Source of the DNA: Nitzschia sp. pyKryTriq1
Lineage: Eukaryota; Bacillariophyta; Bacillariophyceae; Bacillariales; Bacillariaceae
Assembly: GCA_956465555.1 (NCBI GenBank)
Contig: OY101116.1
Location: 930,001-994,000 of the forward strand
Reading direction: 5' to 3'
Length of the DNA: 64,000 nt
The notes beneath the pieces are model-generated. The model worked only from the letters and a program-made list of their open reading frames with translations, was not told the DNA's origin and did not search any database. The first letter of the stretch is position 1. Each line of letters begins with the position of its first letter. Positions 1 through 64,000 of the stretch are shown here, piece after piece. A program made the position numbers and the translations under genes.

Positions 1-249
1 ATCATCATCATCATCGAGGGGGGCGGCTTCTTCCTCTTCCTCCTCGTCACTAATTTCTACGTCATCTTCTTCCTCTTCGGGCTCCTCTTCGGGTTCTTCT
101 GAGGGCTCTACTTCTTCCTCTTCCTCGTCGTCACTAATGTCTACGTCCGAGATTTCAACGCTGTCATCATCATCACTGTCACTGGCAGGGCCACTCACGG
201 CATCAAAACCCTCGACAATGGACTCGTGTTCCTCGCCAAGGATCGTCAT
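1..249 (-). CDS. Acidic protein, N-terminal part (runs off the left edge)
   Basis: The reverse strand is open from an ATG at 249 to the window edge (83 codons, no stop). The frame is dominated by Glu and Asp, with Pro-Glu-Glu repeats, two copies of a D/E-V-x-I-S-D-[DE]-E-E motif and a run of five Asp codons at the edge. A TGA lies in frame about 30 nt upstream of the ATG, so this is either the true start or the beginning of an exon. Such tracts occur in chromatin and nucleolar proteins, but no domain is visible here and I do not assign a function. Confidence 0.5.
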   Translation of the reverse strand, partial: MTILGEEHESIVEGFDAVSGPASDSDDDDSVEISDVDISDDEEEEEVEPSEEPEEEPEEEEDDVEISDEEEEEEAAPLDDDDD

Positions 250-1061
250 GGAACTACAATGGTCGGGTCGTCACAGATTCTCTACAAGGCTAGTCTACTT
301 CCCACAAAGTAGATCAATTCTTCTTTGAGACTACGTTACCTCTAAGCAAATGCGATGTTGCTATTGTGATGGACGATGATGGAGACTACGAGTACTAGTA
401 CTCTTATTGGAGATGCCCCAAAATTTGGATCCAACCGGAGGGACATTGCGCTCCACAAATTTGGCCCATCTAGGTGCGTTCGTGTCTGCGATGCGGGGGC
501 TTGGATAATGGCATGATGTCTTGTAACGAAAGCACGCCTCACCGCGCAGATGCGGTCATAGGAGTTACTGGGTCATAATTATGTCTTTTTTCATTCGAGC
601 TGGTCGTACTTGTGGTGCACGCATGCACGCGTGATGATTTTTGAAGCGAGGGCCGAACCGCGAGCAAGGCGGCCGCTCGTCCTGGTACAGGACAGTAAAC
701 GAGTATGTATTCGTACCGGTACCTGGTACCCTGCTGGTACCAGGTACGAATATGTAACAGGTACAGATACTATCTCTACTAGGTACTAGTAGAGAGTAGC
801 TATTAGGTCCTCGTCGATCCTAATAATAGACTGAATACAACTGCCCAGAAGCGAAGAATCTCTCTAACAATAAAGGTATGATAAACTACTCACGTAGTAG
901 GAGGGGAGAATGACAAGATGACGACTAACCGTTGAGGTAGAATGGTCTACCACATCATGGGTCAGGACCACACCAGAAAGAACAAGGAAGGCGAATGGAA
1001 ATGCAAATAGTGTGTCTTTCGTTCGAAGGAAATTTATCGTCCGTCTTACTTTGTACTAGCT
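250..1061. other. Intergenic, about 810 nt, with GTAC palindromes
   Basis: No credible coding frame. Positions 704-780 carry overlapping GTAC/GGTACC palindromes with a TACCTGGTACC / GGTACCAGGTA inverted pair. Positions 775-800 hold a CTACTAGTAGAGAG-like palindrome. I see nothing else. Confidence 0.6.
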
Positions 1062-1805
1062 TTAAATGTCAAGGGGCTCTTCGATTTGTGTCTCTCCCGT
1101 CTGTGAATTAAAGTAATATGTGTCTCCATTGCCACAATTGGACACTCGATTCCAATTGCTTTTACGTTGTGCAAAAGGCCACCTGGGAATCAGAGGAGAT
1201 TGTATACTCACTGGAGCCACGCCTGGTCGATTTGGTTCTAGCTGAATGTCCACATTCGACGACAGCAGACCACCGAGATTGAATTCCAGAGTACCCTTCT
1301 CAGCAGCATCCTGGATAGCTCCATATTTGTCGCAAGGAGAAGCGATCACGACGGAAGGGTTTTTGACTTTTCCCTCATCTTTGACCTTGGCGTATGTGCC
1401 ACTTAGAGCTTTCCCCACAAGTGGAACATCCGTCAAATCAACTCGAAACGAAGTTGGAGGAAGTCGATTGATTTGAATACTGGCAGCCCGATTGTTACTT
1501 TCTTTTATGGATTTTGGTGCCAACATGGAAGCGAACGAAAGGGCCGCTGATGTCATTGAGTTCCACACGCCTGGTGAAATTGGATTCAAATCGTCCAGGG
1601 TATCACTCACAGACTCCGGAAATTCCGGCATTTCGAGTAGCTGTGATTTCGGGGGTGGTGGTGGGGTAATCGGTTTCTTGGGTTGGGTAGAGTGCGGTGC
1701 CTTATTTGGTTTCTTGGGCATCCCCCCACTATTGAACCATCCTTCGGCATACTGTAGAAGAATTATCAGTGCGAGGAGTATTTTTGTCGTGATTTGTTTC
1801 GTCAT
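1062..1805 (-). CDS. Secreted Pro-rich protein with a C-terminal WW-like motif
   Basis: The 247-aa frame starts at the ATG at 1805, which puts a typical signal peptide at the N terminus (MTKQ, then an Ile/Leu-rich core ending near AEG). The longer frame upstream begins with TTG and would bury that peptide. After the signal come a Lys/Pro-rich linker with five consecutive prolines and a middle region of about 130 residues that I do not recognise. The C-terminal 35 residues have the WW pattern: Trp, then Asn-Gly, Tyr-Tyr-Phe-Asn, Thr-Gly-Glu-Thr and a terminal Pro. The second Trp of a true WW domain is replaced by Ile. The product is probably secreted or lumenal; its function is unknown. Confidence 0.65.
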   Translation of the reverse strand: MTKQITTKILLALIILLQYAEGWFNSGGMPKKPNKAPHSTQPKKPITPPPPPKSQLLEMPEFPESVSDTLDDLNPISPGVWNSMTSAALSFASMLAPKSIKESNNRAASIQINRLPPTSFRVDLTDVPLVGKALSGTYAKVKDEGKVKNPSVVIASPCDKYGAIQDAAEKGTLEFNLGGLLSSNVDIQLEPNRPGVAPVSIQSPLIPRWPFAQRKSNWNRVSNCGNGDTYYFNSQTGETQIEEPLDI

Positions 1806-2632
1806 TGTGATCTCGTTGATTTCCAAACATCCTGTTGTGAAATAATGACGTGAAATTCAACATAATTATCATCATCATGTTTTTGGACAGGTCGAGAATA
1901 GTAATGAGAAGGTGGCGTCGCTTGGAGATGTGAAGGTTCTCCTTGTTCCAAAAAGTGGTTGTCGTTTGTCGTGCGGGGGGCTATTTCTGATCAATCGAAC
2001 GTCGCAGCATGAAATCATTGGCCATTTTCGGTAATAATGTAGTATCCAAGCCTTATTTTCTGCCATTGCCTATTTAGTTGTTCCAATCTCTCTCTTTCTC
2101 TCTCTACTAGAGAGTCCAGAGAGGTAGAGTCTAATCTCAGAGGAGAAGGGACAATACAGTACCCGTACTCGTATCCCCGTATTAAAAAACCACAAGGCAT
2201 ACTCCGGATCGAAGGGCGGGGATTTTTTTATTCCGGGTGGTCGGCCGGGCGGTTCGCACAAGTTCGCACATTGGCCCAAAAGACCGACGTCAGTCATAAT
2301 TACAGTTGAGCGAGGGCGCCGGGCGCGATGGGTTCGCCATTAAATCGAAATGGCATGACCTTCTTCATGCATCATGCGTCAATGGCATCTGGCATCATCT
2401 GCTTTTTTAGTCGTCAAGGCGTTTGTCATCGATCGATCATCACGTCATCTTGGAGGAAAGGTTCGAGTTCCTTTCACCTTTCGCCCTTCGTCTCCTTTCT
2501 CTTATCGACTTCCGTCTCTATTGACGAGTCGATCAAGAATTGAACACAGAGAAATTACAAAGAGAGTGGCAGCTTCTTTTCCCACTCCCGTGTAGAAAGA
2601 AGAATTCCCTAGTGCTACAAAGTGGGTAGAAA
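1806..2632. other. Intergenic/promoter region, about 830 nt
   Basis: This lies between two divergent genes. It has a CT-rich stretch with a CTACTAGAGAG palindrome (2085-2125). GAAAGG and CCTTTC form a small hairpin at about 2455-2475 with a TTCGAG loop. I see no gene and no tRNA. Confidence 0.5.
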
Positions 2633-5600
2633 ATGTCCAAAGCGGTTGACCATGTCCTCGAGAAGGTAAGCGATAATAATACAGCATGTACAATCGGTCA
2701 TCAGCTAGGCACATCCATATCTCAATGTATACGTCGTCCTTATGTCTTATTCGCACGACAATAGGCGATTATCCGCTGCAAAAAGGCGCAAGCGGTCGCC
2801 CGGCCTTACAATCAAAAGAAAAAGATTAAAGCTGGTATGACGGTGGAAAAGAAACTGAAGGGCCTGTTGGACATGACACACGGAGAAGATTTTGGAGAAT
2901 TGGCGGACGAATTGGAAGCTCTGAACAATATGATCATCAATATGCAGAAGGCCGTGCTCGAACCCTTTCTTGAATCTGTAGAGACGATTGAACGTCGAAT
3001 GTTCACGTACATGGAAACACTGAATAGGAGTCAAGGCAGCTTGGATGGTGAGGAGACGGTCGACGAAGAGGCCGAGCTAACGAAGTCACAGGCTGGGTTC
3101 AAATATGATCCTACGGAGGCCGTTGATGCACAAGATGAAGTAGAGGCCGAGGAAAAGCCGACGAAGAAAGCGGGCAAAAAGTCAAAATCCTCCAAAACCA
3201 ACAGTGATGATGATGATACCTACGCGGACGTCGACGTGACGGTGACGCAGAAGAGATTCTTTGAGCGACTGACGCACTTTTTCGAACTTCAGGGTATAGC
3301 AGAAGAGCGAGTTGCTCTTGTAGACCCGCAAGGAAAAATCGCTTCCATGAAGGTAAAATCACACTCGAAAGGTATCCAAGAAAAAGATGGAACATTCAAA
3401 GCCGGATATCGTCAGCAAGATCTCCATGGGAAGCCTGTTAAACATCTTGGGGATTTGTACCTAGCTGCGGAAGAAGCCCTTCCAGAATTCAAAGCAGTGA
3501 TGAATAATCTTATTGACGGTGTATCGGGTCTAGATGACGAGGATTGGGAGATCGCAGAGATCAAGAATCGAGATAGAGCAACAGAGAAGGCGCAGGAGGA
3601 GTACACCTATCGCCAGCCTGGTCCACCCGAATCTTGGTTGTATGACATTCTTCGTGCCAGCATCTTCTGCAAGAGCTACAAGCAGATGTCGGATGTTAAC
3701 AAATGGCTCAAAGAGAACATGCACATTGTGGAGTGCGAGAATCGATTTGCCATGCCTCAGTTCGATGGCTATCGCGACATCATTTACTACATATCTATAC
3801 CGTACAAGGATGAGCTAGCATTTACTTGCGAGATCCAAGTCCATCACACTGAATTCAGAAAGTATTTTGGATTGAGCTCGCATAAAGTGTACTTCCGTCC
3901 ATATTTTGCTGGGCATTTTCGGGAGCACGTGGACACTTTACGTGACTTGGATATGCTACTGCAACTTGGAGGCGTGGATAACCAACTGATGGAATTTCTA
4001 CTGGAGTCAACCGATCCGAGTCAGCTCAAACTTTTTGCACGTCTTTTCTATGAGAAATTAGAAGAGACAGACAAAGCGCTTGAGCTTTTCAAGCGCGTTT
4101 TGACTATGGAAGAATCCTCGTACGGAAAGGGTCACGTTGTCACTGGAACAACATACCAGAACCTTGGTCTCACACTTCTGAAAAAGGGTGATCCAGATGG
4201 CGCCCTTCTCTATTTGCGGGAGGGTTTGGCTGTGACAGAAGCAAACCTCGGTGCAAAACATCCAGAGATTGCGACGATTCACAACCACATTGGTAAGGCT
4301 CTGAGCGCGAAGGGTGACTACAATGATGCTCTGTCTGAATTCAAGAAGAGTCTTGCGATTCGCGAAGACGTGCTCGGCCAAGACCACCTCTTAGTCGCAG
4401 ATTCTTACCTGACAGTGGCACAGACTCTATGCGACAAAGGCGAATACAAAAAGGCTATCGCGGAATGTCGAACAGCATTGATCATCCAGGAATCAATTTT
4501 TGGTGAGGAAGACGAGAACGTTACCCAAAGCCATATTCTCATCGGGGATATTCTTGGAGAACAGGGTGAATATGAAGCTGCGATCAAATCCTACGAGAAA
4601 GCGCTTGCCATTCGAGAGGAAGTGTTGGGCAAAAAGCACCACAAGGTTGCTGATACCCTCTCAAGTATTGGAATCATCAAGTTGAAGCAAGGGGACTTCG
4701 ACGACGCTGAATTGTTCCATCGTCGAGCACTTGGTATGCGCGAACACTTTTTGGGTGGCGATCATGCGGATTGTGCGATATCCTACAGCAATCTTGCTAC
4801 TGTGCTTCAGAAACGAGGCGACTTAGATGACGCCCTGACAGCTTTTCGTCTAGCCTTGAAGATTCGAACGAAGGCGTTCGGACGGATGCACTACCTGACG
4901 TCTCTTTCTTATTATGAACTCGGTGAGTTGCTTGTAGCAAAGGAGGCGTACGACCACGCGCTCACCCACTACAAAGAGTGTCTGTCAATACGCAAGCAGC
5001 TCTTCGGGAGAAATCACCCAAAGACGGCTATCGTTATGAACGCGATCGGAAGACTAAAATCTTCGATGGACGATCCAACTGGTGCTCAGTCCGAGCACAA
5101 AAAGGCATTAGGCATTTTCGAGAAAGTACTAGGGGGCAATCACCCTGAAGTTGCAAACACATATCAGTACATAGCTGAGGCATACATGGTAGCCAATAAC
5201 CAAACAAAGGCGCTAGAGAATCATAGCAAGGCTCTCGCAATCAGAACTGCTGTCCTTGGGAAGAGTCACCCAGATACGGCGTCATCGTGTCTTGTTATTG
5301 CGGAGCTGCTCCAGGAAAAGGGTGATCTGGCAGGAGCAAAAATGGCCTTTCGTCAGGCAGTAACAGCAAATGAAAGTCGCCTGGGAGACAACCATCTGGA
5401 CACTGCAGCTTCGAGGATCAAATATGGCCTTGTCTTGGACAAGAAGGGCGAAACTGACGAAGCGGAGTCAGAATTTCGGAAGGCAGTGGCCGCTAGAGAA
5501 GAGCTGCTTGGTTCGGAAGATCTAGCCACTGCAGAGGCCTACAGCTGCTTGGGCACTCTTCTAAATCGCAAAGCTGAGTATTCAGAAGCACTATCATGGC

Positions 5601-5722
5601 ATGAGAAAGCTCTAGCCATACGGGCTGAACAGCTAGGGGAGAGTCACGAGGATGTTGTTTCGTCGAAGGCTGCTGTTACGGCAGCATCGGAAGAAAGGCC
5701 GGAGGACGAGCTCTCGATTTAG
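2633..5722 (+). CDS. RelA/SpoT-like domain plus kinesin-light-chain-type TPR protein
   Basis: Two exons encode 996 aa: 2633-2665 (MSKAVDHVLEK), a 99-nt GT-AG intron 2666-2764, then 2765-5722. The join is in frame and extends the protein 35 residues beyond the next ATG at 2837. Residues about 40-110 look like a coiled coil, followed by an acidic/Lys linker. Residues about 290-385 resemble the RelA/SpoT nucleotidyltransferase core: YDILRAS (Asp near 305), RFAMPQFDGYRD (Gly near 346) and CEIQVHHTEF (Glu near 367) match the D, GYRSLH and EIQIRT motifs of (p)ppGpp synthetases. About 13 TPR units of 42 residues follow (about 435-970), each with an LGxxHP-type turn as in kinesin light chains. No signal or membrane segment is visible. 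A scaffold role is likely; nucleotide synthesis is only a possibility. The stop lies 67 nt from the convergent next gene. Confidence 0.85.
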
Positions 5723-5789
5723 GGCTTTGGGTGTTGTTTGTGGAGTGCGTTCTGATTCTCTAGTCTACCTATACGTTATTATCTTATCG

Positions 5790-8321
5790 TTATAGATTAC
5801 GTGAATAATAGTTATCACGTATTTTTGCTTCAACGAGACGGCTTTCGTGTAACTCCAAAAGTGAGTGGCATCTACATATGAGCCATAGCGCGCTGCCGAA
5901 GGACTTGTTGTACGCATTACGGTTTAGGCTTTCAGGAGTGGGCATGGTCTCTTCCTTCCATCTTCTCCAAGCGTACGCAAACACCATCCGACATACATCC
6001 AGCAACGCGACTTCATACTGTTCTTGCAGCAGACGGCGTGGAAAAACACTATTTTCTACTTCCTCTACTGTCGCAGCAACTCCATACTTGACAAGATTCC
6101 TCGAGAGGCACTTGTAGTAAAAGTCTAAGAGCGCCTTCTCCTTTTCGCCGTCGTAGGAAACACAGGAGGGCAAAACAGCAGCGGATATGTGGTGAGCAAT
6201 ATCAGTAGCCGCCAGACCAAAACCAGTCCACTGGAAGTCAATAAGACCCACTTCCCAGTCCTCTTCACCAGATTCCCTCAGGAAGATGTTAGCCTGCTTT
6301 GGGTCACCATGTATCAAAGTACGGTATGCCTCGCATTCGTTGTCAGCCGTTCCAAATGGATGGGCCTTTTCGCCGACAGCTGCAGCGATCTTTTCCAGCC
6401 GAGCCCCGAGGTTACTCAGGTCTCCCACCCCCTCCAATTCGCGTATCTCGGCCAAGGCATCCTTGAATGTAGGGTATCTTTTTGTCCACCCTTCTGCAAT
6501 CTCGTCAAGTTGCTCGAGTCCTTGAAGATTTGGCTGCATGTATCCTCCATTTGGCCAGACCGACCGGCCCAACTCCTCTCCAATCTTACTGGCTTCCTTC
6601 TTCCAAAAATCAGACCCTTTCCAAAAATATGCATGCATCTTGGCAAATGCCTCCAAGGCTGCCCTTGTGCCAGCTTCGTCGAGAAGCCACTGCTGTTTCC
6701 AGCCATCTGCCGAATCAAAGTCCTCCAGAAGCACAGCAAAACGACTTTCGAGTTGGTGCTTCGGGCCCAACTCCTCTGCAACTGGGCGTAGGTCGGCCCA
6801 GTAAACATTGTTGATTCGGAGACCAGTGTCTTCAACCAGACTCTTGCATGCCCTTCCTGTCAGAAACGATGTCTCGACCTGATAGCTCTTGACATCGCGA
6901 ACGAGCTTGTGTGGCGCTGAAGTCAGTTTATCTCTGGCATGTGCTAGGTCCGCCATGACAATGCGTTTATAGAACACGCTAGAAGGAAGATGATCAATGG
7001 AACTGGGATCTTCCCATTCAAGATGAAGGCGTCCTCCATTTGACATCATTCCTCTCCAGGCTCCTTTCTCTGGCACAGAATATGATTTTAACTTGGTATG
7101 TTGTTTCCCTGCCTGATCACCTAGAATGAATTTCTCCAAATCTTGTACCGACAACGGGATCCCGTCTAAATCCCTAGCGACGTCCATGGCTTGAGGCTCA
7201 GTGGGCACTGCAGGCCCTAGCCACTTTCCGAAGATTTTATGTACCGATTCCACGTCTGCTCTCATTCGTGCACAAAGCTCGTCATGAACTTTTGTCACAC
7301 CAGGTTCCCCCGAAGAAGCCACCACGCCGAAAATGTTACCAAACGGACGATCAGGAGAATGCACCAATGGAGACCCAAACAAGTCTGTAATCTTCCCACC
7401 GTTGCTATCAAGGAGAGCCTGCGGTGAACAGGTATCCCAAAGTTCGGTTACGAAATGAAGCACAGCCAAACTATTGGGTTGAGTAGCAACAATGCGAAGC
7501 TTGGCGGCAGTGCCTCCTACCAAGACATGGTTTGGATTTTCGGTGAGGGATTTGGCGCATGCAGTAGCGTTTCGCAAAACTGGATCCTTTGAATCGCCGG
7601 TGAGAATGGTGATTGTATCAGACGCAGAAGTCGTAGCGTCGCTGGAGTCTACTTGAGTGGGCCAAGATCCCGTACTGCCCGTCTGTTCTGCAATCGCGTA
7701 ATGGATTCGGACAGGCGCATCCACGCTTCCTTCCGGAAAAGGAAGTCCGATGACACCCGCAATTGGTCGATTCTTCCTCGTAATTCCAATCAAACACGCC
7801 ACATTGTGCAATCGACCCTCCACAAATTCACGAGTACCATCCAGCGGATCGACAAACAAGGCGATATCTTCTATAGGGATCTCCTCGTCGATCAACTTGT
7901 CGTTCAGTTTTGTCAATATGAACTTGTCTAATGCAACTCCCTCCAAGTTTGGCTTGGCGTCTTCGTCATCTTCTTCTCCAATAATCAAAAGATCATTTCC
8001 CCACGCTTGTCGGAGACCACCGACAATACGGGCTTGGGCGTCGAAGTCGGCCTGAGTCACGACACTTTTGATCTCTCCTCCTACTTTCAATGTTCCTGAG
8101 ATCCCGTCGCCCCCAACAGACTTCCTTTGAAAATCTTGGATGATCTTTCCCACAATAAATACAATATACGAGTACAACAAAACAGGTGTTAAGTTCTACC
8201 ATGTATAGAAAGAGATCAGAAAATAATAATAATAACGTCTTGGACGACGACTCACTTCACATCCTTGGCGGCTAGCGTCCATGCAACTCGAGAGGAGTTG
8301 TGTCAAAGATATCGTTTTCAT
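5790..8321 (-). CDS. Inositol-monophosphatase-like / small-molecule-kinase-like fusion
   Basis: Two exons encode 806 aa: 8321-8256 (22 codons from ATG), a 111-nt intron 8255-8145 with a GTGAGT donor, then 8144-5790. The first exon supplies the usual N-terminal helix of the phosphatase, and the join restores the family pattern before IIQDF. The N-terminal half is a Li-sensitive-type phosphatase (IMPase/3'(2'),5'-bisphosphate nucleotidase superfamily): GEED near 78-81, DPLDGT at 121-126 and WDTCSPQ near 258. These are the three metal-binding motifs. The C-terminal half resembles the EcKinase/CHK/aminoglycoside phosphotransferase fold: HGDPKQANIF near 634-643 (the catalytic Asp loop HGDxxxxN) and LIDFQWTGFG near 657 (the metal-binding Asp). 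The join between halves is a single uninterrupted frame. The substrate is unknown. The gene is convergent with the TPR gene and divergent from AATF. Confidence 0.85.
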
Positions 8322-8799
8322 GACGCTTGCCAATATCATCCGTCCACCACCAGCTGATGAGTGCTCAGTAGTACGTGTACTAGTCAGTTGTCTCGCTCGC
8401 AATACGTTATGATTATCGTAAAAGTACTTTAGCGTGTGATGAAACAGTCTTATCATACCGGTATTATTAGTATCAGCAGGCAGAGCCCGTCGATGAGGTG
8501 ATGAGCGTCATTTAAAAGCGTCATCGTCAAAACGAAATGAAAATCGGCGTTTGGATCTTCGACCAGATCGACCAACGGAAAACGACTAAAATGACCTTGA
8601 TGGGAGGACAGACCACGACTGCTCTCCCGCCATCGAATTTTTTCCCACAGTCCGTTTTCTTTCTACAAATCGCACATCTCGCATCGTCGCAGACAATTAT
8701 TAACCACTTTGGTCGTCGTCCCTCATAATATACCATCAGTCTATTGTTCCTGTCTCATCAACATTGCAAGTCCAAAAATATACCACTCAATATTGAAGC
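8322..8799. promoter_or_regulatory. Divergent promoter region, 478 nt
   Basis: It separates the start codons of the phosphatase/kinase gene (reverse) and the AATF gene (forward), so it must hold both promoters. I see no repeat or convincing TATA box. An in-frame ATG at 8339 could extend the phosphatase/kinase protein by six residues. Confidence 0.5.
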
Positions 8800-9669
8800 A
8801 TGGGAAGCCAAAAGAACAGCAAGAAACGAAACCTGTCGGTCTTTGACGCGATTCAAGAATTGGAAAGCGAAGATGTCCGTACGGAAAGTCGGCAACGAAA
8901 GAAAAGCACAACGCAAGCCCATCGTGCACAGGCAGCACAGAGCCAGACCAAAATATACAACCATTTGGTAGAATGTCGTATTCTTCTGCAACGTGCCGTG
9001 ACAGCAACTCAAGAAGAAGAGGGAAAAAATAGTCGCATCGTGGATAGTTGCAACGATCTGTTGGAAAATTTGCTACAGGCAAGACAACAGCTCATGACTG
9101 GAGAAACCGTAGACGATAGTACTGAAAATGAATATTCAGGCATGGTGCGAAACCAGTCGTCGTCCAGCGATCCTCAAGAAGCTTTGCAACAAGAATATGA
9201 AACATGCCGCGACGAATGGAAGCAAGTTTTGGATCGTAGGCACAAAGATTTGAAACTTCATGCTGGTTTGACGGCTAAATCTCAGTTTCGTGTGCTTGAC
9301 TCATCTTTTTGGCAACAAGTGGATGCAACCGTGGAGTACGAGCAGCTTCGACGAAAATCAAAGGAGGAAGAGGAAGATCGGCTAGTATTAGATGATTCCA
9401 AAGTCTATCAACAACTTCTCAAGGCTTTTGTGGCACATTCCGCCGTTGCCGCCAATGGTGGCGATGGACGTTTACGAGGACAGATAGCCAAGTCGGCTCA
9501 AAACAAAAAGAAGCAAGTTGACCGACGAGCAAGCAAAGGTCGGAAAATCCGTTACAAGGAGCTCCCGAAACTTGTCAATTTTACATTTCCACTGTCTCGA
9601 CCCAACAGCTCCAATCTCGACCAAGACGAATGGTTCCAAAGTCTGTTTGGAGGAGCGGGAAAGATGTAG
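8800..9669 (+). CDS. AATF/Bfr2-like ribosome biogenesis protein
   Basis: A single-exon 289-aa protein starting at an ATG in the context AAGCATGGGA. The C terminus carries the TRAUB signature, DRRASKGRKIRYKELPKLVNF, followed by a short FP and ending LFGGAGKM. In yeast Bfr2 and animal AATF this region binds small-subunit processome partners. The centre (about 45-75) matches the conserved helical segment in which the protein is described by Q-T-K-I-Y and R-I-L-L-Q. The protein is only about half the usual length because the acidic N-terminal domain is missing; an unseen upstream exon is possible but I found no candidate. The expected role is in nucleolar 40S subunit assembly. The stop is 67 nt from the convergent ankyrin gene. 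Confidence 0.85.
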   Translation: MGSQKNSKKRNLSVFDAIQELESEDVRTESRQRKKSTTQAHRAQAAQSQTKIYNHLVECRILLQRAVTATQEEEGKNSRIVDSCNDLLENLLQARQQLMTGETVDDSTENEYSGMVRNQSSSSDPQEALQQEYETCRDEWKQVLDRRHKDLKLHAGLTAKSQFRVLDSSFWQQVDATVEYEQLRRKSKEEEEDRLVLDDSKVYQQLLKAFVAHSAVAANGGDGRLRGQIAKSAQNKKKQVDRRASKGRKIRYKELPKLVNFTFPLSRPNSSNLDQDEWFQSLFGGAGKM

Positions 9670-9736
9670 AGTATTGACTATACTGTAGTGTACGGTTGTC
9701 ATTTATTATCAAGAATACTTGTAATGAAACCTTTTG

Positions 9737-11065
9737 CTATCGGTTCTTACTTATTCTTGAATCAGAGTCCCCGCGACTGTAGAGAAAAAGTCCAGGCTGA
9801 GATTGCAAAACTTGATACATCATTGTAATGGTTTGCTTTTTGGAGAGTAGCTCCAACAAAAATGGAAAGATATTGAGAGGAATTCGTGCTTCCTCGATCC
9901 CACCAGGATTCACTTGTAGTAAGAGAGAAATACCAGAGTTCCACTTTCTGCTAGAATGAATAGCAACTACGAGAGGTATTTGTTGCTCGTTGTTGAAATG
10001 GAATGCTGCTTCTGGACAGAGATCAATCACCCGTTCCAAGAAATCTCCCTCGTCGTCATCATTTTCATCATCTTCGTCCCCATCCTCACCGTCTGTGGAA
10101 GGTGTTTGAGGAGTTGTACGTTTGACTGGGGGTGGAATTCTGGCTACTATATGTAGTGGCAAGTCTCCCTTTTCATCCGGCATAGCCAACTGATCACTGT
10201 TGTGCTTCATTGCTCGCTCGGTCAAGGCAAAGGGAACTTCTTTACTCCTTAGACAAGCATGGACTAGAAACGTGGGCGCGACAGCATGATGATGATGATT
10301 GTTCTCCCAAGTGCTGCGCCGCCGACGATCTCCTTGCCTCATCACCCCTGTGGCTCCTACCAACACGTGTACTGTCTGCCAAAGACCATTCAGCATTTTT
10401 CTACACTCTTTCTCCTCGTTCCTCCTGGAATATTTGATGACCTCTTCCATCATGATGATTTTTTGTGTGATGATGTCAATTGGGCGTAACCGGAAGGCAT
10501 CGCGTGTGTGGACACTCTCGGGGCAGGAGTGACACAAACACTCGATAATGTCCGTTCGTTCTGGTATGGACACGACTGCGAGATGCAGGGGTGTTTGCTG
10601 TAGGTGATTTTGTTTCGCCGCCATGCTCGTACTGGAAATTCGAACTGATGACGACTCCACCAGCTCCTCTCCATTGGTATTATCGTGCTGCACCACTGAA
10701 CTCGTTCGATCCAGAATGGTTTCCACAACCTTCACAGGAACGCTCTCCATGACTGAAACTATATGTAAGAGGGTATCCTTTCCCTCTTCATCCTCACTTG
10801 TCGTCGTCGTCGATGTCGTCGATGCCGTTGTTGTTGTCGGGTCAGTCTGCTCTCGTATCACATCCGGCTGGGTACTCTCTAATCGACATATGAGTTCATC
10901 CCACTTTGCTTGACGCGCCAAGTGAAACAAATGGGGTCCATCACCGTCGTTGTTGCCGCCGCCGTTGCTCTGATCGGCCAACACAGATGATGGATCACCA
11001 TCAGCTACTACTCCTGCTACCGATGCCTCCCTTCCATCGTTGGCATTATCCCATGATACTACCAT
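9737..11065 (-). CDS. Ankyrin-repeat protein
   Basis: A single-exon 442-aa protein. Degenerate ankyrin units are visible as TLLHIVS (about 98-105), TPLHLAVVS (about 158-167), RPIDIIT and DLPLHIVA (about 305-312). They are separated by low-complexity inserts: a Thr/Ser run near 78-90 and an Asp/Glu run near 330-345. This loose arrangement is typical of large ankyrin families in diatoms. No membrane span, signal or catalytic domain is visible. It probably acts as a protein-interaction scaffold; the partner is unknown. It is convergent with AATF. Confidence 0.8.
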   Translation of the reverse strand: MVVSWDNANDGREASVAGVVADGDPSSVLADQSNGGGNNDGDGPHLFHLARQAKWDELICRLESTQPDVIREQTDPTTTTASTTSTTTTSEDEEGKDTLLHIVSVMESVPVKVVETILDRTSSVVQHDNTNGEELVESSSVRISSTSMAAKQNHLQQTPLHLAVVSIPERTDIIECLCHSCPESVHTRDAFRLRPIDIITQKIIMMEEVIKYSRRNEEKECRKMLNGLWQTVHVLVGATGVMRQGDRRRRSTWENNHHHHAVAPTFLVHACLRSKEVPFALTERAMKHNSDQLAMPDEKGDLPLHIVARIPPPVKRTTPQTPSTDGEDGDEDDENDDDEGDFLERVIDLCPEAAFHFNNEQQIPLVVAIHSSRKWNSGISLLLQVNPGGIEEARIPLNIFPFLLELLSKKQTITMMYQVLQSQPGLFLYSRGDSDSRISKNR

Positions 11066-11460
11066 TCGTTATTCTTTTGCAAAAGAACTCTTGGTGGGGA
11101 GGGGTGGCTTTGGAGTTCTAATGGTAAATAGAGGTTGTGGTGCCTTCAACCACCACCACCACCACCATGATACCACCACCAAAATGCGCTCCCTCAGGGA
11201 TTCGGGCTAAAGGACTAATTTGACTGTGGGTTAACGAAGTGCGCTAACGAAAATTAACGCCAATCCGATCGCCCCCCTTCGAGGCCCCCCGAGGCCCCTA
11301 TAGGGGCCTCGAAGTCTTAAAACACGGCCCTTCGAGGCCCCTACTTTCTTATCTCTGCTTAAAACAAATAGAGATAAGAGACTCCCTCCGACATTTGCAA
11401 TTTTTATTTTTCCTCGCATCATTATCATTGTTCATCCACATCAACAACATCTCGAGCACC
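11066..11460. other. Intergenic with a GC-rich palindrome
   Basis: Contains a (CCA)n tract at 11150-11165 and the palindrome described separately at 11290-11311. A pyrimidine-rich stretch at 11395-11450 leads into the next start codon and could encode a signal-like peptide only if translation began at a TTG. Confidence 0.5.
11290..11311. repeat. Perfect 22-bp GC-rich palindrome
   Basis: The 11-nt half site CGAGGCCCCTA is followed directly by its exact reverse complement. Two further partial copies of TTCGAGGCCCC flank it at about 11278-11288 and 11331-11341. It may be a hairpin or a dimeric protein site. Confidence 0.8.
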
Positions 11461-11898
11461 ATGGACGCCAAGACAAAGGCCAAAAACGAATACTACAACT
11501 ACGGTCTCGACTATGCCGGCGATGCTGTCCCCGACGATCTAATGGATCAGATTATGGGGAAGGCATTGGCGATCACCAATGCGTACAACCAGCTTCGGCA
11601 AGGCAAGAAGCCCAAAAAGGAGGGCATTGTTATCCACAACACTCCCTGCGGCGGCCGAGTCTTTTTACCCCAACAGCCAACGTCGTCTGATGGGATGCCT
11701 GATACCGTCGTGATGTCTCTCGACATGACCGAAGGACTTTCGTCTTCGTGGTTTTGTTGGTGGCGGGGGAGATTGGAACGTCGAGCCATCCGGCCGCGAC
11801 GACCTCCCAGGCGACTGACCGAAGGGGCGGAGCGAAGCGAGCCCCTGAGTGTACCAGTACATTACTGTACTTGTTGTACAGAAGAGTACGGTATTTGA
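11461..11898 (+). CDS. Hypothetical protein
   Basis: A 145-aa frame with an ATG in a good context (CACCATGGA). The N-terminal 70 residues are soluble and mixed (acidic start, then a GKKPKKEG patch). The last 45 residues are Arg-rich and derive from sequence that also looks like intergenic repeat (GGGGC...GCCCC hairpin, GTAC motifs), so the 3' part may not be native coding sequence. I do not recognise a family. It could be a small orphan gene or a chance frame. Confidence 0.35.
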   Translation: MDAKTKAKNEYYNYGLDYAGDAVPDDLMDQIMGKALAITNAYNQLRQGKKPKKEGIVIHNTPCGGRVFLPQQPTSSDGMPDTVVMSLDMTEGLSSSWFCWWRGRLERRAIRPRRPPRRLTEGAERSEPLSVPVHYCTCCTEEYGI

Positions 11899-12196
11899 GC
11901 TCGCGCGTCATTTTTCTCGCGTGATCTTTATTGCGCGAGGAAACTACAATAGTCTACGGGTACTGTGCTGTGTACAGTACTTGTACAGTACCGGTAGGGG
12001 ACCGGTTCTTGTAAACTGCAATGATTACAAATGCAATCATACTTGTACTTCTACTCCTCGCTACGAATCAATCATCAAGTTCCATATGAGGACAAAAAAG
12101 GAGCACAGTCAGTACATGTAACCAGGTATACGCACTGTCTGCAATAGGCAATAGGTAGTACCCCCTGGGCACGGATGGTTTGCTGTGGTGAAGACG

Positions 12197-12757
12197 ATGG
12201 TAGTCAAGCTTGTGTCGAATGGTGCTGGGCGTTTGGTGCGTACCAGTACCTCTACCTCTACAAATGACAAGGTGGATGCTTGGCTATCCAAGGCGATCCG
12301 TCGAATGGTGCTCGTGTCGTTCGCAGTCCACTTTGTGTTGCTGGCGGTGAGCAATACAAAATCCACAGTAGGATGGCTGGATACTTTCACGACGGCGAAT
12401 TTCTGGATACCGGACACCATTATGAGTAGTACTCGTACGAATACGGCCGACATTCGAGCCCCCCATACCACGCATCGAATTCCACGAGAAGACTTGATCC
12501 GCAGCAATCCAAATCCAGGCGCACTATGCAATAATACGGATGGAAATTCAGAGAAACATTTGATCGAAAGCACAATTCTACCCGACAATGTGACTTATTC
12601 GTCGCATCGCAGAATCCCCAAGATTGTGCACGTCACTTCTAAATCAGCTTGCATGACGCCAGCTTTTATTGAAAACATTGCGACGTGGCGCTTTCCTGGC
12701 TACGCCTTGTATTTTCACGACGATGTGGCCGTCGATCGGCTCTTGGCGAGGTACTGT
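12197..12757 (+). pseudogene. Truncated GT32 (OCH1-like) glycosyltransferase
   Basis: The frame begins with an ATG and encodes a type II membrane topology: a basic cytosolic start, then a hydrophobic anchor (VLVSFAVHFVLLAV) near residues 38-52 and a lumenal stem. It then gives the start of a GT32 catalytic domain: RRIPKIVHVTSK, MTPAF, NIATWRFPGY, YFHDD and AVDRLLAR. The family then needs a DxD-containing segment and about 150 more residues. Here the match stops abruptly at about 12757, where GTAC and CTCTCT repeats begin. The frame continues only 23 unrelated codons to 12826, and the next gene starts at 13432. No downstream exon is visible. I read this as a 5' gene fragment, probably cut by rearrangement at the repeats. 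Confidence 0.6.
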
Positions 12758-13431
12758 ACTCGTACTCCTCTCTCTAGAGTACTAGTAGCTACTCTAGCTC
12801 TCTCTAGTACTAGTAGTAGAGATTAGAAGCGCGTGAGAGCGGGCGAACATGATCTCAATCAAGCCAAGTGATCAGCATTGCGGTGGGTCTGTCAGGTACT
12901 CACACTGAACAAGTACAGGTACTTGTAGCTAGTACCTCTACCGGTACTCTCTCTCCTCTCTCTCTCCACTCTCTACTATTCTACTAGTATATCGTAAAGC
13001 AGCGAAAAAGTGCACTGTCTAATTTAGTTACTACCTTGACGGTCGAGAGCAATGAATCTCTCTTCCAGTAGTAGAGACGAGTACGGTACTTTCAACTTCT
13101 CTCTCTACTAAAGGAGAGAGACGAGGCCCCGCACGCGATATACGGTACAGTACCTGGTACAGTATGATACAGACCTGGTACCAGGTACCGGTACAAGTAA
13201 TGATCTTTATCACGTACAAACACCCGGATGTAAGGTTAACCGTCCGTTAACGCGTTGCGCCGTTGCGACCGCGACTTCTGACTTTTACCAGGTACATTAC
13301 GGTACAAGTACTCGTACCGGTACTGCTGTACCGGTATTCTTCTTCGTCTCGAGTGATGTCTCGGGGGTGAAAAAATCGACGAGACGGCTTGCCACACTCC
13401 ACCATATCCATTCAATATTAGTGGCTAGACA
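12758..13431. repeat. Palindrome-rich intergenic block
   Basis: The 674-nt stretch is packed with CTCTCTACTAGTAGAGAG-like palindromes (12757-12830, 12945-12990, 13065-13115) and GTAC/GGTACC palindromes (12893-12945, 13140-13200, 13290-13335). It encloses one copy of the 75-bp dispersed repeat. No coding frame is credible. Confidence 0.7.
12989..13063 (+). repeat. 75-bp dispersed repeat, copy A
   Basis: By eye this differs at only about 6 positions over 75 nt from the reverse complement of 50746-50820. Both copies are flanked by CTCTCTACTAG-like sequence. It resembles no rRNA, tRNA or spliceosomal RNA that I can recognise; a small non-autonomous element is the simplest explanation. Confidence 0.75.
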
Positions 13432-14558
13432 ATGAAAGTTCTTTTGCAAGGAACCGCTTTTGCCGCTCTGATGGCATGGGCGAGTGCCCGCGAGATCTTT
13501 TATCCAGGGGACGAAGAATTGAGACACATTGAGAGCCCGCTTCCCTCCAGCTACGTGAGTCCCACCGACCTTCCGAAAGCTTTCTCGTGGGGCAATGTCT
13601 CTGGTACCTCGTACTTGACACGCCCGCTGAATCAACACATACCGCAATACTGTGGATCATGCTGGGCTCACAGTAGCATGTCGTTGCTGGCGGACCGAAT
13701 CAAGATAGCCACAAATGCTACTACCGAGATCAATTTATCGATCCAGTTCTTGTTGAATTGTGGCGGCGACGGGAAGGCCGGGAGTTGTAACGGTGGTTCC
13801 TCCATACGAGCTTTCGATTTCATTCATCGGGTCGGCTATGTTCCGTACGAATCTTGTATGCCATACCTGGCGTGCTCGGAAGACTCGACCGCTGGGTTCT
13901 GTCCCCACGTGGACACCACTTGTACTCCGATGAATATTTGTCGGACGTGCACCAACCCTGCGAAAGGGGGGTCATGTGCCGCCATTGGGCGCTTTCCAAA
14001 CGCTAGCGTCGCCGAGTACGGTACCTATACGGCAGATCAGCTTCCTGCCATCATGGCAGAAATTTTTGCTCGAGGTCCTGTCAAGGCTTCAGTCAACGCT
14101 GGCCCTCTACTGGATTACGAAGGAGGAATACTCCTGGACAATGAGATCACGAGGAACGCTACCCATAATCATGGTGTCAGTATCGTAGGGTGGGGATACG
14201 ACAAGGAGCGAGACTTACAATACTGGATCGTACGCAACAGGTAAGACGATGCTTGCTCGTTCTATCGACCTTGTGTTCAACATCGAACATCCTGCTCATA
14301 TTCTTTTTCTTTTTTAGCTGGGGAAGCTACTGGGGAGAAATGGGATTTTTCCGTGTCGAGTTGGGGAAGAATCTTCTTGGTATCGAGGGGCATGTGGCGT
14401 GGGCCACACCGGGTACATTTACGGTCGAGAATTATCCGTGCAATGAAAATGGAGAGAATTGTCCGCCTCAGCAGGTATCGCACTTTTATGTCGACCCGTC
14501 GAAGCAAGTGGCCACGGTGAAGCGTCGACTTCGGCAAGCTAGAGAAATCGTGGCGTAA
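13432..14558 (+). CDS. Cathepsin Z/X-like cysteine protease
   Basis: Two exons encode 349 aa: 13432-14240, a 77-nt intron (GTAAGA to TTTTTTAG), then 14318-14558; the join completes the Ser of the catalytic Asn-Ser-Trp motif. A signal peptide covers about residues 1-20. The propeptide is very short, as is usual for cathepsin X. The HIPQYCGSCW motif contains the His-Ile-Pro mini-loop specific to this family and the catalytic Cys. The His is in THNHGVSIVGWG and the Asn in RNSWGSYWG. Cathepsin X acts as a carboxypeptidase in lysosome or vacuole, and the HIP loop supports that activity here. Length and Cys spacing are normal for the family. Confidence 0.95.
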
Positions 14559-15024
14559 ACTAGGATTTGGATTTTGGAATGGAACCAATCGACTACCCGT
14601 TAGTACAGATACTGTAGTACTGACGGGTACAGATAGAGAGCTATTGTAGATTATTTTGTTGGTGGCATTTTTGAAAAACCAACAGTAGTCGATGATGACG
14701 ATGATTCATTCGATTGCTCGTTTGACACCCTCCCCCCTCATTTGTTTCCCTCGTGAAAGAGTTCCCCCTTTTCTCTCCGATTTGCGTGCGTGGGAATTTG
14801 CGGAAAAGGAATCAGGAATTTTGTCTACGCAAAATGGCCCGATCTTTGTTGAACTTCGACGACGTATCTTGGCGATTTCTACGTGTGCAACATCGTTGGG
14901 GGCGTGTTGAATTCGCGATGGATCGGAAGGAAAGAGCTGCTAAGCTGCTCCCGAAGGGTAGGTTGTTGCTTCCTTCGACGACGAGGCTACTCATCACATC
15001 CCAACGACAAGACGAATTATCACC
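14559..15024. promoter_or_regulatory. Upstream region of the antenna gene, 466 nt
   Basis: No coding frame is credible. A GTAC run lies at 14600-14630. The last 150 nt before the start are probably promoter and 5' untranslated region of the light-harvesting gene; no specific light-responsive box could be identified. Confidence 0.4.
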
Positions 15025-15753
15025 ATGAAGCTTGCTCTCCTTGCCCTTGCCGCCGGCTCTGCCGCTGCTTTCGCCCCTGCCCAATCGGGTAAGGTAAGTC
15101 ATAGATTATTGAAGAAATTGCGTTTAGTGCTAGTCGATTGATTGATGAAAATCCATCTCACGGATGTTACGTCACAACCTTCCCCACCACAGACCTCCAC
15201 TTCGTTGAATGTCAATGAGCTTGAGATCGGTGCCACCGAGCCCCTTGGTGTTTTCGATCCCCTTGGCTGGATCGAGACCCAGCCCGAGTCCTTCGAGCGC
15301 CGCCGAGCTGTCGAGCGCAAGCACGGACGTGTTGCCATGGCTGCTGTCGTTGGATGCATCGTCCACAACAACCACATCGTCTTCGACGGATACATCTCTC
15401 CTTCCAACAACTTGAAGTTCTCCGACATCCCCACTGGAATTGACGGAATCTTCACCGTTCCCAACGCTGGACTTGCCCAAATCCTTGCCTTTGTTGGTTT
15501 CGTTGAGATCGCATGGTGGCCCGCATCGCAATACGATGGAGACTACGGAATCGGATACTTCGGAGGAGACATCTTTGACCCCGCGGAGAAGGCTCGCAAG
15601 CTAAACGCTGAGATCAACAATGGCCGTGCCGCCATGATGGGAATCATCGGAAACATGGTCGCCGAGAAGATCACTGGCCAAACTATGTACGAGCAATACG
15701 CCGCTGGACACTTCAACCCGTTCAACGATGGTGAAGGTGCTTTGTTCAACTAA
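15025..15753 (+). CDS. Fucoxanthin-chlorophyll a/c-binding protein, Lhcf-like
   Basis: Two exons encode 209 aa: 15025-15093, a 99-nt intron 15094-15192 (GTAAGT to CACAG), then 15193-15753. The first exon encodes a signal peptide ending in AAAFAP, the diatom ASAFAP-type motif that sends precursors through four membranes into the plastid. The mature protein has the two LHC helices: ERRRAVERKHGRVAMAAVVG (helix 1, with the Glu/His/Arg chlorophyll ligands) and AEINNGRAAMMGIIGNM (helix 3). Helix 2 lies near IAWWPASQ. The absence of Lhcx-type features and the compact size favour a main-antenna Lhcf protein of the thylakoid. The sequence uses GC-ending codons (CTT/CTC, GCC, ATC) more strongly than its neighbours, as expected for high expression. 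Confidence 0.95.
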
Positions 15754-15957
15754 GCGTCCCCTCCTCTGTAACCAATTCTATGATAGATCCCGGGAAGCTT
15801 GTTGAATTCGAAGGTTTCTGGAAGTGTGGACAACCCGTCCGCTCGCAACTCCAAGCTAGTTTAGACTGATAGCACCGATTATCTGCTTGCACTTCTATTT
15901 CTGATTTCTACAGCTCTAGCAGTACTGCATAATGCGACACTTCTACTTTTACCGATA

Positions 15958-17940
15958 TTAGGGTTGGCAGGATCCAGGCACGATACAGCACTTGCACCAA
16001 CTGGCAAATGTCATCGTTGCCATAAATGAACTGTTGTCCGTGTTGGTTTCCGTGGAAGTTCCACTGCTAGAAGGTTGAGCACTACTCTTGACCTTACTAA
16101 TGTATTCTTTGACAAGCTCCTCAAGAACATCGAGGGGAACGGCACCACATAACAGGACTACATCGTAGAAGTCGCGAGGATCAAAGTCATCTTTGAGTTC
16201 TGTTTCGGCAAGAGTGCGCATCTTCCGAATGAATCTCTCGCCAACTTTGTATGCGCACGCTTGTCCTGGCCACGTTACGTAGCGAGCTACTTCAGTTCTC
16301 GCGTCATGCTCCCCCATGGCAGTATTCTTCAACATGAATTGAACTGCCTGCTCTTGAGACCACCCCAAAGAATGCATTCCAGTATCGACTACAAGTCGGC
16401 AACAACGAATCGCTTCCATCGACAGTTGACCGAATAGATCGGTTGGTTGTTCATACAGTCCAAGCTCCTTTCCAAGGGTTTCTTTTGCGATATAAGTGAG
16501 TTCCTTTTTGTTTCACGGCGCGCTCAAGGCAAACTGACCGAACTTACCAGAATGCAACCCCCACCCTTCAATATATCCAGTGTAAAATGGGAATCTACAG
16601 GGCGCCTCGAAGTATCTTCTATCTTCTTGGTGACGTCGGTATTCCGGGAGGGGAGTTTCGCCCTGGATAGCACCTTGAATGTGGTGACCTGGGATTGCTT
16701 CATGAAGTGTCAAAGCTTCGCATTCATAGGTGCGCCTGGTAGGAAGCTCCGAAGTGTTTACATAGAACATTCCAGGTCTCGGAGCTGTTGAGTCAGTGGA
16801 TCCCGCCAAGTAATATGCCGCTGGTGCCATGGCAGCACTTGCCACGGGCGTTTCTCTGATCTCCAGTGGCTGCCGAGGCAGCGTATTCAAGTGGAACAAT
16901 CGAAGAAGAGCAGGGTATAGCCTTCCCGCGATGTCACGATAGTGTGCAAGCAACGTCGAAGCCGACTTGGGCTCAAACTCTGGTGAGGTTCGAAGGTGCT
17001 CCAAGTACTCATCGAGTTTGCCAGCATAACCATCGCTTGCTGCGATACTCTCCATTTCATTTCGGACTCGATTGATTTCGTCCAAGCCCAGCTGATGGAT
17101 CTCATTTGGAGTCATTGTGGTGGTTGTATGAAATCTCAAACAATCTGTATAATAGGCCACACCATCAGGATAGCCCTTCTCGGCACTAATCTCGGTTCGC
17201 AGGTTCGGGATGTAGTCCTTCTCCAGGAAGTCAGCAAAGGCGGAAAAGGCATCGCGTACAACACCAGCGATGGCTGTTACGCACTCCTTTTTGAGATCTT
17301 CTTCTTCTGGCAACTTAAAACAATCTTTGATGGGAGCAGAAAAAGAGTCCAGCCCACCATCAATCATACTCCGGACCTGGTCTACAACGCCACCCAAACT
17401 CACTTGAGGGGGCGTTCTCTTCTCGGCCAAACCTTGCTTCAGTAGTTCCTGGACTTCACTCAACTGGATAGGGATCGCCTTGAGGAAGTCTCGGTAGAAT
17501 TCTCGATTAGCCAGTGTTTTAACAGGCAGGTATCTTGCATAAAGAGCCAGATCTGTCTGGGGACCCTCCAATCGATTGACGCAACAAAGGTACGCCTTGT
17601 GCTTTTTCGTGTAGGTAACATAGTCAGACAGCTGCATGACGTACAACTCATGAGACAGGCGCTCATCCTTTGTCAGGTCTTTTTCAATCTGCTCAGGAGT
17701 GATGCCCGTCTTAATACGATCCAGGGCACGTTCTACCCACTGCATACGCTGCTCAAAGGATTCCAACGATCGCGGGTCAAGTGGGTGCTTCGATCGACGC
17801 CTTGCGAGCATGCCCAACGATGCCGCCAATTCTGGGTCAGTTTCAATACGCCATTGCCAGGTCGAGGCAAACTCTTTTGCAACAAATTGAGCAGGAGTCA
17901 TGACTAGTGTCCAATCAGACGAAGTTTGAGTTGTTAGCAT
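15958..17940 (-). CDS. DUF885 metallopeptidase-like protein
   Basis: Two exons encode 638 aa: 17940-16548, a 66-nt intron 16547-16482 (GTAAGT to AAAAG), then 16481-15958. The join restores the conserved stretch WGLHSE-TLGKELGLYEQP. The family signature EALTLHEAIPGHHIQ is present and includes a HExxxGH-type zinc motif, followed by GYIEGWGLHSE and by CRLVVDTGMHSLGW in the second exon. DUF885 proteins are related to M3/M32-type metallopeptidases and are often annotated as lipoproteins in bacteria. No signal peptide is seen here, so a cytosolic enzyme is likely. The substrate is unknown. Length is normal for the family. Confidence 0.9.
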
Positions 17941-18194
17941 TCTGGAACGTCACAAAACACAAAAGGCCTTGGAATGGAACCATACAAGAGAGTGTACAAC
18001 GACGACTTACTCTGTTGTGTACGAAGGAGTTCGCAGCACCAGTTCAAGGCATAATCCCGCTAAAACCAAAAGCTAAAACGTTGTGATCGCGTGGTCGATC
18101 TAGTCGACTTATTCATGACTAAACCGTGCGTGACCGATAGTTTTACTGTCATGATCAGGGAACTGCTACGATAGAGTACAGGGTACTGTAGCTT

Positions 18195-19484
18195 CTACTT
18201 TATCGACTTCCTCCAGCACTCGACCACTCCTATTCTTTCTAGATTTTCAATGTCCGAAGTGTTCATTTTGAGTAATTTGCTCAAAGTTTCTTCAGTGTGC
18301 TCGCCAAGCATTGGAGGCGGTGCTGCTTGATTGGCGGCCTCTTCTTCGATCATGGCATCAACGGATTCTAGCCCTGGGGAGGAGAAGGATATAGGCGATC
18401 GTGGTAAACGAACCTTTCCTGCAGCTGGATGATCCATCTCCTCAATCATGCCCCTGGCAGCTACTTGCTCACAAGCGAAGGCCTCTGACACCGTTCGCAA
18501 CGGTCCAAGCGGAAATCCTTTCCCTTCTAGCAATTCAACCCACTCGTCCCTTGGCGATGTGACAAATCTCTCCTCCAATAAAGGAATTAGAATAGATCGA
18601 TTGGCTACTCGATCGGAATTCGTTCGAAACCGTGAATCATGTGACAGCTCAGGCATTCCAAGAACCTGACAAAGTTTTTCGAACTGAAGATCATTTCCAG
18701 CACCGACCATCAGGTACTCAGGCTTGCCATCATTTGGTTTGCATGGAAAGGCCTGATACGGTACAATACTTTCATGCGCAGATCCCCATCTCTTTGGCTC
18801 TGGGGTCCCTTCCGGTCCATTGAGAACATTTGAAGCAATGTTCACCAACCCAGCTAGCTGAGTTTCCATCAAAGATACGTCCACTCTCCTGCCCAAACCA
18901 GTCCGTTCCCGCTCATAAAGCGCAGACAAAATACCACTCTGAGCCAAGGTGCCGGTCAGAATATCCGTCTGCGCCACACCGACTTTTGCTGGAGCACCCC
19001 CTTCGTCCCCAGTAATACTCATGAGCCCATACATTCCGCTCACCACCACATCGTAGCCTGGTCGATCTGCAAAGGGACCGGTGGGCCCAAAACCAGAAAT
19101 ACTACAGTAGACCAATCCAGGATTGTGTTTGGATAGAGTTGTATAATCAAGTCCAAACCTCTCTGTCGTCCCTCCTTTGAAATTCTCCACAAAAACATCG
19201 GCCCATTCGGTCGCCAAGCGTCGGCAGATCTCGAGCCCATCCTTGTGCTTGATGTCAACAGCAATTGACTTCTTTCTTCGATTGACAGACAAAAAGTACG
19301 TCGACACTGGATTGGCAGGATCACCCACAAATGGGGGTCCCCACGATCTTGTGTCGTCGCCCTTGCCGGTCCGCTCCAACTTTATCACACTTGCACCTGC
19401 ATCAGCGAGTAGCATTGTACACCATGGTCCAGCGAGAACACGGGAGAGATCAAGCACGCGTAGACCTCGGAGTGGTAAGCCCAT
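18195..19484 (-). CDS. CoA-transferase family III (CaiB/BaiF, SUGCT-like)
   Basis: A single-exon 429-aa protein. The N terminus LRGLRVLDLSRVLAGPWCTMLLADAGA is the classic CaiB/BaiF start, followed by VIKLE, RKKSIAVDIK, DVFVENFKGGTTERFGLDY, GFGPTGPFADRPGYDVV and DVSLMETQLAG. The catalytic Asp is expected in the AQTDILTG segment. Among eukaryotes the closest known member is succinyl-CoA:glutarate-CoA transferase, which acts in mitochondrial Lys/Trp breakdown. The sequence starts directly with the enzyme fold and shows no clear mitochondrial presequence. The exact acyl donor and acceptor cannot be read from sequence. Confidence 0.9.
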   Translation of the reverse strand: MGLPLRGLRVLDLSRVLAGPWCTMLLADAGASVIKLERTGKGDDTRSWGPPFVGDPANPVSTYFLSVNRRKKSIAVDIKHKDGLEICRRLATEWADVFVENFKGGTTERFGLDYTTLSKHNPGLVYCSISGFGPTGPFADRPGYDVVVSGMYGLMSITGDEGGAPAKVGVAQTDILTGTLAQSGILSALYERERTGLGRRVDVSLMETQLAGLVNIASNVLNGPEGTPEPKRWGSAHESIVPYQAFPCKPNDGKPEYLMVGAGNDLQFEKLCQVLGMPELSHDSRFRTNSDRVANRSILIPLLEERFVTSPRDEWVELLEGKGFPLGPLRTVSEAFACEQVAARGMIEEMDHPAAGKVRLPRSPISFSSPGLESVDAMIEEEAANQAAPPPMLGEHTEETLSKLLKMNTSDIENLERIGVVECWRKSIK

Positions 19485-20094
19485 TACAATAACCCTGTGG
19501 CAAGGCCTTTCTTCCGGAAGCAGCTTGCTTTCGTCATTTTGAGGGAACGGTGAAAGATTAGAGTAGGCCCTCGAAGGTGTTATCGTTCATCGACCGGCTG
19601 CCATGGTCATCATTTGTGTACGTTCTTTTCCGCGGCGATCCAAATTCTGATGCCAACAACAATCATCTACTGTACGAGTACGGTCGGTAACACAGTAATA
19701 AGTCTTCTAATACGTCACTCGTGACACGTATCCGTGACCTCGCTTTTTCGCGAAGCATGCCGGTATGTTTTTTCTTGCCGCCTTTCGATCTCTCGAGGGC
19801 CTTAATTAACGAAAGTATAGAAGTAAAAGAAGACAGCACGGCTAATAGAAGCAAGACATGGTAGTTATATTGTAGCATTAAAAAGGGATGACTGTTTGGA
19901 CTTGACGTGTAGGAGTAGGAAGTACTCGTAGTGTACAATGAAATACATACAGGATTAGGAAATTCTGTGATCACCAGACCGGGAAGAATGGTGGAAGCGA
20001 CTGCCACTCGAGGTGCCTGTGAAGGTATGAAGTTCTTTGTCGTTTGGGGTGACTTAATGAAATGATGATCGTATACATTCCGGAGAGAAACGTC
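19485..20094. other. Intergenic, about 610 nt
   Basis: It lies upstream of the CoA-transferase and downstream of the small Ala/Glu/Lys-rich gene. A 114-codon reverse frame at 19663-20007 begins with GTG and looks random. I see no repeat. Confidence 0.4.
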
Positions 20095-20397
20095 TTACAC
20101 ATCCGCCATGTCTGTGACAGCACCCACCTTCGCAGCTTCGTCCCCCTTCAGACAACAGAATATATTGTCCATAAGCCACACCTTGCATTTCCCATCTTTC
20201 ATCGCTTCTTCAATAGCCTCTTTCGCTTCCCCCGCTTGTTCTACCACCTCTCTGGCCTTTTCCTCAGCTGCCGCCTTGACCTCCTCGACCTTTTCCGCAA
20301 TCTTCGGGGGTTCTGCTGGCTTCGCTTGTTCTTCTGCAGGCTTATCGGTGGCAGCCTTCGATTGGCCCTTCTTCTTCCCGAAAAATCTCTTGAACAT
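20095..20397 (-). CDS. Small Ala/Glu/Lys-rich protein
   Basis: A 100-aa frame from an ATG. The N terminus is strongly basic (FKRFFGKKKGQSK). Residues about 20-70 are Ala/Glu/Lys/Pro-rich and would form a long charged helix (EKVEEVKAAAEEKAREVVEQ). The C terminus has a Cys pair in a hydrophobic patch (NIFCCLKGDE). There is no signal peptide. The basic start and Cys pair could allow membrane contact by acylation, but this is inference. I do not recognise a family; the biased composition fits a real, expressed small protein better than noise. Confidence 0.55.
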   Translation of the reverse strand: MFKRFFGKKKGQSKAATDKPAEEQAKPAEPPKIAEKVEEVKAAAEEKAREVVEQAGEAKEAIEEAMKDGKCKVWLMDNIFCCLKGDEAAKVGAVTDMADV

Positions 20398-21049
20398 CTT
20401 GGAAAAGTATTATTTAGCTTGGCTTGTGATTGAAATCAAATGGTGGGTGGTAGTCTATCGTCTTCGTCGATGTTGGGTTTCAGTAAATCGCAAAGAAAGA
20501 ATGGGGTCCGGTCCGTTGGGAGAAATTCTAAAAATAATGGCGAGTGTTCGCTTCTCACGATCCATGCATTTCGAAAAATTCGGCCTGTGTGACCGAGAGA
20601 GCGCCCATTTGTTGTCCCTTATGATGAGATGTCATAGATGTGTCACAAGGCATATATAAGAATGAACTGTCGGCGGCTGGATGACGACGGACGCAAGGAG
20701 GACCGGAGAAACTCCCACCAACGCAACGCGCGCAAACAATGACAATGAGATGATGCGGCGGGAAGAACTTCCTCTTTTTGTTGAAGCGCTGTGCTGTACT
20801 GAACGGTACAAGTAGCGGTGCCCGGTGCCGGTACTTGAAAGTCACCACCCTTGGAAATTCGAAAGGCCCGAAGGTCGATGGCACACCGATGAATGCTCTT
20901 GTCAAGAGACCCACTCAACATCGTCATACTTCGTAGGGCCTATAGCAGTATTCGTACTGTCCGGTACACTTTCGAAAAGCATCACTATCCGACAGGCTGG
21001 TTGATTCATTCGATCATCATCTCCATAAAGCAACACAGATTTCAACACC
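20398..21049. promoter_or_regulatory. Divergent intergenic region, 652 nt
   Basis: It separates the reverse Ala/Glu/Lys-rich gene and the forward HEPN-like gene. A GTAC/GGTGCCGG palindromic stretch is at 20795-20835. No coding frame is credible. Confidence 0.4.
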
Positions 21050-21397
21050 ATGGGAAATTTTGAATCCAGATTTTCCCATTCCAGCAACGATTTTGAGTTG
21101 TGCATTCGCTCGTCGAAGGAGCTGGAGCATCTACTGGATACAGAATTCGGTGCCTCCGGCAAGGGATTGCATGAAAAGATCACTTCGTGTGAAAACCATC
21201 TTACGCCCGACATGGTGAAGCATATGCGATACTTGGCTACAATACGCAACAAGTTGGTGCACGAGCATGATTTCAATAAAATTCCTGATCGAGCCAAATT
21301 CATCAAGAATTTTGAGCAGTCGGCAAAGGAACTGAAGGAAATCTTGAAGAAACGCAATGCTGGGAAAAATGGTGGCGACCAGTGTGTAATTTCATAG
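21050..21397 (+). CDS. Small HEPN/DUF4145-like protein with lipidation signals at both ends
   Basis: A single-exon 115-aa protein. The N terminus MGNFES fits the N-myristoylation pattern (Gly2, Ser6). The C terminus ends CVIS, a CaaX box of the farnesylation type. The middle is all helical: ELEHLLDTEFGASGKGL, then MRYLATIRNKLVHEHDF and KFIKNFEQSAKELKEIL. RNKLVH (66-71) is an R-x4-H motif with a polar residue after Arg, as in HEPN-fold and DUF4145 proteins, many of which are RNases or nucleotide-binding partners. The whole length is accounted for by one small helical bundle. It probably sits on the cytosolic face of a membrane. Whether it cuts RNA is open. It is convergent with the LOG-like gene, 65 nt apart. 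Confidence 0.7.
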   Translation: MGNFESRFSHSSNDFELCIRSSKELEHLLDTEFGASGKGLHEKITSCENHLTPDMVKHMRYLATIRNKLVHEHDFNKIPDRAKFIKNFEQSAKELKEILKKRNAGKNGGDQCVIS

Positions 21398-21462
21398 CTC
21401 TTGTAAAATAATAATCCAGAGATACGTTTCACATTACTAGTAGGAGTATTATTTTTGTAACT

Positions 21463-22422
21463 CTATCTTAGCTTGGCGTGCGACGACACGGCGAATCCGC
21501 ATAGCGCACCGACAACAAATGTCATTCCAAGTGTTGGCCACAATGGTAACTCATCGAAAGTTGCAAATCTCGAGGGTGTTTCGGTTCCCATGGATGCACG
21601 CCGTCGGAAGACTCCAGCTTCTGGCGACATGAAGGACGATCGTTTCAAGACCGAAGCTTTTCGAAGAATGCTCTTGTTATCCTTGTTTTGACCCGCCTGT
21701 TCTGCTTCAATCCACTGGACCGCTTCTTCGGGAGAGGAAGTAAAGTGAACGATGTCCTGCGGATGCTTTTTAAGTAGATCATCTTCGTATGCTCGATGGA
21801 GCATTTCTTCGAATGGCGCATAGTAATCATTGACATTGACGCAGACGATTGGCAAATCAATCAACCCCAAATGGCGTGCACATGCCATCTCCCATAATTC
21901 GTCCCATGTCCCAGGCCCCCCTGGTAGAACAATCAAACCATCCGCCTTGTCGACTAAAAACTTTTTGCGCTGCTGCAAATCATCACCACCGGCCACTAGA
22001 ACTTCTCGAATCGGCCCGGTGCGTTCATCAAATGGAGTTTGCGAGGACTGAAGTGTCTCAAACGCCCGATGGGCACCTCCATCACGGTCCACTCGTTTCC
22101 CACCGTATCCATTGTCCACGAGGAACATTTCATGAATGACGCCCACGATGTGTCCATCTCCCGCCACGGCTCCATCATTCATGGCAGCCATGCATCCAAA
22201 ACTCCCTGCCCCGTTGACACACACGTGTCCTCGCTTGGCCAAGATATACCCTAACGATCGCGCTTCTTTGAGATAGAACTCGGGCGTTTTCGCGGAACTG
22301 GATCCGTAACACGTAATGCGAAGCGATCGTTCGGCAGCTTGGGCGACAAAGGCGCTCTTGGCAACGGCACGATCGATGGATATCGTGTCGCCATCCGAAT
22401 AATTAGAAGAAGAAAGACCCAT
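21463..22422 (-). CDS. LOG-like nucleotide phosphoribohydrolase, membrane-anchored
   Basis: A single-exon 319-aa protein. The Rossmann-type core carries the LOG/lysine-decarboxylase-like signature: CYGSSSAK near 38-45, GAGSFGCMAAMNDGA near 71-85 and LPGGPGTWDELWE (166-178, the PGGxGTxxE motif with the catalytic Glu). LOG enzymes release free cytokinin base from the riboside 5'-monophosphate; related proteins act on other nucleotides. Two things differ from plant LOGs. The N terminus MGLSSS fits N-myristoylation, and the last 26 residues form a hydrophobic span followed by a short basic tail (about 294-312), typical of a tail anchor. The protein is also about 100 residues longer than plant LOG. 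It is therefore probably membrane-bound. Confidence 0.85.
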   Translation of the reverse strand: MGLSSSNYSDGDTISIDRAVAKSAFVAQAAERSLRITCYGSSSAKTPEFYLKEARSLGYILAKRGHVCVNGAGSFGCMAAMNDGAVAGDGHIVGVIHEMFLVDNGYGGKRVDRDGGAHRAFETLQSSQTPFDERTGPIREVLVAGGDDLQQRKKFLVDKADGLIVLPGGPGTWDELWEMACARHLGLIDLPIVCVNVNDYYAPFEEMLHRAYEDDLLKKHPQDIVHFTSSPEEAVQWIEAEQAGQNKDNKSILRKASVLKRSSFMSPEAGVFRRRASMGTETPSRFATFDELPLWPTLGMTFVVGALCGFAVSSHAKLR

Positions 22423-23170
22423 GGGAGGATTGGTTCTTGTGATCTATGATAGGTCGGCGACAAGCATCAAGGACGAGGAGTGAAGGTCTGGTGTGGGTGT
22501 CATTGTACTTGAAGCACTTCTGGGGCTGATTTCACTCGTGCTGTTGCCGTAACGAGTACGTAACAGGGGTCCATAGCGCACCCCTAGTAGAGTACGTAAC
22601 GAATGAATGAGAATAAGCCTCGAGCCTCGCTATCGCGACAACAACCCCAACACAAAAGAAAGCAGGGACTACAAGTACGGTACTGATGTATCAGTACTCA
22701 GTACAGTACTTGTGCTTGTGCTTGTGCTTGTACTTGTACTTGTACTTGTACTTGTACTGTACCTGGTACCGGTGTGATAGGGGTACTCCGAGTGGGATAT
22801 CGGACACGACAGGACACACAGGACGAAACTGCCGTAAAAGTAGAACGTAAACGAACAAAAACTGCTTCACCTTGTCCTTAAGCACTATTTCAGTACCTAT
22901 TTTCTACTTGCAATGAATGCCACCTCTATGATTGTCTGTTTCTGTGCTTTTAGAGCTCCAGAGTGAGCTGGACTGGGTACCAGCTTCTTGAATATCTTCC
23001 AAAGTTTGGAGGCGACGTATCCAAACTTTGGAAAGGTAGTAGTACACCAAAACAAGATCTTTTCCGACCAAACTTTCAGATCGTCACCGCAAGAGATCAT
23101 AAAAACGATCTACAACAAAAGAAATCCACTTGACCCACGTCTAGTGCAACTTAACTACAACAACTTGAAC
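22423..23170. repeat. Intergenic with hexanucleotide repeat and hairpin
   Basis: Positions 22706-22760 hold a tandem hexamer array (TTGTGC then TTGTAC units) that runs into a GTACCTGGTACCGG palindrome. Positions 22997-23010 and 23020-23033 form a perfect 14-bp inverted repeat with a 9-nt loop. No gene is seen. Confidence 0.7.
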
Positions 23171-23593
23171 ATGTCGTCAAAAAGTGATGCCTCCATTGAG
23201 TGCCCGAGCCTTGATCCGCTCGCCGCTTGGCTATACGAAGACCTGGGCAGCCTAGCTTTGGACCCCGCCTTCTTGGACGAATGGAGGAGGACAGAGGGTC
23301 AAGAGCTGAGCCTCCCAAACTTCTGGGAGAGGCTCGAACGTCGCGTCACCTTCGAAGACAACGAAAGCTCCAAAAACGTCAACCAAGAGCCAAGGGAAGC
23401 AGAGCTGGGACGCGAACCCGAGCTCTACCGGAACCCCCCGAGCAACTGTCTTTTGGAGGAACTCGAAGAGCATCTCTTCGCCCAACTAGAGGCACATGGC
23501 CTTGTTGTGGCCCGAACTACACCACGCCGAACAAAATTGCTACATGCAAGACAGAAACGTCTGGACTATCATCAAAAGAAGAAGAAACTGTGA
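23171..23593 (+). CDS. Hypothetical acidic protein with Lys-rich tail
   Basis: A 140-aa frame starting at the first in-frame ATG (the longer open frame upstream starts at a TTG inside the hairpin region). It is rich in Glu, Leu and Trp in the first two thirds (AWLYEDLGSLALDPAFLDEW; ELSLPNFWERLERR) and in Arg/Lys at the end, finishing with five Lys in six residues. Amphipathic helices are likely. No known domain is seen. It may be a lineage-specific gene or a spurious frame; the ordered hydrophobic spacing is mildly in favour of a real gene. Confidence 0.4.
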   Translation: MSSKSDASIECPSLDPLAAWLYEDLGSLALDPAFLDEWRRTEGQELSLPNFWERLERRVTFEDNESSKNVNQEPREAELGREPELYRNPPSNCLLEELEEHLFAQLEAHGLVVARTTPRRTKLLHARQKRLDYHQKKKKL

Positions 23594-23937
23594 TCGAACA
23601 TTCGAGGGGCATCGATTTTCAGTTTCACTGAAGATCTTTGGCGCGCCTCGAGTTCGCTCGCGTTCCTTCATTCCGACCTCTCACCCTTCTACGTCTGTCA
23701 GGCGGGCGATAGGAACGGTCCGTCCTTTGATACGGCTCCTTTCCTCTCAGCTCTAGCGAACCAGAGACCGGCAGGCTAAAGCATGCTGGGAAAGTCTGAT
23801 AAATACACTTTGACAGTACGAGTACTGGTTCTATTCAACAGCTGCAGGAATATTCGTGCTCTTTCTACTAGTGAATTGCAAATCATTTTCCATTCATCTT
23901 CCCATTTCAGCAATAATCGAAACAGCATCCTCTCAAA
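23594..23937. promoter_or_regulatory. Upstream region of CWC25, 344 nt
   Basis: No gene. A TTTCAG at 23905-23910, 28 nt before the start codon, could be a 3' splice site of a 5' UTR intron. Confidence 0.3.
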
Positions 23938-25584
23938 ATGGTTCAAGGATTGGCGTTCTTGTCCAAAAAATCATGGCACACCAAAAACTTGGCCAACCAG
24001 GAAAAGGTCTGGATGGCCGAACAGCGCAAGCAAGCCGAAGCGCAAAAGACCCAAGAACTCGCCAAGCAGATCCAACAAGAGCGTGAACAAGAAGAGTTGG
24101 AAAAGATTTCCGGTAAGAAGGGTCCAAAACTCGATCGTGGGATTGACTGGATGTACCAGGGGTCGACGGGGGAACTAGCGAAAGAAGACTCGGAACGTAA
24201 AGCCGAGGAATTTTTGTTGGGGAAAGAATTTGTGGGAGAGGGGGCGACGCAAGGAGATTTTGATAACGGAGATCAAGATCAGGGAATTAATACAGTGCTC
24301 CGGCAGCAAGAAGCAGCAGCGGTGGCGGCTGATCAGGCTGCTGCTAGCAATAGTGCGTATGCAAATGAACCCAGTGTCAAGGATCGAAATGAAGATTTTC
24401 GAATGAGAGTCGAAGACCCGATGTTTATGGTATCACAAAAGCAACGAGAAAAGGAAGTGCGACATGACCAAACGAAGGCTTTGTACGAGCGCGTCGTCGG
24501 TTATCATGAAGATGGGGATAAAGATGCAGAGGACCGCGTCGAGAAAACGAAAGCATCCAAAAAGGGAAAGAAACGTCACAAGAAACACAAAAAGTCCAAG
24601 TCCAGCAAGCGTGACCGAGACCACGAGGACGAAAGCGACGATGATTATTCGAGAGATGACACTAGAAATCGTCATAGTCACCGTCATCGGCGATCCCCTA
24701 GTCCCAGCCCGGATCGACATCGGAGCAAACGACACAAGCGTAGTCGAAGCTACGATCGTCATCGCTCACGAAGTGATCACGACGACGAAGACTCGCGATA
24801 TGATCGTCGAGATCGACATCGGAGCCATCGAGACGAAGATCGACATTCTCGGAAGAGTAGACATCATCATGATAGGGAAGAGGAGTCGTCCTCGAGGGGA
24901 CAAAGGTCAAACCGCAGAGATCGTAGTGACAGTGACGAAGATTACAAAGAAAGTCGACGAAGCCGGAGACATGGTGATGATGATGATGATGATGATGAGA
25001 GCAGGAGGCAATACCACGATGATCAAGTCCACAAACGTCACCAAGACGGCAGATATCGTGAAGACAATGATCGAATTCATTCCAGGAACGAAGACCGCAC
25101 ACAACGACGTCCTGACAGTGGCCGCCGCCACCACCACCACCCCAAGCCTGCTACAGGAGAAAGTCCGTCACTTGCCCCCAAAAAGGAAGGCTACGGTCTC
25201 AAGGGTGCATCTGTCACTGTGGATCGCGGAAATTTAGGTCCTAATCGGGAACTGTTGCAAAAGAAACGCGAAGAGCGTGACGCGGAACGCCGAAAGATAC
25301 GAGAGACAGCATCCACGCGTCGTCAGAGAACCGACGAGGAACGAGCCAGAGCACTGGAAGAGATGCAGTCAAACGCAAGGAAACGAGAAGAAACTCGATC
25401 GAAAGGACACGATTCAACGAAGGATGATGATGAAGGTGAGCCACTCCCTCGAAAGGGTGATGCAACCTTCCTGAAAGATATTACCCGGCAGACCCATGGG
25501 ATTGGGGAGGGTGGCCAAACTCTTTCTTCGCGAGTTGCGCAGAATCGCCACACAAACCAGCGCCTCCATGACTCGTTTTTCTAA
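23938..25584 (+). CDS. CWC25: Pre-mRNA splicing factor CWC25 homologue
   Basis: A single-exon 548-aa protein. The N-terminal 70 residues are the conserved Cir_N/CWC25 block: LSKKSWHTKNLANQEKVWMAEQRK, then an EREQEELEKI helix and LDRGIDWMYQGSTGE. In yeast, Cwc25 joins the spliceosome after Prp2 action and is needed for the first step. The middle (about 205-400) is a long Arg/Ser/His/Asp-rich region with SPSPSPDRH-type RS elements. The C terminus has an ERDAERRKIRE helix and the conserved TFLKDITRQTHG motif. Nuclear location is expected. A long forward frame in another phase (24464-25237) is only a shadow of the RS-like repeats. The stop is 67 nt from the convergent DEX1-like gene. Confidence 0.9.
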   Translation: MVQGLAFLSKKSWHTKNLANQEKVWMAEQRKQAEAQKTQELAKQIQQEREQEELEKISGKKGPKLDRGIDWMYQGSTGELAKEDSERKAEEFLLGKEFVGEGATQGDFDNGDQDQGINTVLRQQEAAAVAADQAAASNSAYANEPSVKDRNEDFRMRVEDPMFMVSQKQREKEVRHDQTKALYERVVGYHEDGDKDAEDRVEKTKASKKGKKRHKKHKKSKSSKRDRDHEDESDDDYSRDDTRNRHSHRHRRSPSPSPDRHRSKRHKRSRSYDRHRSRSDHDDEDSRYDRRDRHRSHRDEDRHSRKSRHHHDREEESSSRGQRSNRRDRSDSDEDYKESRRSRRHGDDDDDDDESRRQYHDDQVHKRHQDGRYREDNDRIHSRNEDRTQRRPDSGRRHHHHPKPATGESPSLAPKKEGYGLKGASVTVDRGNLGPNRELLQKKREERDAERRKIRETASTRRQRTDEERARALEEMQSNARKREETRSKGHDSTKDDDEGEPLPRKGDATFLKDITRQTHGIGEGGQTLSSRVAQNRHTNQRLHDSFF

Positions 25585-25651
25585 GAAACATCATGTAAGA
25601 CAAATAATATTGATTTGCCATGTCCTCAACTACAGTAGCCATTACAAGTTG

Positions 25652-28075
25652 CTATAGATCTGTTGCGCGAGTGTCCTTTCGTTGTCCGAATCTATTTCGA
25701 AGTATCGCCAGCATGAGTGAGAATAGCAGCATTCCCACGAGGATGCGAAGAACAATCGGTCTGCCAGGTTGGACTTGGATTTGGAATCCCCAAATACCAT
25801 CCATACTCATCACAATCAAATCGGTCGTACCGTCTCCACTAACTTCTGCCAAAATGGGCCGAGATGTCGACGTTTGAGGAAAGGGCACCGACGCCAGAAT
25901 GTTCCCATTCTTGACGGACAAGACTGCCAAACTGTTTTCGCCGGCTAGAAGAATCGGTCGAAGTGCCGGGGGAACGTTGGACGACTGAACTCGCGTCATC
26001 ACGGCATTGGACGTACTCGATTCTTCCCATGTTGGAAAGTTTTCATGATGCTTGCCCACTAGAGACCACTCCTTGTGCCCCGACCGGCCTTGTAAACGGT
26101 GCACCATTCCATTATTCAAGGCGACAACAACATCTCTTGTATTTCGACGTCCACTCAAGGATTCTACCACCACAGGAGCGACCGAATCCAAATCAATGGA
26201 AGGGTGCGCCGAAAATCGCTCGTGGGCACTTCCACATAAGGGTGTGGCAAAAAGTTCTTCTCGGGCTGGCAGTCCCGACAAGGCCATGGCGTGGCACAAG
26301 TTGCTCCCCCAGTTGGACATAAGTCGAGCGTTCCGAGAAGCTTGATCACTTCCTCTGTAGGGCGAGGAGGATTCAGTGTCCTTTAGGACTCTCGCCAACA
26401 ACGTGCGGATCCACTTGTCCGACTGATCCATCTTTTTATTTTGTAGCAATACTTGAACCTGATCCATGGTTCCATCATTGTTCAAGTCGGCATACAACGT
26501 TTCTTCCAACAGCGACATGTGACATAGTGGGCGTCCATTTCGTAGCGACCGAATCTGCATACCTCCCTTGGTTTGAGTCACAATGACATTCGGTCGTCCC
26601 CTGACGGCTGTCGGATGTTTTGGTTTGTGAAAACGGTGTTGCCAATTTTTCTTCTGTCCCTGCTGCTGTTCCGAGGCGGGTTTGTTATCCTTACCGATGG
26701 TTGGATTATTCTTGTTGCCTTTTTTGTGATCATGTGATTGTCTCTTGCTTTGATCCAAGTGCAATGCTGCCAAATTAGAGTCCTTAGAAGTCCAGTAGGC
26801 ATATGGAAGCACGTGTTTCAAATGTTGTCGAAACGTAACTTGGCAATTGGGCAAGTTGTCTGGATGGTTGGGTTGGAACTTGCTAGTAGTAGGATCATTC
26901 AATGCGGCTGCAATACGAGACCGTCTTCGGGCATAGGATGTCAACCCGCGAGCCACTGGCAAAGGCGGGGGGTCCTTATGCTTTTGACTATCCGAAAATG
27001 TATCCCACAGAATATGACCCTTCATCGCATCGACAGCAATCAAAAAGGAATTCTCGTTTGGAATCTTGAGTTCTCCTCCTTCGTCCTTGTCCTTGTTGTT
27101 TGCTTCTTCTTGTCCCTCAAGGACATAAATACCGCTGACGATAATCATACCATGGTCGGCCCCAAACGCTTCTGAGCTATCATAGGCATCCAAAAACAAG
27201 ATATTGGATTCGATCCACATGATATCGCTATTTTGTGATTGACTCGCCGTCTCCACGGGCAAAAGCTGCACATTCCACATTCGCTTCAAGTCTAAAGAAG
27301 AAGAAGAAGAAGACTTTGTCATTTGTTTGTCTTTGGAATTGGTCAAACTGGACAGAGCCAGGACCCCATCGGACCACAACGTGACGACACTGGGCAATCC
27401 TCCGCCTGGTGTCAAGTCAAACATCACTTGCACGTCTTCCTTCTCCTGATGTGCTTGTACATTACAGGGAGTATCCGCATAACATCGTTGATCATCGGGG
27501 CAATCTGAGGCTTGTCCACTGGGACAAGGGTGCGAGCATTTTTGGGATGCATCATGCCAATCGTTACCGCAAAAGTAATGCCGATTCCTTGCATTGATTT
27601 CCGTATCGGCAGCCACCCGAGACATGTCAAGTGTTTCCCTCTTGTGGACCTTGCCTTTCGGTTCGACCAAGACTTGCCCAGTAGTCATTTGAATCGGAGT
27701 CACTTTGGAGGGTTCTCGGTGCAAGGAGTAATCATCCTTGATGGAAAACAACACGGGTGGTTGAAAGGGCGGCAATGCTACAGTAGCAAAGGGTGTACCA
27801 CTACTCCAAGCGCCCTTGTGGCGAGGGTGCAGCGCCTTGAGATCCAAAATCTTCCATTCCCACAGCTGCTCTGTTGATGAGCGCTGAACGACGGCGAGAG
27901 CTTCATTCGTCCCATCGCCGTCCACGTCCATGGGGCTGATTACCGTGGCCTTGTCACGCGACAGGTAAAAGGCGAGATTGGCCGACGCTTGAAGGGATTC
28001 GGTGCTGTCATTCCAAGCCATGCGCGTCAAAATCAGGGCAGCTATCAAGGCGGCAATGTCTCGGCTTCGCAACAT
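25652..28075 (-). CDS. FG-GAP membrane protein, DEX1-like
   Basis: A single-exon 807-aa protein. A hydrophobic segment (IAALIAALIL) near the N terminus acts as signal or anchor, and a second one (LRILVGMLLFSLMLAIL) lies 20 residues from the C terminus, so most of the chain is lumenal or extracellular. Three calcium-binding FG-GAP loops are visible: DVDGDGTNE near 50, DLNNDGTMD in the middle and EVSGDGTTD near the end, as in beta-propellers of plant DEX1 and integrin alpha. Between the first two loops is a Cys-rich insert, FCGNDWHDASQKC followed by CPSGQASDCP and CYADTPC, similar to motifs common in secreted stramenopile proteins. A wall-matrix or cell-surface role is likely but not shown. Confidence 0.8.
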   Translation of the reverse strand: MLRSRDIAALIAALILTRMAWNDSTESLQASANLAFYLSRDKATVISPMDVDGDGTNEALAVVQRSSTEQLWEWKILDLKALHPRHKGAWSSGTPFATVALPPFQPPVLFSIKDDYSLHREPSKVTPIQMTTGQVLVEPKGKVHKRETLDMSRVAADTEINARNRHYFCGNDWHDASQKCSHPCPSGQASDCPDDQRCYADTPCNVQAHQEKEDVQVMFDLTPGGGLPSVVTLWSDGVLALSSLTNSKDKQMTKSSSSSSLDLKRMWNVQLLPVETASQSQNSDIMWIESNILFLDAYDSSEAFGADHGMIIVSGIYVLEGQEEANNKDKDEGGELKIPNENSFLIAVDAMKGHILWDTFSDSQKHKDPPPLPVARGLTSYARRRSRIAAALNDPTTSKFQPNHPDNLPNCQVTFRQHLKHVLPYAYWTSKDSNLAALHLDQSKRQSHDHKKGNKNNPTIGKDNKPASEQQQGQKKNWQHRFHKPKHPTAVRGRPNVIVTQTKGGMQIRSLRNGRPLCHMSLLEETLYADLNNDGTMDQVQVLLQNKKMDQSDKWIRTLLARVLKDTESSSPYRGSDQASRNARLMSNWGSNLCHAMALSGLPAREELFATPLCGSAHERFSAHPSIDLDSVAPVVVESLSGRRNTRDVVVALNNGMVHRLQGRSGHKEWSLVGKHHENFPTWEESSTSNAVMTRVQSSNVPPALRPILLAGENSLAVLSVKNGNILASVPFPQTSTSRPILAEVSGDGTTDLIVMSMDGIWGFQIQVQPGRPIVLRILVGMLLFSLMLAILRNRFGQRKDTRATDL

Positions 28076-28597
28076 GATTTATGTACAAGCGCTGTATGCA
28101 GTCGATACGTAGTTTGAAACGCCTCTTGCTTGCTCAGCGGATAGGTGATACAATAGAAGGAAGGCGTCTTTGTGATCTATGAATAGTCGACTGAAGTAAA
28201 TGTAATACACTACCCACATTACGGTAGACTACAAGTACATCATCATCATCATCATTGCTCCCATCGTTGATCGTGTTGAAGGGGAACGAGAGCGGCGGGA
28301 GGAGCTTCGTCGAAAAAAGAAGTCGAAGAGGTCATGCGACGCAAGACGCTTAAACACGCATGGAACACCAGACAACAATTCTGTCCGGCCATCCGTCGAC
28401 CGATCTGCGCAAAACAAGACAAAAAAAAACGCGATGCTGTATGAGACGGATCAAAAGATAACGGGAGGCGAGAGGCGACGATGATGACAATCATCGCGTC
28501 TACCATTAACTGACTTGTTCATCAGACAGTCGCGGCCTCCGTCTAGCACTTCACTTTTCGTCGTTAGTCATCGTATCATACACAATAACCAAGTAAT
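28076..28597. promoter_or_regulatory. Divergent promoter region, 522 nt
   Basis: It separates the DEX1-like gene (reverse) and PAF1 (forward). A short (ATC)n run is at 28238-28255. No gene is seen. Confidence 0.45.
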
Positions 28598-30249
28598 CAT
28601 GGAGGACTATGACGATGGCCGACACAAAAAGGAAGAAGCCGAGCGTCGAGAGAGACGAAAGGTCAGTGGGGTCTTGTCTTGTCTTGTCTTGTGTTTGTTT
28701 TGCCTTGCGTGCCGTATCCATCTTTTTGCGACAAGGATTCCCTATCATTTGTTTCAGAGTCTCACGTCAATGAATGTCATTTCAAATATTCTTGTCTATC
28801 CAGGCCTCTAAATCTCAAAAATCAGCAGCCCAGCAAGAAAAGGAGCGAAAACGAAAGGAGCACGCTGCCAAGATTCTTGGCAAGCAAGCAGGAGGTGACA
28901 GCAAGAAAAGAAAGACAGATAGCAAGGAAGAAGAAAAGTCAAAGTTCCAGGATCTCTTTACACAGCGGGCACAAGGATTTCAAATCGACTTTCGGTTTCG
29001 GAATGCTCCTCCTCGTCCGCCCGTAGGTCCCTGCTTCGTCGGGCACGGCCTGGATGGCGTCCTCATGGATTTGGCGCAATACAAGCCCTTGAACGCGGTT
29101 GAGGTCAACTACAGTTGGAAACTACACAGCGAACCGGATCTGGGGGTCCCCTTGGCACCCTCTGCCATGGATCCAAAATCCTATACGCCTTCCAGCTCCG
29201 TACCCCCGCTGCATCCGGACGATCAGAGTCTATTGGAGTGGAAGGGATCTTTGGGCGATACGGCCGCAGAAGACTTGAAGCTACGCCGCGACAATGCTCG
29301 GGCTGCGGCACGATTGGCGCTACTGGGCAAATCGCCCGCGAAACTTCTCAAGGCCAAGACACCGATTGCGTCGGCGACCACATCCGGCAAAAAGGCATTC
29401 TCTCGTGTCTTGGATGAGACTATGCAGAGCTGGATGAAAAAGACCACGTATCTTTCCAACGATTATACTCGTAAGGTACACGATTTCAAGTCGCTTGCCA
29501 AGACCAAGGAAGAGCTGGTACAAGATTTGGCGCTCCGAGAGAAGCAATTCTCTCAACGTCGATCGGGTGCTGGAATCACCAAAACCTTTGAAGCGGTCAA
29601 GTCGACAGTTATTACCAAGCATCCTACCAAGAAGGACCTGACGCCTGTCATGGAAATGCCCTTTTTGCCTGATGTGAACCATTGGGGAAATGCGTATACA
29701 CACGTCGTCATGGACAAGTCTCCTGGAGGAGACCAAGAAGCCTTGGCACACGCCTTTGTCGCGAATGTTCAAAAGAGAGATGCCAATGCTCGCATGACAT
29801 GTCAACTATTTGTACCCCACCAAGAAGAAGACAGTGATGATTCTGCTGCTGTCAATTATCAAGCGATTCAACAATTTGATTTGGATGTCTTACCGCTCAA
29901 GGAAGAAGATGGTCCTCATCTCAACTTTTGTATTTGGTTCGACAAAACAAAGAAGACGGCGACCTATATCCCCATTTCCTCGCGTGTTCAATTGTCCACG
30001 GGAAGACCGCTCAAGAAGAGGAATTTCAACATGAAGATATCACGAAGAAAAATGGACGAAGAAGATCAACTTGAAGTGGACGAACGAGTGGCAGAAATCG
30101 ATGCCAATGTGGAAGCACGGCTCAAGGGTGCTTCATCATCGAATAGTGCCGCCAAGAAACCCAATTCTATGGAAATCGATTCGGACGATGACAGCGATCG
30201 AGGGGAGTCGTTTGTCAACGCCACGAAGACCATTGTCGCGGAAGGTTAA
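28598..30249 (+). CDS. PAF1: PAF1, RNA polymerase II-associated factor 1
   Basis: Two exons encode 502 aa: 28598-28660 (MEDYDDGRHKKEEAERRERRK), a 143-nt intron 28661-28803 (GTCAGT to ATCCAG), then 28804-30249. Family blocks are clear: FRFRNAPPRPPVGP, LNAVEVNYSWKLHSEPDLGVPL, WMKKTTYLSNDY (animal PAF1: WLRKTEYIS) and MEMPFLPDVNHWGNAYTHVVMD. The C-terminal end is acidic (EIDSDDDSDRGES), as usual. PAF1 is the core of the Paf1 complex, which travels with RNA polymerase II and supports elongation and histone modification in the nucleus. Confidence 0.92.
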
Positions 30250-31141
30250 AACAAAGACTAGCAGTACCTATAGGTCCTTCTTAGTGCCACTACTCTGGTA
30301 CCATCTAACGGTAGGGAACTCCTTCCATGGTAGCAATGAATTTATCATCGCCGCAAAGCGAAATGCCTACCCATAGCATTCCATGAATACTTTCTCCGGT
30401 CTTCATGCTTCTTACCGGACTGTTTGTGTTCATCATCATGAAGAAAAAGTAGTCTACCGAATAGCCTCTGAAGGTAGACTAGTAGTAAAAATTATACGTC
30501 AATCTATCTAGAGTGGGAGTTATAGTAGGCGTAGGAATAATAGTACTGTACAATAATCAGCAATCGTAGTTTTTCCTGTCACTTTTTTTTTGCTCACTAA
30601 TATTATCATGGCTTTGCCTGCCGCGCCCGCCACGCTTCGTCAATAAGTAAACCTCCCACCGTTCACTCGGAAACAAGGTGAGGTTTGATTATTCATTCGT
30701 TGTGCTTGTTGCAGAAGTCATTATTACTCCACTAAATACTTGTACCGCACCGGTACGTGTACCAGTAACTGTACCTATTTTTTGAAAAAATACCAGCATG
30801 CGAGTTGCGTAATAATGCTGACGCACGTCCTCGAAAGATACCGAAGTACCTGGTACAGGGTACAAGCAGTTCCTTCGTTCAGTAGTACTGTACGAGTATG
30901 GACAGCCCACGTACGTACCGGCGGTAAATGAGAGGGCGCGGGGAGGGCGGGGTGGGCGTGCGATGAATGACCATAAAATGAATGACCTCCGACCTTCTTT
31001 TGTTCCTGCTGTGATCTCCTCATTCGCCCCTCATTTTCTTCTCTTCTCACAAGTACAAGTACTCATACCGGTAGAAAAGGCAAACGACGATTTCTATTTC
31101 TTCATTGCTTTACCGAAAAATAAAAACAACAGGAACAACAA
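30250..31141. other. Intergenic, about 890 nt, GTAC-rich
   Basis: GTAC/ACCGGTAC palindromes are clustered at 30740-30775 and 30840-30925, with a further one near 31050-31070. The rest is AT-rich. No coding frame is credible. Confidence 0.5.
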
Positions 31142-31945
31142 ATGGTGAGATATTGGCTTGACTGCAGGAAATGTCGGTGAAAACTGGAGGGCTTTGAACT
31201 TATTCTTTTCTTTTATCAGTCTTCTTCAAACGACAGGAAGTCTCATGACGGCTCGACCGATGAAAATGATGCATTTAGTCGAGAGGAAGAAAGATTTGAA
31301 CTGGGGGAAGATGTCTACAGTCTGGTATTCTTCTCCCCAGTTCGCAGCTGGGCCTTTTCCTTTGCCATGTATATGGTCATGCTGAAACTTACACTGTTCA
31401 CATTTTTGGCTATAGATCTGTACGAGCAAAGTGGTGGAGAATTCGATAACAAAGACCCACTCATTCGAGCAACACAGTTCTTTTTAATACCCGTCGCAAT
31501 CGCCATGCAGGAAGACCTGATTTACTGCTACACGAGAATTTCCAATATCCGCTATGACCGTGCAATCATGGAAACAAGTCCCTCGGCGACGGAAGCAAAA
31601 TTTGCCCTTTCCTTCTTGTTGCGATTCATTGATGGTCTTTATTCTCTCTTGATCAACTTTGTGTTACTGTTGATCACTAATAATGTACTGAGTTCATTTT
31701 TGAACTTTGCGGCCCTAGGCTTCTTGCAAAAAATCGATGATGTGGGCTTTCATCTGGCGGCGAACGGATACCTTGGCGACAATTTGGAGGATATATGCAC
31801 ATTGGTGACAAAAAGCAGTCTACCACGACGAGTGGGCGATCGCTTCACAAACTCCCTGGATTCTATCCTCTTCTTGACGACATTTGCTGTTATGCTTTCC
31901 ATATTCATTTACATGGTCATCTACGAGAACAGAAACGCAGAGTGA
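31142..31945 (+). CDS. Diatom four-span membrane protein (start codon in a mini-exon)
   Basis: Two exons encode 242 aa: an ATG alone (31142-31144), a 75-nt intron 31145-31219 (GTGAGA to TTTATCAG), then 31220-31945. I chose this because the open frame runs back from the internal ATG at 31367 through an acidic, Ser-rich cytosolic start (SSSNDRKSHDG, FELGEDVYSLVFFSPV) to a good acceptor with no other in-frame ATG upstream. Hydrophobic spans lie near residues 43-66, 87-105, 132-155 and 214-236. The segment LGED-x-Y-x-L-V-F-x-SPV recurs in multi-copy diatom membrane proteins of unknown function. No transporter or receptor signature is visible. Confidence 0.6.
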
Positions 31946-32145
31946 GCCTTCGAGAGACCCTTGCAGCGGGTAGAATAATGAAGAAGTTCAATATTGAATG
32001 TTGAATACGACAACAGAAATTTTCCCATTCGTCTAGCATCTACAACCGTAGAGGCGGTGCTCATGAATCAAGTGAGCAGATTATATCCACAGATGCACAT
32101 TGCAATGCATTCTCGTACTCAAAGTAGTCAGCAATTTTAGTTCGG

Positions 32146-34061
32146 TTATTCTTTCTTGAAGAAAAAGTGGTCGATTCGCGTGGATTTCATCCTTCCTTTA
32201 CCGGTATGCGACGAGGAATGCCCTCGTGCACTCATACTGAACTTGGAGGGGGTGCTAGCGAAAGTATCAGGAGAAACCCGTCTGTGTCCCATAGCGACAG
32301 GATCATTGGTCAACACGACCTTCGGACGCTTCTGCTCGGGCGCCAAGGCAATGGTATCGTCTCTGCATTGTGGATATTGCGGTTGGCTTTGCGGACTTGA
32401 TCGCTTTCGACCCAGCGATTCTGTAAGAGTGGATTGTCCGGTCGTCCTTTTCGGCTCAGATGCAATGGTCTCGGCAAGCGAAACATCTTGAAAGTTTGTC
32501 AAGGCAATATTCATTCGAGTCACGTCGATGACCGAAGGTAGAAGCTTTTGTAGCAATGATTTGATGTGCCGCCGAATAGTCTTCGCCTGCACCTGTAGAT
32601 CACTTTCCTGAACAAAACACCGTTTGCCATCAATCGAAGTCTGCTTACTCTTTGTCACGTACGGTCGCCGTTTCTTTACCAGCGCAAGCTGAGGGTCTAC
32701 TATTCGAATCGAGAGACGAATAGTGGTTGGGAACGCTTTTTGAGGATCTGTAGCCCAAGATGCCCGATCTCGCAGTAGTAGAGGCAATCTCCTATACAGG
32801 TCTTCCAAAGCTTGATTAACCGCTTCAATGTTTTGCAGGGTTCCTCGTCGAAATGAGTTTTCTACGGAGATCGTCTTTGGCAGCCGTCCTTCGTCATCGA
32901 TAACTTCGGTGGTATCCAAACCACGGCACTGCTGAATCAAAAGGTCACACTGATCCTCACTCGAACCATCGGCTTGAAAGGCTGCCATGCCCCGAATGGC
33001 CTGTCGGATGGCCGATCTCGGCATCTCCAGGAGATCTCGTACTGTTCTCAACCTTCTATCATCTTTGTCCCCATTGCTTGAGCCATGACTTTTCGAAGAA
33101 ATCGACGGGACAAGATCGTCGCTAGCAGCCATTTCCTTTTCTAGGACTTTCATGGTACCATGTCCTATATTGTGCATCTTGCGCAAAGGCATGGAATAGA
33201 GGAGTTGAGAGGATCTCCAAGGAAGCAAGAGATTGACCGACTTGGGTTTGTGTAAGCCGGATGCAAGTTTGGCCAACAACGGTGAAACAGAAACGCCCCC
33301 TGTCGTATGGAACCCAGTGTATTGTCGGATGTAATGACAAATACGTTCTGTCAGGTCAGCAGCTATTTCCAATCGACGTTGACATTCGTGTCGATCCTGG
33401 TCGGACGCTCCACAATTGTTGTGAATGTTTCGCCGCGATGAGGCCAGAGACGTCTCTTGGGGGTCCAATCCTCCTCCCATGGACGACGGCTGAAAGGAAA
33501 CAATTGATTTTTCTCCTGTTTGATCTTCTACTAGAATCGCCATGGAACTTGGAGCATCCTCGCCAAAGATGAAGCGGGCTTGCTCTGTGTCATATTGTGA
33601 TTGCTTTTGGGGGCTAGATCTTGTTGTTGTTGTTGATGATGATGATGATGATGACTGCTTGTCCCCTTTACGTTGATCCTGTAGTCTTATTGTTTGTTCC
33701 ACCACCAGTGTCAAATCGGCCATCATTTCATCCATGCAACCCTTCTTGGCAGGTATTCTCCAACTACTATGTTTATGATCTCCACCCAAGTCGTTGCTGT
33801 TGCCCAATGACGATGATGACGATGATTCTTCCGAAATTGCAATTTCCTTCAAGGCATTTCGAAAGGCCTCATAGATAGCCCGGGAATGCTTCCGATAACT
33901 GGTGAGATCGCTTCCCTCCACGATCCACAAATGCGGACACGCCGCATACGCCGCTTCTCGCGACTGTAGTTTTTGGACTCCGTATTTTCGTGCCGCATAG
34001 TTGGCCGTCACAATAATGTGCTTTTGCCCAATGGCAAGGGGACGTATCGGTTCGTGGTGAT

Positions 34062-34104
<43 letters not shown>

Positions 34105-34401
34105 AGTATTCTTCGTTCGTAAATTCCGGTCGATTTCTTCACATTGGCAGTAAAAGCAATCCACGTCCAAATGCAAAATACACCGACTCCAAAGTCCTGT
34201 CGCAAGACTTGAAAATGGAGGGGATTTCGAGTGAGGAATTGTTGTTGTCGTCGTCGTCGTCGTCGAACGGTGTCGTCCCCCCGATGCCAGGAGCCACTGA
34301 TGATCGCCATCCACCGAAGCATCATCCTCATTTTCACTGCTGCCTTCAATGGATCCATGGTCGTCGCTGCTCCCTACCGACAAGTCGTCGTAATAGGACA
34401 T
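32146..34401 (-). CDS. Y-family DNA polymerase, iota-like
   Basis: A single-exon 751-aa protein, start at the ATG at 34401 (the frame extends upstream only from a TTG). Motifs in order: LHLDVDCFYCQCEEID (first metal-binding Asp), VTANYAARKYGVQKL, KKGCMDEMMADLT (catalytic Asp-Glu; human Pol iota has GFDENFVDLT), TTGGVSVSPLLAKLASGLHKP and MHNIGHGTMKVLEK (the HhH thumb). The little-finger domain follows. The last residues STRIDHFFFKKE resemble a non-canonical PCNA-binding box. Inserts include an (SN)n tract encoded by 34062-34104 and a Thr run. The enzyme copies damaged DNA in the nucleus. The iota assignment rests on the motif spacing; eta or kappa is less likely. It is head to head with the UVSSA-like gene. 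Confidence 0.85.
34062..34104. repeat. Coding hexanucleotide repeat
   Basis: About seven tandem TGTTGC units, in frame inside the polymerase gene, encode alternating Ser-Asn near the N-terminal insert. The tract is prone to length variation. Confidence 0.9.
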
Positions 34402-35007
34402 TCTTAGGTGCGTACGTACGTACGTGTAACGTCTGTAGCAATAGTAGAGCAAGTGTCAATGGATGGAATCGTATCCTGTTGGAAGGTTGAAGGTTGCATA
34501 CGAGAATGGTAAGATGGCAACAGGCAACAAATGATAAGAGGTACCAGTACCTGTAATAACAAAGTTCATTGTGCGTGGTGCGGTGAAGCAGAGCGCAGCG
34601 TGCGATGCGATACGATGCGATGCGATGCGATGCGATGGAGTGGTCGGCGGAGGCTTTGTCGGCGGCAGTTTTTGCGTCCACAGGCCACAGGCAGTCCACT
34701 ACAGTACTGTAGTCGTGTTGGTCGAAAGCTGAAAAAAGAGGGGAGAAGTTTCTTAAACCTTATTTTGAGGGAGATTTACAAGGCTATGCGGAAGGAGGAT
34801 GTGCATTTTTCTATTTTAAATCGCGGCACGTTTCACGTTTCATTCGAAGGGGAGCGACGAGCTTCTTTTTCAACTCTTCTTTCAACTTTCAATAACCGAC
34901 AACCGAACGACCCTGACGCAGACAGCACCCGCTGGCTATAGCGTATTTAGGCACGGGACAGTCGTACATTAATACGAGTTCGAGTACATTTCATAACGAG
35001 AACAGAC
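34402..35007. promoter_or_regulatory. Divergent promoter between two DNA-damage genes, 606 nt
   Basis: Start codons of the Pol iota-like (reverse) and UVSSA-like (forward) genes face away from each other. The gap holds a pentanucleotide array of GATGC units at about 34598-34637, a GTACGTACGTAC run at 34411-34424 and short GTAC palindromes near 34541 and 34701. No gene is seen. Confidence 0.5.
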
Positions 35008-36810
35008 ATGTCATCGGGGACGAGTCGAAAGCGGGGGCGGCGTGAATCCGAGTCTGCCACGATGGCAGCCCTCGATTTGCCAAACATTCCCAATGTCCCC
35101 ATGGCTGTCGTTCCAGAATTCGTGCATGCTCTGCGTGTTGCTACCAAGTTTTACGCCAAGTGTCATGATCAGCCTTATTATGATTACAAAGAAGGCAGCA
35201 GCAGTAGCAGCAACAACGATGAACACACACATGACAATAATACTGAAAATGAAAACGGCGAGGAAAGAGGGTTGGTTTTGAATTCATGGATGCAACGAAT
35301 GGAGGCGGCGACCGAAAGCACAACGACGCCCGAATCTCAAGAAGTACAGGAACGAAAAGAACGCATGCACGATGCCACGGGGAGGTGGCTAGAATCGGTC
35401 AAGCACTTTGCCAAGAGTGCGCAACATCGTGAGAAGTTGGCATCCTCTGCTGCTGCTGCTGCTGCTGGTACTGCCGCCGACAATCCTGGGAACGAGGGCC
35501 GTACGGAACAACACGTGCGGATATCGGTGCCGTATGCGTGCTTCTTGTACATTTGGGATTTGCAGCAAAGCCATGATCGAATTGCAGTTCGAAGGTCTGC
35601 TGTATATCTTACAGGTTTGCTGCTCCAACGAAGTAAGGATTGTCGCTTTCATTTGGAACAGGGGGATCATTTGGATCAATGGATGAAGGCGACATTGCTT
35701 GACTATCGACCTACGAAATCCAAGGATGACTTGCCACTATTGCAGTCAGAAGCTAATTATTGGTTGAATTCGTTGGTAGAACAAGGGTATGCTCATTTAT
35801 ATCCCAAGATTCGAGTGGCGTGTCAGCGATTGAGACAGAATTACCCTCATTTACAAACTACTACTATCGATGCAACCAGCAGCATGTCGACATTCACCAG
35901 CATGGCCGACTGCCGACGGATCCGGGACATCGCCTTGGAGTACGGCCACAAAGAAGTTGTGCAGATACAACGATGGATAGATCGTGCACATGAATGCTTG
36001 GAGATTTTAGTGCCTCGAGTTGGGGTGGTGGAGGAATCACCGTCTGGAACTACTACTTGTCAAGCAGACGAGGGCGAAAAGGAAGAGAAGATGAATGACA
36101 CCAAAAATGGAAGAGCTGGTGATGAGGAAGGCGATGAAGACATTGACTGGGAGGATGGAGGGGAGGATGATTTTGACGATGGGACTAGCATGACATTGCC
36201 TAATTTCGAACATTTATCTGCGGTGGAGCGAACCCTCGCCGCAATGGAGTCAGCAGGTGGTCTACAAGGAGGAGAAATTGAAATCGACTTTCGGAGCGAT
36301 CCAAACAAAAACGAGGATGAGGACTTTCAGCCAGTGGGCGCCGACGCAGAAGAAGAACGAGCTGCAGCCCTCGCAAAATTTCTGAAGTGTGTCTCTCGCC
36401 TATCCAGACGACACATGCCCCGGCTTTCTGTCTGGTTAGAGGGTCTGAGAAATGCAGACAACTTGGTTACATCTACCAATGGGAAATCTTTGGTCTCGCT
36501 CCCGTCGGACGCAGCGTCGAGACGCAGTCAACTAGTGCAACGCTTGACAGAATTGAAGCAAACAATCTCGAGTGTCCTCAAGTCAGCTGTGAAGCTAGAT
36601 ATCAATACGGGCACAGGAAATGAGAGTACCGAAACACACGCCAACAGACTGGTAGATAGTGAGGCCACGTCCCTTCCATCACTTCGTCTTTCGTCAAATA
36701 CCAGCAACAATCAAACCAGGGAGAATCTCATGGCTGCAGTCCGGCGCCAAAAACCGAAATCCCGAGCTACAAGTTCGAACCGTATTCAAATCAAATTTCG
36801 ATCCAGATGA
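35008..36810 (+). CDS. UVSSA-like protein (VHS-like N-terminal part)
   Basis: A single-exon 600-aa protein. Residues about 165-290 show a helical pattern like the VHS-like domain of UVSSA: DRIAVRRSAVYLTGLLLQRS aligns by eye with the animal segment that ends in ELFVRSHQFR, followed by ANYWLNSLVEQGYAHLYPKIRVACQRLRQNYP. Then IQRWIDRAHECLEILVPR matches the IESCLTEVESCFRLLVP helix. An acidic linker (DEDIDWEDGGEDDFDD) and a later FLKCVSRLSRRHMPRLSVWLEGL block follow the same order as in animal UVSSA. The C-terminal zinc-finger region (DUF2043) of animals and plants is absent. UVSSA supports transcription-coupled repair by bringing TFIIH to stalled polymerase. The assignment is by pattern only. Poly-Ala and Ser/Asn runs are species-specific inserts. 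Confidence 0.5.
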   Translation: MSSGTSRKRGRRESESATMAALDLPNIPNVPMAVVPEFVHALRVATKFYAKCHDQPYYDYKEGSSSSSNNDEHTHDNNTENENGEERGLVLNSWMQRMEAATESTTTPESQEVQERKERMHDATGRWLESVKHFAKSAQHREKLASSAAAAAAGTAADNPGNEGRTEQHVRISVPYACFLYIWDLQQSHDRIAVRRSAVYLTGLLLQRSKDCRFHLEQGDHLDQWMKATLLDYRPTKSKDDLPLLQSEANYWLNSLVEQGYAHLYPKIRVACQRLRQNYPHLQTTTIDATSSMSTFTSMADCRRIRDIALEYGHKEVVQIQRWIDRAHECLEILVPRVGVVEESPSGTTTCQADEGEKEEKMNDTKNGRAGDEEGDEDIDWEDGGEDDFDDGTSMTLPNFEHLSAVERTLAAMESAGGLQGGEIEIDFRSDPNKNEDEDFQPVGADAEEERAAALAKFLKCVSRLSRRHMPRLSVWLEGLRNADNLVTSTNGKSLVSLPSDAASRRSQLVQRLTELKQTISSVLKSAVKLDINTGTGNESTETHANRLVDSEATSLPSLRLSSNTSNNQTRENLMAAVRRQKPKSRATSSNRIQIKFRSR

Positions 36811-37158
36811 CGTGAGGGATATCGAACTATGTGTGACGACGGACTTTTTCTGTTTTGTGGGTGCCTTATGGGTGCCTTATCGCCGTGTATTTCAAAGTAG
36901 ACTATAGTGCTCAGTCTCAGAGACCGCTGACCATTGCTTTCACCGCCTGTTGGTCAAGTCCACAGAGTTATAATTCTAAAAAGCGAGTTGTGTTGTTGTT
37001 GGTGCCTAAATAGGTTAAAAATGCAGCTGAGGGGGTATAGAAGTATGGAATCCGGTTCCACAACGCATTTGCGTGATATAATCACAACCACCTCTCTGCG
37101 GAACTACTCGTCATAGAAACTAACTTTGAGAGTTCCGTGGGGTTCACGACTGTAGCCC
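36811..37158. other. Convergent intergenic region, 348 nt
   Basis: The 3' ends of the UVSSA-like gene and the diatom-conserved gene meet here. There is a direct repeat of GGGTGCCTTAT at 36858-36880. No gene is seen. Confidence 0.4.
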
Positions 37159-37959
37159 CTACGCGACAGCTGTTCTCCGCACCTGAAGCAGATCGCTTCC
37201 ATTCAAGGTCTCCGTGACGCTTCTTCGTCGCATGGGTACTTCCAGCACCGAGTTCTTTGAACCCTTCTGCTGTTCCCACTTGATTCTATCTGCCTCGTCG
37301 AGGAGCTCTAGCATTACCTTTTGATCCTTGAGACCCCGATTCAAGGCCTGAAGGGAACTCTGACCGGCCATTTCTTTGTAGACATCCGCAATGAACTCTT
37401 CATCCATTATTCCTTCCTCCCGTTGAATATCCTGTTCTTCTAGAACAGCAAAACAGGCTTGCTGCTTGGTCTTCTTCCGGCGCCGGGCGCCATCTTTGGT
37501 TTTGAACTCTGCGTTGGCGAAACAACAAGAGATGGAGAGAAGAGGAACCGTAAGATAATGTTTTCAGTATTGTGCGAGAGAAAGGGGGACAGAGAGCAAT
37601 TTCGACGTACCAAGACCCCGAGTACAGCAATCGTCTGTCTGGGGGAAATCTCCAATTGTCTTCATCATCTTTCGGACTATCGCAACGTATTCCTGCTTGG
37701 ACGCCATGAACTCCTGCGCTGTAATCCAGCAGCTGTCATATTCCTCTGGCGTTAGTTCGTCTAGAGAATAGTGGTGATGAACGGTTGACTTTTTCAAGTT
37801 GAAGTGGATGCGTCTCCCTGTACCGGTATTTTCGTCCTTGCGAGGAGCCATCTGCACATTCTCTTGCTGGCTGCTGTCGCTCAGGTCCGCGTGATTTCGT
37901 GCTGGGAGCAGGGGCGTTTTTCGTCCAGCTATCCGAGCCGGTAGATTCCAAGATACCAT
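37159..37959 (-). CDS. Diatom-conserved protein with RGLE-type motif
   Basis: Two exons encode 232 aa: 37959-37611, a 102-nt intron 37610-37509 (GTACGT to ACGCAG), then 37508-37159. The join produces CTRGLEFKTKDGARRRKKTKQQACFAVLEEQDIQ. This RGLE-x-[RK]-T...G...R..K...A..AVL.EQ..Q arrangement recurs in a multi-copy family of unknown function in diatoms. Upstream, LTPEEYDSCWITAQEF is a conserved helix; downstream, DEEFIADVYKEMAGQSSLQAL is another. The N-terminal 45 residues are basic and disordered. No localisation signal is visible. Charge pattern and helices suggest a soluble, possibly nuclear protein; the function is unknown. Confidence 0.7.
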
Positions 37960-39302
37960 CTTCGTTTGTTTGCTTTATCCGACTGGTGTTTCGTTGCTGT
38001 AAGTCTTATGAGCTTCTTTGCTACTCGTATTATCTCAATGCTTTGTCGTTTACTTTGCTCTTCGGGTCCACAGTAATGAGAGTTGTTTTTGTATGATGAG
38101 ATTGAATGAGAATCAATCCACCTCTTATTATATCGTCCTGGCAGGGTTTGCAGTGGTGGTGTGTGAAAAGGCAGCGGGAAGAAAAGCTCCGAGATCGAGG
38201 GGCCTGAATATTTATCAAACTTCCAGCAGGAGTCAGTACCAGATTCTACGGGGTCATCATGTTTTACCTGGCGGAGGAACTCTGGTGAAGCTCAATCTAC
38301 CAGCGCAACTACTCTCTTGATAGAAAACGAATATGCGTATATGCCTCGGAGTGAAAATGCCTGCACAGAAATATCAATCATAATTAAAAAGGCCCGATGA
38401 ATTAATTGTAATTCCCGAACAACAGTTATGGGGTTATGGTATTTGTGCGCCCAATCAATAGTGCCCTGCTGTCAGCATTCTTTCTTCTTTTTAGATTTTA
38501 TCCAGGGAGCAGCGAGCGCGCCTCGCCGATACCGCTTTACGATTAGCGGTTTTGCGTTTTTGCTGGCGAAGCAGCTTTCAAGTCGGATTGATCGTCGAAG
38601 TCAGAACACGCACGCCGAGAGGCGGGCGGGGGCCCACGGCCGGCAACCCCGCGGCCACGTATGGCAAGAGCGAAGACAATTGTCGAGAGTTTCGTTAAAA
38701 TGAGTTCCGCGTTAGTGCGAGGTAGCCCGCACCATTGGATGTTCCAGGTACAAGAAAGTATGTACAGTACTCGTACGTACCGTGCCGGTAGATAGAGGGA
38801 AAACAGAGAGATGATGTTGTGATGACAAGTACGTACAGTACCTGGTACAGACAGCCGGGGACGTAGAGCAGAGAGTACAGCGCGTACTGTACCCCACACC
38901 GCGGTAGAGAGTACGTGTATGTAGCGGTACCAGTACTGTACTGTACATAGACTGTTCGTAGAGAGCCAGAGCGAGCGAGAGCGAGAGAGATCTTTTGATG
39001 ACGCAGGCGTGCAGAGAGGAGTCGTCGACCGATCCAATCAAAAGACCGCTCGGTTGCGGTCGGTGGGTGGCGAGTCAGAATGGATGACTCACTCGACCTG
39101 TGACCGCCACCGTCATCCGTCTTCTTGCCGTGTCAGAAGTCAGAATGCATTATTGGAACGAGGCTGCCTGAATAAGGATCGATGATGACGACTGTGATGA
39201 TGTGTGATGGGAAACCCGAGAAAGAATGCTTTCTCATCACGCACGCACCCCTCACAATTTATTTCATCGATCTTCGAAGTATCAGGTAATAGCATCAGAA
39301 CA
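37960..39302. repeat. Intergenic, about 1.3 kb, with GTAC palindrome cluster
   Basis: It separates two divergent genes. Positions 38745-38955 are packed with GTAC, GGTACC and CGTACGTAC palindromes. Positions 38590-38660 are GC-rich. Long reverse frames over 38543-39041 come only from this repeat. The last 150 nt are likely the promoter of the antenna gene. Confidence 0.6.
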
Positions 39303-40019
39303 ATGGTTTTCCGCACCGTCCTTCCTCTCGTCGCCCTTGCCTCTAGTGCCATGGCATTTGTCCCTACCACTAGCACCCCCCTGGCTGCTTCTGTGACCCT
39401 CTTCGCCGATGTTGGCACCCCCGAAGAGGGGGAAGCACCAGCACCAGCGCCGGTCGTCTTGAAGATCAACGGCTGGGCACCGGATGCGGCCCAGCCGTGC
39501 TACGGCCTTCCCGGTGCAATTGCTCCGTTCGGTTATTTCGATCCGCTTGGTTTCTTGAAGGATAGCGAGCTTGGAACCGTCAAGCGCTTCCGTGAGGCCG
39601 AGATCATGCACGGACGTGTCGCCATGATGGCCACGGTTGGTTACCTTATTGGTGAGAATACGCCGACCATTGCCTTCGGATTCAACCACCCCATCATTGC
39701 CAATGACCAGCTTGCGTCAATCCCCGGAACCGTCTTGTTCCCATTCTTCCTTGCCATCAATCTTTGTGAGGCATACCGCGCAAGCAAGGGTTGGGTCGAA
39801 CCTGGCATGGGAGATCTCTTCTCCCTCCGCGAGAACTACTACCCCGGCGACCTTGGTTTCGATCCCTTGGGCCTCAAACCCACCGATGCGGCCGAGTTCG
39901 CCAATATGCAAGCGAAAGAACTTAGCAACGGACGTCTAGCCATGATCGCCGCTGCCGGTATGTGCGTGCAAGAGCTCGTTAACGGCAAGCCCATCCTTGA
40001 AAACCTCGGCATCGTCTAA
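39303..40019 (+). CDS. Fucoxanthin-chlorophyll a/c-binding protein, Lhcx (LI818)-like
   Basis: A single-exon 238-aa precursor starting at an ATG in the context GAACAATGG. The signal peptide ends in SAMAFVP, the diatom plastid-import motif with Phe at the cleavage site. The mature part has FGYFDPLGFLKD, then helix 1 VKRFREAEIMHGRVAMMATVGYLIGE, a central RASKGWVEP loop, REN-YYPGDLGFDPLGLKPTDAAEF and helix 3 AKELSNGRLAMIAAAGMCVQELVNGK. The long PGDLGFDPLGLKP stretch and the end ILENLGIV match the stress-related Lhcx/LI818 branch rather than the main Lhcf antenna. Lhcx proteins act in energy dissipation at the thylakoid. Codon use is strongly biased, as in highly expressed genes. Confidence 0.9.
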   Translation: MVFRTVLPLVALASSAMAFVPTTSTPLAASVTLFADVGTPEEGEAPAPAPVVLKINGWAPDAAQPCYGLPGAIAPFGYFDPLGFLKDSELGTVKRFREAEIMHGRVAMMATVGYLIGENTPTIAFGFNHPIIANDQLASIPGTVLFPFFLAINLCEAYRASKGWVEPGMGDLFSLRENYYPGDLGFDPLGLKPTDAAEFANMQAKELSNGRLAMIAAAGMCVQELVNGKPILENLGIV

Positions 40020-40794
40020 AAAGCACGTAGAACGAATATGCTGGGAACTCAGATCTTATAGAAAGTTTTTCCAATCTCCATGAATGATGTGTATTCCTAT
40101 CTTCGTCGGTAAGAGTATTTTTCCTTTTTAGTTACTTTCTTTTGAAATCCTCTTCGCTGTTGTTCAAAGATACTATGCTTCTTCGCTCGGTGCCGGCCGC
40201 GTGAAGTTGGTTTAGATGGACGAAGCACCTTCAGATCGTGACTGACTCACTCGTTCTTGATTGATGATTCTTCATCGTCACAGAAGTACTGTACCGGTAG
40301 TACTAGCTGGCTTGATCGATCATTGGGATAATTTCTAAATCCAAAATAGTCTACTCCTGTACTACGAGTAGATATCAATTCGAGAAAACTCCCCTGGCTA
40401 GACTACAACATTACCGTAGGATGCCAATGCTGCTGCCCGCTGTACTGCGCGATACGACCAGTCCGAACACAGTGCATTCATAAGGAAGGGTGGGCAGACG
40501 ACGACGCAAAACAAACCCTGAAACAGACGCAACGAAAAACGAAAACGTGCGACGACAGAAGATGTCAGATTGGGCATGGAGCAACGAGATGCTATTTGCT
40601 TTTTGCTTTTTGCATTTTGGTCTGTACTCATTGTAACTGTCATAGGAATACAGTATGGTACTCACTCGTACGAGTATGTAGTGCCATTGGTCCTTGGGAT
40701 ACGATATACCAATACTTCACCACTTGCTCAATCTGCGAATATCACTACCGGTAGTTGCCATCTCTACTAGTACGTAGGCGAGAAGACACTAACA
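40020..40794. other. Intergenic, about 775 nt
   Basis: Contains GTAC-rich bits at 40288-40305 and 40650-40680. No coding frame is credible; the stretch holds the 3' UTR of the antenna gene and the promoter of the GT61-like gene. Confidence 0.4.
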
Positions 40795-42435
40795 ATGCGG
40801 CCGGCCAACCCAAAAGCTGAAGCGTCGTCATCCTCCGCTTGCAATAATCCGATGCTGCTTTTCGGAGCTGGCTTGTTTTTGGCCCAATTGGTGATTTTCA
40901 ACCTCGCCATGAATTTTGTTGGTACTGCGGATAGAGACTCGCAGCAAGCGCATTCCACGAGTAGTGTTCACCAAATATCACTTCAGGGGTTTCAGCAAAG
41001 CAATCGAAAACGACCGATAAATAAAATGAAGAAACGAAACAGTGCGGTGGATTCTGCGGCTGCTGATGGAACGTTTGGTGGATATCCCATTTATCTAAAA
41101 CAAACATCAGAACCTTTGACTCGCTCCCATTGCGTTGGTGAAGATTATCAGCCACATCAATCCTGGAAACGAAAATCTTGTCATTTTGAATTTATCTGCT
41201 TTGATACTTCTGTCAAAGAATTTGTGGTGTATCAGTCCGCCGAAGAAGAAAGAATAGCCCCACTGGTGGACACACGGCCGTTTGTGGATATAAGTCAATC
41301 CTATCTCAATCCAGGACTTAACCGTTCAAATTTCATGTCCCTGGGAGGAATCAATCTGAAATGGGGCATGGACAAGGCAAAGGGCATAAGAAGACTGAGA
41401 TGGTTCCCCGAGATTCGCAAAGCACCAACCGATGGAACTCTGTCGTACTATGAACTTCCCTCTAGTGTCGTCATGATACCATTTCATTCTATGAATGGGG
41501 CAAATCCAGGACATTTGGTGTGGGATGACTTTTTACCCGTATACACGCTTTTGACCATGTTCCAACTAGAGGAGGATAGCGAACTATTGATGATGCGGTA
41601 TGTCTTGAAGGATGGGCGTGGATTATGGGCATCGTGTGACTTCACACACGAAAAGACAGTCTTATGTGAGAAGATGCATCGCAAGTTCTTGCCCCTCATG
41701 GTGGGGCTAGATTCCATAAAGGAGTTGATGACGACAGAAAAGTTCGTCTTTGAACCCAAGGGCGAGGCCAAGTCGAATTTGGTATGTGCACGACATGGAG
41801 TAGCAGGGTTCGGGGCTTTGACCGACCATGGACCTACCAAATTACACGGATGGGAAGAGGGTGACTACAAGATTACTCAGAACCATGGAAGGGGTGGAAT
41901 GTTGTACGAATTTCGCAACTTCATGATGTCCAACATTGGAGTGCCCTTCGAATTCGGCCACACAATTCCTTTTCGCATCGTGTTTTCGGAAAAGTCATCC
42001 GATATTCCGACGAGGGATCTTGACTTTCGGAGACACATGGATGTTCTACGAAGAAGCTTCAATCCGAGCCTTGTTTCTGTAGAAAGTTATGTCTTCAAAG
42101 ATATTCCCTTAGTGCAGCAAGTGGATATCGCCAGTCAGACCACCATTTACATTTCCGGAGTCGGGGGAGGAGCCGTGACTGCTACGTTCTTGCCTCGCGG
42201 TGCTAGTGTCTTTCTTTATTTTCTGGAATCAGGTGGTGTTGAGAATGGTCGAGAAACGGGAAAGCCTGCTCGTCTCGACTGGGATCTTTTCAACAATATT
42301 GGGTACCTCAAAGTTCACTGGCTTCCGATAGGAACAATGCAGAAAGAGGCAGACCTCCGATCACTGATATATCTCGTCCAACACGAGCTTGATGCACTGG
42401 TGCGAGAACAGAACTACGAGAAGTACTTCTACTAG
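40795..42435 (+). CDS. GT61-like glycosyltransferase, type II membrane protein
   Basis: A single-exon 546-aa protein. A short cytosolic start is followed by one hydrophobic anchor (MLLFGAGLFLAQLVIFNLAM, about 20-40) and a Ser/Lys-rich stem, typical for a Golgi enzyme. The catalytic part has GHLVWDDFLPVYTLL (near 240) and, close to the C terminus, QVDIASQTTIYISGVGGGAVTATFLPRGASVF. The latter is the family hallmark of GT61 (DUF563) enzymes, including plant xylosyl/arabinosyltransferases and animal EOGT. In those enzymes the GxGA segment contacts the sugar nucleotide. Donor and acceptor cannot be told from sequence. It is convergent with another Golgi-type gene. Confidence 0.8.
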   Translation: MRPANPKAEASSSSACNNPMLLFGAGLFLAQLVIFNLAMNFVGTADRDSQQAHSTSSVHQISLQGFQQSNRKRPINKMKKRNSAVDSAAADGTFGGYPIYLKQTSEPLTRSHCVGEDYQPHQSWKRKSCHFEFICFDTSVKEFVVYQSAEEERIAPLVDTRPFVDISQSYLNPGLNRSNFMSLGGINLKWGMDKAKGIRRLRWFPEIRKAPTDGTLSYYELPSSVVMIPFHSMNGANPGHLVWDDFLPVYTLLTMFQLEEDSELLMMRYVLKDGRGLWASCDFTHEKTVLCEKMHRKFLPLMVGLDSIKELMTTEKFVFEPKGEAKSNLVCARHGVAGFGALTDHGPTKLHGWEEGDYKITQNHGRGGMLYEFRNFMMSNIGVPFEFGHTIPFRIVFSEKSSDIPTRDLDFRRHMDVLRRSFNPSLVSVESYVFKDIPLVQQVDIASQTTIYISGVGGGAVTATFLPRGASVFLYFLESGGVENGRETGKPARLDWDLFNNIGYLKVHWLPIGTMQKEADLRSLIYLVQHELDALVREQNYEKYFY

Positions 42436-42615
42436 TATAATAGCTTGTCGTGTATTCGTACCGACAACAATACATAGGTTAGCGTTCTTGTCTTTGAAAC
42501 ACTAGCAGTAGTCGATTATTTGCACATAGCCTGCGCGCATCATTAGAAATTAGGAGTAGAAAACTGTAGCTAGCATGGAGTGGATCTGGTAGCGAAGAAG
42601 TAGCATGCAAAGGCC

Positions 42616-43854
42616 TCAAGTTGGTGTCAGTACTTCGCATTTTGGGTAGAATCGATAGCACACCGAATCGGCAGTCTGTTGGAGCAGAGTCGCAGATTCC
42701 TGGAGGGAGCTAAAAAGCAGAGCAGCGCGAGGTCCTGGAACGGACGAAGGGATGCCCTTGATAATCCGATTTCCGATAAAACCATCGCTGCTTTCAGAGA
42801 GTGGCTCGATGAGGTCGTCCAAGTCTTCAGATTCCTCCATGACTGTCGCAACTGCCGTCACGAGCATGCCGAGGTCGTTGTTAGCGCCGCAAGTCACTTG
42901 TGACGGTGATACCATCTCCAACCATAGCCTAGCCACAGCCTCTGCGTGTCGATGATTCAAATTGAATACTACGATATCCGAATTTGAAACCAACTTGTGA
43001 TGGTGATTCCATCCCGCGATAGCCACTAGCTTCCCATGAGGAAGCATGTCTGCAATAATGTCTGTATCCAGCTCCATCACAATGGAGTCCGGGGGAAGAA
43101 GGAGAATAGAATCATACTGCACTCGTGGATTGTGTGACCATAGCGAAATGATATCACTTGTTTCGTTGCTTTGCTTGTCTAAAACAGCATTCAAAACGGC
43201 TACCTTTTCAAAGCAGGATCTGGGGCTGTAGGAAGAGCGACCAGAATCATAACGTGCAAAATCCAAGCCCCACTGTCGAGCGTACGCCCTGTTCGGCCGA
43301 CTTGAGATATCTTCTAGGTCCCTGAGAGCTGCACCCGGGACGACTTGGGCAATCAAAGAGGCAGGTAGTTTCTTGTGGGAGTTTGTCGATCCAACAACGT
43401 CACCAAAACTATCCTTCGGGATATAAATGTTATGATCCCAGTGCCACTCCGCAGGCATAAAATTGTTGTATTTGGAATTTGCAGCTTTGCCGTGAAGGCC
43501 AACAATAGCAAACCCGACGGACAATACAATAATAGCTCTCCACGTGGATGTGGTCAACTGATGGTTCTGATCTATGGCATCTTGAAAATGGCCAGGTTCT
43601 GGACGCCCCTTTTTCTGGCTCGTAAAGCATTGAACGTAATTGCAAAGTGATTGGTAAAGGGTCGTCGATCGAGGAGTGAGTTGAGATTTCTTGCTCTGGG
43701 ACTTGGGGCTTGAAAAGGTCGAATAACCTGATGTCCTTGTTCCCGTCACCAGTGAAGAGGTGCTCGACGCTTGAGAATAATCACATCTTGAAACCTCGTC
43801 TCGATATCGACCATGTCCTTTCTTGAAGTCGTTTCGAGGAATATCTCTCTTCAT
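42616..43854 (-). CDS. Putative Golgi glycosyltransferase-like protein without a clear DxD
   Basis: A single-exon 412-aa protein from the ATG at 43854 (the longer frame starts at TTG). A basic Ser/Thr-rich cytosolic part of about 105 residues precedes one membrane anchor (WRAIIVLSVGFAIVGL). The lumenal part has RQWGLDFARYD, FEKVAVLNAVLD, YDSILLLPPDSIVMELDTDIIADMLP and KLVAIAGWN, then SDIVVFNLNHRHAEAVARLW. This is the order seen in MNN10/GMA12-like and related GT-A proteins, where the segment before IVMELD normally reads D-x-D. Here it is Pro-Pro-Asp-Ser. The protein may be an altered enzyme or a non-catalytic member. Length and topology are normal. Confidence 0.6.
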   Translation of the reverse strand: MKRDIPRNDFKKGHGRYRDEVSRCDYSQASSTSSLVTGTRTSGYSTFSSPKSQSKKSQLTPRSTTLYQSLCNYVQCFTSQKKGRPEPGHFQDAIDQNHQLTTSTWRAIIVLSVGFAIVGLHGKAANSKYNNFMPAEWHWDHNIYIPKDSFGDVVGSTNSHKKLPASLIAQVVPGAALRDLEDISSRPNRAYARQWGLDFARYDSGRSSYSPRSCFEKVAVLNAVLDKQSNETSDIISLWSHNPRVQYDSILLLPPDSIVMELDTDIIADMLPHGKLVAIAGWNHHHKLVSNSDIVVFNLNHRHAEAVARLWLEMVSPSQVTCGANNDLGMLVTAVATVMEESEDLDDLIEPLSESSDGFIGNRIIKGIPSSVPGPRAALLFSSLQESATLLQQTADSVCYRFYPKCEVLTPT

Positions 43855-44226
43855 GGTGATCACGTTTATCAAGTTTACCGCTGCAGTAGCCGGAGATTTT
43901 GTAGTATTTCAGCTAGCAGATTGATTGTGTCAAGCTGAAAACACACTCCGTCGTAAGATCGAGTAAAACTTTGGCAGCTCAAAGACGAGGGCTGTGATGA
44001 AAGCACTACTAGCTAGAGTAGCTTAATCTTATAGATTGATTTACGATGGTAATACAGGTACATACGAAGTACCTAATAGTTGGGTTCTGTGTTCCATTCA
44101 TTATTGTGACACCACCACCACTTCTTCCTCCTCCCTCATCACATCATCATCATCTCTACTCTAGTAGAGTAGCGGTATCTGTTCGAGAGGGTCGGTGACA
44201 CCGGTGCGGTAAAGTACGAATACTGT

Positions 44227-44420
44227 ATAAACCGCTTTGCGCGAGAGCGGGGCCACAAAAATATTTTTCATCTTTTTCCGCTTTCAACGCGCAATTGCGC
44301 GGTGAAACCAAAACCGCGATTTTCATTTTTGGGTAAAACGCTCAACACGCAAATGCGCGGAGAAAGCGGAAAAAGGTGAAAAATATTTTTGTGGCCCCGC
44401 TCTTGCGCAAAGCGGTTTAT
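44227..44420. mobile_element. Foldback/MITE-like element with 59-bp inverted arms
   Basis: Arm 44227-44285 is matched in reverse complement by 44362-44420 with two mismatches in 59 nt. The 76-nt centre begins with a perfect 14-bp palindrome (CGCGCAATTGCGCG, 44288-44301) and has a related CACGCAAATGCGCG near the other arm. No open frame is present. I see no clear target-site duplication. It could be a small non-autonomous DNA transposon or a locus for a hairpin RNA. Confidence 0.75.
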
Positions 44421-45221
44421 TCACGGGTAAGACGGAGGGATAGACAAGGAGGGAATTCGCCCCACTGCAAGGGGGCCCCCGACAACGTCCGTCCTTCCGT
44501 CAGTCGCTTGACTGACTGACTGAAGAGTGGATTGAAGTTTTGGTGGGGACCGCGCCGCATTGCCTGAAGATCAGCATCATTGTTTTTGCAAATGCTGAAT
44601 CCTCGACAATGGCGGGCCGGATGCCCTTCTTGTCATTAGGACTTCGTTTCTTTTCAATTACAATCAGAACACAAACACGTCATACAACACAACACTTCAC
44701 AATACATACCGATACAACACAACGCAATACAATACCACCCCACCTCACCCACCCAGCTGAGCGAAGCTATTGAAGTTTCGTGGAAGTCTAGTTCCCCGAT
44801 CCCGAATCCTTTTGGATCGGAGGAATTGACTCTCCCCTTCAGTCCATTCATTAGTCATTCACGTTTCTGCCATACTGGCCCCTGGCCTCTTCGTTTGTAC
44901 TACTCGTACCGTAGCGTACTCACGAGGCTAGTATCTACGTGACTGATCTTCTCTTCGCCCCCATCGCCAACGCAGGCGGCTACCAAGGCGGCACCAGGTA
45001 ATCCGTAGCTGTGGTACTCGTACAGTAACAGTTTCTGTAGAGTACTGGAAGATCCGCGAAACCGCGCTAAAAAGGGCACGGATAGTCCACGTTGTGTCTA
45101 CGGAACGTCGACAGGCGAAGGGGATAAAAACACGGAGTCTCTGAAAGCGCGTTAAATCACAAACCTTGGTAATCAATCCCGTTTCTTCTCACGTTCCACG
45201 ACACATTTGATTCATTTGACT

Positions 45222-45280
45222 TCTTGGCCGTTTCTTGGCCTTTTTTCTTAGCCATTTCTTGGCCTGATCTTGGCCCGCTC
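45222..45280. repeat. Short imperfect tandem repeat (TTTCTTGGCC)
   Basis: About five degenerate copies of a TTTCTTGGCC-type 10-12-mer lie in non-coding sequence. Confidence 0.7.
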
Positions 45281-46014
45281 TTAATAAAGATTCCTTGTCT
45301 CAGACTAAGGATCTATAACTATTGTAACCTTGTCAACAAAGCAAGATCGATGACAAGATAGTATCCAAGATTGCATTCGACGAATGGTCATCTCAGATGA
45401 TTTGTAGCTCTAAGAATCTAATCATATTCAACAAACCAAACTTTGTGAATCCCTAATTTATCGTTCTTATCGTTACAAAGCACGCAGGCAACGTCGGTTC
45501 GCCCGTCAGCTTTGAGTCGTCTGGTGTTACAGTACCTGGTACCTGGTACTAGGTACTGGCGTGTGTTTTGTGTGTGCAATAATAATGTGCGAACCTGACG
45601 AAGTTTTCCAAAGTGACGCAACCCGACCGACCACGCACGCATCATGTGCGTAAATTAAAATATGAGTGGTGAATGAGGAGTCCGAGAGGCACGAGAACTG
45701 GAACTGCGACATGAAAACACTAAATGGAAAAACAGAAACTTCAAACAGAGCAAAAAAACAGCTGGTTTTTGTTTTTTGTTCATCTCAACAACAACAGGAG
45801 ATGCCGTGTCGTCGCCACAACTCCGTTTTCAAAGCCCCGGGTCTACAAATAACAAATACAATAAGAATAAAGAAAGAAGAGAAAAGAGGTGGGCTTTGCC
45901 TTTTTGAGTCGTCGGTTTGTTTTCCTATCTTTGTCGATTCCACCTTTTATATTTGTTTCCCACAACCCTTGGATACAACCAGAGCGCTGCGTCGGACGTG
46001 GAAGTCAGTCGCCA

Positions 46015-47811
46015 ATGACTCTCGGTTCATATTCAATATTGGAGGCAGCTTTGGCTTTGGAAAGGCGGCGAGGGGGGCAGCAAGAATCGTCCTCAAAACC
46101 AAAGACCCAGAGCCCGACGCTGGGGCCCGTGGATGTCGTCGCCGTCGTGTCAGGAATTGCAACGCTGCAGTCACCTCCTGCTTCATCGGCCACAGCGACT
46201 CCGCGAGTTGACCTGAGGATTGCCGATCAATCCATTCCGAATTATATGACCGCCAAAGTATCCTTATATGGATCCCAGGAAGCTGCACGAATAAGCGAGG
46301 AGCAAATCGCACCGGGGGATATTGTGCGTTTTAATCGGATTGGACTAAGTAGACGACATCGTCCCCAAGCAATTGAACAGATAGCTCGGAATACTGAAGG
46401 TTTCACTGTCCGGAGCAAGTCAGGACCTCCAGATGAAAACACAATACATTTCGAGCACAGCGCGGATGATCCTGAACCTGGATGGCGATGGTATAAGCTC
46501 GGTCGCATTCGCACCACGGTTTATGGTGACGATCAGCATGATCATCAAGAAAGGATTTCCATTGCTGGAAGAAAAGCATTCCTGTGCGAAGACGAAAGGC
46601 AGTCCAGAAATTTCCCTGATGAAATGGCGACAGCCGAAACTCGGATCCAAGAGTTGATCGCCTGGTTTGTTTCGCGTGGGCAAGACGATGGCGCAAACAA
46701 TTCGTTGGGGGCGGAAGGGGCAAATAATAGGACTGCAAGAAGTCTGTCTCCATTGCCTTGTAAGCGACGAAGTTTAGCTGAGATTCAGGCTTCGTCCGGT
46801 TTGCTCAGTAATATCCACGTTCAGGTGACGCATTGCGATTCTCAAGTGTTGCCTCCTTGCTCCTCGACGTCCTCACCAGCTGCAAAAAAGCAAAGAAGTG
46901 GTGCAGTAAAAAGTTTACCGCAACAACAACAGGTTATTGGTTTCGCTACCGTGACTGACAACTCGGGTGTTGTCCTTTCGCTTGTTGATCCGGGAAATCG
47001 ATTCGGCTCGGTCTTCCAGGCAGCACAAAACCAAGGAAAAATTTTGATGATGAGTAACATCCTTAGCAAGAAACAAAGTGATATCTACGGGAGGCCTCTA
47101 GTGTCGGAGGAGGTGGTCTTATGGCCTACAAGAAAAACGGCCGCGTCAATTTTGTCAAGCTCTTCATCTGACGGAGACGAGAAGGTGCCTATGACGGGGG
47201 CACAACAAGGAAAGATACCATCGAGAACTTCGAAAGAAGACCAGTGTGTCAAATCACCAAACACAAACAAAATGATCAGATCAAGAAGTCACGGTGGGAA
47301 GATGGAAGAAGCGAATAGTGAAACGCAGCTTACTCAGAGGCACCCAACCTTTCACAATGAAACCTCGACCAATTATGTTTTGGTGGAATCCCGACTGGTG
47401 GATATCTTGGTAAATGAGACGAGTCTCAGGCAATGCATCAATAGAACGCCGCATAGTCTTAAGGAGCATGTCTTATCGGCTGACGACAAGGATTATCTAC
47501 CTGCTGTCTTGCACTTGGAGCCGATTGAAGGACTATTCGGGGTTGAGAAAGGAAAGAAAATGGACCGATTTATGGCTGGGACTTCAGTTATCCACGCCCT
47601 TTGTGGTGGCGTCACTCCATCAGAATGGAACATCAACAATGGCTCTGATGACGGAGGAGGAGCAACAACCAACAGCAGTATTGCTGTTGGTGGTGGGAAT
47701 GTATTGCGCTTACTGCATGCTCTATTTGATGAGGGTATTGCTCTGCAGTGGACGATTGATGTCGGCCATGATCCTCCTCGAGTGATTAAAGTTTCGTTGC
47801 CACGGGTTTAG
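46015..47811 (+). CDS. Multi-OB-fold protein, possibly shieldin-2-like
   Basis: A single-exon 598-aa protein; the start is the first in-frame ATG (an open frame upstream begins with GTG). Residues about 36-115 read as an OB fold: VDVVAVVSG, RVDLRIADQS, TAKVSLYG, then IAPGDIVRFNRIGLSR. A second block near 165-190 (GWRWYKLGRIRTTVYG) and a third near 310-385 (VIGFATVTDNSGVVLSLVDPGNRFGS, ILMMSNILSKK, EEVVLWPTRKTAAS) follow the same plan. ADQS plus PGDI and EEVxLxPT resemble SHLD2 of animals and plants, which binds single-stranded DNA and limits end resection. POT1- or RPA-like proteins are alternatives. It is probably a nuclear single-strand-DNA binder. The family level is uncertain. Confidence 0.55.
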   Translation: MTLGSYSILEAALALERRRGGQQESSSKPKTQSPTLGPVDVVAVVSGIATLQSPPASSATATPRVDLRIADQSIPNYMTAKVSLYGSQEAARISEEQIAPGDIVRFNRIGLSRRHRPQAIEQIARNTEGFTVRSKSGPPDENTIHFEHSADDPEPGWRWYKLGRIRTTVYGDDQHDHQERISIAGRKAFLCEDERQSRNFPDEMATAETRIQELIAWFVSRGQDDGANNSLGAEGANNRTARSLSPLPCKRRSLAEIQASSGLLSNIHVQVTHCDSQVLPPCSSTSSPAAKKQRSGAVKSLPQQQQVIGFATVTDNSGVVLSLVDPGNRFGSVFQAAQNQGKILMMSNILSKKQSDIYGRPLVSEEVVLWPTRKTAASILSSSSSDGDEKVPMTGAQQGKIPSRTSKEDQCVKSPNTNKMIRSRSHGGKMEEANSETQLTQRHPTFHNETSTNYVLVESRLVDILVNETSLRQCINRTPHSLKEHVLSADDKDYLPAVLHLEPIEGLFGVEKGKKMDRFMAGTSVIHALCGGVTPSEWNINNGSDDGGGATTNSSIAVGGGNVLRLLHALFDEGIALQWTIDVGHDPPRVIKVSLPRV

Positions 47812-48412
47812 GAGAAGGTACTTGTATATACTACAGTACTTTATTTTATGATCAATTCGTGATTTTGACACAAGACCAACTAGTGCGAGCATGCACGGAA
47901 TGAACAGCTTTTCTAGCACTCCAAAAGTTAAGTCTACTCCCTTGTTGAGTGTATCGAATGTCAAATACCAACTGCTTCCACTGCTTTTGACTATTTCTCA
48001 GTAGCAGCACAGAAGCGTCGTACCTGTTAGATTGGCAGGGTTTACACCGTCCGTGAAGTACTAGTAGTGTAGAGTGCAGAGGGCTCCAAACTCCTGTGTG
48101 TCGGTGCCCAACAGAGCCTACTCTAGAGTAGCCCACGGCCCGCCGCTGGTGACAGAGGAGGACCGACTCTGATCTTCTGGTACTCTTCAAGGAGATGTTC
48201 TTCTATGTAGCTAATAGACGATATATAAGTGGTTGCCATCGTAGGATCAAGCCTAATGTGAAACAATATTTCTAAAATTGATGTATCGTTATAATCTTAT
48301 TCATGGAATCCATGTTACTGAATGAATGGTCTATTTCCCGGTCGAGGCAAGAGCTTAATGAAACCTGCACGCACTCTTCCACTGGCAAACTAATGTACTT
48401 CTATTGCAGCAC
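47812..48412. other. Convergent intergenic region, 601 nt
   Basis: It lies between the 3' ends of the OB-fold gene and HSF. A CTACTCTAGAGTAG palindrome is at about 48119-48132. No gene is seen. Confidence 0.4.
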
Positions 48413-49307
48413 TTAGGCAGCCGAAGCACGGAAGTTGTTTCTTCGCTTTTGTTGCCCGTTCAACCTGTTGAGAGCAATTAACTGTTGTAGCTGAAGCAGG
48501 CGCTCTTGCTGCTGCTTCTGGAGTTCCATCTCCAATACAAGGGACGCAGCAGCACTAGATGATTGAGCACGCAACATGCTCATTCGAGGATCTTGTTGCA
48601 TCTGAAGTTGGGAGTTAACGTGTTGTCTGCCTAGGCAGAGTTGTTGCTCAAGCAAGAATTGCATTGCAGGATCCATTTGTTGACTGACGAGGAACCGTTG
48701 GGCCGCATCGACAGCTGGCTGTTCCTTTGCCTTTGGATCCTGTTGCGTGACTGCTGAAGGCTCATACCTGGTGGCAACCGTAGCCGCTGTAGGGGCTGGA
48801 TCCGGAGAAGCCATGGCAATTTTGGTTCTGGCGTTCTTGCAGAACATTTGGGCTGCAAGGTGCGGCTTGTCCCGAAGGAAAAATTCGTGGTAATAGGCAC
48901 CGAGCTCGGGACCACTTGAAATTCGGAGATAATTCCTGTTATAGATAGGGAGTTGGTGTGTGAGAATTGGCGTCTTGGGGCAGCCTGGAAGTGGGGCACA
49001 ACACAATAGTCAGTCAATGCAAAACGTACCATCGGTTCAGCTTTCTCGTGAAGCTGCTGTATTTGGATTTACGAGGAAAGAATTTGGGCATGATTCTCTC
49101 AGAGAACAAGGCGCGGTTTCGAATGATGAAGGCACGTCCATGAGGGAGCCAGCAGATTGCATCATGGTTTCTCTCGTCACACAAAATGGACATCAATCGT
49201 TGGGGGAAAATGTACTGGCAATCGTCTCCATCGCAATTTTCCTCCTCTTCGTCAACGGCCCTTTCTGGGTCTTCCGCAATGTGATTGTTATCTTCCTTTG
49301 CGCTCAT
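48413..49307 (-). CDS. Heat-shock-factor-type transcription factor (short)
   Basis: Two exons encode 266 aa: 49307-49030, a 94-nt intron 49029-48936 (GTACGT to ATAACAG), then 48935-48413. The join completes the Trp and gives FTRKLNRWNYLRISSGPELGAYYHEFFLRDKP. The HSF DNA-binding domain covers about residues 28-125: YIFPQRLMSILC, ICWLPHGRAFIIRN, LPKFF-type IMPKFFPRKSKYSSFTRKLNRW (recognition helix) and the YYHEFF end. The C-terminal part is Gln/Met-rich (MELQKQQQERLLQLQQL) and could form a coiled coil, but the heptad region of true stress HSFs is weak. Diatoms carry dozens of such genes. It is a nuclear regulator with unknown targets. Confidence 0.9.
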
Positions 49308-49527
49308 CTTTGTTCTACTATTAGCAAGAAGTTGGTTTGCTTGAAATGCTGGGTTTGTTTCAAAGGTATGGTTGTGCTGAGTTATGTGAACAAACAGCAA
49401 GCAATAAGGACTACAAACGGTACTTGTACAACACGTCGCTTCATGTCAAAACGAACCCTTGCTTGCTGCGTGCGGCCGCGTAACGCAAAGGTTGAAAGTG
49501 TACGTAAATTAACTGCATAAATATTAC

Positions 49528-49588
49528 AGGCGAGCCTTTCGCCACGCACGCACGAACGGAAGGAGAGATCTCTTTTCCCCGCGCGGCC
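49528..49588 (+). repeat. Dispersed repeat, first copy (partner at 50016-50071)
   Basis: Both copies begin with AGGCGAGCCTTTCG, then a variable middle, then GAACGGA...GAGATCTC.TTTCCC.CGCGC. Similarity is clear but diverged. Confidence 0.6.
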
Positions 49589-50745
49589 ACAAGAAGTACA
49601 GGTCGGTATCTACGGTACATATAGTTCTGGTACTCATACCAGTACTTTATTTTGTGAAATCCGCGCCGAGCTAGCAGAGCAGAGACAGAGTGTTTATTGA
49701 GAGAAGGAAGTTCGGATTTGAGCCCATCAATAAATAAAACTTCCAGGGAACAGGGATCCTTTTTTAGTCCAACGTTGAAGATGCCAAGAGGGCTTAAGGA
49801 CAAAATTGCACGGCTATATCGATATTTCGCGTCTTTGTCTTGGGAGTCCGATCAGAGCACATTATTCTACCTTCTTCCCATTCTTCCATGCATGGTGTTC
49901 AAGAACCAAGAATACATCGTAAAGCTAGCATGTCCCCTAACCTCTAACGTGCACGTGGGTACGATGCAGGCCGCATGTCGTACATCGTACAAGTAGCCTC
50001 TACAGTACGTATTTTTAGGCGAGCCTTTCGACACGCTGCTGGCGAACGGAGAGATCTCGTTTCCCGCGCGCTACTCTACTAGTAGTACCGGCAGTAGCGG
50101 CTGCTTCTACCGATATTGACTGAATCCACGCCTCACTCTTCTACTCTACCGCCGGTAAAAGTACGTACAAGTTGGCCTGTCAAAGAACATGCGACAAATC
50201 AGGTGTTCGGGTTGTGCCAATAATTTCGGATGCATTTTGTCCTACGAACAATTCTTCGTAGAAAAATACGATTAAAAAGGGAATGAGGTGGTCGGTCATT
50301 TTTTTTCTTTCGACGTTGTTCCGAATGAATAGCAGCGCGCGCGGGGAGGAGAACTGAGCCATATTACGATCCAACATGTAGAACTCCTACTATTGGGCCT
50401 AATTGAAGGGGCGTTTGTTCTAATGTTACCGATGGCAATTTTTTTACGCGTGTGGCCGCCAAACATCATCTTTGATTAACCCGAGCGCAGCGGCACGCTC
50501 CGCTCACCCGCTTCTGCTAGTCTTCTTCCGCCGGACTCGTAGGACTGGAATAGTTGGAAAATTTGCGGTCTATGTAGTTACTGGAGCATATGCTCGAACC
50601 GTGCCTTTCCAATTTTCTGACCGGGCGAGCTGTTCCATCATCTCTGTAGATGTGCAGATTAGCGCTGATGATCCCGTACGGGTGAAAAGAGTCCATTGAG
50701 TCAATCAATTGGACTGTCTGGAGTGGATGGTATCGTTCCGGCGGG

Positions 50746-50820
50746 AGAGAGATTAATTGCTCTCAACCGTCAAGGTAGCAACTAAACTAGACAGTGCACT
50801 TTTTTGCTGCTTTATGATAT
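50746..50820 (-). repeat. 75-bp dispersed repeat, copy B (inverted relative to copy A)
   Basis: The reverse complement matches 12989-13063 at about 69 of 75 positions without gaps. Flanks carry GGGAGAGAG on one side and CTAGTTAGTAGTAGAGG on the other. Confidence 0.75.
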
Positions 50821-51042
50821 ACTTAGACTAGTTAGTAGTAGAGGACGACTACTGCTGGACAGGCTTTTCTTTTTCTTTTTCCGGAACAATTGACCCCTGA
50901 TCAGCACTACACGACGCGGGGCTGAGGAAGTGGTCACACTAGTCAAAGCGTCAGCTGACAGCGTACAGACCACGGAGATTATAACACCGAGTTCCACGTT
51001 CCCCTGCTTCTATTTCTTCCATCTTCCATCTTGCTCTCGACG

Positions 51043-51939
51043 ATGATGCTTCAAAGTTTGAAGGTGGAGGGGGAAGACGACGACGGACGACGGCTCCCTC
51101 TTTCCTTTGTGCGCTGCGGGACGTCAACAAGACACTCTACTACCAGTACACGTAGAGGGCCTACAAGAAGTGTGGTTTCTATCGGCGAGCCGTATTGGAA
51201 AATTGCCAACTACTGGTATTTTTCTGCTCAGTGGCATTCGATGGTTGACTTCAAGGATAGAGATCTCGTTCTGAACTACAACGATGCCGTCATATATGGA
51301 TCCGACTTGGCCTTGGTCCAAAGCAGAACTGCATGGTTGAATGATGCTTGCATTAATTTTTTCTTTGAGCTGATCAAACATCGTCTCGACAAATCGGCAC
51401 GTATACAATTTATGGACCCGTCGGTGGTATCATTTTTTGTTCACCAGTGCATAGACGAAGAAGAAATAAAGGATTTTGTGGATGGTGTGTCCTTCCCAGT
51501 CACTGGAAAGATCTTCATTCCAGTGAATGACACTATGGTACAATCTACAGCATGGCATACAAGAGGCGGAAGTCATTGGAGCCTGATGCTCGTTGTAAAA
51601 TCGAACTCTGAGGTGCAATTCTGGCATTTTGATTCCATGGGAAACAGGGGGAATAAAAGAGCAGCCGAAGACATTGCAACAAAGATTGGGGCAGACTGTT
51701 TTGATATGGCTTTGCCTACTGTTATCCCGGCTGCGACGCCGCCACAATCAAATGGCTATGATTGCGGTATCCACATGCTTGCAGCAGTCCAAATCTTCGC
51801 TACGATGGAAGAAATGGATCTAAAGTCGCACGAAACTAGACTACGGCAGGAAATCCAGGACAATCCAAATTTCTGCACCAATCTCCGCAGGGAGATCACC
51901 AGCGAAATTTTGAGACTGCATGGTGACGATTCTTTGTGA
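51043..51939 (+). CDS. Ulp1/SENP-family protease, NEDP1 (SENP8)-like
   Basis: A single-exon 298-aa protein from the first ATG (the frame is open to a TTG four codons earlier). The N-terminal 60 residues are disordered. Catalytic domain: LNYNDAVIYGSDLALVQSRTAWLNDACINFFFE (the substrate-binding start, W-L-N-D), RGGSHWSLMLV (catalytic His), WHFDSMGN (Asp), and PPQSNGYDCGIHML (oxyanion Gln and nucleophile Cys). The short domain without a large N-terminal extension, and the spacing, fit NEDP1/SENP8, which removes NEDD8; a SUMO protease is possible. All catalytic residues are intact. The stop is only 34 nt from the convergent DUF6824 gene. Confidence 0.88.
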   Translation: MMLQSLKVEGEDDDGRRLPLSFVRCGTSTRHSTTSTRRGPTRSVVSIGEPYWKIANYWYFSAQWHSMVDFKDRDLVLNYNDAVIYGSDLALVQSRTAWLNDACINFFFELIKHRLDKSARIQFMDPSVVSFFVHQCIDEEEIKDFVDGVSFPVTGKIFIPVNDTMVQSTAWHTRGGSHWSLMLVVKSNSEVQFWHFDSMGNRGNKRAAEDIATKIGADCFDMALPTVIPAATPPQSNGYDCGIHMLAAVQIFATMEEMDLKSHETRLRQEIQDNPNFCTNLRREITSEILRLHGDDSL

Positions 51940-51973
51940 AGTTATTGTTTTTCAAAAAGATGCTGACGATTTT

Positions 51974-53837
51974 TTATTCGCCACGACCATCCAGATGACG
52001 ATGATGGATGTAGTCATCGTACTGTCGAGCATTGTTGGCGGCCATTAGATGTGGATCGAGGCCCCCGGTACCCATGAGCGAATCTGCTCCTCCTAGGGCA
52101 CCATAATGATGTAAATGCTGGGCCCCACCGCCTGGCAGCACCCCCATTCCACCGTGGTGGAGCCCAGCAGCCGAGTGATGAATGTTCTCCATGGCAGGCG
52201 GCGTCCCAAGGAGCATGCTAGCAGGCGTCCCAAGGAGCATGCTAGCAGGTATTGTTGATGGTACACGACCGAGTCTAGACATAGTAGTGAGTGCTGCACC
52301 GCTTGGGTCACCGCCGTGCAGATGCTGGTGATGGTGCATAACCATACCACCAGCACGCAACTGTGCCAAGGCGTCGGGATGATACTGAGCTGGCGTGCCA
52401 GCAGATGCCAAAGCGACAGATTCCGAGATATGACGAAGAGCGTCCGCTCTTTGGTTCAAAGCGCCTGGCAGAAGAGGGCGTTCTAGAGGAGACGTGGTCG
52501 AGACGCGTTGTGAGCCCAAGCGAACGGTATGATCGTAGCGAACGTCCTCGTCTTCTGACTGCGACGATGATTCGATTTCTATAACTTCGGCCTGTCGATG
52601 ATGATGTTTGCGAGGATTGCTCGTATTGGCAGGCGGTGACGTCCGTTGCTTCTTCGTATATTTCCTCTTTTGATGGTTTGTTGAGGGCCTCTTCTTTCCG
52701 GCTCCGCTGGAATCGCTATCGTCGTCGTCGGAAGCTGTAGCTATAACAGGTCTGCTCTTGGGGAAGATGGGTGGTTGCCATCCGACAAGCCCCGTAATTC
52801 CCTCAGCAAGCGATGCAGCGATGAAAGCGAGGGCTCTGGTAAAAAATATTGTCAACATACAAGGCGAGAAAATGAGTGACTACGTGTACTGGTACCGGTA
52901 CAAGCTGATGCTTTGCAATTACTTGCTGGCGCCACCACCACCACCATTCATCCTGCCCATGAAACTTACTGTGCTTCTCCTATATCCATCCACTCCCCGT
53001 GAAAGCTATTATTCCCTCGGGCTTTGAAACGTCCCGGTGGCGAAAGACCCTTTACAATATCATAGATATATTGTATAATGGCTTGCTGAACCATCGGCTT
53101 GGACTTGGCCATCCGAAAAGTTTCTTGCCTCAGCCGAATCAGTCTTCGAAAGAATTGGTTTCTGTGGATGAACAGCGAAGCAATCAATAAATATAATATA
53201 ATACCGGTATAATAGTAAGCAAAGAACCATCATAAACAATTGAACTGTGCACAATTCTGCTCTCATCCGTTTATACGTACCCTGCATTTGGGAAGACTCC
53301 CACGTCTAGACCAACAAGAACATCGTGCGGGCTTAGATTTGGGATCACAGGACGGAATCGAGTACTATCTCGGGCCGCCTGCGTCTTCCGGTGTGTCGCG
53401 CGGGCTGCTTGGGATCCGCGATTATCAGAGGGTGAGAATGCCTGTTGGTTTCCACTACCAGACGGCTTTTTTGTCATGGCTGGTGGTTTGGCAGGTTTGG
53501 CTGGTTGTATCTTTTCGTGGTTGTTGTTGTGAATATTTTTCATCATCATCTTCTTCTTTTGCTGTTCCAATGCAAATTGGGCTCGCTTTGCGGCGGCCCT
53601 TGCTTCTGCCACAGATGCATTGAAAGCAGCATTGCTAGGAAGCATTACTCTGTTGGGGTGCACAGCGCCTCTAGATGAGGCTGCTGGACTGTTTCTGGGG
53701 GGAGCAAACATCTCGAAATTGTTGTTGGGGGGAACAACATCCTCTTCGTCGGCATCATCGAATTGAGATCTGAATTGCGTTCCGACTTCTCCCTCAGGGG
53801 GGTCTGCATAGTGATTGGGACTATTGTTATAAACCAT
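51974..53837 (-). CDS. DUF6824-domain protein
   Basis: Three exons encode 536 aa: 53837-53281, intron 53280-53162 (119 nt), 53161-52970, intron 52969-52836 (134 nt), 52835-51974. Each single exon looks meaningless; joined they give the diatom DUF6824 pattern: PHDVLVGLDVGVFPNAGNQFFRRL, then KSKPMVQQAIIQYIYDIV, SPPGRFKARG, WMDIGEAQ and ALAFIAASLAEG. The classical motif is DVLxGRGGxxNxHxGNxxFR; here GRGG is changed to GLDVG, so this is a divergent member. The C-terminal half is low complexity: basic and acidic tracts, His-rich runs and a duplicated PASMLLGT. DUF6824 proteins are abundant in diatoms and lack a known role; the basic patches suggest a nuclear location. Confidence 0.75.
52200..52247. 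repeat. 24-bp tandem duplication inside the DUF6824 gene
   Basis: Two exact 24-nt units lie in frame and duplicate the peptide PASMLLGT. Being identical, the duplication is probably recent. Confidence 0.9.
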
Positions 53838-54443
53838 TTTGCCTGGAGTGAGTGAGAATGGGTTCCAGTAATGAAACAAAGGGAGGTTGCGGAGGATTCT
53901 ACACTACACGAACGATGGTTGATGGTTGATGGTTGATGGGATTCGATTGGTAGTACGATAATGGTACCACCATACCGGCACCGGTACAGTACACGTACCG
54001 GTAAAATTCTAAGGGCTCCCGCGGTCGCCGCGGTGGAGCGAGCGTCGGCCGGAATGAAACCTCGCCCTCGACCGGAATGACCAGAACGACTCAGGGGTAT
54101 GGCCGTTTTTATGAACTATAATCTGAGCTTTCCCTTACCCCTCAGAACTCAAAAGGGCATCACAGATCACAGATACGAAGTAGACATCGTCTTGCCAAAA
54201 AGCAAGCGGGCGTCGCGAAGAATCACGAACCAAAACCATGAAGAGTACTACAGTATGGACTCGTAAAGAGAGGCATCATCATCGACATCATACCGTAATG
54301 TACTTGAAAAAGCATACTGGCTTATTGGGTCACTACAAGTACCGGTACTGTTTGTCGCTGTACCTGCTGGTATTCATTCTACTGTGTTGACTCCTCATTC
54401 ATTGAAGAGAACAGAAGAGAAGACGACGCTTTTGAATGAGGCA
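53838..54443. promoter_or_regulatory. Divergent intergenic region, 606 nt
   Basis: Contains GTTGATG tandem copies (53914-53940) and GTAC/CCGGTAC palindromes (53965-54003, 54335-54365). It holds promoters for the DUF6824 and tail-anchored protein genes. No gene is seen. Confidence 0.45.
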
Positions 54444-55706
54444 ATGAATTTTCGCGACTATGCTTCCCGAATGCGGACGCAGGCAGCAGCGGCCGCCCGA
54501 AAAATTCCCACGTTTGATGACATGGCCGCCAAGGACGAGTACATTCACAGCGAAGAATTCAATGTGCGAGGACAGAAGAATAGAGGAGCAGGAGGAGTAG
54601 GAGCAGCAGCAGGAGCAGCGAAACCGGAATCATCGTCCTCTTCTGCTGCTGCTGCTGCTGCTGGTGTTGATCCCGATGAAACGTCATCAATGGGTTCGTG
54701 GTCGTTGTTGGATCGACCGCCTGTTCATTTGCGATCTCCTGGCGCTCTGGTTTCTTCTAAAGACAAACTGGAGACTGGTTCGATCCCGGGTAGTTTACAA
54801 GGAGGCATTGAGTCGGCAACGATGAGTGCGAACACTAGCGTTTCCTCCTCTGGGGGGCCATCGGCTACGACACAGCGACGACTCAGTCACTCATCCTCGA
54901 CGACTCTTCCATTACTATCGGTCGTGGCGAATACTTTGCAAGAACAGAACGACGCCAAAAGTCGGGCGCAAAGGGACGATGATCTAGACAGTGGTGAGAG
55001 TAGTAATAGCAGCCAAGCCGATGATGACGATGACGATGGTGATGGTGATGGTGATGGTGACAGCATGGATAGTGATGGAGATGACGACGAGAACGACCCG
55101 ATAATGTCCATGATACGAAAAAGCAAGCCACCTCCAAAAAAACGACAACGAGCCTCCAACTCAAAATCAAAATCAAAACCGAAAGAATCATTAGAGAAAA
55201 AGTCCAATCAGCGGTTTATGCAGATCCTGGATGACAAAATAATATCCTCCAGTGCGGGCCAAGAGCGAATGGAAGCAGGGCTACCCGAACCATCCTCGTC
55301 CAGTAGTGAGACATCTAAAATATTTGGAATGAAAGCTCCCTTTGGTGGGTGGTTGCAAAATGCAGCAAAAGCACAATTTGATCGTATTTTGCGTCGACCA
55401 GAACCTGCTGATATCTCTACCTCACAAACAAAGGGGCAGGCACCGCTGGCAAGGGAACGCCCGCAAAATAAATCCAAGGTGATGGCATCGCCTGCGGATA
55501 ATTTCCAGCGTGGAGCTTCCAGCTCTTTTATGGGTGACGATGAGCTGGCACAGCTAGCCAAATTGAAAGATGCCAGCAGTATCGGTACGTGTTCGACCCT
55601 GGTGGGTATGGTTCGAGAATATCAAAGCTTTGCCTTTATCATTTTTACTTTGGTTTTGGGTTTCTTTGTCTACTTTTTTCAAAGATCGGCGGATGATGTT
55701 AGCTAG
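54444..55706 (+). CDS. Tail-anchored protein of unknown function
   Basis: A single-exon 420-aa protein from the first good ATG (open upstream only to a GTG). The N terminus MNFRDYASRMRTQAAAAARKIPTF is a conserved-looking helix. The middle is low complexity: poly-Ala and Ser, an Asp/Gly run (DDDDDDGDGDGDGD), then a Lys-rich patch. Near residues 290-320 is KIFGMKAPFGGWLQNAAKAQFDRIL, a second ordered helix. One hydrophobic span (FAFIIFTLVLGFFVYFF) sits 9 residues from the C terminus, the layout of tail-anchored proteins of ER, Golgi or outer organelle membranes. It resembles a SNARE or membrane tether in layout, but no SNARE motif is seen. The function is unknown. Confidence 0.7.
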   Translation: MNFRDYASRMRTQAAAAARKIPTFDDMAAKDEYIHSEEFNVRGQKNRGAGGVGAAAGAAKPESSSSSAAAAAAGVDPDETSSMGSWSLLDRPPVHLRSPGALVSSKDKLETGSIPGSLQGGIESATMSANTSVSSSGGPSATTQRRLSHSSSTTLPLLSVVANTLQEQNDAKSRAQRDDDLDSGESSNSSQADDDDDDGDGDGDGDSMDSDGDDDENDPIMSMIRKSKPPPKKRQRASNSKSKSKPKESLEKKSNQRFMQILDDKIISSSAGQERMEAGLPEPSSSSSETSKIFGMKAPFGGWLQNAAKAQFDRILRRPEPADISTSQTKGQAPLARERPQNKSKVMASPADNFQRGASSSFMGDDELAQLAKLKDASSIGTCSTLVGMVREYQSFAFIIFTLVLGFFVYFFQRSADDVS

Positions 55707-55799
55707 CAGAGAATATGTATATGTATAGGAATTCCAATTTTGACGCTACACGTTTAGAGATACTTTACATCATAGCTAAGACGAATTATTATTATAGGG

Positions 55800-58700
55800 C
55801 TATATGCTGGATTCGTCGTCTTCTGTGGTCAATGAGAGATCAGCTTCAGCGTCATCGACGTCGCCCTCATCCTCGTCCTCAAAGATGTCTTCCTCCTCCA
55901 CTTCAAAAGGAAGTGGATCTTTGACTGGGTAACGATTCATTTCTCGTGCGGCTTCCCGGCAGAGCCTTCGAATCTCTGGGTGGATTCCTCGAGCAAACGG
56001 GTTTGCTATGACTTCCGAGTCAAGATCATCCTTTCTCAAAGGATTGAATTTTAAACTTCCAATCTGGCGCACTGCATCCATCGCTCGTCCAATTATTCTC
56101 GTGAGATCACCAGGTGCAGCACCAGACATCTCCAGTGCCTCACTCCAGGAACAACCATCTGCCCACGCTGTGATCACGGCACTGTTCGTCACGTCAAACT
56201 GGCAATTGCAGGTACGCTCGTCGACTGAATATTGTCTTTGGACGTCAATCAAGCGTTCGGTCGCTTCGAGCAAAACTTGAATCGCTCGTTGCTGTCGCGT
56301 CGACAACTTTTGAAATATGTCTATGGAAGAAAGACTGTTTCTTCCAGTGTCACCAGTCACCAGGCAGCTAACATATCCAGCCATTTCTCCGGGGGTCAAG
56401 AATCGCAGGTAGGAAACAAGCTCGTCTGCTTCCTTTTGAGGCAAGTATGCTTGTGGCAATGCCCGGCCAGATGTATCATCGCCATCTGTGTTGAATAGGT
56501 CATAATTGTCTGCTTCAAAAACCTTCATTGCATTTTTCATTTCATCAAATTTGGAAGATGCACCAATGACATCAAACGTGCCTCCCATGGCACTGAAGCA
56601 CCACAGCGAATTTTCAAAGCTCAACATGCCAACGTCCGTTCCAGCCGGCGTGATTTCCAAGGTTTGTTCTTCTAGATCTCCAAAATCGTCGTCTTCTGCG
56701 ATTTTTCGCTCTGGAACCAGACAACCATACGCAATCAGTACTTTGGTGATGGCGAGCATATCATCCCACGAAGTGTCCTCGATCTCGTCTAATTTTTCGG
56801 TTTGCAAAAGCAAGGTTTCTGGGTCGACATCTGGATTCGACTTTGCCAGTTTTCGTAGCTTTCTCTTAACAATCACCGATGACTTGGCAAATTTGGCCAA
56901 ATTCTCCGCGCTCAAGGAGCCTTCTCCCGTCCTGACTACTCGTGTCTTCTGAAAAGCGGCTTTGAGAGCGATACCTTCTTCCGATGTTTCGTCCATGATC
57001 TGATTGGCAACGCTGGCAATTGAGGCGAATGTGTGTTTCCTAAATTGTTTGGATGCAACGTCCAACCTTTTCTGTTGATCCTCAATTTGTCCTCGAAAGC
57101 TTTCCTCGTCTTCAGCTTTGAGATCTAGCAATTCTTGGTCCGCTTCCACGAGATCGTTCGCGAAAACACTATTCATTTCCGCCTGCAATAGACCCAGTGT
57201 CGTCTTTTCAAGCTCGAGTGAAAGCGACACTGATTCAAATCCTTTGGATGCTCTCTTGAGGATTTCCCGGTCGGACAGAACATCAACTAAATGCTGTAGA
57301 TATGGGACATCGTACTGCGACGTGCGAATCTGGATTTTCTTCTGAAACATCTCTTTCAGAGTTTCCATGAACTTTTCTTCCGAAATCGAGATGAGAATGT
57401 CGCTAACGCCCTCGTCCTCCGACGCATTTGACACATCTTGCTCCATACGCCGTCTTTCCCATGATGCAAAGGACTTGCCAACAAGCTGTTTGGCAACATC
57501 TAATCGCCCTTGACCTCGTGAAATCAAATTCACGGCCAAGGAGTAGGATGGACGAAATTGAGAAGAAATTGGCTTGATGGGGTTCGTCAGAATCGTCGCG
57601 GCAACTTCGTGGCTCTCAAAGGGTGTGGCGACAAGTACGCATGTCCCTGCAGTGTCCATACCACGCCTTCCTGCACGTCCAGCTATCTGTAGGAGATTAG
57701 AGGTCTCAAGTAGACTCATTGAACCACTTCCATCTCTCTTTGCCAGCGCACAGACAACCGTCGTTTTGCATGGCATGTTAATACCAGCCGCCAGCGTTTC
57801 GGTGGCAAAACAAGCCTTCATTAAGTTTCCTCGAAACAGGGTTTCAACGAAGGCTTTGTGGGCTGGTAGCATCCCCGCGTGGTGTGAGCCCAGCCCAAAC
57901 AAAAATTGTTCAAGAACCTGGTCAGAGAAAGCGATTTCTGGATTTTCGTCATTGAAACGAGCCAGGCGGTTTGCAACGTCTTTTACTTGCTCGTAAGTGA
58001 GGAGCCCAGCAACACTATAAAACTTCCAGTTTTCGGGTGATAGAGGTGAACCGGAAACAAAATCGTCCACCTCGTCTTTCATTGTGGCCTGCCTTGCATC
58101 TAGCAACGAGTTGAAAATGTCCTCATCGACATTGTTGCTGCCTGGTCGAAAGGATCTCCCTTTCTTGTCACGAAACAACTTGTCATCACCCTTCTTCTTC
58201 TTGCTTCTCTGGCGAGTCTTATTGTCTCTGGACCGAGATTCGCCTTGAATATCACCTTCAAACCCATCTTCAAAATCCACCTCCATGGTTGGATCACTGG
58301 GCCCCCGGAAAGAGGACCGAATTGTGTCAGCGGCTTGTTCACATCCTGCTCTTGAGAAAATGAAGAAAATTGCGGGCAAAAGATCTTGTTCCTTCAGACG
58401 AGCCAATACTACTGGGAGGGAAGGGACGCTCTTTCTCATTTCGCGGCGAAGCAATCTCTCCTTTTCTTTCTTCTCTTCTCGAGAAGACGTGGACCTAGAT
58501 CTAATACCACGACCGCTGTACAAGTCCCAGTCATCCTCCCCGCCATAGAGTTGTCTGGCCTTTTGTCGCTCGAACATTCGATTCACTCGCTGCATTCTCC
58601 GCTGAGCTAATGTTTTCAGGGCTGGATTGACCTGTAGGCCTTTTGGAAGCTTGTCCAGGGAAAGGTCGTCATCATCGGCTTCTTGAAATCCGTTCTGGGT

Positions 58701-59799
58701 CTTTTTCGAAGATGGCGTTTCCGAGACGGGTCTCCCATCATCACGATAGCCAAGCAAACCTAAAGGAGACCCAGGGCCAGCATCAGGATTACGAAACAGG
58801 GGATATAGCCCTTCTCTGGTCGCAAATAAGTATTTCAATGGAACGGGTCGTTTACATGGAGCCTCAACCAGAACTGTTCTACGCCCCGTGACGCCTTCGA
58901 TCCATTCGGCCAGTTGCAGTGCGTTTGGTAACGTTGCAGACAATCCAATAATCTGTGTATGTGCCGGCGATGTGATAACAGATTCCTCCCATACTCCACC
59001 TCGACCAGGTTGTCCCATGTAATGAAATTCATCCAACACTACCACTGCGTTCTTCCGAAGGTCGTTTGAATTTGTCCTTTCCCAGGGACGGTTACCAGTA
59101 CCTTCTGGAGTTTGAGAATCTTCTGACAAGGGTGTCGGACTACTTGAGCGCCAAGCAATGTTTCGGTAAACCTCAGTCGTCATCACCGTAACACGGGCCT
59201 CCTTTCGATTGATCGATACGTCACCAGTAGAGAGACCCACGTAGGATGCTCCAAAGATCTGGCGAAGATCAGCAAATTTTTGATTCGAGAGGGCTTTCAG
59301 CGGAGTAGTGTAGATGCCTTCCATGTCACGATCAAAAGCTACATGTAGAGCCATTTCTCCACAAACTGTTTTCCTGCCATGTTGTGTTGCAGGAAACAAA
59401 AATGAGTGGAGTCCTGTTTTAACAGGTTACCCAATAATATTTCAATGGAACCAACACTTACCCACTGCCCGTAGGGGCACTAACAATCACGTTGTGACCT
59501 AAGAGAATTTCTCCTCCAGCCTGAAGCTGCCAGTCGTCCAAAGGAAAATCAAAGTGATGCGCCAGCTGGGATCGTCCCAGTTCGATAGCTTCATATGCGG
59601 TGGCGCTGCCCCTCATCGCGTTTTCGGCTGACAAGTGCAGGCTAGACGTCGAGCGATACCGTAAAGTTGAAGAGGAAGATAAAAATGAAAAAGAAGATGC
59701 CCGAAACGCTAAACATAATATCATCAGGAGACGGTCTGAGCGGAGGCACCCTATTAGCCTCCGACATCGGTCACAGCTTGATGATGATGATTCAGTCAT
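55800..59799 (-). CDS. ISE2-like DExH-box RNA helicase (probably plastid)
   Basis: Two exons encode 1303 aa: 59799-59462, an 88-nt intron 59461-59374 (GTAAGT to GGCAG), then 59373-55800; the join falls inside the Walker A motif APTGSGKT. Helicase motifs in order: DDWQLQAG (Q-motif region), APTGSGKT, TTPLKALSNQK, TTEVYRN, DEFHYM (motif II, DEFH instead of DEVH), SATLPN, FATETLAAGINMP and QIAGRAGRRGMDTAG (motif VI). The C-terminal arch and DSHCT-like domain (LPFEVEEEDI at the end) follow. Plant ISE2 is a chloroplast RNA helicase of the Ski2 group. Here the N terminus has a hydrophobic stretch followed by RASSFSFLSSSS, compatible with a signal plus transit peptide, which supports a plastid location. 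Confidence 0.9.
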
Positions 59800-60428
59800 A
59801 GCAGATGAGCGGCCGTCTCTCTCGCAACTCGCAACACGTACAAGCTCTGCTGCTACGAGTGTTCACAGAAGGGATACCAGCTCCGGTTTCACGCTTCTGC
59901 AATTCTCTATCGGGTTAAAAGACCTTTTTGTCAGATGAAATGAGATCATCCTTCTCCTTTTTGAACTTCATCTCTTTTGTTTCATCCATCATCCATCACG
60001 GAGTATGACGTACCGGTACGTCGTCGTCGGAACAAAAATCTAAAAATGTGATGGCTCTGAGATGATGGCTTTCGATAGCTCGCAGAGAGCTCGTAAACCA
60101 AAAAGGGGTGGTCCCATGTGAAAAGTGGAATGTCCTCTTTGCAATTTCAGCGGGCCCCCTAAAAAATCTTGCCAAAAAAATGTGGATCCAACTGCCACTG
60201 TCGACTGTCGATCTCTCGTCTCGCGTCTCCGCGGCAGAAGAAAAGCGAGACCATGAGAAGCGACGCGTCAAGACCGTTGATGACCCGCTTCAAACTACTC
60301 TCTCTCTACTAGTAGAGAGGAACAACTAGCTGTTCTCGGTGATCCAACTATACATCTGCGACCATCCACCACACTCGTCCACACGAAATAACTCTTGTTT
60401 CTATCGAACAACATCACAACCATTCACG
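59800..60428. promoter_or_regulatory. Divergent intergenic region, 629 nt
   Basis: It separates the helicase and a small three-exon gene. A CTCTCTCTACTAGTAGAGAG palindrome lies at 60300-60320, close upstream of the forward start. No gene is seen. Confidence 0.45.
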
Positions 60429-61135
60429 ATGACAGGAGCAGACAGCAAAGGACACGTGCATTTCGACGCTTTGGACCCGGAAGCCGAAGAAAAACGAAGT
60501 GCCCGAGGACAAGAACATAGGAAGGAAGTAGTAGTAAGTCAGTCAGTCAGTCAGTCAGTGGGTCAAGAAGGCCACTTTCGATCGTGGATCTTGTTTGAGA
60601 AGATTTCTAACATTCTTTGTTCTCGCTGATGATTATGTGCAGCGTGGGATCAAATGGCATGCGGAAAGCGAAAAGAGTGTCAAAGGTGCGTATTAGAGGA
60701 GTGTTTTCTCACTTCACTCATCTTCGATCGATTGATTCTTCTGTTCTTGATTCTAAATCGCCCCACCGATCTTTCGATCCCACAGTTGTTCAAATGAAAG
60801 ATGGATACGAGTTTATTAAAAACCTAAAGAATTTTGGGGCACTTTCGCAGCACACCCTTGGGGTCCAACTTACCGTACAAGGCTTTTTGGCCTTCTTTCA
60901 CAAGTTATCTACGGGCGAGGAAGCTAGCCAGGAGGATATGGAATCTTTGTTCAAAGACTTTCAGGAATCTGGTAAGGCGCCAGAAGAACTTGGGCCCAGA
61001 CTGCAAGAGCACTTGGTTCTTATTGCTCTACACACAGCCGAGGATGGTTACTATGGACTTCCCTTGGCTGAACACCCAATAGTCGATTCCGGCGACGAGT
61101 CAGACAGCAAGAAACCGCGTCTGGACAAGCCATAA
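60429..61135 (+). CDS. Small conserved-looking protein, three exons
   Basis: Three exons encode 165 aa: 60429-60533, intron 60534-60642 (GTAAGT to TGCAG), 60643-60685, intron 60686-60785 (GTGCGT to CACAG), 60786-61135. The join reads EHRKEVVRGIKWHAESEKSVKVVQMKDGYEFIKNLKNF without a break, and the 43-nt middle exon keeps frame. The C-terminal two thirds are helical (LGVQLTVQGFLAFFHKL, EDMESLFKDFQESG). The last 20 residues are charged (DSGDESDSKKPRLDKP) and could include a nuclear localisation signal. The first intron starts with a GTCA tandem array. I do not recognise the family. Confidence 0.65.
60537..60560. repeat. Intronic GTCA tetranucleotide repeat
   Basis: About five tandem GTCA units follow directly on the 5' splice site of the first intron. 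Confidence 0.85.
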
Positions 61136-61614
61136 TAAACGCAGATGTTGAAATGTCTTTGGGAGAAAGCCATTTCATTGGTGGCTGTCAATGTAGAAGT
61201 ACTCCTACCATTTTCAGAGGGCGGACATCTTCCGACTCTACGAATGAATCAAAATCTCCGCCACGGCGCCTTCGCTTCAATGGGGACAAATTAAAGAAAT
61301 GAATGTTGTATGAAGAGCTTGTTTCTATTAGTCTAGCCCTATTTCAGGTGCGATCTGTTGTCCGCGTCAACAATCGTAGTGGACCCTTCATCAGCAGCGT
61401 AGGATCTGTCAATCGTTGAGTATCACCGAAACGGTTCTACTAGCACCCATTGTTGATGGGCACTGCCAACGACGTCATTCGTCCTATCTTGGGATTCTGA
61501 AAAACGCAGCGAATACCATTTCCACTGAATAGGGATCCACCAATGAGAGAGATGCTTCAAACCGGCCGTATCTGAATAGCTTTGCTAGAAGAGCTCCCGC
61601 CTACTCTGATATCC
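61136..61614. other. Convergent intergenic region, 479 nt; 3' UTR of the TGA-containing gene
   Basis: If the neighbouring reverse gene is a selenoprotein, a SECIS element should lie here on the reverse strand. I see a short hairpin (GCCCAT / ATGGGTGC with a CAACA loop) at about 61443-61466 that follows an ATGAC at about 61474-61478, but the spacing is longer than in a standard SECIS. I do not call it. Confidence 0.4.
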
Positions 61615-62410
61615 TTAGACGCGCTCCAACATTCTCAGAATGTGAAGTCGTTGATGGAGCCAAGCCTTGAGCTCTGCCTTCATTGGATCAGACGCCATAC
61701 CCTCCAATCGGGTGATTTGCTTGGCTCTCTCCTCCTTGGCCTTGGTCTTCATCTTTTCAATATAGGTCTTTTCCTTCTCACTGCATTCCACTGGGTTGCT
61801 GACATCGCACTTGACCTCCAATTTGTCTGTGACGAATTTTTTGAGACTATCAAAGTCACGAGCACCCGTGTATTTCTCGCCCTCCGTGTCACCATCTACA
61901 AAGTAGAGAATAGTTGGGTACCCCTTGACCTTAAAGGAAAAAATATCAGATCGGGGATCGATGTCAGTGTCTCCACCACCGATGAAACAATGTTCACTGA
62001 GCCGTATTACTAACCTTAAACGTGTCACAGAGTTCCTCACCAGAGGCCGTACAGTCCACGTCGCCGATCAACACGGAGGATGAAGCTGCGTATTCATCTC
62101 CCAGTTGGTCCCAAGCGGGCTTCATGGACTTACAGTGGCCTCACCTTCGAGATGTTATGGAGGGGTACGCGATAAAACGTGAGAAAAAGCTATGAAAAGG
62201 TCGCCTCATCCTGGCATTGTACAGTACATTATCGAATACAGTACATTGAACATGATAGTTTCATACTTACCAAGGAGCCAGAAACTTGATGAAGGAATTC
62301 TTTCCCGCCATCATGTCACTGTAGTTGTCAGAGGTGAGTTCGGTTGCCCCTCCACTGACTGGAGTCAGAGTGGACAACACCGCAAGGATGGTAAAAAGGG
62401 ACTTGGTCAT
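61615..62410 (-). CDS. PDI/thioredoxin-like secretory protein with in-frame TGA at the first active-site Cys (candidate selenoprotein)
   Basis: Three exons encode 194 codons: 62410-62271, intron 62270-62145 (126 nt, GTAAGT to CGAAG), 62144-62015, intron 62014-61930 (85 nt, GTTAGT to TTTAAG), 61929-61615. A signal peptide covers residues 1-20. The thioredoxin fold follows: NSFIKFLAPW, then codon 48 TGA, then GHCKSMKPAWDQLGDEY, VLIGDVDCTASGEELCDTF and VKGYPTILYFVDG with the cis-Pro. The active site is thus W-TGA-G-H-C where PDI has WCGHC, so TGA stands exactly where the first redox Cys should be. Both splice joins keep frame and family pattern. The C terminus is a charged helix without KDEL. 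Sec-containing PDI-like proteins are known in algae (the Emiliania huxleyi EhSEP2). Alternatives are a sequencing error or a dead gene. Confidence 0.75.
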
Positions 62411-63129
62411 GGCTGCAATGTGCTTTTTATGGTGGGCTTTCGGTTTATTGTAATAATTGGGCATTCCTGTTGTTGTTCTCGCCGGCCGTCGCTCGTGGAG
62501 CGGAGAGGGGGCGCGGCGGCGCGGCGGCGGGTCGGGACAGTATTACCGGTACATACCGGTACCTGGTAATGTACCGGGAACATCCAAGGATCGAGCGATC
62601 ACGCGCGCTCCACCTTGCTCCACTGAACTCAAATATTGTAACAGAATTGAAACAGATTTGGTTTTCTGATAATTGTGAGCCTATTTTTATTGTCTATTTT
62701 GCTACTCTTGATTTTCCAGAAAAACTTCCAGTAGTAATTGCAATTGCATTTCCCAGTAGTAAATCCACAGGATTCTACTGTTTTTCATCTTGCCACCTCG
62801 TTGGTACTGACTCAGGATATGCATCTCTTCATTCCTACTGGGAACTAAAAGGATGTAGGTCCTAGTACTTGATCTAGTATCTGATCTAGCCACATCAGTA
62901 AGTGGGACGCTAGAACATGTAATTTCGCTCGGGCGCTCGTGGCTGGGAGTGCTCGAACGTGCGCGTGGTTCAGCGCGTGATTTCCTCGATCAGGACAGAA
63001 GGACATACTGATGACGTCATACGCCAGTCGTCATCAAACCTTGTCGAACATATACGGACGTACACAACATCGTACGTCATTACTATTATACAACATGTAA
63101 CGGTTGAACAGTACGTACTTCTACTATTC
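62411..63129. other. Intergenic, about 720 nt
   Basis: Positions 62410-62464 could extend the PDI-like protein by 18 residues, but this would bury its signal peptide. A TACCGGTA/GGTACC palindrome cluster lies at 62545-62580. No gene is seen. Confidence 0.45.
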
Positions 63130-64000
63130 TGTTCTAATACTCCCCTTAATGGCGGAAGTAGTTGTGTCTTCTTAGTTGCTATCAGTAGACGATCTTCCGG
63201 TAGCTTGTAAAAGTGCATCAGGCTTACGGAACATGTACTGATCAAGAAGGCGATGGAAGTCTGTTCCATTTAAGGGCTTGGTGCATACATCTGCTACATT
63301 GAGCTTGGTATCTATATGCCCAAAGGTCAAGTATCCGCTGGCAATTGCTTCGCGTACACGGTGGTAGTTGCACGCTTGATGTTTCTTCTTAAGCTGCGAA
63401 GAAGGCAAGGTGGTATTTACCACTACTGCTAGGTTATCGCCTACTATCATGGAAGTGTCTTCAACTGGGACACCAAGCATGCGGAGTTTGTAACGAAATT
63501 CAATCAGTATATCAACGGCCGTACGGGCTGCCACGATCTCTGATCCATAAGTGCAGGTCGAACATGTCGTACTTCGTGGGACACGACGATGAACCGTGAC
63601 GTCCGGTAAGTCTGCCTCTGCGGCATCATATTGATCCATCGAGTCGGCAATCTTCTTCTCTCGTTCTGCCGGACTCGGGCATATCTCCCCTCCATGTGAG
63701 GCCGTAGTACGGATAGGGGCTGTAGCGAATTGCGGGTCCCATTGGACGCGCTTGTTGCGGTTAAATGGGCGTACGACACTACGGGTAACGATTTTCTTAG
63801 TCTGGTCGTCGTAAATAAGGAACGTTAAGGCGTCTCCCACGTTGGAAGCGATTCCTACCCAGTGTCCGGGGCGTTCATTGGTACTCGGGAAAGATTTTTC
63901 ATGTCCAGCGTATAACACGGGTTCCCAAAAGGAGAACTGCAGGAATGCAGAGATGTCTGGGGTAATGCCGGTACGTTTTTGCTTTGGTGTCATATTTATA
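63130..64000 (-). mobile_element. Ty1/copia (diatom CoDi-like) LTR retroelement fossil, 3' part
   Basis: The reverse strand encodes copia polyprotein parts. In the segment nearest the window edge there is an integrase-C-terminal-like region (ERPGHWVGIASNVGDALTFLIYD). Further on comes an RNase H end (YGSEIVAARTAVDILIEFRYKL, VGDNLAVVVNTTLP, HIDTKLNVADVCTKPL). A purine-rich tract on the reverse strand near 63141-63152 fits the polypurine primer next to a 3' LTR, which would begin below it. The element looks broken and incomplete and continues past the window. The readable frame suggests a fairly young insertion, but age cannot be judged without both LTRs. Confidence 0.75.

Follow-up and report, generated by a model that had tools for sequence, protein, structure and literature searches.

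Gene structure and encoded protein

The window (the whole 64-kb stretch of DNA analysed here) carries on its minus strand, from 62410 to 61615, a three-exon gene for a thioredoxin-fold protein with a TGA codon at the position of a redox cysteine. The exons join in frame into 585 nt encoding 194 amino acids, which confirms the structure proposed in the initial annotation. From start to stop, the gene is organized as follows.

62271..62410, minus strand: exon 1, with the start ATG at 62410-62408, ending in ...FIKFLAPW and the TG of the Trp codon
62145..62270, minus strand: intron 1 (TG/GTAAGT...CGAAG/GTGAGG), phase 2, inside the Trp codon
62015..62144, minus strand: exon 2, with the G of Trp, the Sec-TGA, GHC and KSMKPAW...
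62141..62143, minus strand: proposed Sec codon TGA (codon 48), in place of the first redox Cys of W-x-G-H-C
61930..62014, minus strand: intron 2 (AAG/GTTAGT...TTTAAG/GTC)
61615..61929, minus strand: exon 3, with the rest of the thioredoxin fold (KGYPT), a C-terminal module and the stop codon TAA

Exon 1 encodes an N-terminal hydrophobic stretch that by eye resembles a signal peptide, and a second in-frame ATG is located upstream of the start, at 62464. With Cys written at the TGA, the protein matched PF00085 (Thioredoxin) with 79.8 bits (cut-off 23.5), and exon 3 on its own matched TXNDC5 and PDI chains of the PDB. The CxxC-type motif of this thioredoxin-domain protein reads UGHC. Its C-terminal module, helical in appearance when judged by eye, matched no Pfam family over the cut-off; the same module is found in a PDI_e-like protein of this genome (L023) and also on an FKBP-like protein. 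The window protein ends in LERV with no C-terminal ER retrieval signal, unlike three paralogues, which end in KDEL or GDEL, and its retention in the ER is thus uncertain. Upstream of the gene, positions 63172-63993 (minus strand) hold an ORF of 273 amino acids that resembles, by eye, the RNase H end of a copia-type retrotransposon.

The TGA at codon 48

The TGA at 62143-62141 is the sole internal in-frame stop of the gene, which has no frameshift, and it falls where the initial annotation had located it, on the first Cys of a CGHC motif: TGG (split TG/G by intron 1) precedes it and GGC CAC TGT follows, exon 2 opening with the letters G TGA GGC CAC TGT AAG. Chance is an unlikely explanation, since the one nonsense codon in 194 coincides exactly with the redox Cys and recurs, as TGA at the same codon, in a paralogue on contig C1.

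The TGA might instead be dropped by alternative splicing, yielding a shorter protein without Sec. Keeping intron 2 fixed and limiting donors and acceptors to a defined stretch around intron 1, we enumerated nine in-frame GT/GC-AG combinations that avoid the TGA, and these are what such a reading could draw on. However, all nine delete the whole or most of the W-x-G-H-C motif and six of them need GC donors, whereas the donor of the gene model is GTAAGT; we regard this explanation as extremely improbable.

Paralogues in the same genome

The genome searched comprises 40.65 Mb in 20 contigs, one of which (C20) carries plastid genes; the best PDB chain matches of its psbA were 6jlu, 6j3y and 8iwh, which we take to be diatom photosystem II. 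The pattern TGGTGAGGNCAYTG had four matches in this genome, one of them the C1 paralogue, hereafter PDI_B. The other three (C1:4005329, C3:2852799, and C5:2964191) were rejected, as their translations are unlike PDI genes; the match regions on C1 and C3 are near-identical. PDI_B forms a tandem pair with a second copy, PDI_A.

C1:665170-667685: tandem pair PDI_A/PDI_B (L018/L017)

PDI_A has WCGHC and a KDEL tail, while PDI_B has W-TGA-GHC and a KDEL tail, so that Cys and TGA alternate at one site between homologues within this one genome, and the window gene shares the TGA of PDI_B at the same codon. The two copies are 91.7% identical, and their dN/dS (0.18 overall, 0.175 downstream of the TGA) indicates that constraint on the pair extends beyond the TGA, although gene conversion may have occurred between them. 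The window protein is 45.9% identical to PDI_A, 43.5% to PDI_B, and 40.9% to a homologue on contig C7 that has the motif WCGHS and ends in RGDEL. Finally, L023 (C5:1809358-1809864, minus strand) reads G-TGA-GGC-TGA-TGA, which is the GUGUU of PDI_e with two adjacent Sec codons, and is otherwise open.

These comparisons bear on two further explanations. A young pseudogene, in which a Cys codon TGC or TGT turned into TGA and left the gene dead or its protein truncated, would account for an in-frame stop in a locus known here from genomic sequence, and the ER-retrieval tail of the three paralogues is missing from the window protein. Nevertheless, the 194 codons contain no other stop or frameshift, the TGA sits exactly at a Sec-prone Cys, and PDI_B has the same TGA in a frame that is under purifying selection past it; added to these are a genome rich in Sec and a 3'UTR SECIS-like element that ranked first among 732 sites in a fitted model (both below). 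Decay of the gene is accordingly a very unlikely explanation. A sequencing or assembly error that conceals the TGC or TGT of an ordinary Cys PDI seems even less probable: a single base would decide, in a codon taken from the assembly, yet such an error would not explain why PDI_B has this TGA too and PDI_e has three, nor would it produce a 3'UTR element common to other TGA genes.

Selenocysteine machinery and other TGA-containing genes

The host possesses Sec machinery, as evidenced by tRNA-Sec, SepSecS, and selD. Three tRNA-Sec loci scored over the cut-off, with the anticodon tca (ARAGORN).

C4:2830576-2830822: two tRNA-Sec loci in tandem (L006/L007), with starts 161 nt apart
C5:2573652-2573737: tRNA-Sec locus (L005)

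SepSecS was found in the same genome, and the selD homologue (SPS2) itself contains an in-frame TGA. Known Sec sites are occupied by TGA in several other genes. Among the four PF00255 (GPx) matches, three have an in-frame TGA, at VASN-U-G, VACL-U-G, and VASM-U-G; the SelT and SelM genes carry TGA at their Sec sites (FCAS-U and SCQG-U); and three of five PF13911 (SelU-like) matches have it at RPG-U or SLG-U, with none visible by eye in the other two. Two MsrA genes contain GUFWG (L053 and L054, which represent three of 15 PF01625 matches). One of these, L054 (C1:1878300-1881200, minus strand), has an additional in-frame TAG besides GUFWG together with a SECIS-like element, and may be a decaying gene or contain an unseen intron. 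Of two TXNRD copies, the one examined has the GCUG end with TGA, after an intron placed by eye. The two copies had identical scores (C1:4149298-4150898 and C3:3013724-3015324; L064/L065/L068/L069), and together with the near-identical TGGTGAGGNCAYTG match regions they point to a possible large duplication between C1 and C3.

A SECIS-like element in the predicted 3'UTR

We took as predicted 3'UTR the sequence following the stop codon of each open frame. That of the window gene contains an ATGA...NGA core between two helices (I and II), with the following parts.

61400..61486, minus strand: whole SECIS-like element, located about 130 nt downstream of the stop codon
61486-61482 (TAGGA) and 61404-61400 (TCCTA), minus strand: helix I
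61478-61475 (ATGA), minus strand: 5' core, within GAATGA
61473-61467 (GTCGTTG) and 61418-61412 (CAACGAT), minus strand: helix II
61411-61409 (TGA), minus strand: 3' core

The 5' core motif is shared with other TGA genes. GAATGAC was the commonest 7-mer among the TGA-gene UTRs first extracted (8 of 12). In 14 of 15 TGA-gene 3'UTRs, a GAATGA lies no more than 200 nt from the stop, a count that includes the window gene and in which PDI_e is the one without it, while 43 of 211 background stretches of 600 nt have GAATGA anywhere. Within the tandem pair, the first 600 nt of the 3'UTR contain GAATGA in PDI_B and lack it in PDI_A. A fixed helix I/II geometry at GAATGA was present in seven of 12 UTRs, including that of the window gene, which was among the examples in which this geometry was first noticed; in the 64-kb window the same geometry was found at 30 of 732 ATGA sites and two of 53 GAATGA sites, with the candidate in both counts. 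Helix I of the window element forms only if a C-A mismatch beside the core is tolerated, and this tolerance was introduced with the window in view; the covariation counts are descriptive only, since the 3' arms were chosen partly for pairing.

By a folding-energy score, the window element ranked first among the 53 GAATGA sites and sixth among the 732 ATGA sites. We then scored it with a core-plus-pairs model fitted on nine UTRs, excluding that of the window gene as well as those of PDI_B and GPx_L034, which were kept out of the training because their 3' arm was unclear. In this model the window element reached 22.4, the first of the 732 ATGA sites (the next scoring 16.9) and of the 53 GAATGA sites. 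Leave-one-out scores of the nine training UTRs ranged from 11.9 to 22.9, and TXNRD and SPS2, both fetched once the model was fixed, scored 19.7 and 17.0. Of 211 null stretches, one reached 18 and three reached 16.5. The UTR of PDI_e (L023), whose first 600 nt lack GAATGA, had its best site at 18.1; that of PDI_B scored 11.6 at GAATGAC and at best 16.5 at another ATGA; that of GPx_L034 scored 13.8 at GAATGAC; and that of the Cys gene PDI_A scored 0.8. The window element is above background and SECIS-like.

Departure from the published SECIS rule

Covariance models and pattern scans recovered little of this element. A Rfam scan with E values up to 10 found no SECIS at the window locus or at five other TGA-gene loci, and RF00031 had no match at E up to 10 over the genome, where 133 of 718 first-look candidates were scored. 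A joined-arm covariance model built from nine loci (R1) missed the element when run over the whole window, where its sole match (E 0.94) lay at another position; when run on the UTR with filters off, it gave the 5' part of the element 1.7 bits with a wrong 3' arm, and a match on the plus strand 5.4. R1 recovered five of its own nine training loci, which indicates that it has insufficient power where apical inserts are long. Our first strict SECIS pattern scan picked the site used later in SelT alone; it returned one weak match in the window, elsewhere in the UTR, and nothing in GPx_L035, GPx_L036, PDI_B, and PDI_A.

The SECISearch rules, as set out in PMC2375036, call for AA or CC unpaired at 10-13 nt from the quartet and filter out Y-shaped elements. 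In minimum-energy folds of ten elements (that of the window gene and those of the nine training loci), none had an unpaired AA or CC at 10-13 nt from the quartet; that of the window has AA at 20 nt and a branched, Y-shaped apical part, so that the filters described there would reject it on both AA/CC spacing and shape. We also scanned 14 UTRs, those of 13 TGA genes and of PDI_A, over their first 600 nt for the canonical AA/CC arrangement. With a helix I filter, none of the 14 matched vs about 10% of 212 background stretches; this filter was too strict, given that the same helix I count is just 1 for a human GPX1 SECIS. Without the filter, two of 14 matched (SelM and MsrA_L053, both weakly) vs 73 of 212 background stretches. 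Because of this departure we call the element SECIS-like in working but do not class it with the canonical elements. The initial annotation had directed the search for a SECIS to 61150-61614 and held that its absence here and in orthologues keeping the TGA would speak against Sec. An element does lie in that stretch, at 61486-61400, although it had no Rfam or R1 match and missed the AA/CC rule.

It is conceivable, although we put this forward tentatively and at somewhat less than even odds, that this diatom uses a lineage-specific SECIS without AA/CC at 10-13 nt and, jointly, that the window PDI, with its one Sec, is related to the triple-Sec PDI_e. Such a SECIS would have a near-invariant GA-AUGA, a matching 3' NGA-NNN, two helices that covary, and an extended apical part that branches in some cases. 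The kinship with PDI_e would run through the unnamed C-terminal module common to both and present, too, on the FKBP-like protein. If this architecture is real, standard SECIS tools would miss much of the selenoproteome of this diatom. Within the literature searched, titles and abstract openings announced no diatom SECIS without AA/CC.

Interpretation and significance

The proposal that the UGA is read as Sec gains support from the Sec machinery, from TGA at known Sec sites elsewhere in the genome, from the constrained Sec/Cys pair, and from the SECIS-like element. We thus consider it very probable that the locus is a functional diatom selenoprotein gene, predicted to encode a secretory single-domain PDI-like thiol oxidoreductase with the active site W-U-G-H-C. 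From the genomic sequence, we infer that the gene is transcribed and its UGA recoded, and that its product would be located in the ER and be redox active. The stem-loop with its AUGA...UGA core would recruit SECIS-binding factors, the Sec elongation factor, and tRNA-Sec(UCA); UGA 48 would be decoded as Sec, and the true stop would be the TAA at 61615. In thiol-disulfide exchange, the attack would come from the selenol and the resolution from Cys 51; disulfide exchange by this Sec-Gly-His-Cys pair would take place in the secretory pathway. Nonsense-mediated decay under selenium shortage is known for other selenoproteins, and since intron 2 lies downstream of the UGA, such a shortage could expose this mRNA to the same fate.

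Automatic annotation would tend to cut a gene like this at the TGA or to shift a splice site around it. GAATGA is common to the 3'UTRs of the window PDI, TXNRD, SPS2, GPx, SelT, SelM, SelU-like, and MsrA genes of this genome, and suggests a route to annotate diatom selenoproteins, where Rfam and the AA/CC rule from the literature yielded little or nothing in this genome. A natural test case for Sec/Cys exchange is the tandem PDI pair on C1, in which the Sec copy alone has GAATGA in its UTR.

Comparison with known systems

Compared with Cys-type PDI (PF00085; TXNDC5 and PDI in the PDB), the window protein has a predicted Sec for Cys, a single thioredoxin domain, and no KDEL-like tail, but it is alike in the thioredoxin domain itself. 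Likewise, the window element resembles the eukaryotic SECIS (RF00031) in being a 3'UTR stem-loop with helix I, an ATGA/NGA core, and helix II, and differs from it in its Y shape, in having no AA/CC at 10-13 nt, and in having no Rfam match.

Among selenoproteins, the PDI_e described in PMC7539508 has GUGUU and three Sec. Its counterpart in this genome, L023, carries the triple-TGA GUGUU and shares the C-terminal module of the window protein, which differs in having WUGHC with one Sec. Two reports also list algal Sec-containing PDIs: PDI_a to PDI_d (PMC7539508) and two PDI selenoproteins in Thalassiosira pseudonana (PMC2375036), the latter citing a Sec-containing PDI of Emiliania huxleyi as its reference 43. 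This agrees with the statement of the initial annotation that Sec-containing PDI-like proteins occur in algae, and the window gene is thus of an already known kind. Its SECIS-like element is without the published AA/CC spacing; like the algal Sec-PDIs of PMC7539508 and PMC2375036, the window gene combines a PDI-like thioredoxin fold and one predicted redox-site Sec with a Sec-rich algal genome.
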